Shown: piece after piece, positions 1 to 64,000 of the stretch | Layout of the letters: every line of letters begins with the position of its first letter | How positions within the stretch are numbered: position 1 is the stretch's first letter | Notes under the pieces: model-generated | Databases searched by the model: none | Seen by the model: the letters and a program-made list of their open reading frames with translations, nothing else | What the model was told of the DNA's origin: nothing | Position numbers and translations under genes: made by a program | Assembly (NCBI GenBank): GCA_027313705.1 | Contig: DAHVDE010000115.1 | Span: 124,001 to 188,000, forward strand | Source of the DNA: Actinomycetota bacterium | GTDB taxonomy: Bacteria; Actinomycetota; Actinomycetes; Streptosporangiales; Streptosporangiaceae | Length of the DNA: 64,000 nt | Direction of reading: 5' to 3'

Positions 1-75
1 GGACAAGGGGAACAGCTCGGTGACGCCCTGGACGAAGCCAACGATCAAGGCCTCAGGGTAGGTGAGGTGTGACAT
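1..75 (-). CDS. uppP: Undecaprenyl-diphosphatase UppP, N-terminal fragment
   Basis: The first 25 residues of a reverse-strand protein are visible before the window edge, starting at an ATG (75-73). They read MSHLTYPEALIVGF followed by VQGVTELFPLS, the first membrane helix plus the start of the UppP signature (Q/E-G-x-T-E-x-x-P-x-S-S). UppP dephosphorylates undecaprenyl diphosphate at the membrane and so recycles the peptidoglycan lipid carrier. A GAGAGG ribosome-binding site precedes the start. The rest of the gene is outside the window, so later catalytic residues cannot be checked. Confidence 0.85.
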   Translation of the reverse strand, partial: MSHLTYPEALIVGFVQGVTELFPLS

Positions 76-232
76 CAAAGCCTCTCGCTCCGTGGGCTAA
101 CGCAGGCCGCCCAGCAAGGATATTCATGCTCAGCCGGCTTTGCGGCCAACTCACCGTAGTCGTAACCAACTCGATTGTCGTCCTCGGGTGGTCGTGCCCC
201 GCCGCCGATGCGCCGTGATATGTAATGAAAAG

Positions 233-1837
233 TCATTGCGAAGCGACAGCCGCGTCGGCGAGCCCGCTGTAACGCTCCGGATCGCCCGCAGCCAGGCGCC
301 GCCTGACGCCTGCTGCTTCCTCGGTGGCCAGCACCGCGTCGTCGGTGCGGCGCAGGCCTGCGTACTGGATGGCGAGGTAACTCAGGGACACGGCGAGGCT
401 GGCGAGGTAGCGGTCAGGCTCCATGGCCGCGAGTTCGCGGCGCAGGCCGACCGCCTCTTCCGCGGCGCCGACCGCTTCGAGTTGCCTGCCCGCCAGCCAC
501 AGTCGCGCGCTGAGGCTGTTGAGCCAGTACGCACGGGTTCCCTGGTCGGCCTGCGGTGGTAGCTGGCTGACGATCAGACCGCAGATCGCCGCTCCGGCGG
601 CGGCCCAGGTCGCGTCCGGGTACGGCAGCGAGTCGATGATCGGGATCAGCTCAAAGTTCGGCGCCTTGAGGTGCAAGAGCTGCCCGGCGACCAGGGCAAG
701 TACCGACTGCGGCACCTCGGCCCGCCGCCCGCCGCCTTCCGCCGCGGCCGGGCCGGTGAGCAGCGGCATGACTCGCCTGAACCCGGCCGGGCTCAGGTCA
801 CTCAGGCACCGGAGCGCGAACTGCGGCGAGGCGTCGAGTTCGCTGGCAACCAGAAGCCTCGCGAGCGCGCCAGGCCAGCATGCGCTCCGCTCGCTGGCGA
901 GGACGTCACGCAGCCAGCCGCCAAGCACGGAAGCTCCGGCCTCGCCCGCGACCACGGCAGCCACCGAGACGGCGTCTTCCGCTGTGCCAGCACCGAGCAG
1001 CCAGCCAGCAGCGACGAGCTGACGAAGCAGGCCGGGCTCGGCCTCCAGGCCGGCTCGCCCGGCCATGTTGTCCCAGTATCGCTGCTCAAGGTCGAGCAAC
1101 GCGGCCGGCGCCGAGTTCGGGGCCGGCGGATCTGGCGGCTCGCCCGCGCACCCGACCAGCGCGGCGATGTGCAGGTCGAGCACCAGGTACCTGCCAGCTT
1201 CTCCGGCACCCGCCAGCTTGAAGCCAGGACCGGGCAATTCGAGTACGGCGGCGAACGCGGCCGCCGCCTGCCCGGCGACTTCCTGGTCGGTCAACTCGGC
1301 GTCGGCCAGGCCGGCCAGGTCTATCAGCGCGGACCTGGCGATCGTGATGAGTGCGTGCGCGATCGGCCCGGCCAGTTCCGCCTGATCGCACCACCGGCCA
1401 GCCTCTCGGGCGAGCAAGAGGATTCTTGCTTCCGGCCGGGTACGCACCAGCCCAGTCAGAAGCTCGGCGAGCCCGTCGTGACGGTCGGCGTCGTCGATTA
1501 TCAGCAGCGACTTCCGCTGCGCTACCGAACCCGTCGAACCCGCCGCGTCCGGCGGCTTGAGCCACTCTGTCCGCCAGCCGCGGGCCCGCATCCGGTGCGC
1601 GAACTCCACCGCGAGCCTGGTCTTGCCGGCACCGGCGGGTCCGGTGATCAACCGGACCGGCGTGTCCTGGCCGTCCGCGCACCAGGCAAGCAGTTCGCCG
1701 AGTTCGGCGCTGCGACCGAGAAAAGGCGCGACTTCCAGATGCGGGTCGAGCATGCCGATCAGGCCGGTTTCAGGCCAATTTCGGATAGGTGATGATGCGT
1801 CCCGCAGCACTTCCTGCGGGGCGGCAGCCTGGCGCAT
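233..1837 (-). CDS. P-loop (STAND/AAA-type) NTPase with short TPR-like C-terminus
   Basis: This protein of about 534 residues has an FLGR entry motif followed by Walker A (GPAGAGKT) and a Walker B-like LLIIDDADR, as in actinobacterial STAND ATPases that couple nucleotide binding to signalling or protein assembly. After a long helical middle the C-terminus has two TPR-like units, seen in EAVGLRRELA and EEAAGVRRRLA. Related proteins usually carry many more such repeats, so the tail here looks cut short; the third unit breaks off at DPERYSGLADAAVASQ. The ATG at 1837 is preferred, with an in-frame TTG at 1855 as the alternative. No partner gene is adjacent. The target is unknown. Confidence 0.8.
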   Translation of the reverse strand: MRQAAAPQEVLRDASSPIRNWPETGLIGMLDPHLEVAPFLGRSAELGELLAWCADGQDTPVRLITGPAGAGKTRLAVEFAHRMRARGWRTEWLKPPDAAGSTGSVAQRKSLLIIDDADRHDGLAELLTGLVRTRPEARILLLAREAGRWCDQAELAGPIAHALITIARSALIDLAGLADAELTDQEVAGQAAAAFAAVLELPGPGFKLAGAGEAGRYLVLDLHIAALVGCAGEPPDPPAPNSAPAALLDLEQRYWDNMAGRAGLEAEPGLLRQLVAAGWLLGAGTAEDAVSVAAVVAGEAGASVLGGWLRDVLASERSACWPGALARLLVASELDASPQFALRCLSDLSPAGFRRVMPLLTGPAAAEGGGRRAEVPQSVLALVAGQLLHLKAPNFELIPIIDSLPYPDATWAAAGAAICGLIVSQLPPQADQGTRAYWLNSLSARLWLAGRQLEAVGAAEEAVGLRRELAAMEPDRYLASLAVSLSYLAIQYAGLRRTDDAVLATEEAAGVRRRLAAGDPERYSGLADAAVASQ

Positions 1838-1961
1838 ACCGAGATATTTGCACAAAAACTATGGGCGCGTGCGATAACGGTTCGAACGCGACCAGGTACG
1901 GCGTCTCAATGTGCGGCGGGCTGGCCAGACGCGGCTGGTACGGGAACGGGCGACGTCAGGC

Positions 1962-2807
1962 TCAGCGTTGGTGCCGTCCCCGACCGGGTTTCGCACGGGA
2001 GTCCGACCTGGCGGCGCCGTGGCCGGAACTCTTGCCTGGCACCTTCTGGGTGTCCTGGTGTACCCGGCGGGTGATCTTGTCGCCCAGCCACACCAGCGGA
2101 TCGTACTTACGGCTGACTACCCGCTCCTTCAGCGGGATCAGCGCGTTGTCCGTGATGTGGATGTTCTCAGGGCAGACCTCGGTGCAGCACTTGGTGATGT
2201 TGCACATGCCGAGACCGAAGTCGTCCTGGGCAATCTCGCGCCGGTCGGCGGTGTCTGCCGGGTGCATCTCTAGCTCGGCGATCCGCATCAGGAACCTCGG
2301 CCCGGCGTAGGCGGGCATGTTCTCCTCATGGTCGCGGATGACGTGACAGACGTTCTGGCACAGGAAGCACTCAATGCACTTGCGGAACTCCTGCGAGCGC
2401 TGGACGTCCACCTGCTGCATGCGGAACTCGCCGAGCCCGATGGAGGGGTCAGGCGTGAACGACGGGATCTGCCTGGCCTTCTCGAAGTTGAAAGAGACGT
2501 CGGTGACCAGGTCGCGGATCACGGGGAAGGTACGCATCGGCGTAACCGTGATCGTCTCGTCCGGCTCGAACAGCGACATCCTCGTCATGCAGCCCAGCCT
2601 CGGGCGGCCGTTGATCTCCATCGAGCAGGAGCCGCATTTCCCGGCCTTGCAATTCCACCTGACCGCCAGGTCGCCCGCCTGGGTGGCTTGCAGCCGGTGC
2701 AGGACGTCGAGCACGACCTCGCCCTCGTTGGACTCGACCTCGTAGTCGACCAGGTCGCCCTTGCCGGCGTCGCCTCGCCAGACCCTCAGCTTCACCTTGT
2801 TGCCCAT
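1962..2807 (-). CDS. sdhB: Succinate dehydrogenase iron-sulfur subunit
   Basis: This 281-residue subunit passes electrons from the flavoprotein to the membrane quinone site. The plant-type [2Fe-2S] cysteines are C53, C58, C61 and C73. The bacterial-type cluster cysteines lie in CIECFLCQNVC (144-154) and MCNITKCCTEVCP (201-213). The reading frame is open further upstream, but the ATG at 2807 is chosen because it overlaps the sdhA stop (TGATG), which implies translational coupling. The C-terminus has a basic, hydrophilic extension rich in S, R, G and K. Gene order sdhC-sdhA-sdhB matches mycobacterial Sdh1. Confidence 0.96.
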   Translation of the reverse strand: MGNKVKLRVWRGDAGKGDLVDYEVESNEGEVVLDVLHRLQATQAGDLAVRWNCKAGKCGSCSMEINGRPRLGCMTRMSLFEPDETITVTPMRTFPVIRDLVTDVSFNFEKARQIPSFTPDPSIGLGEFRMQQVDVQRSQEFRKCIECFLCQNVCHVIRDHEENMPAYAGPRFLMRIAELEMHPADTADRREIAQDDFGLGMCNITKCCTEVCPENIHITDNALIPLKERVVSRKYDPLVWLGDKITRRVHQDTQKVPGKSSGHGAARSDSRAKPGRGRHQR

Positions 2808-4720
2808 CAGACCTTCTCCTCCCCGGCGGGGGGCAGTTCTTCCTCGGTGTAGTACTTCTTGAGCTCGCTGCGTTCGAACAGCCCGAGCAGGTCTGGCCGC
2901 ATCGGGAGCATCGGCTGCCTGGTCAGCGCCACCTTGTCGCCGTCCAGGCTCAGCATCAGGTTTACCTTCCGCCACTGCGGATTCATCCCTGGGCAGTCCT
3001 CACGGGTATGCCCGCCGCGGCTCTCCCGGCGCTCGAGCGCGGCCTGGGCCACGCACTCGGCGATCAGCATGATGTTGCGCAGGTCAAGCGCGAGGTGCCA
3101 GCCGGGGTTGTAAGCGGGACCGCCTTCGGCCCTGACGACGGCGGCGCGCTCGCGCAGCTTGGCTAGCTCGGCGAGAGCCTGCTTGATCTCCGCCTCGGTC
3201 CTGATGATGCCGACCAGGCTGAACATCGTCTCCTGGACTTGGGAGTGGACCGTATACGGGTTCTCGCCGACCGTGCGCTCGAACGGCGCCAGCGCCTCGG
3301 CTCGCGCGGCCGCGATCTCGCCCTCGCTCGGGGTCGGCCGCTTCGCGCCGATGCGTGCCACGTACTCGGCGGCGCCCAGGCCAGCCCGGCGGCCGAAGAC
3401 AAGCAGGTCAGATAGCGAATTGCCGCCGAGCCGGTTGGAACCGTGCATCCCGCCGGAGACCTCGCCTGCCGCGAACAGGCCAGGCACGCAGGACTCACCG
3501 GTGTCCGGGTCGACCTCCACGCCGCCCATGACGTAGTGCTGGGCCGGGCCGACCTCCATCGGCTCCTTGGTGATGTCGACGTCCGCGAGTTCCTTGAACT
3601 GGTGGTACATCGAAGGCAGCCGCCGCAGGATCTCCTCGGCGGGCAACCGGGAGGCAATGTCGAGGAAGACACCGCCGTGCGGTGACCCGCGGCCCGCCTT
3701 GACCTCGGCGTTATTGGCCCGCGCGACTTCGTCGCGCGGCAGGAGCTCGGGCGGGCGCCGGTTGTGGTCGGGGTCGGAGTACCAGCGGTCGGCCTCTTCC
3801 TCCGTCTCTGCGTACTTGTCGCGGAACACGTCGGGCACGTAGTTGAACATGAACCGCTCGCCTTGGGAGTTCCGCAGCACGCCGCCGTCACCGCGCACCG
3901 ACTCGGTGACCAAGAGCCCGCGCACCGAAAGCGGCCACACCATGTGGGTCGGGTGGAACTGCACGAACTCCATGTTCAGCAGCTTCGCGCCAGCCAGCAG
4001 CGCGAGAGCGTGACCGTCGCCCGTGTACTCCCAGGAGTTCGAGGTGACCTTGAAGGTCTTCCCGATGCCGCCGGTGGCGAGCACGACGGCCGGGGCGTCG
4101 AAGACGACGAACCTGCCGGTCTGCCTGACGTAGCCGAAGGCCCCGGCGACCCGCTCGCCGTCCTTGATCAGGCGGGTGATCGTGGTCTCGGCGTAGACCT
4201 TGATCATCGCTTCAGGGTCACCAAGGTCGATCGCGTCCTGCTGCTGCATCGCGACGACCTTCTGCTGGAGAGTGCGGATCATCTCCAGGCCGGTACGGTC
4301 GCCAACGTGGGCCAGCCTCGGGTACTCGTGGCCGCCGAAGTTGCGCTGGCTGATCTTGCCTTCCTTAGTGCGGTCGAAAACCGCACCCCAGGCCTCGAGC
4401 TCGTAGACCCGGTCAGGGGCCTCCTTGGCATGCAGTTCCGCCATCCGCCAGTTATTCAGGAACTTGCCGCCCCGCATGGTGTCACGGAAGTGCACCATCC
4501 AGTTGTCGTTCGGGTTCACGTTGCCCATCGCGGCGGCGCAGCCGCCCTCCGCCATCACGGTGTGGGCCTTGCCGAACAGCGACTTGGAGATGATCGCGGT
4601 CCGCTTGCCTGCCTGCCTGGCTTCGATCGCCGCCCGCAGGCCAGAGCCGCCGGCACCTATCACTACGACGTCGAAGGGAAGTCGTTCGATCTCGGTATCA
4701 GTCACTGAAGGTTCAGTCAT
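2807..4720 (-). CDS. sdhA: Succinate dehydrogenase flavoprotein subunit
   Basis: This 637-residue FAD subunit oxidises succinate to fumarate in the TCA cycle and respiratory chain. The N-terminus has the FAD Rossmann motif GAGGSG (22-27). HTVMAEGG follows, where the FAD-linking histidine is expected. The catalytic region reads FHPTHMVWPLS, and the C-terminal HTREDCPGMNP segment is typical of SdhA. It sits 12 nt downstream of the sdhC stop and overlaps sdhB. Length and motifs are complete. Similarity is to the Sdh1-type enzymes of actinobacteria rather than the four-gene E. coli type. Confidence 0.96.
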   Translation of the reverse strand: MTEPSVTDTEIERLPFDVVVIGAGGSGLRAAIEARQAGKRTAIISKSLFGKAHTVMAEGGCAAAMGNVNPNDNWMVHFRDTMRGGKFLNNWRMAELHAKEAPDRVYELEAWGAVFDRTKEGKISQRNFGGHEYPRLAHVGDRTGLEMIRTLQQKVVAMQQQDAIDLGDPEAMIKVYAETTITRLIKDGERVAGAFGYVRQTGRFVVFDAPAVVLATGGIGKTFKVTSNSWEYTGDGHALALLAGAKLLNMEFVQFHPTHMVWPLSVRGLLVTESVRGDGGVLRNSQGERFMFNYVPDVFRDKYAETEEEADRWYSDPDHNRRPPELLPRDEVARANNAEVKAGRGSPHGGVFLDIASRLPAEEILRRLPSMYHQFKELADVDITKEPMEVGPAQHYVMGGVEVDPDTGESCVPGLFAAGEVSGGMHGSNRLGGNSLSDLLVFGRRAGLGAAEYVARIGAKRPTPSEGEIAAARAEALAPFERTVGENPYTVHSQVQETMFSLVGIIRTEAEIKQALAELAKLRERAAVVRAEGGPAYNPGWHLALDLRNIMLIAECVAQAALERRESRGGHTREDCPGMNPQWRKVNLMLSLDGDKVALTRQPMLPMRPDLLGLFERSELKKYYTEEELPPAGEEKV

Positions 4721-4732
4721 TGTGAGTTCGCC

Positions 4733-5524
4733 CTAAAAGAACTGCGGGTTGTGGAAGACGCCAGCAGAAACCAGCCGGATGTACAGGTCGGTGAAGCACA
4801 CGAACCCGAGCGAGATCCAGGCCAGCTGCATGTGCTGCGCGTTCAGGCGGGACACGAACGTCCACGCCTTGTACCTGAGCGGGTGCTTGGAGAAGTGCTT
4901 CAGCCGGCCTCCGGTCACGTGCCGGCATGCATGGCAGGACAGCGAGTAGAGCCAGAGCAGGCCGGCGTTGACTATCAGCACGATCGTGCCCAGGCTCATG
5001 TGCCCCCAGCCGCCGCCCGCGTTGCGGAACGCGAACACCGCGTCGGCGGTCAGGATCAGGTTGAAGATAATCGCGACGTAGAAGAAGTAGCGATGCGCGT
5101 TCTGCAAGATCAGGGGGAACCTGGTCTCGCCGGTGTACTTGGCGTGCGGTTCACGCACTGCGCAGGCGCCCGGCGACTGCCAGAACGCGCGGTAGTAGGC
5201 CTTGCGGTAGTAGTAGCAGGTGAACCTGAAGCCCATCGGACCCCAGATGATCAGGATCGCAGGCGTCAGCCCTGCCACCCACGGAATCCAGGAGAAGCCC
5301 GCGTGCGCGGTGCACGTCGTGGCCAGGCAGGGTGAGTACAGCGGCGAGATCAGCGGTGCCGCGTAGTAATGGTTGTTCACCAGTGATGCCCAGGTGAGAT
5401 AGATCACCGCGATGCCAAGGAAGGTGGCATTGACGGCGGGCTGCCGCCACCACTGATCCTTACGCAGCGTCTTCGCCGCGATTTGCGCCCTCGACCTGGC
5501 CGGCGCGTCGGTTACCTGCGTCAT
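4733..5524 (-). CDS. sdhC: Succinate dehydrogenase membrane anchor (cytochrome b subunit)
   Basis: This 263-residue protein anchors SdhAB and reduces quinone. It has about five hydrophobic segments, including AVNATFLGIAVIYLTWAS, AGLTPAILIIW, YFFYVAIIFNLILTADAVFAF and TIVLIVNAGLLWLYS. Histidines in QNAHRYF, GHMSLG and CHACRHV are candidate haem ligands. It is the only membrane subunit in the operon, as in mycobacterial Sdh1, where one longer protein replaces SdhC plus SdhD. The ATG at 5524 has GGAG about 8 nt upstream. This is the first gene of the operon; the 236-bp gap before it should hold the promoter. Confidence 0.9.
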   Translation of the reverse strand: MTQVTDAPARSRAQIAAKTLRKDQWWRQPAVNATFLGIAVIYLTWASLVNNHYYAAPLISPLYSPCLATTCTAHAGFSWIPWVAGLTPAILIIWGPMGFRFTCYYYRKAYYRAFWQSPGACAVREPHAKYTGETRFPLILQNAHRYFFYVAIIFNLILTADAVFAFRNAGGGWGHMSLGTIVLIVNAGLLWLYSLSCHACRHVTGGRLKHFSKHPLRYKAWTFVSRLNAQHMQLAWISLGFVCFTDLYIRLVSAGVFHNPQFF

Positions 5525-5760
5525 TACCGTCTCCGCTATGAACTTACGGGCACTGAACGAATGGCTGATTGACTCGCGCTTGGGCGCCGCGCGCCCGCCA
5601 GGGATATCCGGCGGCGCAGCGGCCAGCGCCCGCGCTGCCTCTGAACCCTATTCCAACGGTAATCTCCGCGCCCGCTTGGGTAGAGCATCGGTCTATGTGA
5701 CGCTCGCAACACCCGGCCGGCCGCGAGCGCGCCCGGCCGTCCTCGGGCCAGGAACGGCCT

Positions 5761-7920
5761 TCACGTCGTCGCATCGCGCTGCCGCGAGCCGGGCATGCCG
5801 AGTGCGTCTTTGAGGAAGCCGACCTGGAGCAGCAGCAAGTTCTCCGCCACTTCCTCCTGCGTGGTCATGTGCGTCACCCCGGACAGCGGCAGCACGGTGT
5901 GGGGGCGCCCGGCGGCGAGCAGCGCCGACGACAGCCGCAGCGAGTGAGCCATCACCACGTTGTCGTCGGCGAGTCCATGAATGATCATCAACGGCCGTGA
6001 CAGCCTCGCCGCCTGGTCAATGAGCGAGGAGTTGTCATACGCCGCGCTGTCCGCGTTGGGGTCGCCGAGATACCGCTCGGTGTAATGAGTGTCATAGAGC
6101 CGCCACTGCGTCACCGGCGCCCCCGCGATCCCGGCGTGGAAAACGTCTGGCCGGCGCAGCAGCGCGAGCGCGGACAGGTACCCGCCGAACGACCAGCCCC
6201 TGATCCCTACCTTGCCCAGATCGAGCGAGGCCAGGCCGGAACGCTCGCACTGCTCAGCGACCGAGAGCAGCGCATCGACCTGGTCTTGCACCGTCGGCCC
6301 GGCGAGGTCGCCCGCGATGGCCCTGTCCCACGCTGACCCCCGCCCCGGCATGCCGCGCCCGTCGGCCACGATCACCGCGAAACCCTGGTCGGCGAACCAC
6401 TGCGGAGTCAGGTAAGAGCCGGCCGCCGCGAGCACCCGCTGTGAGTGCGGCCCGCCATAAGGGTCCATCAGCACAGGCAGGGCGGCACCGCCTGGCGAAT
6501 ACCCAGCGGGCAGCAGCAGTGCCGTGCGCAGCTCACGTTCCCCGGTCCGCAGGAATGTCACTGAAGGGGTGACAAGCGGCCGCTCGGCCAGCGACTCGAT
6601 CGCCGCGACCGGCTCGTCGCGGCCAGCCCGCAGCACGCTCACCGACACGCCAGGATCGTCCATCGACTTCCTGGACAGCACCGTCGTACCGCCGCGCCTG
6701 ACCGCGCTGTTGACGCCGCCCGCCGCGGAAACCCTGACCAGCTCGCCGTCCCGGTACGACCAGACCTCGATTTCGGCCGGTTCGGCGCGCGAAGCGGCGA
6801 AAAGCACGGTGTCACCGTCTACCGACAGGACCTCCCTGACCTGCATGCCCGCAGGCGTGGCCGGCTCAGCCGACCCTCCGCTCAGCTCCTTCGCGCTAGC
6901 CAGGAACAGGCGCCGCGCATCGTCAGCCTCGGCGGTCCATACGATCCGCCCGTCAGCCGTCCAGGCTGGCACGCCAGGCAAGATGTCGATCCAGTAAGGA
7001 TCTGAGTCCTCGCGCAGGCACGTTGTCTCCCCGCTCTCCTGGTCGACCGCGAGCAACAGCATCTTTTTCTGATCCCTCGGCTGTACGACGAGCAGCAGCC
7101 CTCCAGGGTCCCAGCTTGCGCAAGCGAGGTAGGGATACGCCTGCGTGTCCAAGCGCACAGGGACCGCGGACCCGTCCAGGCCAACCAGCAGCAGCGAGAC
7201 GGCAGCGTTAGGCGTGCCTGCGGCCGGATACCTGATCTCGGCGGGCCGCTGGCCGGGGTTGGCGGGATCGGCGATGTACCAGCGCTGCACAGGTGAGTTG
7301 TCCACCCTGGCGACCAGCAGGGCGGTCCCGTCCGGTGACCACCAGTACCCCCTGAACCTGCGCATCTCCTCGGCGGCCACGAACTCGGCAAGCCCGTAGC
7401 TCACGTCGGCGTCGGCGCCAGGGCCGATCAGCTCGGCGTCGGAACCCGACTCGAGATCGGCCACGCGCAGCGCGCCCCCCGACACATAGGCCACGCGCTT
7501 GCCCGCCGGATCTGGCCTCGGGTCTATCGCCGGCGTCCGCGCGGTAACGGCACGGACGCCGCCCGCTTCGAGCGAAGCCACGTACACCTGCCCGGCAAGT
7601 GCGAAAGCGGCCAGCTTCGTGGCCTCGTCCGACGCGTAGGCCACCACGCCGCCCGCGATCTCCCTCGACCGCTCACGGCGTGCCCGCTCTTCCGCTGGCT
7701 CGCCTTCCTGCCCGCCTAGCGCGGCCGGGTCGACTATCAGCCGCTCGGCGCCGCCGTCGTCGGTCAGGTCGAGTACCCAAAGGCAGGTGGCCGGGTCGGT
7801 GCCTGACTGGCCGCGCAGGAAGACGATCCGGTGGCCATCTTCGCTGACGTGGAAGGAACGGGGTACGCCGAGCGTGAACATTACGGTCCTGGCATGCTGC
7901 CTGGGAAAGGTGTCAGTCAT
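5761..7920 (-). CDS. S9 family peptidase (prolyl oligopeptidase / dipeptidyl peptidase IV type)
   Basis: This 719-residue serine peptidase has an N-terminal beta-propeller domain (about 1-450) and a C-terminal alpha/beta-hydrolase domain. The nucleophile is Ser577 in GWSFGGY, the acid Asp652 or Asp653 in HGLADDNV, and the base His684 in GVTHMT. EFVAAEEMRRFRG near residue 180 is the Glu-Glu motif of DPP-IV enzymes that binds the substrate N-terminus. There is no signal peptide, so it is probably cytoplasmic and clips dipeptides or short peptides. It is transcribed divergently from mshB across 53 bp. Confidence 0.92.
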   Translation of the reverse strand: MTDTFPRQHARTVMFTLGVPRSFHVSEDGHRIVFLRGQSGTDPATCLWVLDLTDDGGAERLIVDPAALGGQEGEPAEERARRERSREIAGGVVAYASDEATKLAAFALAGQVYVASLEAGGVRAVTARTPAIDPRPDPAGKRVAYVSGGALRVADLESGSDAELIGPGADADVSYGLAEFVAAEEMRRFRGYWWSPDGTALLVARVDNSPVQRWYIADPANPGQRPAEIRYPAAGTPNAAVSLLLVGLDGSAVPVRLDTQAYPYLACASWDPGGLLLVVQPRDQKKMLLLAVDQESGETTCLREDSDPYWIDILPGVPAWTADGRIVWTAEADDARRLFLASAKELSGGSAEPATPAGMQVREVLSVDGDTVLFAASRAEPAEIEVWSYRDGELVRVSAAGGVNSAVRRGGTTVLSRKSMDDPGVSVSVLRAGRDEPVAAIESLAERPLVTPSVTFLRTGERELRTALLLPAGYSPGGAALPVLMDPYGGPHSQRVLAAAGSYLTPQWFADQGFAVIVADGRGMPGRGSAWDRAIAGDLAGPTVQDQVDALLSVAEQCERSGLASLDLGKVGIRGWSFGGYLSALALLRRPDVFHAGIAGAPVTQWRLYDTHYTERYLGDPNADSAAYDNSSLIDQAARLSRPLMIIHGLADDNVVMAHSLRLSSALLAAGRPHTVLPLSGVTHMTTQEEVAENLLLLQVGFLKDALGMPGSRQRDATT

Positions 7921-7961
7921 AACGGAAGATCCTGCCAGCAGGCGAGCGGGCCGCTGTTAGC

Positions 7962-7967
7962 TATCCT
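7962..7967 (+). promoter_or_regulatory. -10 box (TATCCT) for leaderless mshB mRNA
   Basis: TATCCT fits the TANNNT sigma-70-type -10 consensus and ends exactly 6 nt before the mshB ATG at 7974. No ribosome-binding site is present, so transcription would begin at the start codon. Confidence 0.55.
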
Positions 7968-7973
7968 CACCGC

Positions 7974-8855
7974 ATGGACAAGCGGCTGATGCTCGTGCAC
8001 GCCCACCCAGACGACGAGTCGATCGGCACTGGTGCCACGATGGCCAAGTACGCGGCCGAGGGGACCGGCGTCACGCTGGTAACCTGCACGCTCGGCGAAC
8101 TCGGCGAGATCATCCCTGCCGAGCTGGCCGACCTCGCCTGGGACAAGCAGGACAAGCTCGGCCAGTACCGTATCGGCGAACTTGACGCGGCCTGCGCCGC
8201 GCTCGGTGTCAGCGATCATCGTTTCCTCGGCGGGCCGGGCCGCTGGCGCGACTCGGGCATGATGGGCGCTCCCTCGAACGAACGGGAAGGCGCCTTCTGG
8301 CGTGCGGACGTCGACGAGGCAGCCCGCGTCCTGCTCTCCGTCATCGAGGAGGTACGCCCCGATGTCCTCGTCACCTACGATGCCAACGGCTTTTACGGGC
8401 ATCCCGACCACATTCAGGCGCACCGGGTCGCCTGGAGGGCCTTTGAACTGGCTGGCGGGCTGGTCGCCAAGTTTTACGCCACGGCCGTACCCAAGTCGGT
8501 GCTCGCCGAGGGCATAAGAGCCGTTCAGCAGCAAGAAAGCACCGAGGGACCGGGCAAGCAAGGCGATGCGGCCGGCGGGTTCCTTGCGGTCGAGTCGGTG
8601 GCGGACCTGCCATTCGGGGTGCCTGACGAACAGGTGACCACGCGGATCGACGCTTCTGCTTACCTGGACGCCAAAGTGGCTGCCCTCCGGGCACATGCCA
8701 GTCAGATCTCGGTCGACAGCCCGTTCTTCGCCTTGTCGAACAATGTTGCCCAGCGAGCGTTCGGTGTCGAGTACTACACGCTGCTCGCCGGACCGCGCGG
8801 GCCAGGCGAAGGACCGCAAGGCTGGGAAGCCGACTTGTTCGCCGGGATCGGCTAA
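7974..8855 (+). CDS. mshB: N-acetyl-1-D-myo-inositol-2-amino-2-deoxyglucopyranoside deacetylase
   Basis: This 293-residue zinc deacetylase performs the second committed step of mycothiol synthesis, removing acetyl from GlcNAc-inositol. The N-terminal AHPDDES (10-16) and YGHPDH (141-146) supply the zinc ligands and catalytic aspartate. Blocks [15 protein letters not shown] and [18 protein letters not shown] are diagnostic of MshB and its paralogue Mca. The lack of extra Mca-specific residues and the following DUF6113-like gene favour MshB. Mycothiol replaces glutathione in actinobacteria, which supports the taxonomic reading of the window. Confidence 0.93.
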
Positions 8856-9266
8856 GTGACGCCCGCCGTGCGAAACACTCCAGGCCAGCAGGCAAGGCAG
8901 CAGGGAACCTGGCTGACCGCACTGGTCTACCTTGCGCTGATCACCTTCGGAGCCGCGCAAGGGCTAGTGGGCACCTTCTTCTACGGCTCAGGCCCGGCGC
9001 CGGCCGCCTCGATCCTGTTCGACCTGGCTATCCTGGCGACGTGCCTGCTCGGCGGATGGGGGCTCGAACGACCTTCAGGCGGGCTTGCGCCAGCGGCCGG
9101 GTGGCTTATTGCCGTATTGATCCTGGCTAGCGGAACAGCGGGCGGAAGTGTGCTGATTGCCGCGACGACCGCGGGCGAATGGTTCTTGTTCGGCGGCGCC
9201 GCGAGCGCGGTCGCGGGAGTGGTGGCGGGCTTCGCGGTCTGGACCAGGAGGTCGCGCCGCTATTAG
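8856..9266 (+). CDS. Small four-helix membrane protein (DUF6113-like)
   Basis: This 136-residue protein starts at a GTG directly abutting the mshB stop codon, so the two are translationally coupled. Four hydrophobic segments are visible: LTALVYLALITFGAAQGLV, ILFDLAILATCLLGGW, GWLIAVLILASGTAGG and WFLFGGAASAVAGVVAGFAV, with a basic C-terminal tail. A small membrane protein of this type follows mshB in Streptomyces. No enzymatic motif is seen and the function is unknown. Its stop overlaps the stop of the convergent ATPase gene by 4 bp. Confidence 0.8.
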   Translation: MTPAVRNTPGQQARQQGTWLTALVYLALITFGAAQGLVGTFFYGSGPAPAASILFDLAILATCLLGGWGLERPSGGLAPAAGWLIAVLILASGTAGGSVLIAATTAGEWFLFGGAASAVAGVVAGFAVWTRRSRRY

Positions 9267-11416
9267 CCGCGAGGGGAGGCAGGCAACTGCTCGGTGAGCT
9301 GTTCGGTAACCCGCTCGACCGCTGTCCGCAGCCGCCGGAAATAGGCGGCGCGGGACAAGAGCAGCTTGGACGCGGCCTCCTCGTGGCTGCGCATCGGCTC
9401 GAGATAACCTGCCACGAGGACGCCGTAGAGCAGCTTCTCCGTCTCGTTGTCACCGAACGCCTGCTCGGCGGCGGCGCGGATGAGCTTCCGCACCGACTCG
9501 GCACGTTCGGCTACCGTGTCGCCGCTCGCCAGCGGGCTCTTGGCCAGCTCGCGGGGAACGCGGAAATTCTTCAGCGCATCCCGCACGGTACTCAGCTCGA
9601 CGGCCGGTGGCGGGAGCTGCGACGCGCCGGAGGCGTCGCGGACGCCGCAGGCCTGAGCGGGGATGGTGGTGGCGTCCTCGCCGACTGACCTGCCCGCGTG
9701 CCCGGTGACCCGTGGTCCGGTGACCCGTGGTCCGGTGAGCGGCGGTGCTGTGGCCGGGCCGGGCGGTCCGGCCTGGGTCGGGTCGGGGGCTGGCAGGCCT
9801 ATCTCGCTGTAGACCTGAGCGCGGATGAACGCGGTGATGCCGCCAGGGCCATAGTCGAGCCGGTGACACTCGACCGTGAGGCCGCCGATCTCCACGTCGA
9901 GGTCATAGTGGTGCTCGGCGCCGAGTGCCTGCGCGAAGGCGAGCGCGGCTGGCACCCGCGTGTCGATCGGCAGGTAAGCGAATCTTGGTGAGGCCGTGCC
10001 CGAGCGCAATGCCCCGGCGACGCCGAGCATGGCCTGAACCTTGCCCTGCTTGGTGAAGTCCACCGCAGCGTGCCAGATCACCGAGTCGCCGTCGTCCGCG
10101 TGCTCGCGGGCATGGGCCAGCCATGGACCGATAATGGGGTCGCCCCTGGCGAAGCCGGGCGCAGTGGCCAGGCTCACGCAGGCCATGTAACCGCAGATGT
10201 TGTCGCTCGTGTCCCTGATGACCGCGACCCGGTCAGGCGACTTCTCGAAAAACCGCCTGCTCAGCAGCCACCAGTCCAGACTCTGATCCGGCGGCAGGTT
10301 GCGTTCTATCAGGTCCGCGTCGTACTCCTTTGCGGTATCGACCCGGTAGCCGACATCGCCCTCCCAGCCGAAGCCCCATTTCATGAGCGGGTTCTCCACC
10401 AGGTGCGCCATTTCGATAATGAGCAACGGCTCGTCGAAGGCGGCGCGCTGGTAAAGGTAGTCGATGATCCGGCGGCGCAGGTAGCGCTCGAGGTCCTGGT
10501 TGCGCAGGCGGAGATCGGCGAGCAGTGCCTTGCGCACTAGCTCGTGCAAGGTCACCCCGTCGCCGAGTGGTTCGGTCACCGTCAGCTCGCAAAGCTGGGC
10601 GTAGGCGGTGTCGCCCTCGCCGCGCGGCAGCACGGCGCCGAGCAGTTGCGGTGTGGTGGTTCTCGCGATCGCGGCCACGCACAGGGCCGACATCCGCACG
10701 TCGCGAAGCTCGGAGTGAGCCAGCCGGCGGATCAGCGACCTGAGCACTTCTGGCCGCCGCAGGTCGGTTTCTGCGTTCCAGGCAGCGTCCGCGCTCGCGG
10801 TGTCGGCGGCGAGCGAAAGGGCTAGCGGTGAGCCGCCCGCCCAGTCGACGATCGCGGGCACGCGCTCGTCTGCCAATCCGTGCGCCGCGAGCAGGCGGAA
10901 CGAGTCCTGCTCGCCTAGTTCGCGCAACTCGATCCTGGTCGTGACCGCTTCCCAGCCGCCGGAAAACCACGCCTGGTCCGGCTCGCTCCGGCCAGCGATC
11001 ACGACAAGCGCCCGGTCGGGCAGTGTCGGCAGCAGGTTACGGCGCAGGTAACCGTCGAGCGCGGTCATCTGCTCGTAGGAGTCAAGCAAGATCAGCGGCC
11101 CGGCGCCCCTGGTGCCCCTGCACATCCGCGCCGCCCGGCGTACCACGTCCTCGAGCACCGCAGAGGCCGGACCTAGCTCGCGGCCGTCCAGGGACACGAC
11201 TTCCCAGCCCAGTGCTCGTGCTCGCCTAGCCGCCGCCCGCAGCAGCGCGCTTTTTCCTATGCCGCCCTGACCTACGACGTGGACGACGCTCGCGGGCGGG
11301 TCGGCTTCCATGCAGCGGTCGAGGAATGCGAGTTCATTTTCCCGGCCCACGAACCGGCTGCGGTCGCGGTCTTCCAGCCTGGCGGCGAGCGTCCTGCGTG
11401 GTAGCTCGTACGCCAT
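9263..11416 (-). CDS. Multidomain STAND ATPase with acetyltransferase-like and HTH-like C-terminal domains
   Basis: Counted from the ATG at 11416 this is a 717-residue protein. An RFVGRE entry motif precedes Walker A GQGGIGKS (49-56) and Walker B PLILLDSYEQ (107-116), followed by a winged-helix-like part. The region around DNICGYMACVSLA to FAYLPIDTRVPAALAFAQALG resembles a GNAT acyltransferase fold. After a Pro/Gly-rich linker with a 15-bp repeat, the last 90 residues end in SHEEAASKLLLSRAAYFRRLRT, a helix-turn-helix-like module. The frame is open to an alternative ATG at 11608. This suggests an ATP-dependent regulator; its ligand is unknown. The domain reading of the middle part is inference. 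Confidence 0.75.
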   Translation of the reverse strand: MAYELPRRTLAARLEDRDRSRFVGRENELAFLDRCMEADPPASVVHVVGQGGIGKSALLRAAARRARALGWEVVSLDGRELGPASAVLEDVVRRAARMCRGTRGAGPLILLDSYEQMTALDGYLRRNLLPTLPDRALVVIAGRSEPDQAWFSGGWEAVTTRIELRELGEQDSFRLLAAHGLADERVPAIVDWAGGSPLALSLAADTASADAAWNAETDLRRPEVLRSLIRRLAHSELRDVRMSALCVAAIARTTTPQLLGAVLPRGEGDTAYAQLCELTVTEPLGDGVTLHELVRKALLADLRLRNQDLERYLRRRIIDYLYQRAAFDEPLLIIEMAHLVENPLMKWGFGWEGDVGYRVDTAKEYDADLIERNLPPDQSLDWWLLSRRFFEKSPDRVAVIRDTSDNICGYMACVSLATAPGFARGDPIIGPWLAHAREHADDGDSVIWHAAVDFTKQGKVQAMLGVAGALRSGTASPRFAYLPIDTRVPAALAFAQALGAEHHYDLDVEIGGLTVECHRLDYGPGGITAFIRAQVYSEIGLPAPDPTQAGPPGPATAPPLTGPRVTGPRVTGHAGRSVGEDATTIPAQACGVRDASGASQLPPPAVELSTVRDALKNFRVPRELAKSPLASGDTVAERAESVRKLIRAAAEQAFGDNETEKLLYGVLVAGYLEPMRSHEEAASKLLLSRAAYFRRLRTAVERVTEQLTEQLPASPRG
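9704..9733. repeat. 15-bp tandem repeat, two copies
   Basis: The unit GGTGACCCGTGGTCC is repeated exactly twice and begins a third time with GGTGA. On the reverse strand it encodes TGPRVTGPRVTG, in the flexible linker of the STAND ATPase. Such repeats can change copy number by slippage without breaking the frame. Confidence 0.8.
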
Positions 11417-11637
11417 TTCGCTTATTCCTGCCCCGGGCACGCCCGCTTGTTCCGTGTTGACTGCGACTCCCGTCTTCGCAGGTGCCGGGCCTGACCGGCC
11501 CGAAGTCTCAGCAGCATGAGCGTACCAAAATGAGACTCGTCTGATATTGCGCTCATTCATGGCCCACCGCATGGTGAAGCACGGCACGCCAGCGAAGGCA
11601 GCCCCCATGACGTAGCAGCAATCAGGAGATAGCGGAA

Positions 11638-12051
11638 ATGGGCATGTTTAAAAAAATGCAGGACATGCGGGGCATGGTCAACGCCGCTCCCGGCATGATG
11701 GCGCAGGGCCAGGCCCTGGCCGCGCAAGCGCAGCAGATGGCCGCAGCGCAGCAGGCCGCCGCGATGGCTCAGTTGCAGCAGGCGCAGTCAGCCGTCGGCT
11801 ACGGCCAGCCGGGCGCCGCGCCTGATGGCCCCGACTTCGAGCCGGTCGCCGGCGTCTCGCTCGAGCAGTTCGCCGCGATCAGCAAGGGCGTCGCCGCCTA
11901 CAACTACGACAGGACCAAGCTAGTCGAGGTCGCGGCCGAGCACGGTGTCTGCGCCGATGACTGGGAAGCCGCGTCCCGCGCCTGGAACGACCGCATCAAG
12001 GCCAATCCTGCCGTCGCGCAGCGCTTCAACCTCCTGTACCGGGCGGCCTGA
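11638..12051 (+). CDS. Conserved actinobacterial helical protein of unknown function
   Basis: This 137-residue protein has a Met/Gln/Ala-rich helical first half (LAAQAQQMAAAQQAAAMAQLQQAQ) and a folded second half with VSLEQFAAISKGVAAYNYD and a C-terminal IKANPAVAQRFNLLYR. I recognise the second half as a conserved actinobacterial motif in hypothetical proteins. AGGAG precedes the ATG. The next small gene starts 1 nt after its stop and has a similar MxMFKxMxD N-terminus, so the pair may have arisen by duplication and act together. It diverges from the STAND ATPase gene. Confidence 0.75.
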   Translation: MGMFKKMQDMRGMVNAAPGMMAQGQALAAQAQQMAAAQQAAAMAQLQQAQSAVGYGQPGAAPDGPDFEPVAGVSLEQFAAISKGVAAYNYDRTKLVEVAAEHGVCADDWEAASRAWNDRIKANPAVAQRFNLLYRAA

Positions 12052-12052
12052 C

Positions 12053-12262
12053 ATGGAAATGTTCAAGAACATGCGCGACCTGCAGAAGATCGGCCGCGAC
12101 ATGGAGGCCCAGATGGGCTCGCCCGCCGACCGAATGTCCACCGCGCAGGAGCGCATGGCCAACATGCAGCAGACGCTGGCCAACCAGACCGCCGCCGCCA
12201 ACGCGGCCGCGGCCCAGGGACTACTCGACGGCACTGCGGTGCGCTGCACCACCCTGCGGTAA
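12053..12262 (+). CDS. Small Met/Ala/Gln-rich protein, possibly truncated
   Basis: This 69-residue protein begins at an ATG 1 nt after the preceding stop (MEMFKNMRDLQK). It is predicted coiled-coil through ERMANMQQTLANQTAAANAAAAQ and ends abruptly at LLDGTAVRCTTLR. Its N-terminus mirrors that of the preceding gene (MGMFKKMQDMR). In my recollection, longer actinobacterial proteins with this N-terminus continue into a folded domain after a GTA-like segment, so this copy may be a shortened form. The downstream frame does not obviously continue such a domain. Confidence 0.6.
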   Translation: MEMFKNMRDLQKIGRDMEAQMGSPADRMSTAQERMANMQQTLANQTAAANAAAAQGLLDGTAVRCTTLR

Positions 12263-12380
12263 CAACACTGGCCGAAGATCGGTCGCGCCAGACCGCTGCC
12301 GGGCCGTACGAGGTCGAGCAGCAGCGCGAGCGCATTTTACTAACAAGATCAACTTTTCTGAACGTTCGGTGATACGGACA

Positions 12381-14210
12381 TCAGTCATGAGAACCGGCTC
12401 GTGGTCGCAGGAACTTCACCGGAATGTCGGCTTGGGTGGCCCGCAACTCCTCGCCTAGGGCCTTGGCCTGTGGGTCGAGCCTGGTGCTGGCGGCAACTCC
12501 GCGGCCAAGCAAGCCGACGACCACGAAGTTCAGCGCGAGCAGGTTGGGCAGGGCGAAGCGCTCGACCCGCAGCCCTGCCACGCACGGCAAGAGCTCAGAT
12601 AGCCGATCTTGGGTGAGATAGCTGTCTAGCCAGTCGAATTCGGCTTGGGTGCGCACCCAGACACCCAGGTTGGCGTTGCCGCCCTTGTCGCCGGAACGGG
12701 CTCCGGCGACAAGCCCGAGTGGCGCCCGGATCGTATCCGGTCCAATCGCCTGCATGTGCTCCTCCGGCGCCGCGACCTCCGGCAGCCGGACGGCCCGCAT
12801 TTGCGCGCCCCGTGCTTGCGCGGATTCGGGTTGCGACGCCAGTGGCTGCGCTGCGCTGCCAGTGCGGGCCGGCGTTGCCCGCGGCGGCCCGGTCCAGACT
12901 GATTCTGAGCCGATGATGACAGTACTGGTCACCAAGTCGGCGGGGATGCTCGTGGGCCAGAAGACTCCGTACGCTGAGCCTTCGCCAGGCGGAGATAGCG
13001 CGTAGAAGCCGGGATAACTGGCCAGCGCGGTCTCCACGACAGCGGCAGAGAAGGCCCGGCCGACCTTGGTCTTGTCCTGATCGAGCACGGAGATCCTGAG
13101 CAGGACCGGGTCGCTGCCGATCAGGTCGACATCCACGGTCTCGAAGCTGCGCTTGCCGCCCTCGATTCTGGCCCAGATTATCTGCTCGGCGAGTGCTGCC
13201 TTGGCCGCTGGGTCAAGCCCTTCCAGAACGAGGACCATGGAATTCCTGAAGCCGCCTGCGTAGTTCAGCGAGACCTTGAGGTCGGGCGGCGGCGGTTCGC
13301 CGCGTACGCCGCTGATCAGAACCCGGTCGGGTCCTGCCTGCTCGAGGCGGATCGTGTCGAACCTGGCGACAACGTCGGGGTTCAGATACCTCGGAGAGCC
13401 GATCTCGTACAACAGCTGGGCCGTCACCGTGCCGGTGCTGACCAGGCCGCCAGTGCCCGGGTGCTTGGTGATCACGGCCGAGCCGTCGGCGGCCAGTTCG
13501 GCCAGCGGGAATCCGGCGTGCGCCAGGTCGGGAACCTCGTCGTAAAACGAGTAGTTGCCGCCAGTCGCCTGGCAGCCGCATTCAAGCACGTGACCGGTCA
13601 CGACGGCCCCGGCAAGCGCGTCCAGGTCATCACCAGTCCAGCCAAACCGCCACATTCCCGGCCCGACGACCAGGGCAGCGTCGGTCACCCGGCCGGTGAT
13701 GACGATATCCGCCCCCGCCGACAGCGCAGCCGCGATCGGCAGCCCGCCGAGATAGGCGTGAGCGGTCAGCGGCGTGACTTTGGCTTGCGTGAGCGGCTGG
13801 CCAGTGTCGGTGTTTGCGAGCTGGTGCCCTTCCGACAGCAGGCTCGCCATCCTGGGCATCAGGTCGTCGCCCGTGACGTAGGCGATCACCGGCGAGACCC
13901 CGGCTCGCCTGGCAATCTCGGCGGCAGCGGCCGCGCAGCCTGCCGGGTCGAGTCCGCCGGCATTGGTAACCACCTTGATACCGCGCTCGACGCAGGCAGG
14001 CAGTACCTGTTCTAGCTGGGAGATGAACGTGCGCGGGTAGCCCGGCCGCCCGGCGAGCATCGCCTTGCCGAGCAGGAGCATGGTGAGTTCAGCCAGCCAG
14101 TCGCCGGTCAGCACGTCGATTGGCCCGCCGTCCACCATCTCGCGCGCCGCTGACAGCCGGTCGCCGTAGAACCCGCTGCAGTTCGCGATCCTCAGCACGG
14201 GCTCAGGCAT
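12381..14210 (-). CDS. AtuA-family (DUF1446) protein with C-terminal ferredoxin-fold domain
   Basis: This 609-residue protein belongs to the family named after AtuA of acyclic terpene utilisation in Pseudomonas. The N-terminus RIANCSGFYGDRLSAAREMV and TNAGGLDPAGCA are family blocks. The last 110 residues (from APLGLVAGARSGDKGGNANLGVWV) form the AtuA-like ferredoxin-fold domain found at the C-terminus of such proteins. Its biochemical role is not established. The ATG at 14210 overlaps the enoyl-CoA hydratase stop (TGATG); an ATG at 14219 is also in frame. It is the last gene of a four-gene coupled operon with an acyl-CoA carboxylase, suggesting action on a branched or terpenoid acyl-CoA. Confidence 0.88.
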   Translation of the reverse strand: MPEPVLRIANCSGFYGDRLSAAREMVDGGPIDVLTGDWLAELTMLLLGKAMLAGRPGYPRTFISQLEQVLPACVERGIKVVTNAGGLDPAGCAAAAAEIARRAGVSPVIAYVTGDDLMPRMASLLSEGHQLANTDTGQPLTQAKVTPLTAHAYLGGLPIAAALSAGADIVITGRVTDAALVVGPGMWRFGWTGDDLDALAGAVVTGHVLECGCQATGGNYSFYDEVPDLAHAGFPLAELAADGSAVITKHPGTGGLVSTGTVTAQLLYEIGSPRYLNPDVVARFDTIRLEQAGPDRVLISGVRGEPPPPDLKVSLNYAGGFRNSMVLVLEGLDPAAKAALAEQIIWARIEGGKRSFETVDVDLIGSDPVLLRISVLDQDKTKVGRAFSAAVVETALASYPGFYALSPPGEGSAYGVFWPTSIPADLVTSTVIIGSESVWTGPPRATPARTGSAAQPLASQPESAQARGAQMRAVRLPEVAAPEEHMQAIGPDTIRAPLGLVAGARSGDKGGNANLGVWVRTQAEFDWLDSYLTQDRLSELLPCVAGLRVERFALPNLLALNFVVVGLLGRGVAASTRLDPQAKALGEELRATQADIPVKFLRPRAGSHD

Positions 14211-15004
14211 CAGGTCCATTCCCCTGCTGCGGGAACCCAGGAAGGATCCCGTTTGGCCGCGAAAGCGGCGCGCCCCTCGACCGCGTCCGCCGAGGCAAAG
14301 AAGTCGGCCGACAAGCGAGACATCGCGGCGAGTCCGCAAGCGAAGGTGTCAGAAACTCCGGCCCTGAGCAACTCCTTGGTGGCCGCCAGCGCGGTCGGCG
14401 CCCCCCGTAGCAAGGATGTCGTGTACTTGCCTGTCTCCTCATCTAGCTCCTCGGCGGCGACGGCCCTGCTGAGCAGTCCGATGTCGACCGCTCGCCTCGC
14501 GTCGAATACCTCGCCGGTGAGAAAGTACTCGGCGGCCGCGCGCGACGGCATCCGGCGAAGACAAGGGACCGAGATCACCGCTGGCACCACGCCGATCCGG
14601 ACCTCGGAGAAGGCGAAGGTTGCCTTGTCCGCGCCGAGCGCGATGTCGCAGGCCGCCACCAGCCCGATGCCGCCGGCCCGCGCTGCGCCGTTCACGCGGC
14701 AGACCACCGGCTTGCTGGCATCCCAGAGCGTCTGTATCACATCGGCCATCAGCGGTGCGGCTGCCTTAGGGTTAGCAGCGGTCTCTTTCAGGTCGGCTCC
14801 GGCGCAGAAGACCTTGCCCGCGCCGGTCAGCACGATGACCCGGACGAGCGGATCGTCGAGCGCCTGGCCGAGCGCCTCGCGCAACTGGGCAAGCAGCCTG
14901 GCGGAAAGCGCGTTGGCGTTGCGCGGTGAGTCAAGCGTGATCGTGGAGACCCCGCCGCCGGTCCGGACCAGGACAAGCCGCTCGCCCGTCTTTGTCACCG
15001 TCAC
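14210..15004 (-). CDS. Enoyl-CoA hydratase/isomerase family protein
   Basis: This 264-residue crotonase-fold enzyme starts at a GTG that shares four bases (GTGA) with the carboxylase alpha stop. The oxyanion-hole regions are FCAGADLKE (about 66-74) and NGAARAGGIGLVAACDIAL (about 106-124). The expected Glu/Asp catalytic positions fall near EVRIGVVPAVIS. It probably hydrates a 2-enoyl-CoA or 3-methylglutaconyl-type CoA made by the co-transcribed carboxylase, as in leucine or isoprenoid acyl-CoA breakdown. Substrate is inferred from context only. Confidence 0.9.
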   Translation of the reverse strand: MTVTKTGERLVLVRTGGGVSTITLDSPRNANALSARLLAQLREALGQALDDPLVRVIVLTGAGKVFCAGADLKETAANPKAAAPLMADVIQTLWDASKPVVCRVNGAARAGGIGLVAACDIALGADKATFAFSEVRIGVVPAVISVPCLRRMPSRAAAEYFLTGEVFDARRAVDIGLLSRAVAAEELDEETGKYTTSLLRGAPTALAATKELLRAGVSDTFACGLAAMSRLSADFFASADAVEGRAAFAAKRDPSWVPAAGEWT

Positions 15005-16965
15005 TCCTGATCGCTAGAGACGACCGCCAGGACGTCGCCCGCATGCACCTGGGTGCCGCGGCTCACTCTCACCTCGGTGAGCACACCGTCGGCAGGCGCA
15101 AGAACCTGATGTTCCATCTTCATGGCCTCGAGCACGAGCACAACCTGACCCGCCGTGACCTGGTCACCGGCATCCACGGCGACCGTGATGACGCTGCCAG
15201 GCATCGGTGCGATCAGCGACCCGCTCTTCGCCGCCTCTTGCGGCGCAGGCAGGCGCTCGATCAGTTCGAGCATGACCGAGCCGAACACCGAACTGACCCA
15301 GACCTGCTCGCCGGCGCGGATGACACGGAATCGGTAGCTCACGCCTTCGACGTCAAGGCGTACTTCCCCGGTTCTGGCGCCTTCGACCAGCCTGGCGGCC
15401 GGCTGCTCGAAGGCGATCATTGCACCGTCCCACCGGTAGGCGACATCAAGCCGGCCGCCCGGCCCGGAAAATGACCTGCGCTGCGGCTGGCTCCGCACAT
15501 TGCGCCAGCCACCGGGAATCGACTTCGCTGCCGTTGCGTCCCGCCGGTTCGCCAGCGCGATTACGGCGGCGGCCGCGGCGGCCGACAGTTCGCAAGTTCG
15601 CTGGCCGGGAACGAGTCCGCCGTAGTCGTAGCCTTCGAGCAGCGAGGTGTCCGCGCCTCCGGCGGCGAAGGCTTCGCTGCCAAGCACGCTGACCAGCAGG
15701 TCGCGATTGGTGGCAGGACCGGCGATGCTGGCGCCGGCGAGCGCGGTAACGAGCCGCCTGGTGGCCTCGTCCCTGGTCGGTGCCCAGACGATGAGCTTGC
15801 CGAGCATGGCATCGTAGTGCGTGCTTATGACGCTTCCTGCCGCCACGCCCGCATCAAGTCGCAGAGTCGCGCCCGTGCCGCTGGCCAGGCCGAACTCGGT
15901 GTCGACGGCGGGCACCGCGAAGGCATGCACTCGCCCGGCGCTCGGCCGGAATCCGGCGACCGGGTCTTCCGCGTACAGCCGGGCTTCGATGGCATGCCCG
16001 GCAGGCGCGGGCGGCAGCGCGGGCAGCGGCTGCCCTTCGGCGATCCCTAGCTGCAATGCCACCAGATCGAGATCGTGCAGGCATTCTGTGACCGGGTGCT
16101 CAACCTGCAGCCTGGTGTTGAACTCGAGGAAGTAGAACTCGCCTGAGCCGCTCAGCAGGAACTCGACGGTGCCAGCGTTCACGTAGCCGACCGCCCTGGC
16201 CAGTGCTTCCGCGGCGGCAAGCAGCTGCCGCCTCAGCGGCTCCTGCACGACGGGAGACGGGGACTCCTCGATCACCTTGGCGTACCGTCGCTGCACCGAG
16301 CAGTCACGTTCGGTCAGCGTCCAGATCGTGCCGTGCTGGTCGGCGACCACCTGCACCTCTACGTGCCTGGCCCCGGTCAGCAATGGTTCGCAGAACACCG
16401 TGCCGTCGCCGAAGGCTGACCGCGCCTCGCGCTGAGCCGAGTCGATTGCCTCGGCAAGCTCGCCTGCGGAAGCGACCGCCCGCATGCCGCGGCCGCCTCC
16501 GCCTGCCGACGCCTTGACCAGCACAGGGAACCTGGTCACCGATGCTGGGTCGAGTTCGGGCAGCACCGGGACTCCGGCCGCGATGGCGGTCTTGCGTGCC
16601 TCGATCTTGAGCGCCATCGCGGCCATGGCGGCCGGCGGCGGCCCGACCCAGGTCAGGCCGGCTGACTGAACCTGCCTGGCGAATCTGTGGTCTTCGGAAA
16701 GGAACCCGTAGCCAGGGTGGATGGCGTCGGCGCCGCTAGCCAGCGCGGCAGTCACGATGGCGGCGCCGTCCAGGTAGGTCCGAGCCGAAGTCGTGCCTGG
16801 CAACCGCACCGCGAGATCGGCCTCGCCGACGTAAGGCGAGCACTCGTCAGGATCGGCGAACACGGCCACGGTACTGATCCCTGCCTGACGGCAGGTGCGC
16901 ATGACGCGGCGCGCGATCTCACCCCGGTTAGCGACGAGCAGACGGCTGATCAAAAAGGGCCTCAC
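15001..16965 (-). CDS. Acyl-CoA carboxylase alpha subunit (biotin carboxylase plus biotin carrier)
   Basis: This 654-residue subunit carboxylates its own biotin using ATP and bicarbonate. The N-terminus SRLLVANRGEIARRV opens the biotin carboxylase domain. The ATP-grasp loop KASAGGGGRGM and FLEFNTRLQVEHPVTE are intact, and EAMKM carries the biotin lysine at about residue 616. The frame is open far upstream, but the GTG at 16965 is chosen because it overlaps the beta-subunit stop as GTGA and precedes the conserved start by a few residues. Length and domain order match methylcrotonyl-, geranyl- or other acyl-CoA carboxylases; the exact substrate cannot be told. Confidence 0.92.
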   Translation of the reverse strand: MRPFLISRLLVANRGEIARRVMRTCRQAGISTVAVFADPDECSPYVGEADLAVRLPGTTSARTYLDGAAIVTAALASGADAIHPGYGFLSEDHRFARQVQSAGLTWVGPPPAAMAAMALKIEARKTAIAAGVPVLPELDPASVTRFPVLVKASAGGGGRGMRAVASAGELAEAIDSAQREARSAFGDGTVFCEPLLTGARHVEVQVVADQHGTIWTLTERDCSVQRRYAKVIEESPSPVVQEPLRRQLLAAAEALARAVGYVNAGTVEFLLSGSGEFYFLEFNTRLQVEHPVTECLHDLDLVALQLGIAEGQPLPALPPAPAGHAIEARLYAEDPVAGFRPSAGRVHAFAVPAVDTEFGLASGTGATLRLDAGVAAGSVISTHYDAMLGKLIVWAPTRDEATRRLVTALAGASIAGPATNRDLLVSVLGSEAFAAGGADTSLLEGYDYGGLVPGQRTCELSAAAAAAVIALANRRDATAAKSIPGGWRNVRSQPQRRSFSGPGGRLDVAYRWDGAMIAFEQPAARLVEGARTGEVRLDVEGVSYRFRVIRAGEQVWVSSVFGSVMLELIERLPAPQEAAKSGSLIAPMPGSVITVAVDAGDQVTAGQVVLVLEAMKMEHQVLAPADGVLTEVRVSRGTQVHAGDVLAVVSSDQE

Positions 16966-18623
16966 ATTCTGAATATGCCAAATTGCCCCGCACCGGAAGG
17001 CGAGCCTGGGCCGGCTGAGCCGATACCAGCGCCTTGCCTGACGCCTGGCCAGGCACTGTGAATGACGGCCAGGCAGAGGCCAAGCACCGACCTGGTGTCG
17101 CGCGGGTCGATCACGCCGTCGTCGTAGAGTCGCCCGGAGAGCACGAATGGCTGTGACTCGGACTCGATCTGGTCCGCCACCATCGTCCGCATGGCCGCGT
17201 CGGCTTCTTCGTCGAACGGCTCGCCGCGTGCCGCCGCCGACTGCCGCCCGACGATGGAAAGCACGCCGGCCAGTTGGGCCGGCCCCATCACGGCGGACTT
17301 CGCACTCGGCCAGGAGAACAAGAATCTCGGGTCGTAGGCGCGGCCGCACATGCCGTAGTTGCCCGCGCCGTAGGAGGCGCCCATGACGATTGTCAGGTGC
17401 GGAACCCGGCTGTTGGCCACGGCATTGATCATCATGGCGCCGTGCTTGATGATCCCTGACTGCTCATAGCTGGCGCCAACCATGTAGCCGGTGGTGTTCT
17501 GGAGGAAGAGCAACGGCACGTCGATCTGGTTGGCTAGCTGAATGAACTGGGCGGCCTTCTGCGAATCCTCGCTGAACAGCACCCCTGCGGCGTTAGCGAG
17601 GATGCCGACCGGATAACCGTGCACGACTGCCCAGCCGGTTACCAGGCTGGCGCCGTACAGCGGCTTGAACTCGTCGAACTCCGAGCCATCCGCGATCCTG
17701 GCGATCACCTCCCGCGGGTCGAACGGCACTTTCAGGTCTTCAGGCACGATGCCGAGCAGTTCCTCATTGTCATAGCGAGGCTCGGCCGGGGCGTCGCCGA
17801 CTCGCGCGGCACGCCGATCTCCCCAGTTCAGCCTGGCGACGATGGACCGGCCGATGCGCAGCGCTTCATGTTCGTCCTCGGCAAGGAAGTCGGCCAGGCC
17901 AGACTGCTTTGCGTGCATGCTGGCACCGCCGAGCGACTCGTCATCAGACTCCTCGCCGGTCGCCATCTTCACCAGTGGCGGTCCGGCCAGGAACACCTTG
18001 GACCTCCCCTCGATCATCACGACATAGTCGCTCATGCCTGGCACGTAGGCGCCGCCTGCGGTCGAGTTGCCGAAGACGAGCGCGATCGTGGGGATGCCGG
18101 CCGCCGACATGCGGGTCAGGTCACGGAAGACCTGCCCTCCGGGTATGAAGATCTCCTTTTGGGTCGGCAGGTCGGCGCCGCCTGACTCGACCAAGTTGAC
18201 CAGCGGCAGCCGGTTCTCGATCGCGATCTGCATGCCCCTGATCGACTTGCGCAGCGACCAGGGATTGGTCGATCCCCCGCGCACGGTCGGATCGCTGCCG
18301 CTGATCATGGCCAGTGTCCCTGCGACCACCCCGATGCCGTTCACGCCGCTGCCGCCGACGGGGAATCCGGTGCCGTACCCCGCCAGCGGCGACAGCTCAA
18401 GGAACGGCGAGTCGGGGTCGATCAGCAACTCGACTCGCTCGCGCACGGTCAGTTTGCCGCGATCGCGGTGCCGCTGCATGTACTTGGGCCCGCCACCGCC
18501 AATGGCCTTGGCATGCTCGGACTCGAGTTCGGCTAGCTTGCTCAGCATCGCCTTACGCCTGGCCAGGTATTGAGGACTGCCCGTGTCGAGCCTGCTGCCG
18601 AGAACTGTCACAGCAGGAACCAT
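16962..18623 (-). CDS. Acyl-CoA carboxylase beta subunit (carboxyltransferase)
   Basis: This 553-residue carboxyltransferase moves CO2 from biotin to an acyl-CoA. Family blocks are RDRGKLTVRERVELLIDP, GNSTAGGAYVPGMSDYVVMI, LLFLQNTTGYMVG and GASYGAGNYGMCGRAYDPRF. Overall features resemble methylcrotonyl-CoA or geranyl-CoA carboxylase beta subunits more than propionyl-CoA ones. It is the first gene of a four-gene operon in which every junction overlaps. The in-frame starts MVPAVTVLGS and later sites make the exact N-terminus uncertain by a few residues. Confidence 0.92.
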   Translation of the reverse strand: MVPAVTVLGSRLDTGSPQYLARRKAMLSKLAELESEHAKAIGGGGPKYMQRHRDRGKLTVRERVELLIDPDSPFLELSPLAGYGTGFPVGGSGVNGIGVVAGTLAMISGSDPTVRGGSTNPWSLRKSIRGMQIAIENRLPLVNLVESGGADLPTQKEIFIPGGQVFRDLTRMSAAGIPTIALVFGNSTAGGAYVPGMSDYVVMIEGRSKVFLAGPPLVKMATGEESDDESLGGASMHAKQSGLADFLAEDEHEALRIGRSIVARLNWGDRRAARVGDAPAEPRYDNEELLGIVPEDLKVPFDPREVIARIADGSEFDEFKPLYGASLVTGWAVVHGYPVGILANAAGVLFSEDSQKAAQFIQLANQIDVPLLFLQNTTGYMVGASYEQSGIIKHGAMMINAVANSRVPHLTIVMGASYGAGNYGMCGRAYDPRFLFSWPSAKSAVMGPAQLAGVLSIVGRQSAAARGEPFDEEADAAMRTMVADQIESESQPFVLSGRLYDDGVIDPRDTRSVLGLCLAVIHSAWPGVRQGAGIGSAGPGSPSGAGQFGIFRM

Positions 18624-18638
18624 ATGCCTACTAGGCGG

Positions 18639-19205
18639 TCAGCAGCCGTCGTAAGGCGCCCACGGCTGGGTGCCATACTGCGCGTACAGGCGATCGAAGG
18701 CCGCCTTCTGGGTGGCTACGGAAGCTCCGCCTGCGGTTCCGGGCAGCCCGAGTGACGCCCAGGTCGACGGCAGGATCCCGAACAAGCCTGACGAGGAAGC
18801 GGTCGGATTGTCGCCGCTCTCGTGCCACGCCACGCAGCGCTCGAATGCCGACATGCCGCTAAGTAGCGAGCCTGAAGAAGAGCCAGCCGCTGGTGCGGCC
18901 GGCACCGCGACTGGCTGCTGGCCGCCTGCCTGGTGAGCGCCTGCGGAGCCAGCATGGCGGCGGGCTTTGACCTGCGAGTGCTGATGGGCGCCGATCCGGT
19001 GAGTCGATGCGGGGTGACCTGGCCTCGGCCGCTTGCGCGCACTGCGGTGCGTGGCGCTGCCGGCCTGGTGGCTTGCCGCGCTGGCTGTTCGCAGGTGCGA
19101 TGGATGGCTGGTCGCCGCGCTGACGGCTACCCAGCTGGACAGACTGGTGCCGACTACTGCCACCGGCATGATTGCGGTCAGGGCGAGTTTCTTGTTGATC
19201 TTCAT
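18639..19205 (-). CDS. Secreted transglycosylase-like (Rpf-type) protein
   Basis: This 188-residue protein has a signal peptide (MKINKKLALTAIMPVAVVGT to AVSAATS). A long low-complexity Ala/His/Arg/Ser/Gly linker leads to a C-terminal lysozyme-like domain of about 75 residues. That domain reads FERCVAWHESGDNPTASSSGLFGILPSTWASLG, with Glu in WHESG as the likely catalytic acid, as in resuscitation-promoting factors and related muralytic enzymes. It ends in PWAPYDGC. The ATG at 19205 follows a C-rich stretch without a clear ribosome site; an in-frame GTG at 19268 would add 21 residues. It probably remodels peptidoglycan. Confidence 0.85.
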   Translation of the reverse strand: MKINKKLALTAIMPVAVVGTSLSSWVAVSAATSHPSHLRTASAASHQAGSATHRSARKRPRPGHPASTHRIGAHQHSQVKARRHAGSAGAHQAGGQQPVAVPAAPAAGSSSGSLLSGMSAFERCVAWHESGDNPTASSSGLFGILPSTWASLGLPGTAGGASVATQKAAFDRLYAQYGTQPWAPYDGC

Positions 19206-19425
19206 GTGGGGGGTTACCTGCCTCGTCGGCCCTCGGTAGGGGGTTGACGTCGTTGTCAGGGTCACCACCTAGAACCTCAGTCAGGAGACAGGCGCATCCA
19301 TTAACAGGCGGATTATGAGCTTTCTCACTTGCTGGCCCACCGGGAATAGCGGCTCCCGCCAAGGGGCGCAGGCGGTCAGGGGCGCGAGCCGGCGTCGGTG
19401 CTGGCCATGACTCGCGGAAAGCCTG

Positions 19426-19456
19426 ACGGCCGGCCGGAGGTGCTCCGGCCGGCCGT
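19426..19456 (-). terminator. Perfect 14-bp hairpin behind rocD
   Basis: ACGGCCGGCCGGAG (19426-19439) pairs with CTCCGGCCGGCCGT (19443-19456) around a 3-nt loop. It lies 15 nt past the rocD stop. There is no run of T after it, only CAGGCTTT, but GC-rich hairpins of this sort are the usual terminator shape in high-GC actinobacteria. Confidence 0.7.
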
Positions 19457-19471
19457 GTTGAGCGTGGCTGG

Positions 19472-20674
19472 TCAGCGGGTGACTGACTCGAACTGGTCCA
19501 GAGCCCAGTCCAGGTCGTCTTGGCTGATAACAAGGGGCGGGGCCAGCCGGATCGTGGTGCCGTGCGTGTCCTTGGCCAGAACTCCCGCCGCCATCAGCCG
19601 CTCTGACACCTCGCGCCCGCCTAGCTCAGTGAACTCGACCCCGGCCCAGAGGCCGCGGCCGCGCACTTCTCTCACGACGCTTGCGGGCATGGCGTTGAGG
19701 CGGTCATGCAGGTGCGCGCCTAGCTTGGCCGAGCGTTCCTGGAACTCGCCTGTGTTCAGCATGGCGATGACCTCGCGGGCAACGGCGCAGGCCAGCGGGT
19801 TGCCTCCGAACGTGGAGCCGTGCTGGCCAGGCTTGAACACGCCAAGTACCTCCGACGAGGACACTACCGCCGAGATCGGCACAATGCCGCCGCCCAGGGC
19901 CTTGCCGAGTATGTACATGTCGGGCACGACCTCTTCGTGCTCGCACGCGAAAGTGGTTCCGGTGCGGCCGAGGCCAGACTGGATCTCGTCGGCGATCATC
20001 AGCGCGCCGTACTCGGTGCACAGCTCGCGCAGCCGGCGCAGGAAGCCTGGCGGCGGTACGACCACCCCGGCTTCGCCCTGGATCGGCTCGACGAGCACGC
20101 CGACTACCCGGTCGTCCATCGCTGCCGCCAGCGCATCGGCGTCACCGTAGGGCAAGATGCGGAATCCAGGCGTGTACGGGCCGTAGGAGCCGCGGGCGTC
20201 GGGGTCGGTAGAGAAACTGACGATCGTGATCGTGCGGCCGTGGAAGTTGCCGTCGAAGACGATGATCACGGCCTCGTCCTCGGGAACGCCCTTGACCTCG
20301 TAGCCCCACTTACGTGCGGTCTTGATCGCGGTTTCCACGCCTTCGGCGCCCGTGTTCATCGGGAGCACCATGTCAAGGCCCGCGAGGGCGGCGAGTTCGG
20401 CGCAGAACGGGCCGAACTGGTCGTGGTCGAACGCACGGCTTACCAAGGTCACCCGCTCAAGCTGGCGTTGGGCGGCGGCGACCAGCCTCGGATGCCGGTG
20501 GCCGAAGTTGACGGCCGAGTAGGCGGCAAGCAGGTCCAGGTAACGCCTGCCTTCGACGTCGGTCACCCAGGAGCCTTCCGCCTGTGAGATCACGACGGGC
20601 AGCGGGTGATAGTTGTGGGCGCCGTGCGCGGCGGCCTGGGCGCTGAGCTGCTCGGCGGTGAGGTGCTTAGCCAT
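19472..20674 (-). CDS. rocD: Ornithine aminotransferase
   Basis: This 400-residue PLP enzyme converts ornithine and 2-oxoglutarate to glutamate-5-semialdehyde and glutamate. Blocks [50 protein letters not shown] and [14 protein letters not shown] are typical. The PLP lysine is in LGKALGGG. The ATG at 20674 follows an AAGGAG site about 9 nt upstream, which decides it over the longer open frame. It lies 11 nt downstream of ddaH, so arginine-derived ornithine or citrulline metabolism is the theme of this operon. PruA, which would use the product, is encoded at 52.6 kb. Confidence 0.95.
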
Positions 20675-20685
20675 TGGGTCGCTCC

Positions 20686-21540
20686 TTACCGCAGTTCCAG
20701 CGTGCAGCACTTCGGCCCGCCGCCGGCTTTCCTGAACTCGGACAAGTCGACGGGCACGACGTCGAAACCGGCCGCCCTGATCCGCTCGGCCAATTGCGTC
20801 GCCTGGACAGGAAGGACCACGTTGCGGCCGTCGCTCAGCCCGTTCAGGCCAAGCGCCTCCGCGTCTTCGTCCTTTGCCTCGATCAGTTCAGGGAAGTGCG
20901 CGGCCAGTGCCGCCTGACCGGCCTCGTCGAAGGCTGCGGGGTAGTAGGCCGCCGTGTGCTCGTCCAGCACGATCAGGGCGGTATCGAGGTGGTAGAACCT
21001 GGGGTCGACCAGCCGGACGCTGATCACTGGCAGGCGGAAAAGCTCCTCGACCTCATGCCTGGTCTCCGCCTCCGTGCGGAAGCCGTGCCCGGCAATGATC
21101 GCGCGGCCGGCGAACACGATGTCGCCTTCGCCCTCGTTGACCGTCACCGGGTCGGCCACGGCATAGCCCTGGCGCCGGAACCACGCGGCATATGCCTCTC
21201 CTTCCGCGTGCCGCTCCTGGTACTTGAACCTGGCGGCAAGTACCTTGCCGCTGATGACCGTCGCGCCGTTCGCGGCGAAGACCATGTCAGGCAGGCCAGG
21301 CTCGGGATCTATGGTGTGCACCGTATGGCCGAGAGCCGTGTAGGCCGCGCGCAGCGACTCCCATTGCCTTCTGGCGAGATCTACGTCTACCGGGTCTTCT
21401 GGGTTCATCCACGGATTGATCGCGTATTCCACGGTGAAGTACTCAGGGGAGCACATCAGGTAGGTACGCGGGTGGGTGGATACCCGATGGGGTACGGCGG
21501 CGGCAGGCACGGTGCCCGCGACCAGGCCGGTTGGCGTCAT
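20686..21540 (-). CDS. ddaH: Dimethylargininase-type amidinohydrolase
   Basis: This 284-residue pentein-fold enzyme hydrolyses dimethylarginine (or arginine-like substrates) to citrulline and an amine. Substrate and catalytic blocks are PDMVFAANGA, GEGDIVFAGR and FYHLDTALIVLDE, which includes the catalytic His. The C-terminal GGGPKCCTLELR carries the nucleophilic Cys. In actinobacteria this protein is commonly found beside rocD, and some are annotated as arginine deiminase-related. GGAGG lies 6 nt before the ATG. A candidate operator with two direct repeats lies upstream. Confidence 0.9.
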   Translation of the reverse strand: MTPTGLVAGTVPAAAVPHRVSTHPRTYLMCSPEYFTVEYAINPWMNPEDPVDVDLARRQWESLRAAYTALGHTVHTIDPEPGLPDMVFAANGATVISGKVLAARFKYQERHAEGEAYAAWFRRQGYAVADPVTVNEGEGDIVFAGRAIIAGHGFRTEAETRHEVEELFRLPVISVRLVDPRFYHLDTALIVLDEHTAAYYPAAFDEAGQAALAAHFPELIEAKDEDAEALGLNGLSDGRNVVLPVQATQLAERIRAAGFDVVPVDLSEFRKAGGGPKCCTLELR

Positions 21541-21625
21541 TGAGCCTCCAGGTGGCGGAATGCCCTCAGCCTAAGATCGGATCAGTGGTATAGTCCCGAC
21601 CTCGCTCATGCGTCTGCGCGGCGAT

Positions 21626-21665
21626 CTGTTGCGCATTTTGGCGCCTCGGCAGCGAACTGTTGCGC
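21626..21665 (-). promoter_or_regulatory. Pair of direct repeats (CTGTTGCGC) upstream of ddaH-rocD
   Basis: CTGTTGCGC occurs at 21626-21634 and again at 21657-21665. The start-to-start distance is 31 bp, close to three helical turns, and both copies continue into a weakly similar T/G-rich half. They sit 86-125 bp upstream of the ddaH ATG in a 136-bp gap. A dimeric or octameric regulator (for example of the Lrp/AsnC class, common for amino-acid catabolic genes) could bind here; this is inference. Confidence 0.4.
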
Positions 21666-21676
21666 GCTTGGCCGAC

Positions 21677-22810
21677 TCAGGAGAGCTTAGCTAGCCGGCC
21701 GGCGGCCGCGCTGATCCGTTCGTCGGTCGCCGTCAAGGCGACCCTGACATGCTGGGCGCCTGCCGCACCGTAGAACGCGCCTGGTGACACCAGGATGCCC
21801 GCTTGGGCCAGTTCGTTTACCGACTCCCAGCAATCACGGCCGCAGTAGGCGGCCCAGAGGTAAAGCCCGGCTTGCGAGTGACTGACCGTCCAGCCGGCGT
21901 TCACTAGGGCGGGTCTCAAGATAGCGCGACGGCGAGCGTAGCGGGCGTATTGCTGCTCGGCGTGCGTGTCATCGGACAGTGCCGCGGTGAGCGCGGCCTG
22001 GACCGGGCCAGGCACGATAAGGCCGGCGTGCTTGCGAATCTCGAGCAGTTCGGCGACCAGTGCGGAATCGCCGGTGACGAAGCCGGCCCGGTACCCGGCC
22101 AGATTCGATCGCTTGGACATGGAGAACACGCCGAGCAGACCATCGTGGGAAGGCCCGCAGACATCGGGATGAAGCACGGATCTGGGCGTCGCTTCCCAGC
22201 CGAGGTCGAGGTAGCACTCGTCGCTGGCAAGCACCGCCCCTGCGGCCCTGGCCCAGGTGACGTGCCCGCGCAGGTCCTCAGGCGACAGGACGCGGCCGGT
22301 GGGGTTGGAAGGTGAGTTGACCCAGGCGAGCTTGATGGCCGGGTCGTTCGGCGCGTCCGTAGCGATCGGCCGCGCCCCGGCCAGGCGGGCGCCGACGTCA
22401 TAAGTGGGATAGGCAAGCTCGGGGAAACTCACCGCGTCCTGGTGCCCAAGGCGAAGGAACGTGGCCAGCCAGGCGATGAACTCCTTGGTCCCGATCACCG
22501 GCAGCACATCGTCGGCCTCGACCAGGACGCCGTGCTTCCTGGCCAGCCAGCCGGCGGCAGCGGCCCTGAGCGCGGGCGTGCCCCTGGTCTGGGGGTAGCC
22601 TGGCCAGTCCGAGGCGGCAGCGAGCGCCTCGCGTACCACGTCAGGTACCGCGTCGACCGGGGTACCTATCGACAAGTCGACGATGCCGTCTGGGTGCCTG
22701 GCCGCTATCGCCTTGGCTGGTTCAAGCAGGTCCCATGGGAAGTCCGGCAGCCACGAGGCGAGCGCTTTCCCTGGCGCTCGCCCGGCACGAAGGCTGGTAA
22801 CGCCGGTCAG
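21677..22810 (-). CDS. dapC: Succinyldiaminopimelate transaminase
   Basis: This is a PLP aminotransferase of the lysine/diaminopimelate route. The conserved N-terminus LPDFPWDLLEPAKAIAARHPDG, DLSIGTPVD, NSPSNPTGR and FSMSKRSNLAGYRAGF (PLP lysine) identify it. Gene order fdxA-dapC is an actinobacterial hallmark. No ATG, GTG or TTG lies in frame between the fdxA stop and the conserved core. The best start is CTG at 22810, which overlaps the fdxA stop as CTGA, matching the many GTGA/ATGA junctions nearby; it gives 377 residues. The frame is open to an ATG at 22942, but that would overlap fdxA by 136 bp. Confidence 0.9.
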   Translation of the reverse strand: MTGVTSLRAGRAPGKALASWLPDFPWDLLEPAKAIAARHPDGIVDLSIGTPVDAVPDVVREALAAASDWPGYPQTRGTPALRAAAAGWLARKHGVLVEADDVLPVIGTKEFIAWLATFLRLGHQDAVSFPELAYPTYDVGARLAGARPIATDAPNDPAIKLAWVNSPSNPTGRVLSPEDLRGHVTWARAAGAVLASDECYLDLGWEATPRSVLHPDVCGPSHDGLLGVFSMSKRSNLAGYRAGFVTGDSALVAELLEIRKHAGLIVPGPVQAALTAALSDDTHAEQQYARYARRRAILRPALVNAGWTVSHSQAGLYLWAAYCGRDCWESVNELAQAGILVSPGAFYGAAGAQHVRVALTATDERISAAAGRLAKLS

Positions 22811-23133
22811 TGCTCGGTCTCCTGCGGCGGAAGCGCGGCAACCGTCGGGTGATCCTTGCCGATCTTGCCGGTCTTGGAGGCACCGCCCGGTGAGCCAAGG
22901 TCTTCGAAGAAGTCCACGTTCACCTTGTAGTAGTCCTTCCACTGCGAAGGAACGTCATCTTCGTAGTAGATGGCCTCAACCGGGCAAACCGGTTCGCAAG
23001 CGCCGCAGTCGACACATTCATCCGGGTGGATGTAGAGCATGCGCTCGCCCTCGTAGATGCAATCGACGGGGCACTCTTCTATGCATGCCCGGTCGAGCAC
23101 GTCAACGCAAGGCAGGGCGATGATGTAGGTCAC
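22807..23133 (-). CDS. fdxA: Seven-iron ferredoxin
   Basis: This 108-residue electron carrier binds one [3Fe-4S] and one [4Fe-4S] cluster. The cysteines fall in CVDVLDRACIEECPVDC and CVDCGACEPVCPVEA. The C-terminal extension VNVDFFEDLGSPGGA is typical of actinobacterial FdxA. It starts at GTG 23133 with GAGGAG 6-7 nt upstream. It is followed by dapC with a 4-bp overlap. It may serve cytochrome P450s or other low-potential reactions; the partner is not visible here. Confidence 0.95.
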   Translation of the reverse strand: MTYIIALPCVDVLDRACIEECPVDCIYEGERMLYIHPDECVDCGACEPVCPVEAIYYEDDVPSQWKDYYKVNVDFFEDLGSPGGASKTGKIGKDHPTVAALPPQETEH

Positions 23134-23220
23134 TGCAAACTCCTCTTCACGGCCGCTCTCGACCCGGCGCTTGCCTACCGGCGCCCTGGTCGCCAGTCCG
23201 CAGGGTCAGACCGCAGGGTA

Positions 23221-24096
23221 TCAGCCGAACGCCACGGTGAGTTTGCCCGCTGGCGAGTGCCGGTTCCGAGCCGCTTTCCGCCAGCCATCCTGCCCAGCCG
23301 CGGCGGTCCACTCATAGCCGGAGAACCGCACGGTCTTGATCCCGTAGCTGCTCGCATGGGTAACCAGCCAGGAAGCAACGGCCCAGCCTACGGCGTGGCT
23401 AGCCACGTGGACGGCCATCAAAGGGTCGCCGAGGTGCGCGATGCGGAGCGGGCCGAACGCGGCGGTCAGGTCCTTGCCGGCCGCGGTCAGGTTGCCATGG
23501 CGGCCGACACCCGAGCCATACCAGCAGTAAATTGCGCGGGCCTGCCAGCCAGCGAAGCCCGCCGCCATAATCGCGCCCTGCGTGGAGTACTGACTGTAGG
23601 CATAACCGTCAGCGCTGCGCTGCACATCCTGGGCGGCCTCATAGACAGGCAGCTTGCGGTAACCGGGGACCTGCGCGAGGGCGGCGAAGAACTTAGTTGT
23701 CGCATAGACCGGGTCAAGCAGTTCCTGCCTGGTGCCCCAGCCTTGCGAGGGCCTTTGCTGGAAAACGCCAACCGAGTCCCTGTCGCCGTAGGGCAGGTTC
23801 TCCAGGTCTGACTCTTGCAACGCCGTGGCATAGGCAATGGTGACCGCCCTGACCGGCATGGCGCGCTGGTCGGCCACGGCTGCGATGGTGGCCGCTATGC
23901 CGGCCTGATCTGCGGAGAGCGGCACGTCGAACGCTTTGCCCTTGACCAGGCAGCCGACGCCGATCTCTGGGGGGGACGGCACTCGGCCGTTTGACTTGGC
24001 AATCAGCGACAGGGCGCCAAGCACTACAAGGACCGCCATTACCGATCCGGCCCCGATACCCTTCGAACGCGCCCCTTTCGGGCGAGGTGCTGCCAC
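23221..24096 (-). CDS. Membrane-anchored lytic-transglycosylase-like protein
   Basis: This 291-residue protein has a basic N-terminus and one membrane helix (GSVMAVLVVLGALSLIA). The extracytoplasmic domain contains LQESDLENLPYGDRDSVGVFQQRPSQGWGT, a lysozyme-superfamily signature with a catalytic-type Glu in QESDL. The last 100 residues (ASHAVGWAVASWLVTHASSYGIKTVRFSGYEWT) form a second conserved domain. Streptomyces relatives are often misnamed heavy-metal transporters. It starts at GTG 24096 just after a leaderless-type -10 box. It is divergent from dapD, consistent with a cell-wall role. Confidence 0.8.
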   Translation of the reverse strand: MAAPRPKGARSKGIGAGSVMAVLVVLGALSLIAKSNGRVPSPPEIGVGCLVKGKAFDVPLSADQAGIAATIAAVADQRAMPVRAVTIAYATALQESDLENLPYGDRDSVGVFQQRPSQGWGTRQELLDPVYATTKFFAALAQVPGYRKLPVYEAAQDVQRSADGYAYSQYSTQGAIMAAGFAGWQARAIYCWYGSGVGRHGNLTAAGKDLTAAFGPLRIAHLGDPLMAVHVASHAVGWAVASWLVTHASSYGIKTVRFSGYEWTAAAGQDGWRKAARNRHSPAGKLTVAFG

Positions 24097-24102
24097 CGTC
24101 AG

Positions 24103-24108
24103 AAGGTA
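24103..24108 (-). promoter_or_regulatory. -10 box (TACCTT) for the leaderless transglycosylase-like gene
   Basis: On the reverse strand TACCTT is followed by exactly 6 nt (CTGACG) and then the GTG at 24096. No ribosome-binding site is present. Confidence 0.5.
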
Positions 24109-24175
24109 CCTGCATCTGTCCGCCGGGTTGGCACAGATCCGGCGTCCGCCTCGGATTGCCTCTCGCGGCCAGGAC

Positions 24176-24181
24176 TAGGCT
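24176..24181 (+). promoter_or_regulatory. -10 box (TAGGCT) before dapD
   Basis: TAGGCT ends 8 nt before the dapD ATG at 24190. The gene has no convincing ribosome site, so a leaderless transcript is likely. Confidence 0.45.
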
Positions 24182-24189
24182 CCGTGGGC

Positions 24190-25029
24190 ATGGACGCCTC
24201 TTCCTTTGCTAGCAAGATCCCTGCTTCGATCGACGAACTCTGGGAGAACCGGGCCGGGCTCAGCCCTGCTGACGCCGAAGCAAGGAAACTGGTCAGGTCG
24301 GCCGTGGACCAGATCGACGCGGGTGAGGTCAGAGTTGCCTGGATTGACGAGGGAACCGACCAGGTGCTTGTCGATGAGCGGGCCAAGCGGGCGATTCTGC
24401 TTGCCTTCCGGCTGATGCCGATGGAAGAGTCGACCCTCGGGAGCTTCCGTTACCACGATCGGGTACCGCTTACCTCGCACCTTGATGGTGTCAGGGTGGT
24501 CGCGGGTGCCATCGTGCGGTGGGGTGCTTACGTGGCGCCTGGAGCCGTGCTGATGCCTTCTTTCGTCAATATCGGAGCGTATGTGGACACCGGGACGATG
24601 GTGGATACGTGGGCTACTGTCGGGTCAGGCGCTCAGATCGGCAAAAATGTCCATCTATCCGGGGGTGTTGGGATCGGCGGGGTCCTTGAGCCGCCGAACG
24701 CGAGACCCGTGGTCGTCGAGGACGAGGTCACTGTCGGGTCGCGGAGCATGGTCGTGATGGGCGCGCGGGTACGCAAGGGTGCAGTGCTCGGCGCCGGAGT
24801 GATTCTCACCCCGACCACGCACGTGATCGACGTGCAGACCGGCGAAGAGCTGCCGCCAGGTGAGGTTCCCGCCTGGTCGGTGTGCGTCAACGGGACACGT
24901 AACCGCGAATTTCCAGGTGGCAGCTACGGCATGCAATGCGTGCTCGTGCTCAAGCGGCTGGCCGAAGGTGAGCGGCACGACAAGTCGCAACTCAACGACG
25001 TCCTCCGTGACCACGGTGCGGATGCCTGA
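24190..25029 (+). CDS. dapD: Tetrahydrodipicolinate N-succinyltransferase, proteobacterial type
   Basis: This 279-residue enzyme transfers succinyl from succinyl-CoA to tetrahydrodipicolinate in lysine and diaminopimelate synthesis. The left-handed beta-helix hexapeptides run through VLMPSFVNIGAYVDTGTMVD, TWATVGSGAQIGKNVHLSGG and VGIGGVLEPPNARP, which align closely with E. coli DapD. Classical actinobacterial DapD (about 317 residues in mycobacteria) is quite different, so this looks like a displaced or horizontally acquired form. The ATG at 24190 suits a leaderless start; GTG 24184 is an alternative. DapC, the next enzyme, lies 1.4 kb away on the other strand. Confidence 0.93.
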   Translation: MDASSFASKIPASIDELWENRAGLSPADAEARKLVRSAVDQIDAGEVRVAWIDEGTDQVLVDERAKRAILLAFRLMPMEESTLGSFRYHDRVPLTSHLDGVRVVAGAIVRWGAYVAPGAVLMPSFVNIGAYVDTGTMVDTWATVGSGAQIGKNVHLSGGVGIGGVLEPPNARPVVVEDEVTVGSRSMVVMGARVRKGAVLGAGVILTPTTHVIDVQTGEELPPGEVPAWSVCVNGTRNREFPGGSYGMQCVLVLKRLAEGERHDKSQLNDVLRDHGADA

Positions 25030-25110
25030 ATCGGGTGCGGAGGTCGCCAGGCTCCTTGGCTGCGGGTGTGCCCGTTAGGAGTGGACGCTCGCGGAAGCGA
25101 ACTAAGATTC

Positions 25111-25539
25111 ATGATTGTGTACTTGGTACTGTTGCTCGCCGCGGTCGGCATACTTGGCGGCGTAGTCGTGGTGGCGATGGGTCGTGGTGGCCAGATCGCG
25201 AACTTCCGTAGCGATATTCCCATTCCGGCGATGCGGTTCAGGACGGCGGACGACGTCGCGCTGGTCAAGTTGCCACTCGCACCGTTCGGTTACCAGGTAC
25301 GGGCGACCGAGGACGCTCTGGTGGCGGCAGCGGCACTGGTAGATGCGCGGGAGGCCCAGATCGCCGAACTGCGCAGGGAGCTTGCCGGGCTGAGCGGTGA
25401 TGCCGGCGAAACGACCCGCACTGGCGTGGTCGGTACTGGCGTGGCGGACGCCGATGCCGAATCACCCGCCGGCATCGAGACGGCATCCGATACCGGTTCT
25501 GATGCCGGGTTCGTGACCGGGCCATGGTGGCGGCAGTGA
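25111..25539 (+). CDS. Membrane-anchored DivIVA-domain-like protein
   Basis: This 142-residue protein starts at ATG 25111 with an N-terminal membrane helix (MIVYLVLLLAAVGILGGVVVV). A cytoplasmic segment follows with VKLPLAPFGYQVRATEDALVAAAALVD, which matches the short DivIVA-type motif (LPxxxxGYxxxxVDxAL) of actinobacterial wall-growth proteins. A helical stretch AQIAELRRELAGL then leads to a Gly/Thr/Ala-rich acidic tail. It may recruit division or polar-growth factors. tagI overlaps its stop by GTGA. Confidence 0.75.
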   Translation: MIVYLVLLLAAVGILGGVVVVAMGRGGQIANFRSDIPIPAMRFRTADDVALVKLPLAPFGYQVRATEDALVAAAALVDAREAQIAELRRELAGLSGDAGETTRTGVVGTGVADADAESPAGIETASDTGSDAGFVTGPWWRQ

Positions 25540-26123
25540 GCGAGGGCTCGGCGGTCGGGATCGGGCCTGACGGTGCGCCGCGCTGCCCCTGGTGCCTTGG
25601 AGTGCCTGACTACCTGAGTTACCACGACGACGAGTGGGGCCGGCCGGTGCGGGACGACATCGGCATGTTCGAGCGGCTTTGCCTTGAGGGCTTTCAGTCC
25701 GGGCTGTCCTGGCTGACGATCTTGCGCAAGCGCCAGAACTTCAGGGCCGCCTTTTCCGGCTTCGATCCTGTGCTTGTGGCACGGTTCGGCGGCGACGACG
25801 TGGAGCGGTTGCTAGCCGACAAGGGCATCGTGCGCAACCGGGCCAAGATCGAGGCCACGATCAGCAACGCCAGGGCCGTGCTCGACTTGCCTGACGGGCT
25901 GGCTTCGCTCGTGTGGAGTTTCGCCGGCACGGCGGCGCCCGCACCGCGAAACACAGGGGAGGTTCCGGCCTGGACACCGGCGTCCAAGGCGCTCTCAGTA
26001 CGTCTGCGCAAGAGCGGATTCCGCTTCACCGGCCCGGTTACCGCCTACGCGACGATGCAGGCATGCGGAGTCGTCGACGACCATCTTGCAGATTGCTTCC
26101 GCCGTCAGGCTTACGCAGTGTAA
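25536..26123 (+). CDS. tagI: DNA-3-methyladenine glycosylase I
   Basis: This 195-residue base-excision repair enzyme removes 3-methyladenine. Typical blocks are CPWCLGVPDYLSYHDDEWGRP (zinc Cys and His), LCLEGFQSGLSWLTILRKRQNFR with the catalytic region, and TAYATMQACGVVDDHLADC with the C-terminal zinc ligands. The GTG at 25536 is chosen because it overlaps the upstream stop (GTGA); an in-frame ATG at 25524 is the alternative. Linkage to the DivIVA-like gene matches other actinobacteria. Confidence 0.93.
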   Translation: MSEGSAVGIGPDGAPRCPWCLGVPDYLSYHDDEWGRPVRDDIGMFERLCLEGFQSGLSWLTILRKRQNFRAAFSGFDPVLVARFGGDDVERLLADKGIVRNRAKIEATISNARAVLDLPDGLASLVWSFAGTAAPAPRNTGEVPAWTPASKALSVRLRKSGFRFTGPVTAYATMQACGVVDDHLADCFRRQAYAV

Positions 26124-26213
26124 CTGCGCCCGTTATGCTGCCAATCATCGGTTTACTTGCTTCGTGTGCGCTGCTGGGCGCTTGACCAAACGCCAGCGGA
26201 CTGCGATCGGAAG

Positions 26214-26498
26214 ATGATGCCAACACCAGACCAGGCGGCCCGCAGGAGCAAGCCAACGCTCGCGCAACTCGGCGTTGACTTGGCGGAGCTTGATTGGCAG
26301 CGCTCGGGGTCTGGAGCAGGATCCCTTGAGGTGGCCTTCATCGGTGCGGCTAGCGACCGTTCCGATGCGGCGATTGGAACCGGGGCAGACTTGGTACTGC
26401 TGCGGGTGGCCGATGATCCTGACGAGCGAGTGCTTGTCTACGACCGGACGGAATGGCTGTGCTTCGTCGACGGCGTCGGCCGCGGCGAGTTTGGTTGA
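26214..26498 (+). CDS. DUF397-like small protein
   Basis: This 94-residue protein has the DUF397 pattern: LDWQRSGSGAGSLEVAFI in place of the usual W-R-K-S-S-Y-S motif, then LLRVADDPDERVLVYDRTEWLCFVDGVGRGEFG at the C-terminus. DUF397 proteins in actinomycetes work with XRE/DUF5753 regulators. This copy precedes the XRE gene by 167 bp and is diverged from the second DUF397 gene after it, so it may have a separate partner. The adjacent ATGs at 26214 and 26217 are both possible, with GGAAG immediately upstream. Confidence 0.7.
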   Translation: MMPTPDQAARRSKPTLAQLGVDLAELDWQRSGSGAGSLEVAFIGAASDRSDAAIGTGADLVLLRVADDPDERVLVYDRTEWLCFVDGVGRGEFG

Positions 26499-26605
26499 CT
26501 TAGCCCGGATGCGGGTCCTGCGGTGTTGCCCGCTGGCGAACCCGCTCACCTCATATGACGATCACGCCGAGTGCCTACGGACTGCATAACGATTGAGGAC
26601 GGGAC

Positions 26606-26636
26606 TTGTGAATCACAACTTAAGTGCGGTTATTGT
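26606..26636 (+). promoter_or_regulatory. AT-rich promoter region with perfect palindrome before the XRE gene
   Basis: TTGTGA-A-TCACAA (26606-26618) is a perfect 13-bp palindrome. TATTGT at 26631-26636 fits a -10 box, with TTGTGA as a -35 at the long spacing of 19 bp. The area is markedly AT-rich compared with its surroundings. The palindrome overlapping the -35 suggests autoregulation by the XRE protein encoded 48 bp downstream; that is inference. Confidence 0.4.
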
Positions 26637-26665
26637 TAGCACGGTGCCTTTCGAGGAGGCCTGCA

Positions 26666-27547
26666 GTGAGCGATGACGCTTACGGTGCCACCATCGCCAA
26701 GCTGCTGCTTTCCCGCAAGCTCACAGACTTGCGGCTCGCCGCTGGCTACACGGCTAACCATGTCTGCGACATGCTGAACTGGGGACGCGGCAAAGTCGGA
26801 CGTTTCGAGGCAAATCAGTGGAAACGTCCAGAGATGAGCGATATCAGGGATCTTCTGCGCTTTTACGGTGTTGACGAGACCGAGGCCCGTGAGACCGAGG
26901 AATTGGCTATACAGGCGCGGGTACGTCCGTGGTGGCGTGACTATCAGGACATCTTTGATAACGAATTCCCCGGCTTCGAGGCCGATGCGACCAGGATCAG
27001 GGTCTTCACTCCCCTGGTGATTCCCGGCTTGCTTCAGACCGCTGACTACATAGACGCGCTGATGCGCTCGAGCGGCAAGCCGCCGGCCTGGCGGCGCCGG
27101 GCGGCCGAGGCGAGACTTCGCAGGCAGTTGATTCTGGCGAGGGAAGACAATCCGCCGCCCGTGCTCGAGGCGGTCATCGCCGAGGCGTCATTGCTATACC
27201 GATGGGGCAGCAGGGCCGAGCGATGGGATCAGCTGATGCAGTTGGCTGCCATCGGCGCCCGGCGCAATGTGCATCTGCACCTGCAGCGGTTCAGCGACGG
27301 ACCGCCGCCAGGCATGTTCTCTGCCGTCCAGATCTTCGATTACAGCGGCATCAGTCCCGGCCACAGTGGCGAAAAATGCGCCAAGCTGAGCCTGGTCTTT
27401 ACGGAAACCGACCACGGAATTCAGGAGGTGAGTGACAAGGAATATGTAAGTAGCTATGTCGAGGCATTCGACAGAGCGATGGATGCGGCCCTTGAGCCGC
27501 ATGATACCGGCCAGTATCTTAAACAGCTCGCAGAACGACTGGAGTAA
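26666..27547 (+). CDS. XRE-family regulator with DUF5753 domain (WhiJ/Scr1-like)
   Basis: This 293-residue protein has an N-terminal helix-turn-helix (LTDLRLAAGYTANHVCDMLNWGRGKVGRFEANQWKRP, about 17-52). A DUF5753 domain follows, starting at RVFTPLVIPGLLQTADYIDALM. This architecture defines the WhiJ-like regulators of Streptomyces, which act in development and antibiotic control together with a DUF397 partner. The start is GTG 26666, preceded by GAGGAGG at 26653-26659. The DUF397 gene follows 3 nt after its stop, so the two are one unit. Confidence 0.9.
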   Translation: MSDDAYGATIAKLLLSRKLTDLRLAAGYTANHVCDMLNWGRGKVGRFEANQWKRPEMSDIRDLLRFYGVDETEARETEELAIQARVRPWWRDYQDIFDNEFPGFEADATRIRVFTPLVIPGLLQTADYIDALMRSSGKPPAWRRRAAEARLRRQLILAREDNPPPVLEAVIAEASLLYRWGSRAERWDQLMQLAAIGARRNVHLHLQRFSDGPPPGMFSAVQIFDYSGISPGHSGEKCAKLSLVFTETDHGIQEVSDKEYVSSYVEAFDRAMDAALEPHDTGQYLKQLAERLE

Positions 27548-27550
27548 TGA

Positions 27551-27751
27551 ATGACTGACCTGTCTCAAGCTATCTGGCGTAAGGCCCTGGCGAGTTATGC
27601 GAATGGCGGTTGCGTTGAGGTAGCGGTCAATCTGGGTGACGTGATCGCGGTCAGGGACAGTTCGCGTCCTGGCGATGGCGCTCACGTAGTGTCGCGAACG
27701 GCGTTCGATGGCCTGCTTGCCGACGTGAAGAGCGGCCGGTTCGACATCTAG
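27551..27751 (+). CDS. DUF397 protein, partner of the XRE regulator
   Basis: This 66-residue protein begins 3 nt after the regulator stop. AIWRKALASYANGGCVEVAV is the classic DUF397 start (W-R-K-S-S-x-S-x-x-x-C-V-E-V). VIAVRDSSRPGDGAHVVSRTAFDGLLADVKSGRFD completes the fold. Such proteins bind or modulate their cognate XRE/DUF5753 regulator in Streptomyces pairs. A strong terminator lies 65 bp after the stop and closes the transcription unit. Confidence 0.9.
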   Translation: MTDLSQAIWRKALASYANGGCVEVAVNLGDVIAVRDSSRPGDGAHVVSRTAFDGLLADVKSGRFDI

Positions 27752-27815
27752 CTGATCGTCGGCGCTACCCGGAGTGAAGCGAAGCCAGGTCCGCTCGGAC
27801 TGCGGACCGGCAAGC

Positions 27816-27856
27816 GGAATCCCCGCGGGGAGGGAGCCTCGCGGGGATTCCTTTTT
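27816..27856 (+). terminator. Rho-independent terminator after the XRE-DUF397 pair
   Basis: GGAATCCCCGCG (27816-27827) pairs perfectly with CGCGGGGATTCC (27840-27851) around a 12-nt loop and is followed by TTTTT (27852-27856). It is the only hairpin with a genuine T-tract found in this window. Confidence 0.9.
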
Positions 27857-28141
27857 GGCTGCGCCTGTCTCGAGGCGTCTGGCGCTGTGGCACGGAGGTC
27901 CCCATCGCCAGACGCCACTGTACACGGAGGGTAGCCGGAGGCGGCCGCATCCTCGGCTGCCTCCTGGTCTGCCTCCGGTCTCGGAGAATCACGATAATCG
28001 TCTGTTTCAACAAGAACCGCTAAAAGGTACATAACCGGGCGTAAAGGGCTGAACCGACCGGTGGCCTGACTGTGCGCTTGCCGCGTTCCCGGCTCGCCAG
28101 GACCCGCCGCAAAAGGCGGGGTGCTATTTCTCCCAGAGTCG
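27857..28141. other. Gene-free region with several inverted repeats
   Basis: The 459 bp between the DUF397 stop and the HATPase gene hold no convincing gene. Besides the terminator there is an 11-bp perfect inverted repeat (GGCGTCTGGCG 27874-27884 with CGCCAGACGCC 27906-27916, 21-nt loop). A 9-bp stem with one G-T pair follows (27937-27945 with 27956-27964), and then a short CCCGCC/GGCGGG hairpin (28103-28120). The stretch 27985-28045 is AT-rich. The clustering of stems could mean a small RNA or several terminators; I see no match to a known RNA family. Confidence 0.4.
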
Positions 28142-28171
28142 TTGCACGCAATGCTAATTGCCTCGTAATCT
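28142..28171 (+). promoter_or_regulatory. Candidate sigma-70-type promoter of the HATPase gene
   Basis: TTGCAC (28142-28147) and TAATCT (28166-28171) are spaced by 18 bp. Transcription would start near 28178, leaving a leader of about 33 nt before the ATG at 28211, with GGGAAGGCGGGGGG as a G-rich ribosome site. Confidence 0.5.
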
Positions 28172-28210
28172 GTCCATACCAGCTGCGACGCGGGAAGGCG
28201 GGGGGTCAGA

Positions 28211-29584
28211 ATGTTTCTGTCACCCGCTGATCGTGCCCCGGACGCGGGTAGCGATCAAAACGGTGCCACCCCAAACGGTGCTGGTTCCAACGGTGCTGGT
28301 TCCAACGGTGCTTGTTCTCCGGGCGGTGCTGGTTCCAGCGGTGCTGGTTCTCCGGGCGGTGCTGGTTCTCCGGGCGGTGCCGCTCCAAACCGTGTGCCAG
28401 GGGCTCGCGGCGGGTCACTCGCGGTTGGCCCGCTGCCTCATCGGGTGGTTCCCGGCCGGGGCGCAGCCAATGGAGAGGTGCCGAACGGCGGCTGGCTAGC
28501 AGCCCCTTATGCGGAGACACCCTCATTCCAGTCCTCGGCCGGCCGGCTGGCGGGGGCCGGGGCGCTGGCCGGGAACGCACTTGATGACCTGGCGCCCAAG
28601 GCAGCCGTGGCGCATGCCAGCGTCAGGGCCGGCGGTTGTTTCGTCAGGCCGCTTCCGCTCGACAGCACCTGCGCGAGCGCGGCAAGGAGATTTTTCAAGG
28701 AGTCCGTCGCGGGCATGGGCTTGCCCGGCGACCTCGTGCACGACGGAATCACGATGGCCAGCGAGCTGGCGGCCAACACGCTCAACGCGCATGGCAACAT
28801 CGAGTTTGGCGGGCACGGGCACCGGCCGGTGAGCGGCATACCTGAGTTCTGGCTCTACGTGAGGAGCTGCGGTCCTGGCAGCCCCGGCCGGGAGCTTGTC
28901 TGCAAGATCTTCGACTCAGACCCTGGCTGGGATGCCGGCGAGCCAGTTCCGATCGGTGCGGCCGTACCCGCAGGTCCGGATTCGGTCCGCGGGCGAGGAC
29001 TGCAGATGGTGGCCGGCTTGTCGGCAGGCATGTGGGGTCACCACCTGACCCGCGGCCGGCTTGGCGTGTGGAAGGTTCCTGGCAAGGCGGTCTGGTTCGC
29101 TCTCCGGATCCCGGCCACGAGCGAGCTTGCCCGCAGTGAACGGCTGGCGCCTCGTGGGTGCGAGGCAATCGAGGAACTCGCGACGGCGCTCGCTGAGCGA
29201 GGGCTCGGCAGCGGACTCGTGCCGGTGACGGAGTCAGGCGGCGATCTCGCTGTGCTTTCGGTCAGTCACCAGCTAACGGTCTGGTGCCAGAACCAGATTA
29301 TGTGGTGGCGGGAACCTGACGGCGGCTACGACAGGCTAACGGTGACGGATCTGGTTGAAGCCACCGAGCGTATCGTGGCGGCGCACGAAGATCTCATCGC
29401 CGCTCGCGTGGCCAGGCCAGCCAGCCAGCACCAAGCGGAGCCTGGCCTGGCCAGCGGCGAGGACTTCGACTTCGGCATGGCCGATTATGGCCCGCCCGCC
29501 GACGCTGCTGACTATGGCGCTGCTGACTATGGCGCCGTCGGCTACGAGAGCCTGGACCAAGATCCGGGCGGTACGTCCTCCTAG
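28211..29584 (+). CDS. HATPase (anti-sigma-factor-like) regulatory protein with low-complexity N-terminus
   Basis: This 457-residue protein has a Gly/Ser/Asn/Ala repeat tract (about 15-55) and then a GHKL-type ATPase domain. The N-box is DGITMASELAANTLNAHG, the G1 box lies near CKIFDSDPGWDAG, and RGRGLQMVAGLS forms the G2 box. The domain matches RsbW-like ATP-binding proteins that often accompany WhiJ-type XRE and DUF397 genes in abaA-like loci. A winged or helical region follows, and the C-terminus has repeated ADYG units. A kinase role is not evident. Partner sigma or anti-sigma-antagonist genes are not adjacent. Confidence 0.78.
   Translation: MFLSPADRAPDAGSDQNGATPNGAGSNGAGSNGACSPGGAGSSGAGSPGGAGSPGGAAPNRVPGARGGSLAVGPLPHRVVPGRGAANGEVPNGGWLAAPYAETPSFQSSAGRLAGAGALAGNALDDLAPKAAVAHASVRAGGCFVRPLPLDSTCASAARRFFKESVAGMGLPGDLVHDGITMASELAANTLNAHGNIEFGGHGHRPVSGIPEFWLYVRSCGPGSPGRELVCKIFDSDPGWDAGEPVPIGAAVPAGPDSVRGRGLQMVAGLSAGMWGHHLTRGRLGVWKVPGKAVWFALRIPATSELARSERLAPRGCEAIEELATALAERGLGSGLVPVTESGGDLAVLSVSHQLTVWCQNQIMWWREPDGGYDRLTVTDLVEATERIVAAHEDLIAARVARPASQHQAEPGLASGEDFDFGMADYGPPADAADYGAADYGAVGYESLDQDPGGTSS
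28261..28380 (+). repeat. Degenerate 18-bp tandem repeats within a coding region
   Basis: Units of the form GGTGCTGGTTCYMMSG recur about seven times with small changes, including GGTGCTGGTTCCAAC twice and GGTGCTGGTTCTCCGGGC twice. They encode GAGSNG and GAGSPG blocks in the HATPase protein. All units keep a multiple of three, so copy changes would preserve the frame. Confidence 0.75.
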
Positions 29585-29605
29585 GCGGTCAGCACCGCTA
29601 GCCAT

Positions 29606-29660
29606 GCCGTGCGGTCGGGCCGTGCGGTCGGGCCGTGCGGGCACTGCACGGCCCGACCGC
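29606..29660 (+). terminator. Tandem-repeat hairpin behind the HATPase gene
   Basis: GCCGTGCGGTCGG is repeated at 29606-29618 and 29619-29631, with a third partial copy at 29632-29640. Segment 29624-29638 forms a perfect 15-bp stem with 29646-29660 around a 7-nt loop. The first repeat copy could pair with the same right arm instead, giving a longer loop. It follows the stop at 29582-29584 and probably terminates transcription, though it has no T-tract. Confidence 0.65.
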
Positions 29661-29842
29661 GGTTGGCGGAACGGCGGTCGATGCCACCAAGGCCAGGGAA
29701 CTGACCGATAATAGAGGTACTGATTGTTGTCGATGTGGCTTGAAGGTACTGGGCGGCAGGTAACGACTGAATGCGACCGCGCGGCGGTGCGGTCGGCATG
29801 AAGCGCTCGTGATGTCGCTCGTGACGCAGATGGGGAGGCAGG

Positions 29843-30010
29843 ATGGCGGCGATGAAGCCGCGGACGGGTGATGGTCCGCTTGAGGTCACCAAGGAAGGCC
29901 GCGGAATCGTGATGCGTGTCCCGCTTGAAGGCGGCGGCAGGCTGGTTGTCGAGCTAACGCCAGATGAGGCCAGGGCGCTGAGCAACGCGCTTGAGTCGGC
30001 CGTAGGGTAG
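29843..30010 (+). CDS. DUF3117 family small protein
   Basis: This 55-residue protein reads MAAMKPRTGDGPLEVTKEGR, then GIVMRVPLEGGGRLVVEL and TPDEARALSNALESAVG. That is a near-perfect match to the DUF3117 family conserved across Actinobacteria. GGGGAGGCAGG precedes the ATG. The function is unknown; the even charge and short length suggest a small soluble regulatory or structural factor. pepA starts 10 nt after its stop, so the two are probably co-transcribed. Confidence 0.93.
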   Translation: MAAMKPRTGDGPLEVTKEGRGIVMRVPLEGGGRLVVELTPDEARALSNALESAVG

Positions 30011-30020
30011 CGCCGCGTAC

Positions 30021-31571
30021 ATGCCTGTCACTAGCGCCGTTACTGCCCTTGGTGGCCCTGGGCTTAACTCGCTCGGCGACTTCCTCCGCGCCGTGAAGTC
30101 TGGTGACCGCGAACTGGCCGATCTCTTGGTCGTCCCTGTCGGGACGGGCGGGTCGATCGCCGCCGGTGCGGCGCTTGAGGAATGCCTGGGCGCTAAGGCG
30201 GCTGACGTTCTCGCCGCTGTTCAGTGCGATGGCCTGGCCGATGGACTGGCCGGGCGGGTTGCCAGGGCAGTAGCGCTAGTGGGCGAGGCGCTGGTTCAGG
30301 TTGTCTTTCTCGGCGTAGGTGACGCCTCGCCAGCGGCACTGCGAACGGCGGGCGGTGAGCTTGGCCGGCTGATCAGACCGGGCGAGGAGGCCGTGACCGA
30401 CGCGGTCGCCTGCCTTTCCGCCAGGTCCGTTCAGGCTTTCTCTGAAGGTGTCTTGCTCGGCTCCTACCGCTTCAGCGAGAAGCCGGCAGGTGCGGCCACG
30501 CAGGCCAAGGGCTCGGGTGTGCGCCTGATCACAGGTGCCATGGACGCCAGCATCGCCGAGGCGGTGCGCACCGCGGTAACGGTCGCGTCAGCTGTGGCGC
30601 TCGCCAGGGACCTCGCCAACACGCCTTCGTCGGTGAAGAGCCCGCAGTGGCTGGCCGAGGCCGCGATCGAGGTTGCCGAGGCAGCCGGGCTTTCTGTAAG
30701 GATCAGGGCCGTCAGCGAGCTCGTCAGGGAAGGTTTCCTCGGCATCGTCGCGGTGGGATCAGGCTCGGCGAGACCGCCCCTGCTTATCGAGCTTGGCTAC
30801 CGCCCGGAAGCGCAGGCCGACGGGCAGCGGCACGTGGTACTTGTCGGCAAGGGCATTACGTTCGACAGCGGCGGCTTGTCACTCAAGACAACCGACGGCA
30901 TGAAGCTGATGAAAACCGACATGGCCGGCGGGGCTGCCGTGATCGCGGCGATGTCCTCGCTGGCCAGGATGAACGTCAAGGACCGAGTCACCGGGCTCAT
31001 CGCCGTCGCGGAGAACATGCCGTCAGGATCGGCCTACCGGCCGGGCGACGTCCTGCGGCACTATGGCGGGCGAACGGTCGAAGTGCGCAATACCGACGCG
31101 GAGGGCCGTCTGGTGCTCGCCGACGCGATCGCCTACGCCGACGCCGAGCTAGACCCTGACCTGATCGTCGACCTGGCGACCCTGACTGGCGCGGCCAGGA
31201 CCGCGCTCGGCACCACGCACGCGGCGCTCTACGCCAGCCGGGATGACCTGGCTGACTCGCTCATCACGGCCGGCGAGGAGAGCGGTGACCGGCTGTGGCG
31301 CATGCCGCTGCCAGGCGAGTACCTGAGCCTGCTCGCATCCCCGATCGCTGACCTGGCGAATGTGGCTGGCGACGGGGATGCGGGTGCCGGTTCGATCGCG
31401 GCCGCGCTTTTCCTGCGTGAGTTCACCGGGAGCCGCCCGTGGGCACATCTGGACATCGCAGGGACGGCTCGGGCCAGATCCGACGATGGCGACAAGACAG
31501 CAGGGGCGACCGGGTTCGGCGCTCGCCTGCTGCTTTACTGGCTCGCAGGCACTACTAATCAGGTCGCTTGA
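30021..31571 (+). CDS. pepA: Leucyl aminopeptidase (M17)
   Basis: This 516-residue cytosolic metallopeptidase releases N-terminal residues from peptides. The two-metal site lies in VGKGITFDSGGLSLKTTDGMKLMKTDMAGGAAV (about 275-307) and the signature NTDAEGRLVLADA (about 358-370). The N-terminal domain is the usual non-catalytic macro-like fold. The ATG at 30021 follows the DUF3117 gene by 10 nt. Its 3' end overlaps the 3' end of the opposite-strand methyltransferase gene by 17 bp, so the two transcripts are antisense at their ends. Confidence 0.95.
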   Translation: MPVTSAVTALGGPGLNSLGDFLRAVKSGDRELADLLVVPVGTGGSIAAGAALEECLGAKAADVLAAVQCDGLADGLAGRVARAVALVGEALVQVVFLGVGDASPAALRTAGGELGRLIRPGEEAVTDAVACLSARSVQAFSEGVLLGSYRFSEKPAGAATQAKGSGVRLITGAMDASIAEAVRTAVTVASAVALARDLANTPSSVKSPQWLAEAAIEVAEAAGLSVRIRAVSELVREGFLGIVAVGSGSARPPLLIELGYRPEAQADGQRHVVLVGKGITFDSGGLSLKTTDGMKLMKTDMAGGAAVIAAMSSLARMNVKDRVTGLIAVAENMPSGSAYRPGDVLRHYGGRTVEVRNTDAEGRLVLADAIAYADAELDPDLIVDLATLTGAARTALGTTHAALYASRDDLADSLITAGEESGDRLWRMPLPGEYLSLLASPIADLANVAGDGDAGAGSIAAALFLREFTGSRPWAHLDIAGTARARSDDGDKTAGATGFGARLLLYWLAGTTNQVA

Positions 31572-32148
31572 GCGCGGCGAGCAGTCCGCAGCCGATCGGC
31601 AGCAGGAGCGGGACCAGGTCTGTGCGTGCCGCCGTCAATTCGCGGAGTTCGGCCATGGCGGCGGTGTCCGGGTCGGCGTGTGCGGCGCTTCGGCCCTGAT
31701 CGGCCCAGAGCGCGTTGTCGAACGCGATGATCCCGCCCGGCCGAAGCAGCCTGAGCGCGGCGGTCAGGTATTCCGGATACTCGCGCCTGTCGGCATCGCA
31801 GAATACGAGGTCGTACGCGCCGTCAGCCAGCCTGGGCAGCACTTCGAGCGCCCGGCCGATGATCAGCCGGTAACGGCCGGCCGGAAAGCCGGCCGCCGTG
31901 AAGACCTCTCTGGCGTACCTGTGGTGCTCGGGCTCGAGATCCACGCTGGTGAGGACCGCACCAGGCCGCATGCCGCGCAGCAGCCAAAGGCCTGAGGTGC
32001 CATATCCTGTGCCGATCTCGACGGCTGCCCGCGCGCCGATCGCGGCCGCGAGAAAACGCAGGGTCGCGCCGGTGAGCGCCGACACCGGGGCACTGCCGCC
32101 CATCCGCTCGGCGTTGCCGCGCGCGGTCAGCAGCGGTTCGTCCTCCAC
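31555..32148 (-). CDS. O-methyltransferase (SAM-dependent, class I)
   Basis: The SAM-binding core is visible in ARAAVEIGTGYGTSGLWLLRGM and LTSVDLEPEHHRYAREVF. LVFCDADRREYPEYL and LRPGGIIAFDNALWA follow, as in catechol- and caffeoyl-CoA-type methyltransferases. In actinobacteria a homologue lies divergent from sigE, as here (Rv1220c in M. tuberculosis). GTG 32148 is the first standard start, giving 197 residues. The frame is open for about 17 more codons, and a GGAGG site sits 5 nt before an in-frame ATC at 32190, so the true N-terminus may be longer. The methyl acceptor is unknown. Confidence 0.88.
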   Translation of the reverse strand: MEDEPLLTARGNAERMGGSAPVSALTGATLRFLAAAIGARAAVEIGTGYGTSGLWLLRGMRPGAVLTSVDLEPEHHRYAREVFTAAGFPAGRYRLIIGRALEVLPRLADGAYDLVFCDADRREYPEYLTAALRLLRPGGIIAFDNALWADQGRSAAHADPDTAAMAELRELTAARTDLVPLLLPIGCGLLAALKRPD

Positions 32149-32278
32149 GACAAATTCGTCGAGGATTTCGGTAACGTCTGAGCGGAAGATGGCGACCTCC
32201 GTGACCTAGAACTCAATAGCTACGCGCCGCAGCCTAGCGCCAGTACCCGACGAGCACGGCGCGTCAGCGCAGGGAAGC

Positions 32279-32308
32279 GGGAACAAGGCCGGGTCGCTCG
32301 TACGTTGA
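32279..32308 (+). promoter_or_regulatory. ECF-type promoter upstream of sigE
   Basis: GGGAAC (32279-32284) and CGTTGA (32303-32308) are spaced by 18 bp. This resembles the GGAAC / CGTT elements read by SigE and SigH in mycobacteria and SigR/SigE-like factors in Streptomyces. It lies 54 bp before the sigE ATG, consistent with autoregulation. Confidence 0.5.
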
Positions 32309-32361
32309 CGGTGTGCGAGCTAGGGAATACTGGGGAATGGCAGACGGGCAAGGGGAGGCTG

Positions 32362-33012
32362 ATGCAGACCGAATCGGTGGAGACGGCCGGTCCGGCGAGT
32401 GAGGCAGCCGCCACCTGGACGCCTCCCACCTGGGAGGAAGTCGTCAGGGACCATTCGGCGCGGGTTTACCGGCTTGCTTTCCGGCTGACCGGCAATAGCC
32501 ACGATGCCGAAGACCTGACCCAGGAAGTCTTCGTCAGGGTGTTCAGGTCGCTTCCGACCTACACGCCAGGGACCTTCGAGGGCTGGCTGCACAGGATCAC
32601 GACGAACTTGTTCCTCGACATGACGAGGCGGCGCCAGCGAATCAGGTTCGAAGGACTCGGGGAGGAGGCGGCCGCCAGGCTCAGAGGAGCCGAGCCGACG
32701 CCCTCGCAGGCTTTCGATGACCGGCATCTTGATTTCGACATCTCGGCCGCGCTGGCTGACCTGCCGCCTGAATACCGTGCCGCGGTCGTGCTCTGTGACA
32801 TCGAAGGGCTTACCTACGAGGAGATCGCGGACGTGCTCGGAGTCAAGCTGGGTACGGTCAGGTCGCGTATCCATCGCGGCCGTGCTCAGCTCAGGGCGGC
32901 TCTAGAGCACCGCAGGCCAAGGCGCAGCCTGGGTATCGCAGCGGGCGCCGCGGCACCTGCTGCACCTGCTGGGCCTGCTGAGGTGCTGCTCAAGGACGTG
33001 GACTCGCCATGA
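32362..33012 (+). CDS. sigE: ECF RNA polymerase sigma factor SigE
   Basis: This 216-residue ECF sigma factor has region 2 in [37 protein letters not shown] and region 4 in [48 protein letters not shown]. The C-terminus has an Ala/Pro-rich tail. AGGGGAGG at 32351-32358 decides ATG 32362. The next gene, the anti-sigma factor, overlaps by ATGA, and an RseB-like protein and TatB follow. This is the mycobacterial SigE-type envelope-stress module. Confidence 0.92.
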
Positions 33013-33665
33013 GCCACCTAGGCAGGTGGCTATCGGCCCAGATAGACGGCGAACTCGATGGCGTCGAGCGTGACCGGGTACTCAACCACATCGCCGGCTG
33101 TGATGCCTGCCGTAGCGAAGCCAATGCGCTGAGGGCGCTCAAGCGCCGGATGACGGCTCTGGGGGACACCGCGTCGAACACCGCTATCGCAGGAAAACTC
33201 ATCGAACTGGCCAGATCCGACGAGGCCCTGGCCATTCCTGCTGGCAAGGCATCATGGACCGGGGCCCGCGCACCGGCTAGGCCCGCTCTCAGGCAGCCAT
33301 GGCTGACCTGGCGGATCGCGACTTGCTCGGCTGGATCCGCGCTGCTCGCCATCGGAGTGATCGCCTTCATCCTCGGCGGCAGCGGAGTCCCGCAGAGCCG
33401 GCCGGTACCCCGTGTCACTCCGGCCGTTGACGCCTACTGGACCGAGCACATTTTCGATACCGGCGAGCTGCCGGGTACCCCGGTAGGACTCAGCCAATCA
33501 TCCCAGCAGGCGGGAGGTAGCCAGGGCGTGCTCGCACCTGCCGGATTCTGGCCGTCCGGCCAGATGAACTCGCCTGGCTTGGCCCCTTTCGCCAGTCAGG
33601 CAACTAGCCAGCCGCCGGCAGGCGCGGTTCGCCCCAGAGCCCTGATCCGCCCAGACGCGCCGTAG
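33009..33665 (+). CDS. Zinc-binding anti-sigma factor (RseA-type)
   Basis: This 218-residue protein has the ZAS motif [11 protein letters not shown] (H-x3-C-x2-C) near residue 28. One membrane helix follows ([18 protein letters not shown]), and then a Pro/Ser/Gln-rich extracytoplasmic part. It should hold SigE at the membrane until stress triggers its release or cleavage. It overlaps sigE by ATGA, so the two are made in fixed ratio. It starts close after the sigma gene, as in RseA of mycobacteria. Confidence 0.88.
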
Positions 33666-33671
33666 CCAGCG

Positions 33672-34823
33672 ATGTTGTGGTTCTACTGGCGGCGCGCGCG
33701 AGTCGGTGTCCTGATCACCGGCATCGGACTCGGATTGATCGCGACCTTGATCGTCGTGGCTGGCTCGCTCGGGTCGGTCAGCCAGCACGCTGCCGCGGGC
33801 AAGACGATGGCCAGCCACACCGGCGCGCAGCTGCGTCAGCCCGCGACTAACCAGGTCAATGCCGCCGCAGTCAGCCACGGCATCACGCTGATGCGATCGG
33901 CCGTTAACGCCTGCCGGTCGGTCTCTTACAGCGGCGTGCAAATGGTGGCCTGGTGGGGTTCAGACGATGCATCTACCTACCTGATCCAGGTATGGCACGC
34001 GTCCGGTGAGCCCGAGGTGGCTGACGGCGCGGGCGGTTCTGGCGGGCAGCCTGGTGCGGTCGTCGAACCGGGTACGGTCGCGGCTGATCATGCCACGGCA
34101 GGCGTGCTGAGCGTGTCTGGCTGGATGATCAACCTGATGCGCGCCAACTACCTGATCGAGTACGCGGGAACCGGCAGTGCCGACAGCCGTTCGGCTCAGA
34201 TCGTGGTGGTTCTCAGGCAGGACGGCAGCATAGCCGCACGCTACTGGCTCGACAGCAAGACCGGGCTGCCGCTTCGCCGCGAGATGTTCGACACGAGCGG
34301 TCACCTGGTCAACGAAGGCGCGTTCATTGATGTGACCTTCGGCAGCGTGAAGCCCCAGCCGGCTGCTCCCAGGATCGCGCAGGCCTGGAGTTCGCAGCCG
34401 ACTAAGAGAGATCTTCCTTCGCTGCGCAGGCAAGGCTGGCCGGTGCCGGAGAAACTGGCAGGCAACATGGCACTGGTCGGGGTCAGCATGGCCACACCGT
34501 CATCTGGCGCCGTACTCGATGCCTCATACTCCGATGGCCTTTCCGTCGTCTCCGTGTTCATGCAGCGTGGCGAACTGGCTGGCGCGCTGTCCGGCTGGAC
34601 CCGCACTGAGGTGCGCGGACAGCAGGTCTACTCAAGCGAGCCTGACCAGCGCAGCCTGGCCTGGTCGGCCGACGGTTTCGTGTACACGGTGATTTCCGAC
34701 GCCCCGCAGGCGACCGTGGACCGAGTGGTGGCGCAATTGCCGCACGACCGCAGCGCCGGGCTCTGGCAGCGAGTCGGGCGCGGCCTGAAGCGGATGGGTT
34801 CCTGGTTCGACCCGTTCAGGTAA
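33672..34823 (+). CDS. RseB/MucB-like regulatory protein of the SigE module
   Basis: This 383-residue protein has an N-terminal membrane anchor (VGVLITGIGLGLIATLIVVAG). The extracytoplasmic domain contains SYSGVQMVAWW, VVLRQDGSIAARYWLDSKTGLPLRREMFD and FIDVTFGSV. These fit the LolA/RseB-like fold in which a substrate domain senses unfolded or lipid material and guards the anti-sigma factor. The C-terminal domain (VPEKLAGNMALVGVSM to VVAQLP) resembles the second RseB domain. It follows the anti-sigma gene by 6 nt. Signal and ligand are inferred from the family. Confidence 0.75.
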   Translation: MLWFYWRRARVGVLITGIGLGLIATLIVVAGSLGSVSQHAAAGKTMASHTGAQLRQPATNQVNAAAVSHGITLMRSAVNACRSVSYSGVQMVAWWGSDDASTYLIQVWHASGEPEVADGAGGSGGQPGAVVEPGTVAADHATAGVLSVSGWMINLMRANYLIEYAGTGSADSRSAQIVVVLRQDGSIAARYWLDSKTGLPLRREMFDTSGHLVNEGAFIDVTFGSVKPQPAAPRIAQAWSSQPTKRDLPSLRRQGWPVPEKLAGNMALVGVSMATPSSGAVLDASYSDGLSVVSVFMQRGELAGALSGWTRTEVRGQQVYSSEPDQRSLAWSADGFVYTVISDAPQATVDRVVAQLPHDRSAGLWQRVGRGLKRMGSWFDPFR

Positions 34824-34938
34824 CCGGTGACGATGGCCGCCGGATCCTCGGGTGGATCTCACGCTCGCCGACCTTGGGTTACTCTGGAGGCAGCCTACGG
34901 CGACGGGATAGGCAGCCAAGAAGCGCGAGGCCCAAGCT

Positions 34939-35313
34939 TTGTTTGACTTGTCGTTCACCAAGCTCCTCATCCTCGGGGTGCTCGGCCTGATGATCTTCGG
35001 GCCCGAGCAGTTGCCTAAGATGGCGGCTCAGGCCGGCCGGGCACTGCGCGACCTGCGCCGGATGGCTGACAGCGCCCGGGCAGACCTGACAGAAAGCCTC
35101 GGACCCGAGTTCCGTGATTTCGACTTCGCCGACCTCAACCCGCGCAGCTTCGTCCGTAAGCACCTGCTTGACGACATTGACGACGAGGACTTGAGCTGGG
35201 CCGGGCCAAGCGGTGCCGGCCTGATGGAACTGGATTCTCTCGGCGCCGACGCAGATCTGGCTGCGACCCACTCCGCCTACGACGCGCCGCCTTTCGACAT
35301 CGACGCGACCTGA
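34939..35313 (+). CDS. tatB: Twin-arginine translocase subunit TatB
   Basis: This 124-residue protein starts at TTG 34939. It has the amphipathic TatA/B N-terminus FTKLLILGVLGLMIFGPEQLPKMAAQAGRALRDLRRM: one membrane helix, FGPEQLP hinge and a charged helix. The long acidic C-terminal tail (FADLNPRSFVRK onward) favours TatB over TatA. TatB receives twin-arginine substrates with TatC. Its place after sigE and before mrp is conserved in actinobacteria. A weak GAGG site precedes the TTG. Confidence 0.88.
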   Translation: MFDLSFTKLLILGVLGLMIFGPEQLPKMAAQAGRALRDLRRMADSARADLTESLGPEFRDFDFADLNPRSFVRKHLLDDIDDEDLSWAGPSGAGLMELDSLGADADLAATHSAYDAPPFDIDAT

Positions 35314-35351
35314 GCACCGTGGTACCCGGCCGAGCACCGTGGTACCCGGCC
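35312..35351. repeat. 20-bp perfect direct repeat between convergent tatB and mrp
   Basis: A 20-bp unit beginning GAGCACCGTGG and containing GGTACC is repeated exactly at 35312-35331 and 35332-35351. The repeat starts at the tatB stop codon and ends 5 bp before the mrp stop. The GGTACC cores are self-complementary, so the two copies could pair to form a weak bidirectional terminator. Confidence 0.7.
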
Positions 35352-35356
35352 GGGCC

Positions 35357-36496
35357 TCACACGGGAGTAAGGCCTAGCTGCCTGCCTGCCAGGCTGCGTG
35401 ACCTGGTTGCTAGCTGGCTGGCGATCGCGGCTAGCGCTTGGGCGGCTGGCGTGGCCGGCTGGCCGAGCACGAGCGGAACTCCCTCGTCGCCGGCCTCGCG
35501 CAGGCGCAGATCGATGGGGATCTCGCCGAGCAGCGGCACGTCGGCTCCGGTCAGGCGGCTGAGTGCGCCAGCTACAGCCTGGCCGCCGCCCTTGCCGAAT
35601 ACCTCGATCCGCTCGTCGCAGTGCGGGCAGGCCAAGAACGCCATGTTCTCGATCACGCCGACCACTCGCTGATGTAGCTGACTGGCCAGCGAACCTGCAC
35701 GCTCGGCCACTTCCGCGGCGGCAAGCTGCGGGGTCGTAACCACGATCAGCTCAGCACCCGGCACGAGGTGGCCGGCTGAGATTGCCACGTCACCGGTGCC
35801 TGGCGGCAGGTCGAGCAACAAGATATCCAGGTCGCCCCAGTACACGTCGGCCAGGAACTGCTGCAGCAGGCGGTGCAGGATAGGCCCGCGGAGCGGCAGG
35901 GGCTCGTTGCCCTTCTTGAGCATCCCGCTTGAGATGGCCTTCACGCCGTGCGCTACCGGCGGCATGATCATCTGCTCGATCTGGGTCGGCCGACCGGTAA
36001 CCCCGAGCATCCTGGGCACCGAGTGCCCGTAGATGTCGGCGTCGAGCAGTCCGACCTTGTGCCCTGCCGCCGCGAGCGCGGCGGCGAGGTTCACGGTGAC
36101 CGAGGACTTGCCGACCCCGCCCTTGCCGCTGGCGATCGCGTACACCTTGGTAAGCGACTCCGGCTGAGCGAAAGGTATCTCGCGCTCTGGCTTCCCGCCG
36201 CGGAGCGTGTTCTGCAGCTCACGGCGCTGTTCCTCGCTCATGACGTCGAGTTCGACGGTCACGCCGGTCACGCCCGCCAGCTTGCCGACGGCAGCTTTCA
36301 CGTCCTTGGTAATAGTGTCCCTGAGCGGGCATCCGGCGACCGTCAGCCAGACCGCGACCTGAACAGCGCCGTCCTGGCCGACCGCCACGTTTTTCACCAT
36401 GCCAAGCTCGGTGATCGGGCGCCTGATCTCGGGGTCATGAACCTTGGCCAGTTCCGCCATTACCTGGGCAACGCTCGGCAACGCACTCGTCGACAT
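35357..36496 (-). CDS. mrp: Mrp/NBP35-family iron-sulfur carrier ATPase
   Basis: This 379-residue protein has an N-terminal MIP18/DUF59-like domain (VHDPEIRRPITELGMV). The P-loop ATPase domain has the deviant Walker A SGKGGVGKSSVT (about 129-140), LLDADIYGHS and LLDLPPGTGD. A CPHC motif (FLACPHCDERIEVFG) near residue 275 binds the bridging [Fe-S] cluster. It helps transfer clusters to apoproteins. Start ATG 36496 has a leaderless-type -10 box exactly 6 nt upstream. It is divergent from the CitE-like gene and convergent with tatB. Confidence 0.95.
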   Translation of the reverse strand: MSTSALPSVAQVMAELAKVHDPEIRRPITELGMVKNVAVGQDGAVQVAVWLTVAGCPLRDTITKDVKAAVGKLAGVTGVTVELDVMSEEQRRELQNTLRGGKPEREIPFAQPESLTKVYAIASGKGGVGKSSVTVNLAAALAAAGHKVGLLDADIYGHSVPRMLGVTGRPTQIEQMIMPPVAHGVKAISSGMLKKGNEPLPLRGPILHRLLQQFLADVYWGDLDILLLDLPPGTGDVAISAGHLVPGAELIVVTTPQLAAAEVAERAGSLASQLHQRVVGVIENMAFLACPHCDERIEVFGKGGGQAVAGALSRLTGADVPLLGEIPIDLRLREAGDEGVPLVLGQPATPAAQALAAIASQLATRSRSLAGRQLGLTPV

Positions 36497-36502
36497 GCGC
36501 CC

Positions 36503-36508
36503 ATGTTA
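36503..36508 (-). promoter_or_regulatory. -10 box (TAACAT) for leaderless mrp
   Basis: Reverse-strand TAACAT, then GGGCGC (6 nt), then the mrp ATG. No ribosome site is present between them. Confidence 0.55.
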
Positions 36509-36557
36509 GTTCGCCCTGACCGCAGGTCCCGCCGCGCCCTGCGGAATTATTCGGTGC

Positions 36558-37523
36558 ATGACTAATACCGACCAGCCGAGACGGTCGTGCCTGACGGTGC
36601 CTGGCAGCAGTGCCAGGTTCCTGGCCAAGGCCAGAGGGCTCGCCGCCGACGAGGTGATACTCGACCTCGAGGACGCCGTCGCCCCGGCGGCGAAAGAGGA
36701 GGCCAGGCCGCAGGTCACGGCGGCGATCGCGGCGACGGGCTGGGCGGCGAAGGTGCGGGCCGTCAGGATCAACGGCGTCGCGACCCAGTGGGCCTACCGT
36801 GACGTCATCGAGATCGTCGAGGGCGCGGGCACGTACCTGGACTCGATCGTGCTGCCCAAGGTGAGCGACCCGGCTCACGTTGTCTGGCTTGACCTCCTGC
36901 TTCACCAGATCGAGCGGGCCGCTGGCCTGCCGCCGGGCAAGATCGCGATCGAAGCGCAGATCGAGGATGCCAGCGGCCTCGCGACCGTGGAGGCCATTGC
37001 GGCGGCTTCACCCAGGCTGGCGGCTCTGGTATTCGGCCCTGCCGACTTCATGGCCAGCCTCGGGATGCGATCACTGCGCATCGGCGCGCAGCCGGCGGGA
37101 TACACGGGCGGAGATGCCTTTCACTATGCGCACCTGCGCATCCTGGTCGCGGCACGGGCGGCCGGGCTCCAGGCCATCGACGGTCCCTATGCCGCCATCG
37201 GCGATCTGGAAGGACTCGCCAGGGCGTCAGCCAGCGTCGCGGCACTCGGCTTCGACGGAAAGTGGGTCGTGCATCCCGGCCAGATCGAACAGGTGAACAC
37301 GGCGTTCGCTCCCGATCAGGCGAGCTACGACCGCGCTGAACTGATCATCGAAGCCTATGAGCACGCTACGTCGGCTCGGCGGCTTGGTGCGGTAACGCTC
37401 GACGGCGAGATGATCGACGAGGCATCGAGAAAAATGGCCATGGTGGCGGCCGCCAGAGGCCGGGCGGCCGGGCTGACCAGGATGAGCGGCCGTCGGCCAG
37501 ACGCGACGCAGAGCCCAGGCTAA
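36558..37523 (+). CDS. CitE/HpcH-type CoA ester lyase
   Basis: This 321-residue TIM-barrel protein belongs to the citrate lyase beta, malyl-CoA lyase and citramalyl-CoA lyase family. Family blocks are RSCLTVPGSSARFLAKARGL, VILDLEDAVAPAAKEEAR (with Glu and Asp for the metal), IEAQIEDASGL and LVFGPADFMASLG. FDGKWVVHPGQIEQVN closes the barrel. It probably cleaves or condenses 3-hydroxy-dicarboxyl-CoA esters; the substrate is not determined by sequence. There are no neighbours of the citrate lyase complex, so citrate lyase itself is unlikely. Confidence 0.9.
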   Translation: MTNTDQPRRSCLTVPGSSARFLAKARGLAADEVILDLEDAVAPAAKEEARPQVTAAIAATGWAAKVRAVRINGVATQWAYRDVIEIVEGAGTYLDSIVLPKVSDPAHVVWLDLLLHQIERAAGLPPGKIAIEAQIEDASGLATVEAIAAASPRLAALVFGPADFMASLGMRSLRIGAQPAGYTGGDAFHYAHLRILVAARAAGLQAIDGPYAAIGDLEGLARASASVAALGFDGKWVVHPGQIEQVNTAFAPDQASYDRAELIIEAYEHATSARRLGAVTLDGEMIDEASRKMAMVAAARGRAAGLTRMSGRRPDATQSPG

Positions 37524-37590
37524 GTTTACGCTGGCACCGCTGCGAGCATCGTAGAAGGAGTGATGCGGTACCTGGCAGCGACAGAACGCG

Positions 37591-38229
37591 ATGACGGGCG
37601 TGGCCAAGATGGACTTGCGCTGCCCTAGATGCGGTGCTGCGGCGATCGCGCCGAGCGCCTGGTCGAGCAAGTGGCGGTGCGCCACCCACGGTGACGTCTA
37701 TCCGCTGCGTCAGGTGCGCAGCCTCTCGCCTGAGGGCGTCGCCGGGCTGCTGCGCAGTTCCGTGGTTCCTGTCATGCTGCCCTGGCCGCTGCCTGATGGC
37801 TGGCTGGTCAGCGGTTTCGCTGCGGTGGGCGACGAACGGAGCGGCACGAGGGCCTGCGCGGTGGCGCTTTCCGGGCCCAACCCCGTTGGCGGGCCCGCCG
37901 AGATGCTGCTGATCAGCGAGGAACTCGGGGTCGGCCTCGGTGCGCATTGCGCCGGGCTTGCCGGTCCCGATCCAGGCAACGGCTTCCCTGACGGCTCGCC
38001 GCATGCCCAGGTCGGGTTCGGCAACCACGAGTTCCCGCTCTGGAGCGTCGATGCTCCTGGCCGCGCCGCTTTCGCCGGGGAGCTGCTCGGCGGGTGGCTG
38101 TGGATCGTGCTATGGCCCGACACCGCCGGCACTTTGATGATCGAGATTTTGCCGCTGCGTGACCTGCGGGATCCAGGTCAGGAGCTTGACCTGCCCTTCG
38201 GCGCGAGATCCCCTCGGCTACCCGGCTAG
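37591..38229 (+). CDS. DUF6758-like conserved protein
   Basis: This 212-residue protein has an N-terminal zinc-ribbon-like CPRCG plus a second Cys (WRCATHGDVYPLR). Its conserved body contains VPVMLPWPLPDGWLVSGFAAVGDERSG, VALSGPNPVGGPAEMLLISEELGVGLGA and WLWIVLWPDTAGTLMI. Close homologues sit beside PHP and MarC genes in Streptomyces, as here. It shows no catalytic motif I recognise. The ATG at 37591 and a later in-frame ATG (MDLRCPRC) are both plausible starts. Confidence 0.8.
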   Translation: MTGVAKMDLRCPRCGAAAIAPSAWSSKWRCATHGDVYPLRQVRSLSPEGVAGLLRSSVVPVMLPWPLPDGWLVSGFAAVGDERSGTRACAVALSGPNPVGGPAEMLLISEELGVGLGAHCAGLAGPDPGNGFPDGSPHAQVGFGNHEFPLWSVDAPGRAAFAGELLGGWLWIVLWPDTAGTLMIEILPLRDLRDPGQELDLPFGARSPRLPG

Positions 38230-38250
38230 ATCCAGGGCGTGCGCCGCGGA

Positions 38251-38256
38251 TAAAGT
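38251..38256 (+). promoter_or_regulatory. -10 box (TAAAGT) for the leaderless PHP gene
   Basis: TAAAGT is followed by exactly 6 nt (CACCCC) and then the GTG at 38263. It sits 22 nt past the DUF6758-like stop. Confidence 0.5.
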
Positions 38257-38262
38257 CACCCC

Positions 38263-39126
38263 GTGCGCGAAGACGCGATGTTCAGGGCCGACCTGCATTG
38301 TCACAGTTCGGTCTCTGACGGCACGAGGTCACCTGAGGAGATGATGCTCCTGGCCGGCGCCGCCGGGCTGGACGTGGTCGCCCTGACCGACCACGACACC
38401 ACGGCAGGAATCGCGGCCGCAGCCGCGGCCTTGCCGCGCGGTCTGCGCCTGGTGCCGGGGATGGAGCTTTCCTGCCGTTACGACGGGCGCAGCGTGCACT
38501 TGCTCGCTTATCTTTTCGACTCCGGCCATCCCGAACTTGCCGCCCAGACCCGTGCAATCAGGGACAGTCGCGTCGAGCGGGCGAAAGCGATGGCGGCGAA
38601 GCTGGCCGCGCTCGGCACCGGCGTCACCTGGGAGCAGGTAAGCGCGATCGCGGGCGGAGGCGTTATCGGCAGGCCGCACCTGGCCCGCGCGCTTGTCGAC
38701 AATGGGGTCATCGGCTCGGTGGCGCAGGCGTTCACGCCTGAGTGGATCGGCCCGGGAGGCCGGGCCTATGCCGACCGCTACGCACTGGATCCGGTGCAGG
38801 CCGTGTCCCTGGTCAGCGCGGCCGGCGGCGTGAGCGTGCTGGCGCACCCTTTCATGGAGGAACGCGGCTGGCGGGTGCCTGAAGACCTGATCACGGAGCT
38901 GGCGAGGGCGGGTCTGGCCGGCGTCGAAGTGGCCCATCCAGGTCATGATGCGGCGAGAAGAGCGGAGCTGGCCGACCTGGTACGCGCACGTGGCCTGGTG
39001 GGGACTGGCGGCAGCGACGATCACGGAGAATTCACCGGTGACCGGATTGGCACCGAATTCACCAACGGCGATGATTTCGAGCAGTTGATCGCCGGCGCCA
39101 GCGGTGCATCGGTGATCGGAAAGTGA
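38263..39126 (+). CDS. PHP-domain phosphoesterase
   Basis: This 287-residue protein has the four PHP metal motifs: ADLHCHSSVSDGT (motif I, about 9-21), ALTDHDT (II), MELSC (III) and a C-terminal GGSDDHG (IV). Relatives hydrolyse 3',5'-nucleoside bisphosphates or act as 5'-3' exonucleases (RNase AM/YciV-like). The GTG at 38263 suits a leaderless transcript. The MarC gene overlaps its stop by GTGA, so the two are co-translated. Substrate is inferred from the family. Confidence 0.9.
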   Translation: MREDAMFRADLHCHSSVSDGTRSPEEMMLLAGAAGLDVVALTDHDTTAGIAAAAAALPRGLRLVPGMELSCRYDGRSVHLLAYLFDSGHPELAAQTRAIRDSRVERAKAMAAKLAALGTGVTWEQVSAIAGGGVIGRPHLARALVDNGVIGSVAQAFTPEWIGPGGRAYADRYALDPVQAVSLVSAAGGVSVLAHPFMEERGWRVPEDLITELARAGLAGVEVAHPGHDAARRAELADLVRARGLVGTGGSDDHGEFTGDRIGTEFTNGDDFEQLIAGASGASVIGK

Positions 39127-39752
39127 CCGGCCTCATCTCGGACTTCAAGTTCTTCTGGGAGACCTTCGTCACCCTGCTTGTCATCACCGACCCGCCAGGC
39201 GTGGTGCCCGTGTTCCTCGGGATGACGGCAAGCAAGCAGAAACCTGAGCGGATCCGGCTGGCCTGGCAAGCGGCCGTGGTGGCACTCGGAGTCATCGTGG
39301 CCTTCGCCGTCTTCGGCCAGTCGATCCTGGCCTACCTGGGCGTGCAGTTGCCTTCACTCCAGGCCGCCGGGGGCTTGCTGCTGCTGCTTGTCGCGCTCGA
39401 GCTGCTCACCGGCAGGGCAAGCGAGCCCGCCGAACACGAGCAGGCCACCGCCAATGTCGCGTTCGTGCCGCTCGGGACGCCGCTCCTGGCCGGCCCTGGC
39501 GCGATCGTCGCGACCATGCTGTTCGTGCAGCGGATCGACTCGATCGGCTCGGGCATCGCATTCGCCGCCGCGATCGCGGCCGTCATCGTGCTGCTCTGGC
39601 TGGCGATGCGGTTTTCTGGCGTGGTGCTCGCCGTGCTCAGGGGCTCGGGTGTCGAGTTGCTCACCAGGATCGCCGGCTTGCTGCTCTCCGCGATCGCCGT
39701 GCAACTGATCGTGGACGCGGTCAGGTCGCTGGTCAGCGAGGGCTTGCGCTAG
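39123..39752 (+). CDS. MarC-family integral membrane protein
   Basis: This 209-residue protein has six hydrophobic segments, including FVTLLVITDPPGVVPVFLGM, VVALGVIVAFAVFGQSILAYLGV, LLLLLVALELLTG and LLLSAIAVQLIVDAVRSLV. ITDPPGVVPVF matches the MarC signature (hydrophobic-T/D-P-x-G-x-x-P). The family was once linked to multiple antibiotic resistance, but that role is not supported; a transporter function is possible. It starts at GTG 39123, overlapping the PHP gene by 4 bp. Confidence 0.9.
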   Translation: MTGLISDFKFFWETFVTLLVITDPPGVVPVFLGMTASKQKPERIRLAWQAAVVALGVIVAFAVFGQSILAYLGVQLPSLQAAGGLLLLLVALELLTGRASEPAEHEQATANVAFVPLGTPLLAGPGAIVATMLFVQRIDSIGSGIAFAAAIAAVIVLLWLAMRFSGVVLAVLRGSGVELLTRIAGLLLSAIAVQLIVDAVRSLVSEGLR

Positions 39753-39872
39753 CCGGATGCTAGTGTGCCCTGTTGCCCGGCTTCATCATGCCGCTGATCA
39801 ATGGCGGCGTGCCGGTGCCTAGGAAATCGCTTTGCCCGGTGCGGTCTGCACGAGGAGCGCTAATTTTTCGAG

Positions 39873-39983
39873 TTGATTCAGCTCGACCACATACTCAAAC
39901 AGCAGGTCGTCCGGCGTTTCATCACCCTCAGGCAGGCGCAGCGGGCGCTGGAAGCCAGCTGGTACGCGGCGTGGCTGAAGTAA
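39873..39983 (+). CDS. Candidate 36-residue small protein in the 299-bp MarC-MBL gap
   Basis: A TTG at 39873 opens a frame of 36 codons ending in TAA (39981-39983): LIQLDHILKQQVVRRF then ITLRQAQRALEASWYAAWLK. By my count 31 of 36 codons end in G or C, and the peptide is amphipathic and helical with a Trp-rich end. GAGGAG lies about 15 nt upstream, farther than usual. An upstream TAA bounds it at 39861. I do not recognise the protein. The remaining parts of this gap show no other structure I can support. Confidence 0.35.
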   Translation: MIQLDHILKQQVVRRFITLRQAQRALEASWYAAWLK

Positions 39984-40051
39984 GTGGTCGCGACCGGGCA
40001 TCTGTGACGGCTCTACGATAGGGACAAGCGGAGAAGGAAGGGCAGGCTGGC

Positions 40052-40678
40052 ATGGAGGCACGGATTGACCGAGTCACTGGCGCGGTCAACACCTGGATCG
40101 TCGGTGACGACGAAGAAGTGATCGTCGTGGATCCGGGAGAGTCGGCGCAGGAGGTGCTTCTCGCGATCGGTGACCGCGAGGTCGCTGCGGTGATCTGCAC
40201 GCACGGTCACGCCAGGCATGTGGCCGCGGCGTTCGAAATCGCCAAGCGTGACGAGGCGCCCGTCGCGCTCCACCCGGCTGACCGGCTGCCGTGGCGGGAT
40301 GCGCATCACTCCGCTCAGCCAGACATTGACATGGAGGAGGGCGGTATTTTCGAGGTCGCCGACATCTCGCTCGAGGTCATCGCTACGCCGGGGCACAGCT
40401 CGGGCTCCGTCTGCCTGTACTGCGAGGAACTTGGCGTCGTGTTCACCGGTGACGTGGTTAGCGCGGCAGGCCCGGTGCCGCACGACGGTTACTTCAACGA
40501 CTTCGCCCGCCAGCTCAGCTCGATCGGCTCAGGCGTGCTGACGCTGGACGGTCAGACCAGGGTCCTGCCTGGCCACGGCGAGGAGACCACGGTGGCCACG
40601 CTAGAGCGGCGGTTCGACTCCTGGGTGACCGCCGGCCCGGAAGGGCTGCTCGGCCGGTCGGGCGGCGACACCGACTAG
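40052..40678 (+). CDS. MBL-fold metallohydrolase-like protein with altered metal motif
   Basis: This 208-residue protein has the metallo-beta-lactamase fold. VVDPGESAQEVL, TPGHSSGSVCLYCEELGVVFTGDVV and VLPGHGEET correspond to the later motifs and are intact. Motif I normally reads THxHxDH; here it is THGHARH, so the aspartate that binds the second metal is Arg55. H51, H53 and H56 remain. It may bind only one metal or have a changed activity. AAGGAAGGGCAGG precedes the ATG. The neighbouring nuclease gene follows after 15 nt. Confidence 0.85.
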   Translation: MEARIDRVTGAVNTWIVGDDEEVIVVDPGESAQEVLLAIGDREVAAVICTHGHARHVAAAFEIAKRDEAPVALHPADRLPWRDAHHSAQPDIDMEEGGIFEVADISLEVIATPGHSSGSVCLYCEELGVVFTGDVVSAAGPVPHDGYFNDFARQLSSIGSGVLTLDGQTRVLPGHGEETTVATLERRFDSWVTAGPEGLLGRSGGDTD

Positions 40679-40693
40679 AGGCGGGGTCAAGCA

Positions 40694-41545
40694 GTGCCGC
40701 AACTCGGCTTCGACGGGATGCCGCGCCGGCTCTATCCGTGTACTCCGAGCCGCCTGCGCGCCTGGCTCGATTGCCCGCGCCGGTATCGCATGAGCTATCT
40801 GAACCGGCCAGCACCGCTCAAGGGGCCGCCCTGGGCGCACAACAGTCTCGGTGCCAGCGTGCACAACGCGCTCGCGGGCTGGTGGCGGCTGCCGCTGGCG
40901 GAAAGGGATCCGCCCGCCGCGGTGCGACTGCTCGAGCGCGGCTGGATCCCGGAAGGCTATGCCGACGGCGTCCAGTCGCTCAGGCACCTCAACCGGGCCA
41001 AGGACATGGTCGAGCGCTACGTCTCCGCGCTTGACCCGGCGGACGAGCCTGCCGGGGTTGAGCGCACGGTGGCGACCAAGACAGAGTCGATCGCGGTCTC
41101 TGGCCGTATCGACCGGCTAGATGACCGAAGGCTCCCCGCCGGGCGCGAACTAGTCGTCGTCGACTACAAGACCGGCAGGACCGCGCCCGATGAACAGGAC
41201 ACCCGCAGTTCACTGGCGCTGGCCCTTTACGCGCTCGCCGCCGGCCGGGTGCTGCGGCGACCCTGCGTGACCGTGGAACTGCACCACCTCCCGAGCGGGC
41301 AGATAGCCCGCTGGGAGCACACGCCGGAGTCGCTCGGCCGGCACCTGCGCCGCGCCGAGGACATAGCCGCCGAATGCGCTGATGCCGACGAGCGGTTCGC
41401 CTCGACGGATGAGCCAGACCGCGCCGACGTCGCCTTTCCCGCCCGAGCGGGTGCCTGGTGCGGCTGGTGTGACTTCCGCGCGCACTGCGCGGAGGGTCAG
41501 GCGGCGGGGCCTGCCCGCCGGCCATGGGATGGCCTGGCCAGCTAG
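40694..41545 (+). CDS. PD-(D/E)XK nuclease of the RecB family
   Basis: This 283-residue protein begins at GTG 40694 with GAGGCGGGG upstream. It has the RecB/Cas4-like core: TPSRLRAWLDCPRRYRMSYL, GASVHNAL, SGRIDRLDD and VVVDYKTGR (the catalytic D-x(n)-(E/D)-x-K). One N-terminal Cys (CPRRY) plus three C-terminal Cys in CGWCDFRAHC would form an iron-sulfur cluster like AddB or Cas4. It acts as a DNA exonuclease module, probably in repair. Helicase partners are not adjacent and there is no CRISPR array. Confidence 0.9.
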   Translation: MPQLGFDGMPRRLYPCTPSRLRAWLDCPRRYRMSYLNRPAPLKGPPWAHNSLGASVHNALAGWWRLPLAERDPPAAVRLLERGWIPEGYADGVQSLRHLNRAKDMVERYVSALDPADEPAGVERTVATKTESIAVSGRIDRLDDRRLPAGRELVVVDYKTGRTAPDEQDTRSSLALALYALAAGRVLRRPCVTVELHHLPSGQIARWEHTPESLGRHLRRAEDIAAECADADERFASTDEPDRADVAFPARAGAWCGWCDFRAHCAEGQAAGPARRPWDGLAS

Positions 41546-41605
41546 GCTGCCCTGGGCCAGGCAGCTCCGCCCCGAGCAGGACTAGTCTCCGGCTAACGCC
41601 CGCAA

Positions 41606-41623
41606 CCTCGCCGCGCGGCGAGG
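41606..41623. terminator. Hairpin between convergent nuclease and hydrolase genes
   Basis: CCTCGCC (41606-41612) pairs with GGCGAGG (41617-41623) around GCGC. A second GC-rich hairpin (GCTGCC/GGCAGC, 41546-41565) lies just past the nuclease stop. Together they could stop both converging transcripts; neither has a T-tract. Confidence 0.55.
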
Positions 41624-41642
41624 GAGGAGGGCGGCCGGCCGG

Positions 41643-42539
41643 CTACCTGACTGATTCTGACTGGTTCCAGAAGGCGGTGAGCATCGCGGCGGTTGTCTCA
41701 GGTGCTTCAACCGCCGGTGAGTGGGCCGCGCCTGGGATGCAGACCCGCTCGGCTCGCAGGCGCTTGGCCATCATGTCCTGCACGTCAGTCGGCCAGGCGT
41801 CGTCGTTCTCGCCGTAGCCCACGAGCACAGGCAGGCTCGCCAGGTCAGCTAGCTCCGCGGTGCGGTCAGGGCAGTTCAGCAGGTGCCTGGCCATCTCGGC
41901 CAGGCCGAGCGGGCAACTGCCCAGGTTTCGCCTGGCCAGAAACTCGATGATGTCCTGCGGAGTGCCTTCCGCCTGTGCCTGCGGCTTGAGCTGGGTTTCC
42001 CAGATCGAGGCGATCAGCGTGCCGAGCATGTCGATGTCGTCACCGGCGGGCTCGAGGAAGGCGAGCACCTCGGTGAGTACCCGGGCACGTTCGCCCCCGA
42101 TCGTGCCCGGTCCCGAGCCGAGCAAGGTCAGGGAGAGGAACGCGTTCGGCGCCGCAAGCACCGCATGCCTGGCGACAAGACCGCCAAACGAATGACCGAG
42201 CAAATGCACTCGCCCGGTGTCACGCGCGATCGCGGACGCCACCCAGATTACGTCGCTCGCCAGCTGGTCAAGCGCGTATCCGGCCCGGTCAGGTGCTGCC
42301 GGAGACTCGTGCTGGCCGCGCTGGTCGATCGCGGTCACGGCGCGTCCTGCCGAGGCCAGGGACTCGAGCACGGAAATGAAGTCTTCCTTGCTGCCTGTGT
42401 ACCCTGGCACGAGCAAGGCGGGCTGCCGCTCGCCGCCTCCGGAAGGATCAGCACATAGCGCCGCGAATGATCCGCGCGATGTGCGGACCGTCGTGGCGCG
42501 GACTCGCGGTGACAGCTGAAGCGATCGGGGAGTACTCAC
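41643..42539 (-). CDS. Alpha/beta hydrolase
   Basis: This 298-residue protein has the classical fold and triad. The nucleophile is Ser in LLGHSFGGLVARH (about residue 122) and the acid lies near YGENDDAWP. The base is His in GAAHSPAVEAPE near residue 276, and the oxyanion region is LVPGYTGSKEDF. It starts at GTG 42539, with a TAGGCT -10 box 8 nt upstream (42548-42553) suggesting a leaderless transcript. Substrate is unknown; peroxidase- or lipase-type activities are equally possible. Confidence 0.88.
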   Translation of the reverse strand: MSTPRSLQLSPRVRATTVRTSRGSFAALCADPSGGGERQPALLVPGYTGSKEDFISVLESLASAGRAVTAIDQRGQHESPAAPDRAGYALDQLASDVIWVASAIARDTGRVHLLGHSFGGLVARHAVLAAPNAFLSLTLLGSGPGTIGGERARVLTEVLAFLEPAGDDIDMLGTLIASIWETQLKPQAQAEGTPQDIIEFLARRNLGSCPLGLAEMARHLLNCPDRTAELADLASLPVLVGYGENDDAWPTDVQDMMAKRLRAERVCIPGAAHSPAVEAPETTAAMLTAFWNQSESVR

Positions 42540-42586
42540 GGCTCGGCAGCCTACGGTGTCGCGGTCGTCATGGTGGAGTGCTCAGT

Positions 42587-42626
42587 GTCTAAGGACCTCG
42601 TCTAAGGACCTCGTCTAAAGGCCCTC
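42587..42626. repeat. 13-bp tandem repeat near the helicase 3' end
   Basis: GTCTAAGGACCTC occurs exactly at 42587-42599 and 42600-42612, with a decayed third copy (GTCTAAAGGCCCTC) at 42613-42626. It lies 14 bp beyond the helicase stop, in the 100-bp gap before the hydrolase gene. No function is evident. Confidence 0.7.
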
Positions 42627-42639
42627 CACCCATGACTAC

Positions 42640-44418
42640 CTAGTCGGCGACTATCTCGCGGAGTTCGGCTTGGTTAGCTGGGCGGGTGGAGCCGGAGTCG
42701 GCAGCGCCCGCATGGGTTCTGCGCCTGCGCCTGCGCGGTGTGCCTTCGCCTGCGCGTGCCTGGCGAGCGGCGGGCTGCGGGTCGTCGCCTGCGTCGGCGG
42801 CGAGCTTGGCCACCGGCTGGCCTTCTGCGGTCGTGGCGCTGACCGGTACGCCGCTTCTGGTACGGCGCCTAGGTCGCTTGGCGGCCGTTGCCTGCTTGGC
42901 GCCCGAGGCAGCCGGCTTGGCGACCTCGCCGTCAGCCGGGCGCGCGGTCTTTGGCCTTGACCCGTTCCCGCCCGAGCGTGACTTGCGCTGGCGGGACCGG
43001 GTCTGCCCGGTTTCGCCGATATCCTCTAGCTCCTCTGCCTCAAGTCCGGCACGGCTCGCCCGCTCCGCCTTCGGCAGGAATCCTGTAGTGCCTGCCGGGA
43101 TTCCGAGCGAACTGAACAGGTGATCGGACGTCGAGTAGGTCTCGAGCGGCTCCGCGTGGCCAAGGTTGAGCGTGTCGTTGATGCTCTTCCAGCGCGTCAT
43201 GTCCTGCCAGTCGACGAAAGTGACCGCCACCCCGGTACGGCCAGCACGGCCGGTACGGCCGATGCGGTGCAGGTAGGCTTTGTCGTCTTCCGGGCACTCG
43301 TAGTTGATCACGTGGGTCACGTCGTCCACGTCGAGGCCGCGAGCGGCCACGTCGGTGGCGACCAGCACGTCGATCTTGCCGCTGCGGAAAGCGCGGAGTG
43401 CGCGCTCACGCTGGCTCTGCCCGAGATCGCCGTGCACGGCGGCGGCGGCGAAACCGCGGTCGGTCAGGTCTGCGGTCACCTGGTCGCACGCGCGCCTGGT
43501 GCGGCAGAACACTATCGTCAGGCCGCGGCCGCTCGCCTGGAGCACCCGGGCGAGCACCTCGATCTTGTCCAGGTGATGAGCGCGGAAGACATGCTGGTCG
43601 GTGCCGGGCACGTGAGCGGGCTCGTCGTGTTGTTCTGCCCTGATATGGGTCGGCCGGTACAGGTGACGCTTGGCTAGCGTCACGACCTCAGGCGGCATGG
43701 TCGCCGAGAAGAGCATGGTCTGCCTTGAGTCCGGGGTCAGCCGCAGGATCGACTCGACATCGGGAAGGAAACCCAGGTCAAGCATCCGGTCGGCTTCGTC
43801 GAGCACGAGTACCTGCACGTCGCCCAGGTCGAGCATGCGCTGCCTGGACAGGTCGAGCAGCCGCCCTGGAGTGCCGACGACTACGTCGACCGTTGCCAGC
43901 GCCTCGATCTGCGGTTCGTAGGCACGTCCCCCGTAGAGCGTCACGACGTTGACCTCGCTGCGCGTGGCGGCGCTGCGCAGGTCTTCGGCCACCTGTATCG
44001 CGAGTTCCCTGGTTGGCACAACCACCAGGGCGCGCGGCGCCGACGGCTTGCCGCGCTTGCCTGCGACCATGCGCTCGAGCACGGGAATTCCGAAGGCAAA
44101 GGTCTTGCCCGTGCCTGTCCTTGCCTGGCCGATAACGTCGTGGCCGCCGAGTGCGATCGGCATTGTAAGTGCCTGGATCGGGAACGGCCTGGTGATACCG
44201 GCCGCGCGCAAGGCGTCGCAGATCGACTCGGTGATACCGAATTCGTCGAAGGTCTTTGTCTCGGGCAGCGCGACCGCAGTCATCTCCGCCACGTCAGGCT
44301 CCTGGCGTTCGGTCGCGGTCACGTCAGGCTCCTGACGCTCGGTCGCGGGGTGCAAATTTGCAGATGGATTTGAGGTTTCTACTTCGAGTTGCTGTGTTGT
44401 CAAGTTCTCTGTCGTCAA
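42640..44418 (-). CDS. DEAD-box RNA helicase
   Basis: This 592-residue helicase has all core motifs: the Q motif in RPFPIQALTMP, ARTGTGKT (I), VVPTRELAIQ (Ia), VLDEADRMLDLGF (II, DEAD), LFSATMP (III), and HRIGRTGRAGRTG (VI). The C-terminal 140 residues are Arg/Lys/Ala-rich with KSRSGGNGSRPK and RRRRRTHAG. This resembles cold-shock or ribosome-assembly helicases of actinobacteria. The start is a TTG at 44418 without a good ribosome site. Neighbouring ferritin-like and TetR genes are conserved companions. Confidence 0.94.
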   Translation of the reverse strand: MTTENLTTQQLEVETSNPSANLHPATERQEPDVTATERQEPDVAEMTAVALPETKTFDEFGITESICDALRAAGITRPFPIQALTMPIALGGHDVIGQARTGTGKTFAFGIPVLERMVAGKRGKPSAPRALVVVPTRELAIQVAEDLRSAATRSEVNVVTLYGGRAYEPQIEALATVDVVVGTPGRLLDLSRQRMLDLGDVQVLVLDEADRMLDLGFLPDVESILRLTPDSRQTMLFSATMPPEVVTLAKRHLYRPTHIRAEQHDEPAHVPGTDQHVFRAHHLDKIEVLARVLQASGRGLTIVFCRTRRACDQVTADLTDRGFAAAAVHGDLGQSQRERALRAFRSGKIDVLVATDVAARGLDVDDVTHVINYECPEDDKAYLHRIGRTGRAGRTGVAVTFVDWQDMTRWKSINDTLNLGHAEPLETYSTSDHLFSSLGIPAGTTGFLPKAERASRAGLEAEELEDIGETGQTRSRQRKSRSGGNGSRPKTARPADGEVAKPAASGAKQATAAKRPRRRTRSGVPVSATTAEGQPVAKLAADAGDDPQPAARQARAGEGTPRRRRRRTHAGAADSGSTRPANQAELREIVAD

Positions 44419-44587
44419 GTCTTGCGTAGTAAGGGCTTTCGCCCGCTGCTGTCACGGCCGAGCTCTTGTCCTGGCCGCACTGTAGGGTGCAACGCGGCGC
44501 CATGGCCGTCGCATTCCAAGGCCAGGCCGCAACTGAGTGTAGCAACAGCCGCCGCGCCAGCCTATGCCGCTAGGCTCAGGGCGAGAG

Positions 44588-44593
44588 TACGCT
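44588..44593 (+). promoter_or_regulatory. -10 box (TACGCT) for the leaderless ferritin-like gene
   Basis: TACGCT, then exactly 6 nt (TCCGGT), then GTG 44600. It supports that start over an upstream in-frame ATG at 44564. Confidence 0.5.
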
Positions 44594-44599
44594 TCCGGT

Positions 44600-45289
44600 G
44601 TGACCGAGCAAACGCCCGCGCCAGATCGGATCGAAGCAGCGCCAGCTCCGGCGGATGGCGTCGTTGACCTGCTCGGCCTGCTGGCTTACGCCTCGCTCGT
44701 GGCCTTCTTCAGGCTGGCCGATGACGCCGCGCTCGCCGTGGCGCTTAGCGACAAGGCCGACCTGGCCGAGATGGCGGTCGCCGAATTCGGTCACTTCCAG
44801 TTGCTGCGGCAGCGCATCGGCGAACTCGGCACCGACCCGCAGGAGGCGATGCGACCGTTCGCCAAGCCGCTCGATGAGTTCCACGCCAGGACCGCACCTT
44901 CCGACTGGCTCGAAGGACTCGTCAAGGCATATGTGGGTGATGGCATCGCGGCCGACTTCTACGGTCTGATCGCGCAGTTTCTTGACTCGTCGACTCGCTC
45001 GCTCGTGCTCGAGGTACTAGCGGATTCCGGGCACGCGCAGTTCGTGATCAGCCGGGTGCGCGAGGCCATCAGGGCCGACCCCGCAGTCGCCGGGCGGCTT
45101 GCGCTCTGGGCACGGCGACTGGTCGGAGAAGCGCTCAGCCAGGCGCAGCGGGTGGCTGCGGAACGTGAACCACTGGCCAGGCTGCTGGCCGGAGGATCGC
45201 CTGCGCAACTTGGCGAGGTCGGAAGGATGTTCGCGAAGCTGACCGACGCTCATGCCGAGCGCATGTCCGCGCTCGGCCTCGCCAACTGA
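44600..45289 (+). CDS. Ferritin-like-fold protein (MiaE-like)
   Basis: This 229-residue all-helical protein has ferritin-type Glu/His positions in DKADLAEMAVAEFGHFQLLRQRI and VLADSGHAQFVI. Helices VVDLLGLLAYASLVAFFRLADDA and FYGLIAQFLDSSTRSLVLEVL complete a four-helix bundle. In actinobacteria such proteins lie next to a DEAD-box helicase and a TetR regulator and resemble the tRNA hydroxylase MiaE. A di-iron hydroxylase role is plausible but unproven. It converges on the TetR gene. Confidence 0.8.
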   Translation: MTEQTPAPDRIEAAPAPADGVVDLLGLLAYASLVAFFRLADDAALAVALSDKADLAEMAVAEFGHFQLLRQRIGELGTDPQEAMRPFAKPLDEFHARTAPSDWLEGLVKAYVGDGIAADFYGLIAQFLDSSTRSLVLEVLADSGHAQFVISRVREAIRADPAVAGRLALWARRLVGEALSQAQRVAAEREPLARLLAGGSPAQLGEVGRMFAKLTDAHAERMSALGLAN

Positions 45290-45292
45290 GCC

Positions 45293-45308
45293 GCCCGGCC
45301 GGCCGGGC
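45293..45308. terminator. Palindromic hairpin between convergent ferritin-like and TetR genes
   Basis: GCCCGG-CCGG-CCGGGC forms a 6-bp stem with a 4-nt loop in the 35-bp gap between two convergent stops. It is symmetrical and could act in both directions. Confidence 0.55.
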
Positions 45309-45324
45309 AGGCGCGGCTTGGGTC

Positions 45325-45957
45325 TTAGTCGTGCGCGGGTTCGGCTAGCGGCCAGTCGCTTATGCCGCGCCAGGCCAGTCTGGCCAGCAAGTCCTCTGCG
45401 GTCTCCTGATCGATCCTGCGGTTGGTGCTCAGCCAGTACCTGGCGCTGACCTGAGCCATCCCGACCAGGGCCATGCCAAGCAGGTCGGCTTCTGCGTCGG
45501 AGACGCCGGCGTCTTCGCGGATGAACTCACTGACCATGGCGCCGCACTCGGCGATGGCGCGCTCCAGGCGCGCCCTTACCGCGGGTTCGTTACTCAGGTC
45601 GGACTCGAAGACAAGCCGGAACGCTTCCCCGGCACCGCTGACGTACTCGAAGAAGGCGCGGAAGGTCGCTGGCACCCGCTGGCGGTTATCTGTTGTCGAG
45701 GCAAGGGCGGCAGAGACCGCGCCGATAAGTTCGGCCACGCTCTCGTCGAGCAGAGCCAGGTAGAGCTCGAGCTTGCCGGGAAAGTGCTGATAGAGGACGG
45801 GCTTGCTGACCCCGGCCCGCTCAGCGATCTCGTCCATCGCGGCGGAGTGGTAACCCTGCGCGACGAAGACCTCGCGGGCGGCACCGAGCAGTTGCTTGCG
45901 CCGCGCCGGGCGCGGCAGCCGGTTGCTGGCCTGTCTGGCCTGCGACGTCGCGATCAC
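45325..45957 (-). CDS. TetR-family transcriptional regulator
   Basis: This 210-residue repressor has the N-terminal helix-turn-helix [46 protein letters not shown] (about 27-71). The C-terminal ligand-binding domain is helical. The start is GTG 45957 with GGAGA about 8 nt upstream. It is adjacent to the ferritin-like gene and near the DEAD-box helicase, as in Streptomyces. Its ligand and operator are unknown; candidates are the neighbouring genes and itself. Confidence 0.92.
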   Translation of the reverse strand: [210 protein letters not shown]

Positions 45958-46051
45958 TCAAATCTCCGAATGCTAAGCGGGCGAGGGCTTTCACAATCCC
46001 GGCTGCCATCCTACGGCCGGGTAACCGGCAACCGCCCGTTCTCGCTGCTTG

Positions 46052-46270
46052 CTATCGGTAGTCGTCCTCGTCGAGGTGCACTTCCCTTGCCTGCTCGGCC
46101 GCGTCGGCTTCGTTAGCCTCAAGGGGAATTATGCCCGGTAGTTCCGATTCGCTGGATTGTCGGGAGCGTGGGGCGAATGATTCGCCGTCTTCGACCGGTT
46201 CGACCGGCGATGCTGGCTGGCTCTGCTCTGCTACGTCGATGATGGGCTCTTCGCGGTCGCTGGCAGTCAT
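46052..46270 (-). CDS. Small acidic protein upstream of and divergent from ku
   Basis: This 72-residue protein has a disordered, acidic Ser/Glu/Pro-rich first half. The more conserved C-terminus reads LPGIIPLEANEADAAEQAREVHLDEDDYR. ATG 46270 is preceded by GGAGG 7 nt upstream. The tail resembles small hypothetical actinobacterial proteins, but I cannot name a family. It is read from a shared 96-bp AT-rich gap with ku. Confidence 0.7.
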   Translation of the reverse strand: MTASDREEPIIDVAEQSQPASPVEPVEDGESFAPRSRQSSESELPGIIPLEANEADAAEQAREVHLDEDDYR

Positions 46271-46366
46271 TGCCGACCTCCGAAATATTCAGGCGCTCGA
46301 ACATATTGCCGAATAGCTACAGTAAGGCAACGCTTGTTGTATCAGCGCTTAGGGTAAGGACACGTC

Positions 46367-47425
46367 ATGCGCAGCATGTGGAAGGGCGCGATCTCCTTCG
46401 GCCTGGTCATGATCCCCGTGCGACTCTACGCCGCGACCGAGCAAAAGGACATCTCGTTCCGGCAGGTGCACAGGGAAGACGGGGGCAGGATCAGGTTCCG
46501 CAGGTTCTGCTCCCTTGACGATCAGGAGATTCCTTACGAGGACATCGCGAAGGGCTACGAACTCCCGACCGGTGAGATGGTGGTGCTCACTGACGAGGAC
46601 ATGGCTGACCTGCCATTGCCGACTACCAAAGCCATTGAGGTACTGCAATTCAGCCCGGCCGAGCAACTCGACCCGATCTTGTTCAACCGCAGCTACTACG
46701 TAGAGCCTGAGGCGATCGGAGCGCGGGCGTACGTGCTGCTCAGAGACGCGCTTGAGCAATCGGGACGAGTCGCGCTTGCCCAGGTGGCGCTTAGACAGCG
46801 CGAGTCGCTGGCCACGTTGCGGGTCAGGGAGGGCGTGCTTGTGCTTGAGACGCTGCTCTGGCCGGACGAGATCAGGGCGGCCGACTTTCCCTTCCTTGAG
46901 CAAGATGTCGAAGTCCGTCCGCATGAACTGGCGATGGCGAACTCGCTGATCGAGTCGATGACGTCGGACTTCGACCCCGAGGCGTATCACGACAACTACC
47001 GCGAAGCCCTGATCGAGCTGGTCGAGGCCAAGGTCGAGGGCAGAGAACTGCTGCAGCCGGGCACGCTAGAGATCGCCGCCGGCCCGGCGGCCAGCCTGAC
47101 CGATGCGCTCAAGGCCAGCCTCGAGGCTCACCGGGCGTCGGCACCGGGTGCGGGGGTGGCTGGGGTGGCCGGCCGGGGCGAGAAGAAGGCGATCGAATCC
47201 GGGACCGGCGGCCCTGACGGCGGGGACGACGGTGATGGCCGGGGCGGCAGCGGTGGCGACCTGGCTAGGCCGGGGTCGGCTAAGGCTGGGTCGGCTAAGG
47301 CTGGGTCGGCTCGGAAGGCTCAGGCTAAGCCGGACGCGGATGCGTCTTCGGACGGCGAGGTAACACCAGCGAAGTCCAGCCGGGCCAAGGCGAGTCCCAG
47401 GCAATCCAGACCGGACAAGCGCTAA
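46367..47425 (+). CDS. ku: Ku protein (non-homologous end joining)
   Basis: This 352-residue protein binds DNA ends for non-homologous end joining with LigD. The core starts MRSMWKGAISFGLVMIPVRLYAATE and contains the bacterial Ku blocks FRRFCSLDDQEIPYEDIAKGYE, RSYYVEPE and AYVLLRDALEQSGRVALAQVALR. It ends in LLQPG. A C-terminal tail of about 90 residues is Gly/Ala/Lys/Ser-rich with GSAKA repeats, like the basic tails that aid DNA binding in Streptomyces and Mycobacterium. No ligD is in this window. Confidence 0.95.
   Translation: MRSMWKGAISFGLVMIPVRLYAATEQKDISFRQVHREDGGRIRFRRFCSLDDQEIPYEDIAKGYELPTGEMVVLTDEDMADLPLPTTKAIEVLQFSPAEQLDPILFNRSYYVEPEAIGARAYVLLRDALEQSGRVALAQVALRQRESLATLRVREGVLVLETLLWPDEIRAADFPFLEQDVEVRPHELAMANSLIESMTSDFDPEAYHDNYREALIELVEAKVEGRELLQPGTLEIAAGPAASLTDALKASLEAHRASAPGAGVAGVAGRGEKKAIESGTGGPDGGDDGDGRGGSGGDLARPGSAKAGSAKAGSARKAQAKPDADASSDGEVTPAKSSRAKASPRQSRPDKR
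47276..47305 (+). repeat. 15-bp tandem repeat in the ku tail
   Basis: TCGGCTAAGGCTGGG is repeated exactly at 47276-47290 and 47291-47305, with a partial third copy. It encodes GSAKAGSAKAGSAR in the basic tail. Confidence 0.75.
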
Positions 47426-47622
47426 CGAAATCAGGGCCGCTCCCTGTGGAGTTGATCATGGCTAGGCGATGTCCAGGGACGCTGCGCCGGTTCGCCAGCC
47501 TGCGGCGGGCATGGCGGTAGTGACTGCCCCTGTGCTTGTCCTCGCCTCGGTACGCGCGAGCAGAGAAAGACTCGACTCCGTAAACGGGCGACATGTCATG
47601 AACCGAGTGCGATGCTAGCCAC

Positions 47623-48804
47623 ATGCTGATCGCGGCGGCACGAGTAATAACGGCCAGCGGTTCTGCTACCTCGGCCGGCGCGGTGCTCGCGCCAGGCTAC
47701 GTGACCTGTGCGGAAGGACGGATCCTCGAAGTCAGCGGCGGGGTGCCGTCCAGCCGCCCCGACGTGGTGCTCCGTGACGGCTTCCTGCTGCCAGGTTTCG
47801 TCGACCTTCAGGTCAACGGGTACTTCGGCGTCGAACTCGCCAGCGCGGACGCCGCAGGCTGGTCAACGGTCACCAGCAGGCTGCCCGCTACCGGCACGAC
47901 AGCTTTCCTGCCTACCTTCATCACCAGGCCCGTCGACGAGCTCGCGGACGCCCTGCGCCGCGCGGCCGGGATCTTGCCAGTGCTGGCGCCAGTCCACCAG
48001 CGGGCACGCGTGCTCGGCGTTCATCTTGAGGGACCGTTCATATCGGCAGAAATGCGCGGCGCCCACAACAAGGACTGGATAGTCAGTCCGGGCGAAGAGA
48101 GGGTCGCGACCTTGCTTTCGGCCGGTTCTGGCCTGCTCAGGCTGGTCACGATGGCACCTGAACTCGACGGGGCGATGGCCGCGATCAAGCGGCTGGCCGC
48201 CGCTGGCGTGGTCGTGAGCGTGGGTCATTCTGATGCCACCGCACAGCAGGTCGCGGCGGCGGCGATGTGCGGCGCCACCATGGTCACCCATCTTTTCAAC
48301 GCTCAGCGGCCGATGCATCACCGCGAGCCAGGCGTGGTCGGGCAGGCGCTGGCCGACCACAGGCTTACCGCCAGCCTGATCCTCGACCTGCACCATGTAG
48401 CCGGTCAGGTCGCGGCGATCGCGTTCGGTGCCGCTCCAGGCAGGCTCTGCCTGATCACCGACGCGGCCGCCTGCGCCGGCATGCCGCCAGGGAAATACCT
48501 GCTCGGCGGTGAGCCGATCGAGCTCGCCGAAGGTGACGGGACGCCGCCGGTCAGGGCCGACGGCACAATAGCCGGGTCGGCGCTGCGGCTGGACTCCGCC
48601 GTCGCGAACCTGGTCGCCATCGGAGTCGGCCTTAGCGATGCGGTGCGGGCGGCGACGAGGATTCCCGCTGATCTCGTCGGACGCCACGATCTCGGCCGGA
48701 TCGCGCCCGGTGCGGCGGCCGACCTTACCTGGCTGAGCGACGACCTGCGGACCATCGCTACCTGGGTCGGCGGGCGTCAGGTCTACGGCCATGGTGTCAG
48801 CTAG
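47623..48804 (+). CDS. nagA: N-acetylglucosamine-6-phosphate deacetylase
   Basis: This 393-residue amidohydrolase removes acetyl from GlcNAc-6-phosphate. Motifs are GFVDLQVNGYFG, HLEGPFIS, VSVGHSDAT, VTHLFNAQRPMHHREPG and LITDAAACAGMPPGKY, which hold the metal ligands and catalytic Asp. It is followed 98 bp later by a SIS-domain isomerase/deaminase, so the pair handles amino sugars from chitin or wall turnover. GATGCT 6 nt before the ATG could be a leaderless-type -10 box, with G instead of the first T. Confidence 0.94.
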   Translation: MLIAAARVITASGSATSAGAVLAPGYVTCAEGRILEVSGGVPSSRPDVVLRDGFLLPGFVDLQVNGYFGVELASADAAGWSTVTSRLPATGTTAFLPTFITRPVDELADALRRAAGILPVLAPVHQRARVLGVHLEGPFISAEMRGAHNKDWIVSPGEERVATLLSAGSGLLRLVTMAPELDGAMAAIKRLAAAGVVVSVGHSDATAQQVAAAAMCGATMVTHLFNAQRPMHHREPGVVGQALADHRLTASLILDLHHVAGQVAAIAFGAAPGRLCLITDAAACAGMPPGKYLLGGEPIELAEGDGTPPVRADGTIAGSALRLDSAVANLVAIGVGLSDAVRAATRIPADLVGRHDLGRIAPGAAADLTWLSDDLRTIATWVGGRQVYGHGVS

Positions 48805-48902
48805 CAGGCGGTCCGCGGCACCCGGACGCGCCCGCGTTACCCTGTCAGTGCCGCAGAAGGAACATCGGGTACTCGGGCAGTGCTAACGGGACGGGTTCAC
48901 AG

Positions 48903-49973
48903 GTGGACGTGCTGAGCGAAGATCAGCGGACGATGACGCACATGCGGTCAGAGATCCTGGCGCAGCCCGCCGCGCTCCAGGCCACGGTCGATGCCCTGCT
49001 GCCGCGAACTGGAGAGATCAGGGCGCTCGCGAAAAAGAGCCGTCAGGTGCTGTTCTTCGCCCGCGGCACTTCGGACAACGCCGCCGTCTATGGCAGCTAC
49101 CTGATCCAGACCGCAGGCGGCCGCCTCGCGAGCCTGGGGTCTCCGTCCGTGGCGACCACCTACCGCAGCCTGGTCGACCTGTCCGGTGTGCTCGCGGTCG
49201 GGCTGTCGCAGTCAGGGCGCACCGCGGAGATCATCGAGACGCTCGGCTGGGCGCGTGACTGCGGCGCCCAGGTCGTCGCGATCACCAATGCGGCCGACTC
49301 GCCGCTGACCGAGCTGGCCGACGTCGCGCTGGTGACGCAGGCGGGAGCCGAACTCGCCGTGCCGGCGACAAAGACCTTCACCTGCCAGCTTGCCGCGCTT
49401 GCCGTCCTGTCGATCGGGCTCGGTGCCGCGCTCGACGTTGCCGCGCTGCGCCGCTTGCCCGCGGCCATCGATGACCTGCTCGCGGTCGCGACCGCGCCAG
49501 GGTACGGCATCGATGCCGTCGTGGCGGAGTTGTCAGGCGTCGACGGCTTGGTGGTTTCGGCGCGCGGCCTGGCCTATTCGTCGGCGCTTGAACTCGCGCT
49601 CAAGATCAAGGAAGCCTGTTACCTGCACGCCATGGGGATCTCTTACGCCGACCTGCAGCACGGGCCTATCGCCGTGGTCGACGCGGGCACGCCGGCGATC
49701 GTGATCGCCGCAGACCGCGGGCCTGCGCTCGACGCCGCCGTCGGCCTGGCTCGCCGGGTAACAGACGCGGGCGCCAGCGCTTACGCGATCGGCGGCGGTC
49801 CCGCGCTCGCCGCGGTGAGCACGCGAGCGCTGGCCGGACCCGACCTGCCGGAATGGCTGGCTCCCATCGGCCTGATCGTGCCAGGTCAGTTGCTCACCGA
49901 GTCCTTGTCGCGGCGGCTCGGCATCGACCCTGACAATCCGCGCGGCCTCAGCAAGGTCACGCAGACAGCGTGA
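48903..49973 (+). CDS. SIS-domain glucosamine-6-phosphate deaminase/isomerase-like protein
   Basis: This 356-residue protein has two SIS domains. SDNAAVYGSYLIQ, VGLSQSGRTAEIIE and ITNAADSPL bind sugar phosphate, and LALKIKEACYLHAMGISYADLQHGP is typical of the isomerase half of GlmS. It lacks the glutaminase domain, so it is likely a NagB-II-type deaminase producing fructose-6-phosphate from glucosamine-6-phosphate. Its place after nagA agrees. The GTG at 48903 has a weak ribosome site. Confidence 0.85.
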   Translation: MDVLSEDQRTMTHMRSEILAQPAALQATVDALLPRTGEIRALAKKSRQVLFFARGTSDNAAVYGSYLIQTAGGRLASLGSPSVATTYRSLVDLSGVLAVGLSQSGRTAEIIETLGWARDCGAQVVAITNAADSPLTELADVALVTQAGAELAVPATKTFTCQLAALAVLSIGLGAALDVAALRRLPAAIDDLLAVATAPGYGIDAVVAELSGVDGLVVSARGLAYSSALELALKIKEACYLHAMGISYADLQHGPIAVVDAGTPAIVIAADRGPALDAAVGLARRVTDAGASAYAIGGGPALAAVSTRALAGPDLPEWLAPIGLIVPGQLLTESLSRRLGIDPDNPRGLSKVTQTA

Positions 49974-49974
49974 T

Positions 49975-49989
49975 AGCGCCAGGGGCGCT
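49975..49989. terminator. Short hairpin between convergent SIS and SDR genes
   Basis: AGCGCC (49975-49980) and GGCGCT (49984-49989) pair around AGG. The gap between the two convergent stops is only 15 bp and the stem fills it. Confidence 0.45.
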
Positions 49990-50750
49990 CAAGGTTCCCT
50001 GTGCACCTTGTGCTGGGCCGCCTGGGCTCGCGGCCGCAAGACCATGAGGTCGACGTTGAAGTGCGAAGGACGGGTGACGGCCCAGACGACGGCGTCGGCT
50101 ACGTCGGCTGCGGTCAGCGGCTGCGCCACTCCGGCATAGACGGCAGCCGCCTTCTCGGCATCACCGCGGTACCTGTTGAGCGCAAACTCCTCGGTCCTGA
50201 CCATGCCGGGCGCGATCTCGATCACTCGCACCGGCTCGCCGCACAACTCAAGGCGCAGCGTGCCCGCGATCGCATGGGTTCCGTGCTTGGCGGCGATGTA
50301 GCCGCCGCCACCCTCGTAGGCGGTCAGGCCAGCGGTCGACGACATGAGCACGATCGTGCCGTCGCCGCTTTCGACCACCTTCGGCAGCAGCGCCTGAACC
50401 GTGTGCAAGGTGCCGAGCACGTTCGCCTGGTACATGTCCAGCCAGTCCTCCGGCGACGACTGTGCCACAGGCTCCGCCCCTATCGCGCCTCCGGCATTGC
50501 AGACGAGCACGTCGCAGCGGGCAAGCGTGGCGGCGAAGGCGTCGACCATCGGCCGGCTCGTCACGTCAAGCTGACGGAACTCGGCTGCACCGCCGTCGGC
50601 GGCGATCTGGGCCGCGACTGCCGCCAGCCGGTCCCGGCGCCTGGCCGCGAGCACCACGTGGTACCCGCACGCCGCGAGGCCGCGTGCCGTCGCGGCACCG
50701 ATACCGCTGCTTGCCCCGGTGACAACTGCTGTCCGTTTCATGGCTGGCAT
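49989..50750 (-). CDS. Short-chain dehydrogenase/reductase
   Basis: This 253-residue Rossmann oxidoreductase has TGASSGIG (11-18), the dinucleotide motif. VCNAGGA, the catalytic Ser in MSSTAGL and Tyr-x3-Lys in YIAAKHG follow. PGMVRTEEF matches classical SDRs. It is most like the 3-hydroxy acid or serine dehydrogenase subgroup (YdfG-like). The ATG at 50750 or 50741 may be used. The substrate is unknown. Confidence 0.9.
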   Translation of the reverse strand: MPAMKRTAVVTGASSGIGAATARGLAACGYHVVLAARRRDRLAAVAAQIAADGGAAEFRQLDVTSRPMVDAFAATLARCDVLVCNAGGAIGAEPVAQSSPEDWLDMYQANVLGTLHTVQALLPKVVESGDGTIVLMSSTAGLTAYEGGGGYIAAKHGTHAIAGTLRLELCGEPVRVIEIAPGMVRTEEFALNRYRGDAEKAAAVYAGVAQPLTAADVADAVVWAVTRPSHFNVDLMVLRPRAQAAQHKVHREP

Positions 50751-50790
50751 TTTGTCACTTGGGGTTCGCCAGAGCGGAAAGCTCGTCGCT

Positions 50791-50796
50791 TACCAT
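50791..50796 (+). promoter_or_regulatory. -10 box (TACCAT) before the first HAD gene
   Basis: TACCAT is followed by 7 nt and the GTG at 50804. No ribosome-binding site is present. Confidence 0.4.
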
Positions 50797-50803
50797 CGGA
50801 TTC

Positions 50804-51481
50804 GTGGCTGAACTGGTGCGGGACCCTGAGGTGGCAACGGCGGTCCGCGGCGTGATCTTCGACTGGGGCGGCGTGATCACCGGCCCGATCATCGACACGG
50901 TGCAGGCCTGGCTGACGGCCGACGGCATCGACAGGGAAAGCTACCTCGCGGTGATGCACCCCTGGGTGCAGCATGCCTACGGCCCGCAGCAGCAAGACAC
51001 CCCGATCCACGCACTTGAGCGCGGTGAGGTGACCGATGCCGAGTTCGAGCAGGCGCTCGCCAGCTTGCTCGTCACGACTGCGGGCACCGAGGTGCCCGCG
51101 ACCGGGCTGCTCAAGCGGATGTTCGCCGCCTCGGTCATCTCGGCGCAGATGCTCGACCTGATCAGGGAACTGCGGGCGGGCGGGCTCAAGATCGGCCTGC
51201 TCTCCAATTCCTGGGGCGGCATGCAGGACGCCTATCCGCAGCGCATACTCGACGAGCTGTTCGATGCCGTGGTCATCTCTGGCCTGGTCGGCATGCGCAA
51301 GCCAGAAGAGCGGATCTTCCGCCTGGCGGCTGCGCGAATGGGGCTAGATCCCGCCGAATGCGTCTTCGTCGATGACGTGGAGGGCAACATCGAGGCCGCG
51401 CGTGCGCTCGGCTTCTGCGTCGTGCTGCACAAGGAACCTGCCGCCACCAAAGCCGAGTTGCGTGCGTTGCTAGCGCACTAG
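50804..51481 (+). CDS. HAD-superfamily hydrolase
   Basis: This 225-residue phosphatase-like protein has HAD motif I FDWGGVIT (D-x-G-G subtype), motif II LLSNSWGG, the lysine of motif III in MRKPEERIF and motif IV VFVDDVEGN. It resembles the epoxide-hydrolase-type HAD group of actinobacteria. The frame extends upstream to a TTG at 50759, but the GTG at 50804 fits the conserved start. It diverges from the SDR gene. The phosphate substrate is unknown. Confidence 0.88.
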   Translation: MAELVRDPEVATAVRGVIFDWGGVITGPIIDTVQAWLTADGIDRESYLAVMHPWVQHAYGPQQQDTPIHALERGEVTDAEFEQALASLLVTTAGTEVPATGLLKRMFAASVISAQMLDLIRELRAGGLKIGLLSNSWGGMQDAYPQRILDELFDAVVISGLVGMRKPEERIFRLAAARMGLDPAECVFVDDVEGNIEAARALGFCVVLHKEPAATKAELRALLAH

Positions 51482-51484
51482 CCT
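51479..51484 (+). promoter_or_regulatory. -10 box (TAGCCT) for leaderless vsr
   Basis: TAGCCT straddles the end of the HAD gene (stop TAG at 51479-51481) and is followed by exactly 6 nt (TGCTTT) before the ATG at 51491. Confidence 0.5.
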
Positions 51485-51490
51485 TGCTTT

Positions 51491-51949
51491 ATGTCGCCAG
51501 AGCCGGCCCTTGTCAAGCCTTATCCGCACCCGTCAAGCGCCGGCCGCTCGGCGAACATGAAGGCCAACCGCCGTACCGACACCAAGCCGGAGCTTGCTCT
51601 TCGCCGCGCCTTGCACGCGCGGGGATACCGGTACCGCAAGGACCTGAGGCTTGACCTGGCGGGCGGCATCAGGGTTCGCCCTGACATCGTCTTCACCGCC
51701 CGCCACGTCGCCGTCTTCGTCGACGGCTGCTTCTGGCACTGCTGTCCTGAGCATGGCAGCCAGCCGGCCTCGAACACCTGGTACTGGGAACCCAAGCTGC
51801 GCCGCAATGTCGAACGTGACCGTACCGCCGATGCCGCGCTTGACGAGGCGGGCTGGACCGTGGTCAGGCTCTGGGAGCACGAGTCGCTTGACGCCGCGAT
51901 CGCCAAAGTCACCGACGCCGTCAGCCGCCGCACCCTACGCGCCGGCTGA
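51491..51949 (+). CDS. vsr: Very short patch repair endonuclease
   Basis: This 152-residue endonuclease nicks DNA at T-G mismatches arising from 5-methylcytosine deamination. Family blocks are MKANRRTDTKPELALRRALHARGYRYRKD, RVRPDIVFTARHVAVFVDGCFWHCCPEH (catalytic Asp, zinc His/Cys) and WYWEPKLRRNVERDR. No DNA cytosine methyltransferase gene lies in the window, so its partner must be elsewhere or it acts alone. It has its own -10 box inside the HAD stop. Confidence 0.93.
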   Translation: MSPEPALVKPYPHPSSAGRSANMKANRRTDTKPELALRRALHARGYRYRKDLRLDLAGGIRVRPDIVFTARHVAVFVDGCFWHCCPEHGSQPASNTWYWEPKLRRNVERDRTADAALDEAGWTVVRLWEHESLDAAIAKVTDAVSRRTLRAG

Positions 51950-52068
51950 TCGGTTAGTTCTGTGGTTGCTGGTCCCTGTGTGCTGGCAGACTCTAATCGC
52001 TCCCCGCTACGGCCGGCTCGCCCGCGAGGATCTTGATCCGCTTCTGCAAGTGTGTCTTTGGGGACCTC

Positions 52069-52563
52069 ATGCGCGTGTACCTGCCGAGTACGCTGGCCGA
52101 CCTCGCTTCCGCGCTGGTGGCCGGCGAGGTGGGCCCGGCGCCTGTGCTTGGTTACGCCGTGACACCTGCCTTGCGCGAATGGTATGCGAGCGGCGACCTC
52201 GAGGAGCTTGAGTATGTCGCGATGATGCAGGCGGCGCGTGCCTCGCTGCGGATGCTGCACGCCCAGACGAAGGCGCGCAGGCGGCGGGTGGTGCTCGCGG
52301 CGGAACTTGCCAACTCAGACGTGCTGATCAGGAACGGGTTCGACAAGCCTGGCAAGGTCGAGGTCATGCTGCCCGTCCGGCTTGCCGACGTGGTGTCAGG
52401 TCACGTCGACGATGTCGAGGCGATGCCTGACATCGATGCCGCAGCGGCCGCGATCCCTGCCTCGGACGGCGGTGACGAAGACGCGAGGTTTGTCGTGGAC
52501 GGCGCCGAAGGGCACGAACTGCTCTGGTACGCCACCCAGGAACTGATGTACCTGATCGGTTAG
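52069..52563 (+). CDS. DUF6912-like conserved protein
   Basis: This 164-residue protein starts MRVYLPSTLADLASALVAGEVG and contains AYAVTPALREWYASGDLEELEYVAMMQAARASLRML. It continues with RRRVVLAAELANSDV and ends HELLWYATQELMYLIG. I recognise it as a conserved actinobacterial hypothetical protein with no known activity. GGGGA lies upstream of the ATG. It precedes the pruA gene by 68 bp. Confidence 0.8.
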   Translation: MRVYLPSTLADLASALVAGEVGPAPVLGYAVTPALREWYASGDLEELEYVAMMQAARASLRMLHAQTKARRRRVVLAAELANSDVLIRNGFDKPGKVEVMLPVRLADVVSGHVDDVEAMPDIDAAAAAIPASDGGDEDARFVVDGAEGHELLWYATQELMYLIG

Positions 52564-52631
52564 CCTGGCCAGGAGGTGCGCATAACTGTCCAACGGAGGT
52601 CAGTCAAGGCGCGGCAAGAGGAGCGAGCGAA

Positions 52632-54257
<1,626 letters not shown>

Positions 54258-54263
<6 letters not shown>

Positions 54264-54276
54264 CGGCGCGCTAGCC
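54258..54276 (+). terminator. Hairpin over the pruA stop codon
   Basis: GGCTAGC (54258-54264) and GCTAGCC (54270-54276) form a perfect 7-bp stem around GGCGC, covering the TAG stop. It precedes the HAD gene ribosome site by 10 nt and may limit read-through. Confidence 0.5.
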
Positions 54277-54311
54277 GCCGGCATCGGAGGCCATCCATCC
54301 AACGCCTGATC

Positions 54312-55004
54312 TTGTGGAATATCGACCTGACCCTCGTGGATGTAGCCAGGGTGTCTCGCGAGGCCTACGCCGAGGCATTTGCCCGGGCCACCGGGCGCAG
54401 GCTGGTGGCACTGCCGCAGCTCGCCGGGGCGACCGACTCTGAGATCTTCTTCGAGTCGCTGGCGCTGAACGAGCCGATGCCTGGCACCGGGGTACCCGAG
54501 CCAGGCGAGTTGCTTGCCAGGTACAACGGCGAGCTCGCGGCCGCGTTCGGCTCGCGGTCCAGGCTGCTCGCCGAACGCGGCCGGCTGCTGCCAGGCGCGC
54601 TTGAGGCACTGGCCGCGATCTCCAAGGTGCCCGGTGCTATCCAGACGGTCCTGACGGGAACGATCAAGCAGAACGCCCTGCACAAGCTGAGAGCGTTCGG
54701 GCTCGACCGATACGTCGACACCGACATCGGCGGATTCGGGTCTGACGTGTACCCGAAAGGCACCCAGATCCTGCGTTCGCTGGCGATGGCACAGGAGAAG
54801 TACGGAACTCCGCTAACCCAGGCGGACGTTGTGTACGTGGCCGATTCGACGCGAGATGTGGCCGCCGCTAAGGTGGCCGCCGTGCGGTGCGTGGGGGTGG
54901 CTACCGGCCGGTCGATGGCGGCCGAGCTCAGGACGGCAGGTGCCTACCCGGTACTCGAAGACCTGTCAGCCACTACCCGGGTAATAGCCGCGGTCACCAC
55001 ATGA
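54312..55004 (+). CDS. HAD-family protein lacking the motif I nucleophile
   Basis: This HAD-fold protein (230 residues from TTG 54312) has motif I as LWNIDLTLVD: the usual DxDxT is NxDxT, so the nucleophilic aspartate is Asn (codon AAT at 54318-54320). The cap region, motif II VLTGTIKQNAL, the motif III lysine YPKGTQIL and motif IV YVADSTRD remain. It may be a catalytically dead regulator or binding protein. TTG 54312 leaves a truncated strand. The best ribosome site (GGAGG 54286-54290) sits 6 nt before an in-frame ATC at 54297, suggesting an ATC start that restores QRLILWN. Confidence 0.8.
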   Translation: MWNIDLTLVDVARVSREAYAEAFARATGRRLVALPQLAGATDSEIFFESLALNEPMPGTGVPEPGELLARYNGELAAAFGSRSRLLAERGRLLPGALEALAAISKVPGAIQTVLTGTIKQNALHKLRAFGLDRYVDTDIGGFGSDVYPKGTQILRSLAMAQEKYGTPLTQADVVYVADSTRDVAAAKVAAVRCVGVATGRSMAAELRTAGAYPVLEDLSATTRVIAAVTT

Positions 55005-55055
55005 ACTGGCGGTGCCGCGAGACGCCCCGTGAGCGATTTCCAGAAGGGTTAGTCG

Positions 55056-57068
55056 ATGCCGAAGTCAGCGGCCGGACGCGGATACGGGGCGATCCTGTCG
55101 GAGCCAACCGCGCAGGCCATCGAGCGGGCCGAGATCACGGCTTACGCGCGCTGGCTGGCCAGCACGCACGGAGTGGACACCGGTGAGCGGTACCACGATC
55201 TGTGGCAGTGGTCGGTGGACAACCCCGCGATGTTCTGGGACTCGATCTGGACCTACTTCGATGTGCTCGGCGAGCGCGGTACCGGGCCGGTCATCACCGG
55301 TGACACTATGCCCGGCATCACCTGGTTCGACGGCGCGAGCCTGAACTACGCGAGGAACGCGCTTCGTACGGCGCGCGTTGACCCGCTCCGTACGGCACTT
55401 GCCTACCGGTCGGAAGCCGGCCACGCGGGGGAACTGAGCTACGGCGAACTCGACCATCAGGTCGCGATCGTGCGTGCCGCCCTGGCCGGGCTCGGCGTGA
55501 CCAGGGGTGACCGGGTCGCCGCTTACCTGCCCAACTCGCCGCAGGCGCTCATCGGGCTGCTCGCCACGGCCAGCCTGGGCGCGATCTGGACGTCGTGCTC
55601 GCCCGACTTCGGCGTTCCCGCCGTGGTCGACAGGTTCGCTCAGGTCACTCCCAAGGTCCTGATCGCCGTTGACGGCTATGTCTACAACGGCAAGACCTAC
55701 GACCGCCGCCCTGAAGTCGCCGCGATCGCCGCTGACCTGCCCGGTCTCGAGGCGATGATCACGGTGGACTACATCGGGGCAGCCGGGGAATGGCACGGCC
55801 TGCCGGTGAACGCCGTTCCCTGGGCGGCGCTCGGCCACGGCGCGGACCCCGCCGCCGTGGCCGAGTTCGATGAGGTGCCCTTTGGCCATCCGCTGTGGGT
55901 TCTTTACTCGTCGGGCACGACGGGGCTGCCCAAGCCGATTACGCACGGCCACGGCGGCATCGTGCTCGAGCACTGCAAGGCCCTCGCGCTGCACCAGGAC
56001 ATCGGGCCTGGAGACGTGTTCTTCTGGTACACGACCACCGGCTGGATGATGTGGAACTACCTGGCAGGCGCCTTGCTGGTCGGAGCGACGGCGGTCGCCT
56101 ACGACGGGAGCGCCACGTATCCGGCCGCGGACCAACTGTGGCGGCTGGCGGCACGGAGCGGTGTCACGTACTTCGGCACAGGTGCGCCCTACCTCGTCGC
56201 GAGCATGAAGGCGGAGCTGGCGCCCGCCGCCGAGTACGACCTGTCCGCGCTGCGCGGGGTAGGTTCCACCGGCTCGCCGCTGCCTCCTGAGGGATTCGAA
56301 TGGGTGTACCAGGAGGTGGCCCCCGGCGCCGGCGCCTCGTTCTCGCTCGGGTCTTTTTCCGGCGGCACGGACGTGTGCACGGGGTTCGTCGGCCCTAATC
56401 CGCTGCTGCCGGTCAGGAGCGGCATCATCGCCGGTGCTTGCCTTGGCGCCAAGGTCGAGGCGTTTAACGCGGCGGGCGAGCCGGTGACCGGCGAGGTCGG
56501 CGAACTGGTGCTGACCGTGCCCTTGCCCTCGATGCCGGTGGGCTTCTGGGGCGACGAATCTGGCGAACGCTACCTGGCCAGCTACTATGCCGACTTTCCC
56601 GGTGCATGGCGGCACGGTGACTGGATCATGTTCCTGCCTGACGGCGGCTGCGTGATCTACGGGCGTTCTGACGCCACGCTCAACCGCGGCGGCGTCCGGA
56701 TGGGGACCAGCGAGTTCTACCGCGTGGTCGAGGGCTTCGCTGAGATCACCGACAGCCTGGTCATCGACACCGGCGTACTTGGCACGCAGGGGCGGCTGAT
56801 CTTGTACCTGGTACTCGCCCCTGGCGTGCCGCTGGACGAATCGCTGACCTCGAAGATCAAGTCGGCGCTCCGCTCCGGGCTCTCGCCCCGCCACGTGCCT
56901 GACGAGATCCACCAGGTTCCCGCGGTGCCGCGCACGCTGTCGGGCAAGAAACTCGAGGTCCCGGTGCGGAGGATCCTGACGGGGACGCCGGTCGATGAGG
57001 CCGCCGACCCGAGTTCGCTCGCCAACCCGGACGCGCTCGGCTACTTCGCTCCTGGCGCCGCCTCATGA
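55056..57068 (+). CDS. Acetoacetyl-CoA synthetase
   Basis: This 670-residue acyl-adenylating ligase activates acetoacetate with ATP and CoA. It is of the ANL superfamily: LYSSGTTGLPKPITHGHGG is the ATP-binding P-loop, YTTTGWMMWNYL and GSFSGGTDVCTGFVG follow, and the C-terminal LSGKKLEVPVRRI has the catalytic Lys. Its length and the WFDGASLNYARN region match acetoacetate-CoA ligases. A AGAAGGG site precedes the ATG. The tryptophan dioxygenase gene overlaps its stop by ATGA. Confidence 0.93.
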   Translation: MPKSAAGRGYGAILSEPTAQAIERAEITAYARWLASTHGVDTGERYHDLWQWSVDNPAMFWDSIWTYFDVLGERGTGPVITGDTMPGITWFDGASLNYARNALRTARVDPLRTALAYRSEAGHAGELSYGELDHQVAIVRAALAGLGVTRGDRVAAYLPNSPQALIGLLATASLGAIWTSCSPDFGVPAVVDRFAQVTPKVLIAVDGYVYNGKTYDRRPEVAAIAADLPGLEAMITVDYIGAAGEWHGLPVNAVPWAALGHGADPAAVAEFDEVPFGHPLWVLYSSGTTGLPKPITHGHGGIVLEHCKALALHQDIGPGDVFFWYTTTGWMMWNYLAGALLVGATAVAYDGSATYPAADQLWRLAARSGVTYFGTGAPYLVASMKAELAPAAEYDLSALRGVGSTGSPLPPEGFEWVYQEVAPGAGASFSLGSFSGGTDVCTGFVGPNPLLPVRSGIIAGACLGAKVEAFNAAGEPVTGEVGELVLTVPLPSMPVGFWGDESGERYLASYYADFPGAWRHGDWIMFLPDGGCVIYGRSDATLNRGGVRMGTSEFYRVVEGFAEITDSLVIDTGVLGTQGRLILYLVLAPGVPLDESLTSKIKSALRSGLSPRHVPDEIHQVPAVPRTLSGKKLEVPVRRILTGTPVDEAADPSSLANPDALGYFAPGAAS

Positions 57069-57850
57069 GCGAGCGCAGTTTCGGCGAAGAGGGCGGCAGG
57101 CTCACCTACGGCACGTACCTGCGCTTGCCTGAACTGCTTGAGCAGCAGGTACCGCTGGTCGAACCGCCCGCGCACGACGAGTTGCTCTTCATCACCGTGC
57201 ACCAGGTGTATGAACTGTGGTTCAAGCAACTGCTGCATGAACTAGTCGCCGTGCGTGACGCGATGACGGCGGGGAGTACCTGGCTGGCCGGGCACCTGCT
57301 GCGCCGCTCGCAGGTGATCGAGCGATTGCTCATCAGTCAGGTCGACGTGCTCGAGACGATGACGCCGCAGGATTTCCTCCAGTTCAGGGCGGCGCTCGCG
57401 CCGGCCAGCGGGCTGCAGTCGGTCCAGTTCAGAGAGCTTGAGTTCTTGTCAGGGGCCAAGGACGAGCGGTTCGTGGCCAGGTTCCGCAGCCTGACCGACG
57501 ACGAGCGCTCGCGGCTTGCGCTGCGGCTCGCTGAGCCCTCGCTCTGGGATGCCTACCTTGCCCTGCTTGCCAGCCGCGGCCTCCCGGTCGGCAACGAAGC
57601 GGAAGTGACTGAGTCGCTGCTCGCCGTGGCCAGGGACCGCGCGGCGCACGATGACCTCTGGCAGCTTGCCGAGGGGTTGCTGACCCACGACGAGCTTTCC
57701 TGCCTGTGGCGGGCGCGGCATGTGCAGATGGTCGAACGCCAGATAGGAACAAAGTCAGGCACCGGCGGTTCGACCGGCGCTCCGTATTTGTACGGACGTG
57801 TGCCCTTGCGGTACTACCCGTTTCTTTGGGAACTTCGGGACAGGCTTTAA
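57065..57850 (+). CDS. kynA: Tryptophan 2,3-dioxygenase
   Basis: This 261-residue haem dioxygenase converts tryptophan to N-formylkynurenine. Signature blocks are LTYGTYLRLPELLEQQ, LFITVHQVYELWFKQLLHEL (distal pocket), LETMTPQDFLQFRAAL, SGLQSVQFRELEFLSG and CLWRARHVQMVERQIGTKSGTGGS (with the haem-ligand His). It overlaps the acetoacetyl-CoA synthetase gene by ATGA. No formamidase or kynureninase is nearby, so the pathway must finish elsewhere. Confidence 0.95.
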   Translation: MSERSFGEEGGRLTYGTYLRLPELLEQQVPLVEPPAHDELLFITVHQVYELWFKQLLHELVAVRDAMTAGSTWLAGHLLRRSQVIERLLISQVDVLETMTPQDFLQFRAALAPASGLQSVQFRELEFLSGAKDERFVARFRSLTDDERSRLALRLAEPSLWDAYLALLASRGLPVGNEAEVTESLLAVARDRAAHDDLWQLAEGLLTHDELSCLWRARHVQMVERQIGTKSGTGGSTGAPYLYGRVPLRYYPFLWELRDRL

Positions 57851-57867
57851 CCACGAAGGAGTGGACA

Positions 57868-60800
57868 ATGTCGGAGCATCAGGGCGCGGCCAAGAAGGAG
57901 CTGCTCGCTGAGGCGGCGGCTGAGCTTGGTGCGGTCGGTGACGTCGGTGACCAGCTCAACTATTTGCACAGCTACTACCGGCACGTTGACGTAAGCGACC
58001 TGGCTGCCGCCGGGCACTGGCGGGCGGGCCAGGTCGCCGCCGCGCACGCCGAGCTTGCCGCTCGCAGGCCGCATGGCCGTGCCCTCGTGCAGGTGCGGCC
58101 GGGAGCCGAACGGACCTTGCTCGGCAGCAGGGACGTGATCGACGTCGTCACCGACGACATGCCGTTCCTTGTCGACACGATCACGATGACCCTGGCGGCC
58201 CACGAAGTGACACCTGAGCTGGTCGTGCACCCTCAGCTCATGGTGAGCAGGGACGTAACCGGGGTACTGCGCGAGGTGCTCGGCCCGATCGAGGGCCGGC
58301 GCGGCGGTGACCGGCTCAGCCCGCTCAGCGCGCAGGACCCGTACCAGCTAGCCGAGTCCTGGTCGCACATCGAGGTACCCGCGCTGGCGGCAGGCGAGGG
58401 CGAGGCGATCGCGGCCGCCTTGGAGCGCGGGCTTGGCGACGTGCGGCTGGCGGTCGAGGACTACCCGAAGATGCGGGCCATGGCCGACCGGCTGGCCAGT
58501 CAGTTCGCGGCGCAGGCGCAAGCGGACACCACATACGGGCAGCTCGAGGTCGACGCGCCTGAGTCCACGGCCGAGATCGCGCAGTTGCTGCGCTGGCTGG
58601 TCGACGCGCACTTCACGTTCCTCGGCTACCGTGAGTACGACCTCGTCGAAGACTCGGCCGGGCTGGTGCTGCGCGGCGTGCCAGGCACCGGGCTCGGCAT
58701 CTTGCGGCACGACAAGGCGGGCACAAGCTCGATCGAGGTGCTGCCTTCCCAGGCGAGGAAGCTGGCCACCGACCCGGCGCACCGGCTTGTCATGACTAAG
58801 ACCAACAGCCGTGCCACCGTGCACCGGCCGAGCTACCTGGACTACGTCGGCATCAAGAAGATCTCGCCAGATGGTCGCGTGGTCGGCGAGTACCGGTTCC
58901 TCGGGCTCTACACGCACATGGCCTACACCGACAGCATCACCAGGATCCCCGTGCTGCGGCGCAAGCTCGCCGACGTGTTCGCCGAGAGCGGCATCGCCGC
59001 GGAAAGTCACGACGGCAGGGACGTGGCCGAGTTCATGGAGGGCTACCCGCGAGAGGAGCTCTTCCAGACCAAGGTCGGCCTGCTCGCCGAGGTGGCCGGC
59101 GAGGTGCTTCGGCTGCGCGAGCGGATGCGGACCAGGCTGTTCCTGCGCAATGACGTGTTCGGCAGGTACGTATCCTGCCTGGTCTACCTGTCGAGGGACA
59201 GGTACAACACCAAGGTCAGGCTGGCCGTGCAGGACATCTTGAAGCGTGAGCTTAACGGCTCGGCGCTCGACTACAGCGCGATCGTGGACGAGACCCCGAT
59301 CGCCAGGCTGCACATCGTGGTGCGGGCCGAGCCTGGACAGAAGCTGGCCAGCCCTGACGTGCCCGCGCTCGAGCGTGCGGTGGCGGCCGCGGTCAGGTCG
59401 TGGGACGACGACCTGATGGCCGAGGCGGCCGGGCAACTCGGTGAACAGGCGGGCCGTGCGCTTGTCGCCCAGTTCGGCGGGCTGGCCGGGGAGGGCTACA
59501 AGAGTGACGTGCCCGCTGCGGCGGCAGTCTCCGACCTCGCCAAGATCAAGGCAATGCGGGAATCCGGGCAGGAGATCTCGTTCGAGATGTGGGAGTCGGC
59601 CGGGTATGTCGGCGGCGTGCCCGTCGAGTTCGACCCGCATGCCTCAGGCCGCCGGGTCTGGCGCCTGACGATCCACCGCAACGGCCCGCCCATCACGCTG
59701 ACCGACGTGCTGCCCAGGCTGGGCCACATGGGCCTCGAAGTCGTCGACGAGCACCCTTACCAGTTCGCCACCGCAGAGCCGTTCTGGATCTACGACTTCG
59801 GCCTGCGCCCCACCCCGGCAGGTGCTGACTGGTCGACCGGCCGCAGGCCCGAGGTCATGCCTGAGATGTCCGCGGTGGCCGGGCAACTGGAAGGCGCGCT
59901 GGCGGCGCTGTGGAGCGGGGAGATCGAGGACGACAGCTTCAACGCGCTCGTGCTCGACGCAGGGCTTTCCTGGCGCCAGGTGATCGTGCTGCGCGCCTAT
60001 GCCAAGTACCTGCGGCAAGTCGGCACCATGTTCAGCCAGAATTACATCGCGCAGGTGCTGCGCCATAACCCGGTCATCACGCGCCAGTTGATCAGGCTGT
60101 TCGAGTCCAGGTTCGACCCGGACAAGCTCAGCGGGGAGGCCGAGCGCAGCGAGGCGATCGCCGAGGAAATCGTCGGCGGCCTCGACGAGGTGGCGAGCCT
60201 GGACGAGGACCGGATCCTGCGCGCCTACCTCGGGCTGGTTCAGGCGACGCGGCGGACGAACTACTTCACTGTCCTGCCTGACTCGGCGGAACCGCTGTCC
60301 TACCTGGTTTTCAAGTTCGACGCGGCGCAGGTGCCCGACCTGCCGGCGCCGCGGCCAAAGTTCGAGATGTTCGTCTACTCGCCCAGGTTCGAGGGCGTGC
60401 ACCTGCGGTTCGCGAGCGTCGCGCGGGGCGGGCTTCGCTGGTCTGACCGGCGCGAGGACTTCCGCACCGAGATCCTCGGCCTGGCCAAGGCCCAGGAGGT
60501 CAAGAACTCGGTCATCGTGCCTTCTGGTGCCAAGGGCGGTTTCGTCTGCAAGCAGTTGCCTGACCCGGCCGACAGGGAGGCGCACGCCGCCGAGGTCAGG
60601 TCCTGCTACCAGCAGTTCATCAGGGCCATGCTCGATGTCACCGACAATCTGCGGGCCGGTGCCGTGATTCCGCCCTCTCGCGTCGTCAGGCTGGACGGCG
60701 ACGACCCCTACCTGGTGGTCGCCGCCGACAAGGGCACGGCAACCTTCTCAGACACGGCCAACGAGATCGCGCTCGAGCGCGGCTTCTGGCTCGGTGACGC

Positions 60801-62841
60801 GTTCGCCTCAGGCGGCTCGGCCGGATACGACCACAAGAAGATGGGCATCACGGCCAGGGGTGCCTGGGAGTCGGTCAGGTTCCACTTCACCACGCTTGAC
60901 GTCGATGTCAGCAAGGACGACTTCACCGTGGTCGGTGTCGGTGACATGTCGGGTGACGTGTTCGGCAACGGAATGCTGCTCTCCGAGCACATCAAGCTGA
61001 TAGCGGCCTTCGACCACAGGCACGTGTTCCTCGATCCAGATCCCGACCCGGCGGCCAGCCTGCCCGAGCGGCGGAGGCTCTTCGACTTGCCGCGATCGTC
61101 GTGGGACGACTACGACAAGGCGCTGATCTCGGCCGGCGGGGGAGTGTGGCCAAGATCGGCTAAGTCGGTGCCGGTGTCGCCGCAGGCGAGGCAGGCGCTA
61201 GGGCTGGCAGGCGGGGTCACCTCCCTGTCGCCCGACCAGTTGATCAATGCCATCTTGCAGGCCAGGGTCGACCTGCTGTGGAACGGCGGCATCGGCACGT
61301 ACGTGAAAGCGACGGGTCAGGCCCACGCCGACGCGGGCGACCGTGCCAATGACGCGGTAAGGGTGGATGCCTCGCAGCTTCGCTGCCGCGTCATCGGCGA
61401 AGGCGGGAACCTTGGCCTGACCCAGGAAGCGAGGATCGAGTACGCGCTGGCCGGCGGCCTGGTCAATACCGACTTCATCGACAACTCGGCCGGCGTTGAC
61501 ACCTCAGATCATGAGGTCAACATCAAGATCCTGCTCGACGAGGTGGTCCGCGACGGCGTGATGAGCACGGCGGACAGGGACGCGCTGCTCGCGACCATGA
61601 CGGTCGAGGTCGGCAGGCTGGTGCTGGCGCACAATTACCATCAGAACCGGGCGCTTGCTGCCTCCCGTGCTCAGGCGCAGCAGATGCTGCATGTGCACGC
61701 CAGGTATATCCGCAAGCTGGAACGCGAGGGCCGGATCAGGCGGCGGCTGGACGTGCTCCCGGCCGACAAGGACATCTCGGAGCGGCGCTCGCTGTCCGGC
61801 GGGCTCACGCTGCCCGAGTTCTCCGTGCTGCTCGCGCACACCAAGATCGCTTGCGAACAGGAAATGCTCCATTCTGAGCTGCCCGACGACCCTTACCTGC
61901 GGCGGGTGCTTACCGCGTACTTCCCCGTGCCGCTGCGGGAACGCTTCGCCGACCGGATGAGCGCGCACCGGCTGCGCAGGGAGATCATCACGACCGCGGT
62001 GATCAACGACATGGTCGACCAGGCCGGAATCACCTACGCGTTCCGGCTTTCCGAGGAGACCGGCGCGTCGACGCCCGACATCACCCAGGCCTGGCTGGTC
62101 GCCCGCGAGGTCTTCGACATGGCCGGATTCTGGTATCAGCTCAAATTGCTCGACGGGCAGGTAGCGGCATCCGCGCAGACCCTCGCGCTGCTTGAGGGCC
62201 GCAAGCTGACCGAGCGCGCGACCAGGTGGCTGCTGCATTTCAGGCGGCCGCCCTTCGATATTCAGGCGACGATCGACTATTTCGCCGACGGAGTGCTCGA
62301 GGTGGCCGCCAGCTTGCCAAAGCTCCTGGTCGGGCCTGACCTGGCCGGGTTCGGCGAGCGGCGGGATCAGTTCGTCGGGCTAGGATTCCCCGGCGACCTG
62401 GCTGACCGGATTGCGGCGATGGTGCCCGCTTACTCGGCGTTCGACATCGTGGAGATCTCGTCCCAGGTCGGGCGGAGCGTCCACGAGGTCGCCGAGGTCT
62501 ACTTCGACCTCGCCGACCGGCTCCAGATCAGCCGCCTGCGCGACCGGATCACGGCGCTGCCCAGGGAAGACAGGTGGACCACGATGGCGCGCGGTGCGCT
62601 GCGTGACGACCTCTACACCGCGCACGCGGCCCTGGCTAAGGACGTGCTCACGGTCACCTCGCAGGGAACGCCGGAGGACCGGCTGGCTGGCTGGGTGGCG
62701 GTGAACGAGTCGTCGGTCGGCCGGGCCGAGCGGACGCTCGGCGAGATCTGGGAAAGCGACGCGTTCACCGTGGCGACGTTGTCTGTCGCGCTGCGGGCGA
62801 TAAGAACCCTGGTCTCCACGAGCACGCTGCCGGCCAGGTAA
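57868..62841 (+). CDS. gdh: NAD-specific glutamate dehydrogenase, 180-kDa class
   Basis: This 1657-residue enzyme deaminates glutamate to 2-oxoglutarate. It belongs to the large NAD-dependent class first defined in Streptomyces clavuligerus. After an N-terminal regulatory half with ACT-like parts, the catalytic domain contains LRFASVARGGLRWSDRREDFRTEILGLAKAQEVKNSVIVPSGAKGGFV (lysines of the active site) and the cofactor domain KMGITARGAWESVRFHF. INAILQARVDLLWNGGIGTYVKA and GEGGNLGLTQEARIEYA complete it. ATG 57868 follows AAGGAG (57856-57861); an earlier start is in frame but lacks a ribosome site. Confidence 0.95.
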   Translation: MSEHQGAAKKELLAEAAAELGAVGDVGDQLNYLHSYYRHVDVSDLAAAGHWRAGQVAAAHAELAARRPHGRALVQVRPGAERTLLGSRDVIDVVTDDMPFLVDTITMTLAAHEVTPELVVHPQLMVSRDVTGVLREVLGPIEGRRGGDRLSPLSAQDPYQLAESWSHIEVPALAAGEGEAIAAALERGLGDVRLAVEDYPKMRAMADRLASQFAAQAQADTTYGQLEVDAPESTAEIAQLLRWLVDAHFTFLGYREYDLVEDSAGLVLRGVPGTGLGILRHDKAGTSSIEVLPSQARKLATDPAHRLVMTKTNSRATVHRPSYLDYVGIKKISPDGRVVGEYRFLGLYTHMAYTDSITRIPVLRRKLADVFAESGIAAESHDGRDVAEFMEGYPREELFQTKVGLLAEVAGEVLRLRERMRTRLFLRNDVFGRYVSCLVYLSRDRYNTKVRLAVQDILKRELNGSALDYSAIVDETPIARLHIVVRAEPGQKLASPDVPALERAVAAAVRSWDDDLMAEAAGQLGEQAGRALVAQFGGLAGEGYKSDVPAAAAVSDLAKIKAMRESGQEISFEMWESAGYVGGVPVEFDPHASGRRVWRLTIHRNGPPITLTDVLPRLGHMGLEVVDEHPYQFATAEPFWIYDFGLRPTPAGADWSTGRRPEVMPEMSAVAGQLEGALAALWSGEIEDDSFNALVLDAGLSWRQVIVLRAYAKYLRQVGTMFSQNYIAQVLRHNPVITRQLIRLFESRFDPDKLSGEAERSEAIAEEIVGGLDEVASLDEDRILRAYLGLVQATRRTNYFTVLPDSAEPLSYLVFKFDAAQVPDLPAPRPKFEMFVYSPRFEGVHLRFASVARGGLRWSDRREDFRTEILGLAKAQEVKNSVIVPSGAKGGFVCKQLPDPADREAHAAEVRSCYQQFIRAMLDVTDNLRAGAVIPPSRVVRLDGDDPYLVVAADKGTATFSDTANEIALERGFWLGDAFASGGSAGYDHKKMGITARGAWESVRFHFTTLDVDVSKDDFTVVGVGDMSGDVFGNGMLLSEHIKLIAAFDHRHVFLDPDPDPAASLPERRRLFDLPRSSWDDYDKALISAGGGVWPRSAKSVPVSPQARQALGLAGGVTSLSPDQLINAILQARVDLLWNGGIGTYVKATGQAHADAGDRANDAVRVDASQLRCRVIGEGGNLGLTQEARIEYALAGGLVNTDFIDNSAGVDTSDHEVNIKILLDEVVRDGVMSTADRDALLATMTVEVGRLVLAHNYHQNRALAASRAQAQQMLHVHARYIRKLEREGRIRRRLDVLPADKDISERRSLSGGLTLPEFSVLLAHTKIACEQEMLHSELPDDPYLRRVLTAYFPVPLRERFADRMSAHRLRREIITTAVINDMVDQAGITYAFRLSEETGASTPDITQAWLVAREVFDMAGFWYQLKLLDGQVAASAQTLALLEGRKLTERATRWLLHFRRPPFDIQATIDYFADGVLEVAASLPKLLVGPDLAGFGERRDQFVGLGFPGDLADRIAAMVPAYSAFDIVEISSQVGRSVHEVAEVYFDLADRLQISRLRDRITALPREDRWTTMARGALRDDLYTAHAALAKDVLTVTSQGTPEDRLAGWVAVNESSVGRAERTLGEIWESDAFTVATLSVALRAIRTLVSTSTLPAR

Positions 62842-62922
62842 TACCTGTCTTTGCGGTTAGTTCATTAGTGATCTGGCCATGTTCCGGGGAGGCTAGCTGC
62901 CTGATCTGATACCAGTTTCGCG

Positions 62923-62928
62923 TAGGCT
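62923..62928 (+). promoter_or_regulatory. -10 box (TAGGCT) for leaderless prfB
   Basis: TAGGCT is followed by exactly 6 nt (TCCGGC) and the prfB ATG at 62935. A GGGGAGG lies 43 nt upstream of the ATG, too far to be its ribosome site. Confidence 0.55.
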
Positions 62929-62934
62929 TCCGGC

Positions 62935-64000
62935 ATGGCAATCGACCCTGCCGGCGAGATTTCGGATCTAACGTCAAAACTTGGCAGCATCGAGGCGGTA
63001 CTCGATCCTGACACGATGCGCAAGGAGGCGGATGAACTGCGCGAGCGCTCGGCCGATCCGGCGTTGTGGGAGGACCAGGAAAACGCGCAGGCCGTCACCA
63101 GACGGCTGTCATACCTCGATGCCGAACTGACCCGCTTGTCTAGCCTGCGCAGCAGGCTAGAAGACCTGAGCGTGATGTTCGAATTGCTTGAGACCGAGGA
63201 CGACGAGGCCAGCAGAACAGAAGCGCTCGCTGAACTGGCCGCTATCCGGGCGCAGATCGACCAGCTTGAGATCAGGACTCTGCTGTCAGGCGAATATGAC
63301 TCGCGTGACGCGCTGATCTCGATCACCGCTCAGGCGGGCGGAGCCGACGCGGCCGACTGGGCCGAAGGGCTGCAGCGCATCTATCTGCGCTGGGCCGAGC
63401 GGCACGGGTACTCGACCGAGGTCTACGACACCTCTTACGCGGAAGAAGCCGGGATCAAGTCCACGACCTTCGCGGTCAAGGCGCCCTATGCCTACGGCAC
63501 CTTGAAGGGCGAGCACGGCACGCATCGCATGGTGCGGATTTCCAAGTACGACAATCAGGGACGCAGGCAGACCTCGTTCGCCGGGGTCGATGTGATCCCC
63601 GTGGTCCAGCAGGCCGATCACATCGACATACCCGATGACGAACTGCGCATCGACGTCTACAGGTCGAGCGGTCCCGGCGGCCAGGGCGTGAACACCACGG
63701 ACTCGGCGGTGCGAATCACTCATCTGCCTACTGGCATCGTGGTCACCTGCCAGAACGAGCGCAGTCAGATCCAGAACCGCGCCAGCGCGATGGCCGTCTT
63801 GCAGGCCAAGCTGCTCGAGCGCAAGCGGGAAGAGCAGGCGGCCAAGCTGAGCGAGCTAAGAGGCGAGTCGCGGCGAAGCTGGGGTACCCAGATCCGCAAC
63901 TACGTACTGCACCCCTACCAGAACATCAAGGATCTGCGCACTGGTTACGAGACTGGCAACACCGCGGCCGTCATGGACGGCGAGATAGACGAGTTCATCG
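62935..64000 (+). CDS. prfB: Peptide chain release factor 2 with altered SPF motif (C-terminus missing)
   Basis: The visible 355 residues are nearly the whole of RF2, which releases proteins at UGA and UAA. The peptidyl-hydrolysis motif GGQ (248-250) in [17 protein letters not shown] is intact. The stop-codon-reading tripeptide, which is SPF in RF2 and follows GTHRxVRI, is SKY here (203-205, DNA 63541-63549). The serine that reads the second base is kept. There is no programmed frameshift near codon 25, unlike E. coli. Transcription appears leaderless. About 20 residues lie past the window. Confidence 0.93.

Follow-up and report, generated by a model that had tools for sequence, protein, structure and literature searches.

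A carboxylase, hydratase and AtuA operon as a candidate module for removal of beta-methyl branches, with AtuA as its putative acetate-releasing lyase

Described pathways and the layout of the locus

Among the described systems closest to this locus, the Atu cluster of Pseudomonas (atuABCDEFGH and AtuR) groups the genes for the beta and alpha subunits of a carboxylase, an enoyl-CoA hydratase and AtuA with a linked acyl-CoA dehydrogenase. The leucine/isovalerate (Liu) cluster follows the same carboxylase-hydratase-lyase logic with homologous carboxylase and hydratase. In Thauera linaloolentis the beta, alpha and hydratase genes (atuCFE) are adjacent, while atuA lies apart and genes for geraniol and linalool are linked (PMC4847356). 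Published sources differ on the acetate-releasing enzyme of the Atu pathway. AtuA of T. linaloolentis is called acetate lyase by annotation (PMC4847356) and the same role is a speculation in PMC9973270, whereas a review (PMC4097962) names LiuE as the acetate lyase, with reference to Chavez-Aviles 2010. Furthermore, a member of the AtuA family has been solved as a citramalate lyase (CmlA/CmlB; 9erq, 9evf, the latter a complex with ADP and pyruvate); we found no paper on this enzyme in the literature searched, which does not establish that none exists.

The window, meaning the whole 64 kb stretch of DNA analysed, brings together the beta, alpha, hydratase and AtuA genes as the Atu set does, in a gene order that differs from that of Pseudomonas:

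18623-16962, minus strand: acyl-CoA carboxylase beta subunit (carboxyltransferase), 553 aa; PF01039, 461 bits; MCC and GCC relatives in the PDB
16965-15001, minus strand: acyl-CoA carboxylase alpha subunit, 654 aa, GTG start; biotin carboxylase domains, BT_MCC_alpha (PF21139) and biotin carrier domain
15004-14210, minus strand: crotonase-family enoyl-CoA hydratase, 264 aa, GTG start; PF00378, 184 bits
14210-12381, minus strand: AtuA, proposed acetate-releasing lyase, 609 aa; PF07287, 515 bits, and PF23544 (AtuA_ferredoxin)
12381-12761, minus strand: ferredoxin-like C-terminal domain of AtuA, modelled by itself; corresponds to chain B of 9evf

Coordinates and domain matches confirm the four genes and the GTGA, GTGA and TGATG overlaps reported in a sequence-only reading of this DNA. 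The GTG start of alpha shares 4 nt with the beta stop (16965-16962), the GTG start of the hydratase shares 4 nt with the alpha stop (15004-15001), and the hydratase and AtuA genes meet at 14212-14208; the four genes thus overlap, unlike those of T. linaloolentis. The beta start is doubtful, as GTG 18611 matches the relatives' consensus M.VL.S.LDT better than ATG 18623. In an alignment with the solved dehydratase 5zai, two glutamates of the hydratase fall on glutamates. Unlike in the Pseudomonas cluster, three ACAD queries (tblastn, 1e-15) gave no acyl-CoA dehydrogenase within the 64 kb window, indicating that the dehydrogenase is unlinked, in agreement with the sequence-only reading, which had noted its absence from the set. 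A scan for promoters and terminators gave one promoter-like and one terminator-like site, which does not exceed the yield of shuffled sequences.

The pocket and class of the carboxylase

Methylcrotonyl-CoA carboxylase (MCC) is distinguished from geranyl-CoA carboxylase (GCC) by a pocket Phe and a three-residue insertion in beta, while GCC has Gly in place of this Phe and lacks the insertion (PMC4673880). Gly/Phe swaps shift the preference between geranyl- and methylcrotonyl-CoA; wild-type GCC is very weak on methylcrotonyl-CoA, and the F191G variant of MCC is essentially inactive (PMC4673880). The loop of the window beta, EIFIPGGQVF, carries Gly162 without the insertion and is comparable to EIFVEGARGF of GCC, as opposed to EVFPDREHFGRIF of MCC. 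The Pseudomonas Atu carboxylase (5ikl) likewise has Gly and no insertion, whereas the carboxylase of the Liu cluster belongs to the Phe/insertion class.

We then surveyed 149 genomes of the window's phylum, which yielded 26 window-type and 39 MCC-type betas, of which 20 of each were fetched. Phe and the insertion were present in 20/20 betas of the MCC set, and also in 3u9r, 8j4z and AccD1 (4q0g). The pocket residue was Gly, Ala, Ser or Thr in all 90 placed AtuA-linked or window-type rows, two window-type rows being identical to AtuA-linked rows and so counted twice. Placement by pattern failed for 14 of the 124 rows; by eye, 12 of these have G, A, S or T and two stop short of the loop. Compared with the beta subunit of propionyl-CoA carboxylase, GCC-type betas are extended at the N-terminus by some 30 residues (PMC4673880); local matches of the window beta begin at residue 6 (MCC 3u9r), 8 (GCC 5ikl) and 26-30 (several propionyl-CoA carboxylases), but also at 30 for the MCC AccD1 4q0g, so that the ends of local alignments do not discriminate here. 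In a tree of 117 of the 124 loci with a beta match, the window beta falls on the side of 5ikl (support 92, below the tool's mark of 95), on a deep branch apart from it. Monophyly of the AtuA-linked carboxylases was not supported: the MCC side (support 86) takes in six of them, which belong to Myxococcota, Thermodesulfobacteriota, SAR324 and Chloroflexota. These six keep the insertion, with Gly or Ala replacing Phe (L110 and L150 by eye).

Judged from these residues, the window carboxylase does not look like one of the plain MCC class, so that the better guess for its substrate is an acyl-CoA of larger size, branched or terpenoid. The sequence-only reading had likewise proposed a branched or terpenoid acyl-CoA, which the pocket Gly and the missing insertion favour. 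Against a plain MCC stand the residues of the pocket, the missing insertion, the position in the tree and the partner gene. We nevertheless kept this alternative, since the genus yielded no MCC-type beta, either in the window genome (98.87% complete) or in a further four genomes, of which two are only 77-81% complete. The block would then be the organism's MCC for leucine or isovalerate, with HMG-CoA lyase acting in trans and AtuA accessory or dispensable. HMG-CoA lyase is indeed encoded elsewhere: the window genome has a single NF004283 match at 1e-30, on contig C75, with the window itself on C59, and GCC does use methylcrotonyl-CoA, if very weakly. However, apart from the pocket and the poor activities cited above, a separate MCC-type beta coexists with the window-type beta in 16/26 genomes. 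On balance we regard this explanation as unlikely, and the sequence features make a plain MCC with a dispensable AtuA, the outcome named beforehand as refuting the terpenoid guess, unlikely as well.

AtuA and the acetate-releasing step

The AtuA model (pLDDT 89.9) contains the folds of both the large and the small subunit of citramalate lyase. Residues 2-435 match 9evf chain A ('Citramalate lyase - ADP - pyruvate complex') with Z 31.3, rmsd 3.4 and 407 aligned residues, the next row having Z 8.6; Foldseek gives E 4.1e-18 for the same pair. The C-terminal domain alone matches 9evf chain B with Z 10.5 and rmsd 2.4 over 101/105 residues (next Z 6.6). By sequence this domain had no match in the PDB, either as a single sequence or as a profile, and its link to chain B comes from fold searches only. 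Of the positions invariant in AtuA within the aligned stretch, 23/52 are identical in 9erq. Compared with CmlA/CmlB, AtuA is one fused chain with 18% identity to CmlA, in the context of a CoA-dependent carboxylase and hydratase, and its substrate is expected to be a CoA thioester. A shared fold at this identity is no demonstration of function; nevertheless, the model suggests that AtuA is the enzyme for the final cut. It is the best candidate for the lyase of the block, and the earlier statement that the set lacks the lyase is probably wrong.

The neighbourhoods of AtuA and HMG-CoA lyase did not overlap. Within 20 kb of window-type betas, AtuA was found in 18/26 cases and HMG-CoA lyase in none, while MCC-type betas had HMG-CoA lyase within this distance in 18/39 cases and AtuA in 0/39 (Fisher p 3e-10 for AtuA and 1e-5 for HMG-CoA lyase, relatedness of the genomes not being corrected). 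Eight betas of 371-418 bits, outside both classes, had HMG-CoA lyase nearby in one case and AtuA in none. The HMG-CoA lyase query found nothing in 40 and 80 AtuA loci, against 10/10 MCC loci, which had been chosen because the survey had placed a lyase there. At the genome level, AtuA occurs in 24/26 window-type genomes versus 4/123 others and, among relatives, in 34/34 with a window-type beta versus 7/26. The window itself has no HMG-CoA lyase gene in the cluster, in contrast to Liu clusters. If AtuA is the acetate-releasing step, it holds the place that HMG-CoA lyase has there.

We infer, with a probability of roughly 0.6, that the operon converts a 3-methyl-2-enoyl-CoA larger than methylcrotonyl-CoA to a 3-oxoacyl-CoA and acetate, and that AtuA is a single-chain acetate lyase of the citramalate lyase kind. 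The operon would be a self-contained module for removal of a beta-methyl branch, doing what the lower half of the Atu pathway does in Pseudomonas. The beta/alpha carboxylase would carboxylate the gamma-methyl group of this substrate, and the hydratase would add water to give a 3-hydroxy-3-alkyl-glutaryl-CoA. AtuA, as a single-chain fusion of both citramalate lyase subunits, would then release the carboxymethyl arm as free acetate, leaving the 3-oxoacyl-CoA for thiolysis. The analysis itself establishes the gene content and coupling, the pocket residues, the fold match to both subunits and the separate neighbourhoods. The size and identity of the substrate, the mode of cleavage and any involvement of ADP or ATP are inferred, a geranyl or citronellyl type of substrate being the leading guess.

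Alternatively, AtuA may do another step on the same class of substrate (e.g., acyl-CoA activation, CoA transfer or product hydrolysis), and an unlinked enzyme of the HMG-CoA lyase type would cleave the tertiary alcohol, as LiuE reportedly does in Pseudomonas. The review PMC4097962 gives EC 4.1.3.26 to LiuE, so HMG-CoA lyase could perform the step; moreover, 22/26 window-type genomes also hold this lyase, and the solved relative binds ADP, a trait common to activating enzymes. However, HMG-CoA lyase gave no match at 1e-30 in the remaining 4/26, the name of the solved relative is that of a lyase acting on a comparable tertiary hydroxy acid, and the two neighbourhoods are separate, all of which makes this alternative distinctly unlikely. 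Since AtuA matches both citramalate lyase subunits and its neighbourhoods do not overlap with those of HMG-CoA lyase, the question is testable with one purified protein.

Spread of the gene order

The order beta, alpha, hydratase, AtuA was the commonest linked order, found in 13/80 named loci and 9/36 relatives. Of 50 non-own match rows, 40 were taken as relatives after omission of fragments and weak rows, and four of the 40 (L078-L081) were set aside in this count; alignments A1 and A2 comprised 24 and 19 sequences picked from the fetched loci. The same four genes stand in the same order in three genus genomes (L057, L059, L061), and the order recurs in loci of Myxococcota, Thermodesulfobacteriota and Chloroflexota, which indicates that the block is more than a chance arrangement. 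In Planctomycetota and Pseudomonadota, AtuA accompanies carboxylase genes, but in other orders. The four-gene block is not rare. The co-occurrence survey that the sequence-only reading had proposed thus gave no rarity for the compact order, and its description of the set as minimal and actinobacterial does not hold; on the grounds given above, its missing lyase probably falls as well, while its branched or terpenoid substrate is favoured and its missing dehydrogenase stands.

Same-strand matches to acyl-CoA dehydrogenase within 10 kb (38/80 named loci) and to ligase (11/80) point to acyl-CoA breakdown. Together with the Atu precedent, they argue against an anabolic use of the carboxylase product, or a target unrelated to terpenoids such as the acyl-CoA of an aromatic compound or of a sterol side chain, in which case AtuA would cleave some other tertiary hydroxy acid. 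The occurrence of the cluster in taxa as different as Myxococcota and Thermodesulfobacteriota would suit such a reading, but we consider it very improbable.

For AtuA as the lyase, the distribution also contains contrary cases. AtuA is missing from the 20 kb around eight of the 26 window-type betas (six of these genomes carry it elsewhere and two lack it), AtuA stands without either carboxylase subunit in 7/46 named loci with more than 8 kb on both sides, and the AtuA-linked carboxylases are not one clade. Some relatives, including G030 and G050, have a strong full-length AtuA match and no window-type beta. At somewhat less than even odds, AtuA may more generally be a CoA-independent, nucleotide-assisted retro-aldol lyase made of fused citramalate lyase subunits, which replaced HMG-CoA lyase beside open-pocket carboxylases, perhaps repeatedly; the block would then be a portable 'beta-methyl excision' module used in several phyla on isoprenoid or other 3-methyl-branched acids. 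If AtuA is the lyase, a large protein family, with at least 585 related stretches in one scan, would acquire a reaction, and a widespread block would read as breakdown of branched or isoprenoid acids instead of a spare leucine pathway.

An apparent fusion of the alpha and AtuA genes in L120 was set aside: the frames join, but the DNA base at the join is ambiguous. AtuA also occurs split, which favours the proposed fusion of two subunits: in all four single-domain loci fetched, the C-terminal domain is a frame of its own that starts at most a few bases from the stop codon of AtuA.

Organization and distribution of the AtuA operon

The sequence-only reading had proposed that four coupled genes end with AtuA in the window. 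This was confirmed: all four genes lie on the minus strand and are joined by GTGA, GTGA and TGATG junctions.

Genes of the operon (window coordinates, strand, assignment from Pfam)
18623-16962, minus strand: carboxyltransferase beta (PF01039)
16965-15001, minus strand: biotin carboxylase alpha (biotin carboxylase domains, BT_MCC_alpha and biotin carrier domain)
15004-14210, minus strand: crotonase-family hydratase (ECH_1)
14210-12381, minus strand: AtuA (PF07287 and PF23544)

The ORF located 3′ of AtuA is in convergent orientation. The start of the beta gene is ambiguous, GTG 18611 agreeing more closely than ATG 18623 with the consensus start of the family. A small minus-strand ORF (window 18639-19268), which presumably resembles a secreted transglycosylase-type protein, stops 15 bp upstream of beta; it gave no Pfam match at 1e-5 and, used as query, no match among 40 relative loci.

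The set of beta, alpha, hydratase and AtuA is a common module and not a single-genome curiosity. Of 60 relatives, 41 carry AtuA (PF07287, E up to 0.001), as do 29 of 149 genomes sampled from the phylum. Scanning named genomes gave at least 585 related stretches, of which the best 80 were kept for counts; among these 80 are loci from Actinomycetota, Myxococcota, Thermodesulfobacteriota, Chloroflexota, Planctomycetota and Pseudomonadota. On the same strand and within 10 kb of AtuA, both carboxylase subunits were matched in 56 of these best 80 loci, both subunits plus hydratase in 49, and an acyl-CoA dehydrogenase in 38; the corresponding values for 36 relatives were 27, 19 and 19. The commonest linked order was beta-alpha-hydratase-AtuA (13 of the best 80 named loci and 9 of the 36 relatives). 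Seven loci of this order showed overlaps at 10 of 21 junctions and gaps from -17 to 153 bp, values which depend on the gene starts chosen. AtuA is, however, not bound to this carboxylase alone because it is also found without it: among the best 80, 46 loci extend more than 8 kb on each side, and 39 of them carry both subunits while 7 carry neither. The carboxylase-free AtuA loci with such flanks are L103, L104, L121, L129, L132, L144 and L163. In an Acidimicrobiaceae MAG (L120:4158-7781), carboxylase alpha apparently reads through into AtuA, but the point where the two frames meet contains an ambiguous base.

AtuA and HMG-CoA lyase as partner genes

A 3-methyl branch prevents beta-oxidation. 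The leucine/isovalerate (Liu) and acyclic terpene (Atu) routes share the same logic, in which gamma-carboxylation followed by hydration and removal of the carboxymethyl arm leaves a 3-oxo group; the final step of the Liu route is HMG-CoA lyase. The 149 genomes gave 73 strong beta matches, 65 of which fell into two bit-score classes, window-type (at least 770 bits) and methylcrotonyl-CoA carboxylase (MCC)-type (570-705 bits). Within 20 kb on the same contig, window-type betas were accompanied by AtuA in 18 of 26 cases and by HMG-CoA lyase in none, the former count taking in G085 (an AtuA fragment at a contig end) and G093 (AtuA 15 kb away). Conversely, MCC-type betas had HMG-CoA lyase in 18 of 39 cases and AtuA in none, and the eight remaining lower-scoring betas had them in one and none, respectively; draft contigs conceal some linkages in these counts, and Fisher p values on them overstate the case because the genomes are related. 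AtuA occurred in 24 of the 26 window-type genomes versus 4 of the 123 others, the exceptions being G111 and G071, the latter with weak fragments. Sixteen of the 26 additionally carry an MCC-type beta. In the 60 relatives, AtuA was present in 34/34 window-type genomes and 7/26 others (some weakly). One class member, G052, has three window-type betas.

The HMG-CoA lyase query (tblastn, 1e-10) matched none of 40 relative AtuA loci and none of the best 80 of at least 585 named AtuA loci. As a positive control, it matched 10 of 10 MCC loci, picked for an HMG-CoA lyase already placed there by the neighbourhood survey; AtuA matched none of these.

The genome holding the window (5.31 Mb draft, 98.87% complete, 4.28% contamination) contains one AtuA, four carboxyltransferases and four biotin carboxylases. 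Its single HMG-CoA lyase (NF004283 at 1e-30), on another contig (locus C75:15437-17916), adjoins a carboxyltransferase which is propionyl-CoA-carboxylase-like and not MCC-type, its closest PDB relatives being propionyl-CoA carboxylases and similar enzymes. No MCC-type beta turned up in this genome or in four congeneric genomes (completeness of just 77-81% in two of these four); given this absence, the operon may have some leucine role here. One genus genome, G002, has two AtuA-carboxylase clusters (L043, L057) of different subfamilies.

The substrate pocket of carboxylase beta

The window beta shows the geranyl-CoA carboxylase (GCC) state at the pocket, and PDB chains 3u9r, 8j4z and 4q0g, which we take to be Pseudomonas MCC, human MCC and M. 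tuberculosis AccD1, show the MCC state. According to Jurado et al. (PMC4673880), two features tell GCC from MCC: Gly replaces the pocket Phe, and the 3 residues inserted immediately ahead of this position in MCC are missing. The same authors report that swapping the pocket residue alters substrate preference, that 3-methylcrotonyl-CoA is a very weak substrate of wild-type GCC, and that MCC F191G is essentially inactive on 3-methylcrotonyl-CoA. We surveyed 124 betas, scoring the residue preceding a conserved G-x-x-[FY]. Phe was found in 20/20 MCC-set betas, whereas all 90 AtuA-linked or window-type betas placed by the pattern had Gly, Ala, Ser or Thr; of 14 left unplaced, 12 were G/A/S/T by eye and two stop short of the loop. 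A quick tree has the MCC set as one side of a branch (support 97) and groups the GCC chain 5ikl with the window-type betas (support 92, below the tool's mark of 95). Six AtuA-linked betas from other phyla (L122, L133, L135, L150, L159, L110) branch on the MCC side (support 86), yet without the pocket Phe. These six keep the MCC insertion while Gly or Ala replaces Phe, which may mean that the pocket opened independently in them.

Fold of AtuA and a candidate reaction

The AlphaFold2 model of AtuA (24 homologues, mean pLDDT 89.9) had a single PDB match at E up to 0.001, chain A of 9evf ('Citramalate lyase - ADP - pyruvate complex'; Foldseek E 4.1e-18), with a Z of 31.3 over 407 residues at 18% identity and a runner-up at Z 8.6. 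A sequence profile search also recovered chain A (9erq, E 1.4e-4). The C-terminal 126 residues, modelled separately (pLDDT 89.2), had as top match the other subunit, chain B of 9evf (Foldseek E 3.2e-3; Z 10.5, 101/105 residues; runner-up Z 6.6), which the sequence-level search with this domain did not recover. Furthermore, four fetched loci encode single-domain AtuAs of 446-452 aa, each with the C-terminal domain as a separate frame starting a few bases from the AtuA stop. From the fold matches to both chains and the split loci, the window AtuA is best read as a predicted fused A-B form of the citramalate-lyase architecture.

Two hydratase glutamates line up with glutamate positions in 5zai, a solved dehydratase, and we take them to be the catalytic pair of crotonases. 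Cleavage of citramalate yields pyruvate and acetate, according to PMC4682846. Citramalate is a tertiary hydroxy acid that bears a carboxymethyl arm, and the analogous substrate of AtuA would be 3-hydroxy-3-isohexenylglutaryl-CoA. By this analogy we infer that AtuA is a lyase that would expel the free carboxymethyl arm as acetate. Since 9evf contains ADP, a nucleotide may take part in the reaction. Against AtuA counts a review (PMC4097962) that names LiuE as the acetate lyase, citing Chavez-Aviles 2010. Passages of two other papers point to AtuA, one assigning it the activity by annotation (PMC4847356) and one by speculation (PMC9973270). The most useful outcome is that AtuA gains a testable candidate reaction.

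Loci L078-L081 encode a single-domain AtuA of about 450 aa followed by a separate C-terminal frame, with no carboxylase match nearby; they perhaps represent a second AtuA subfamily with a different job.
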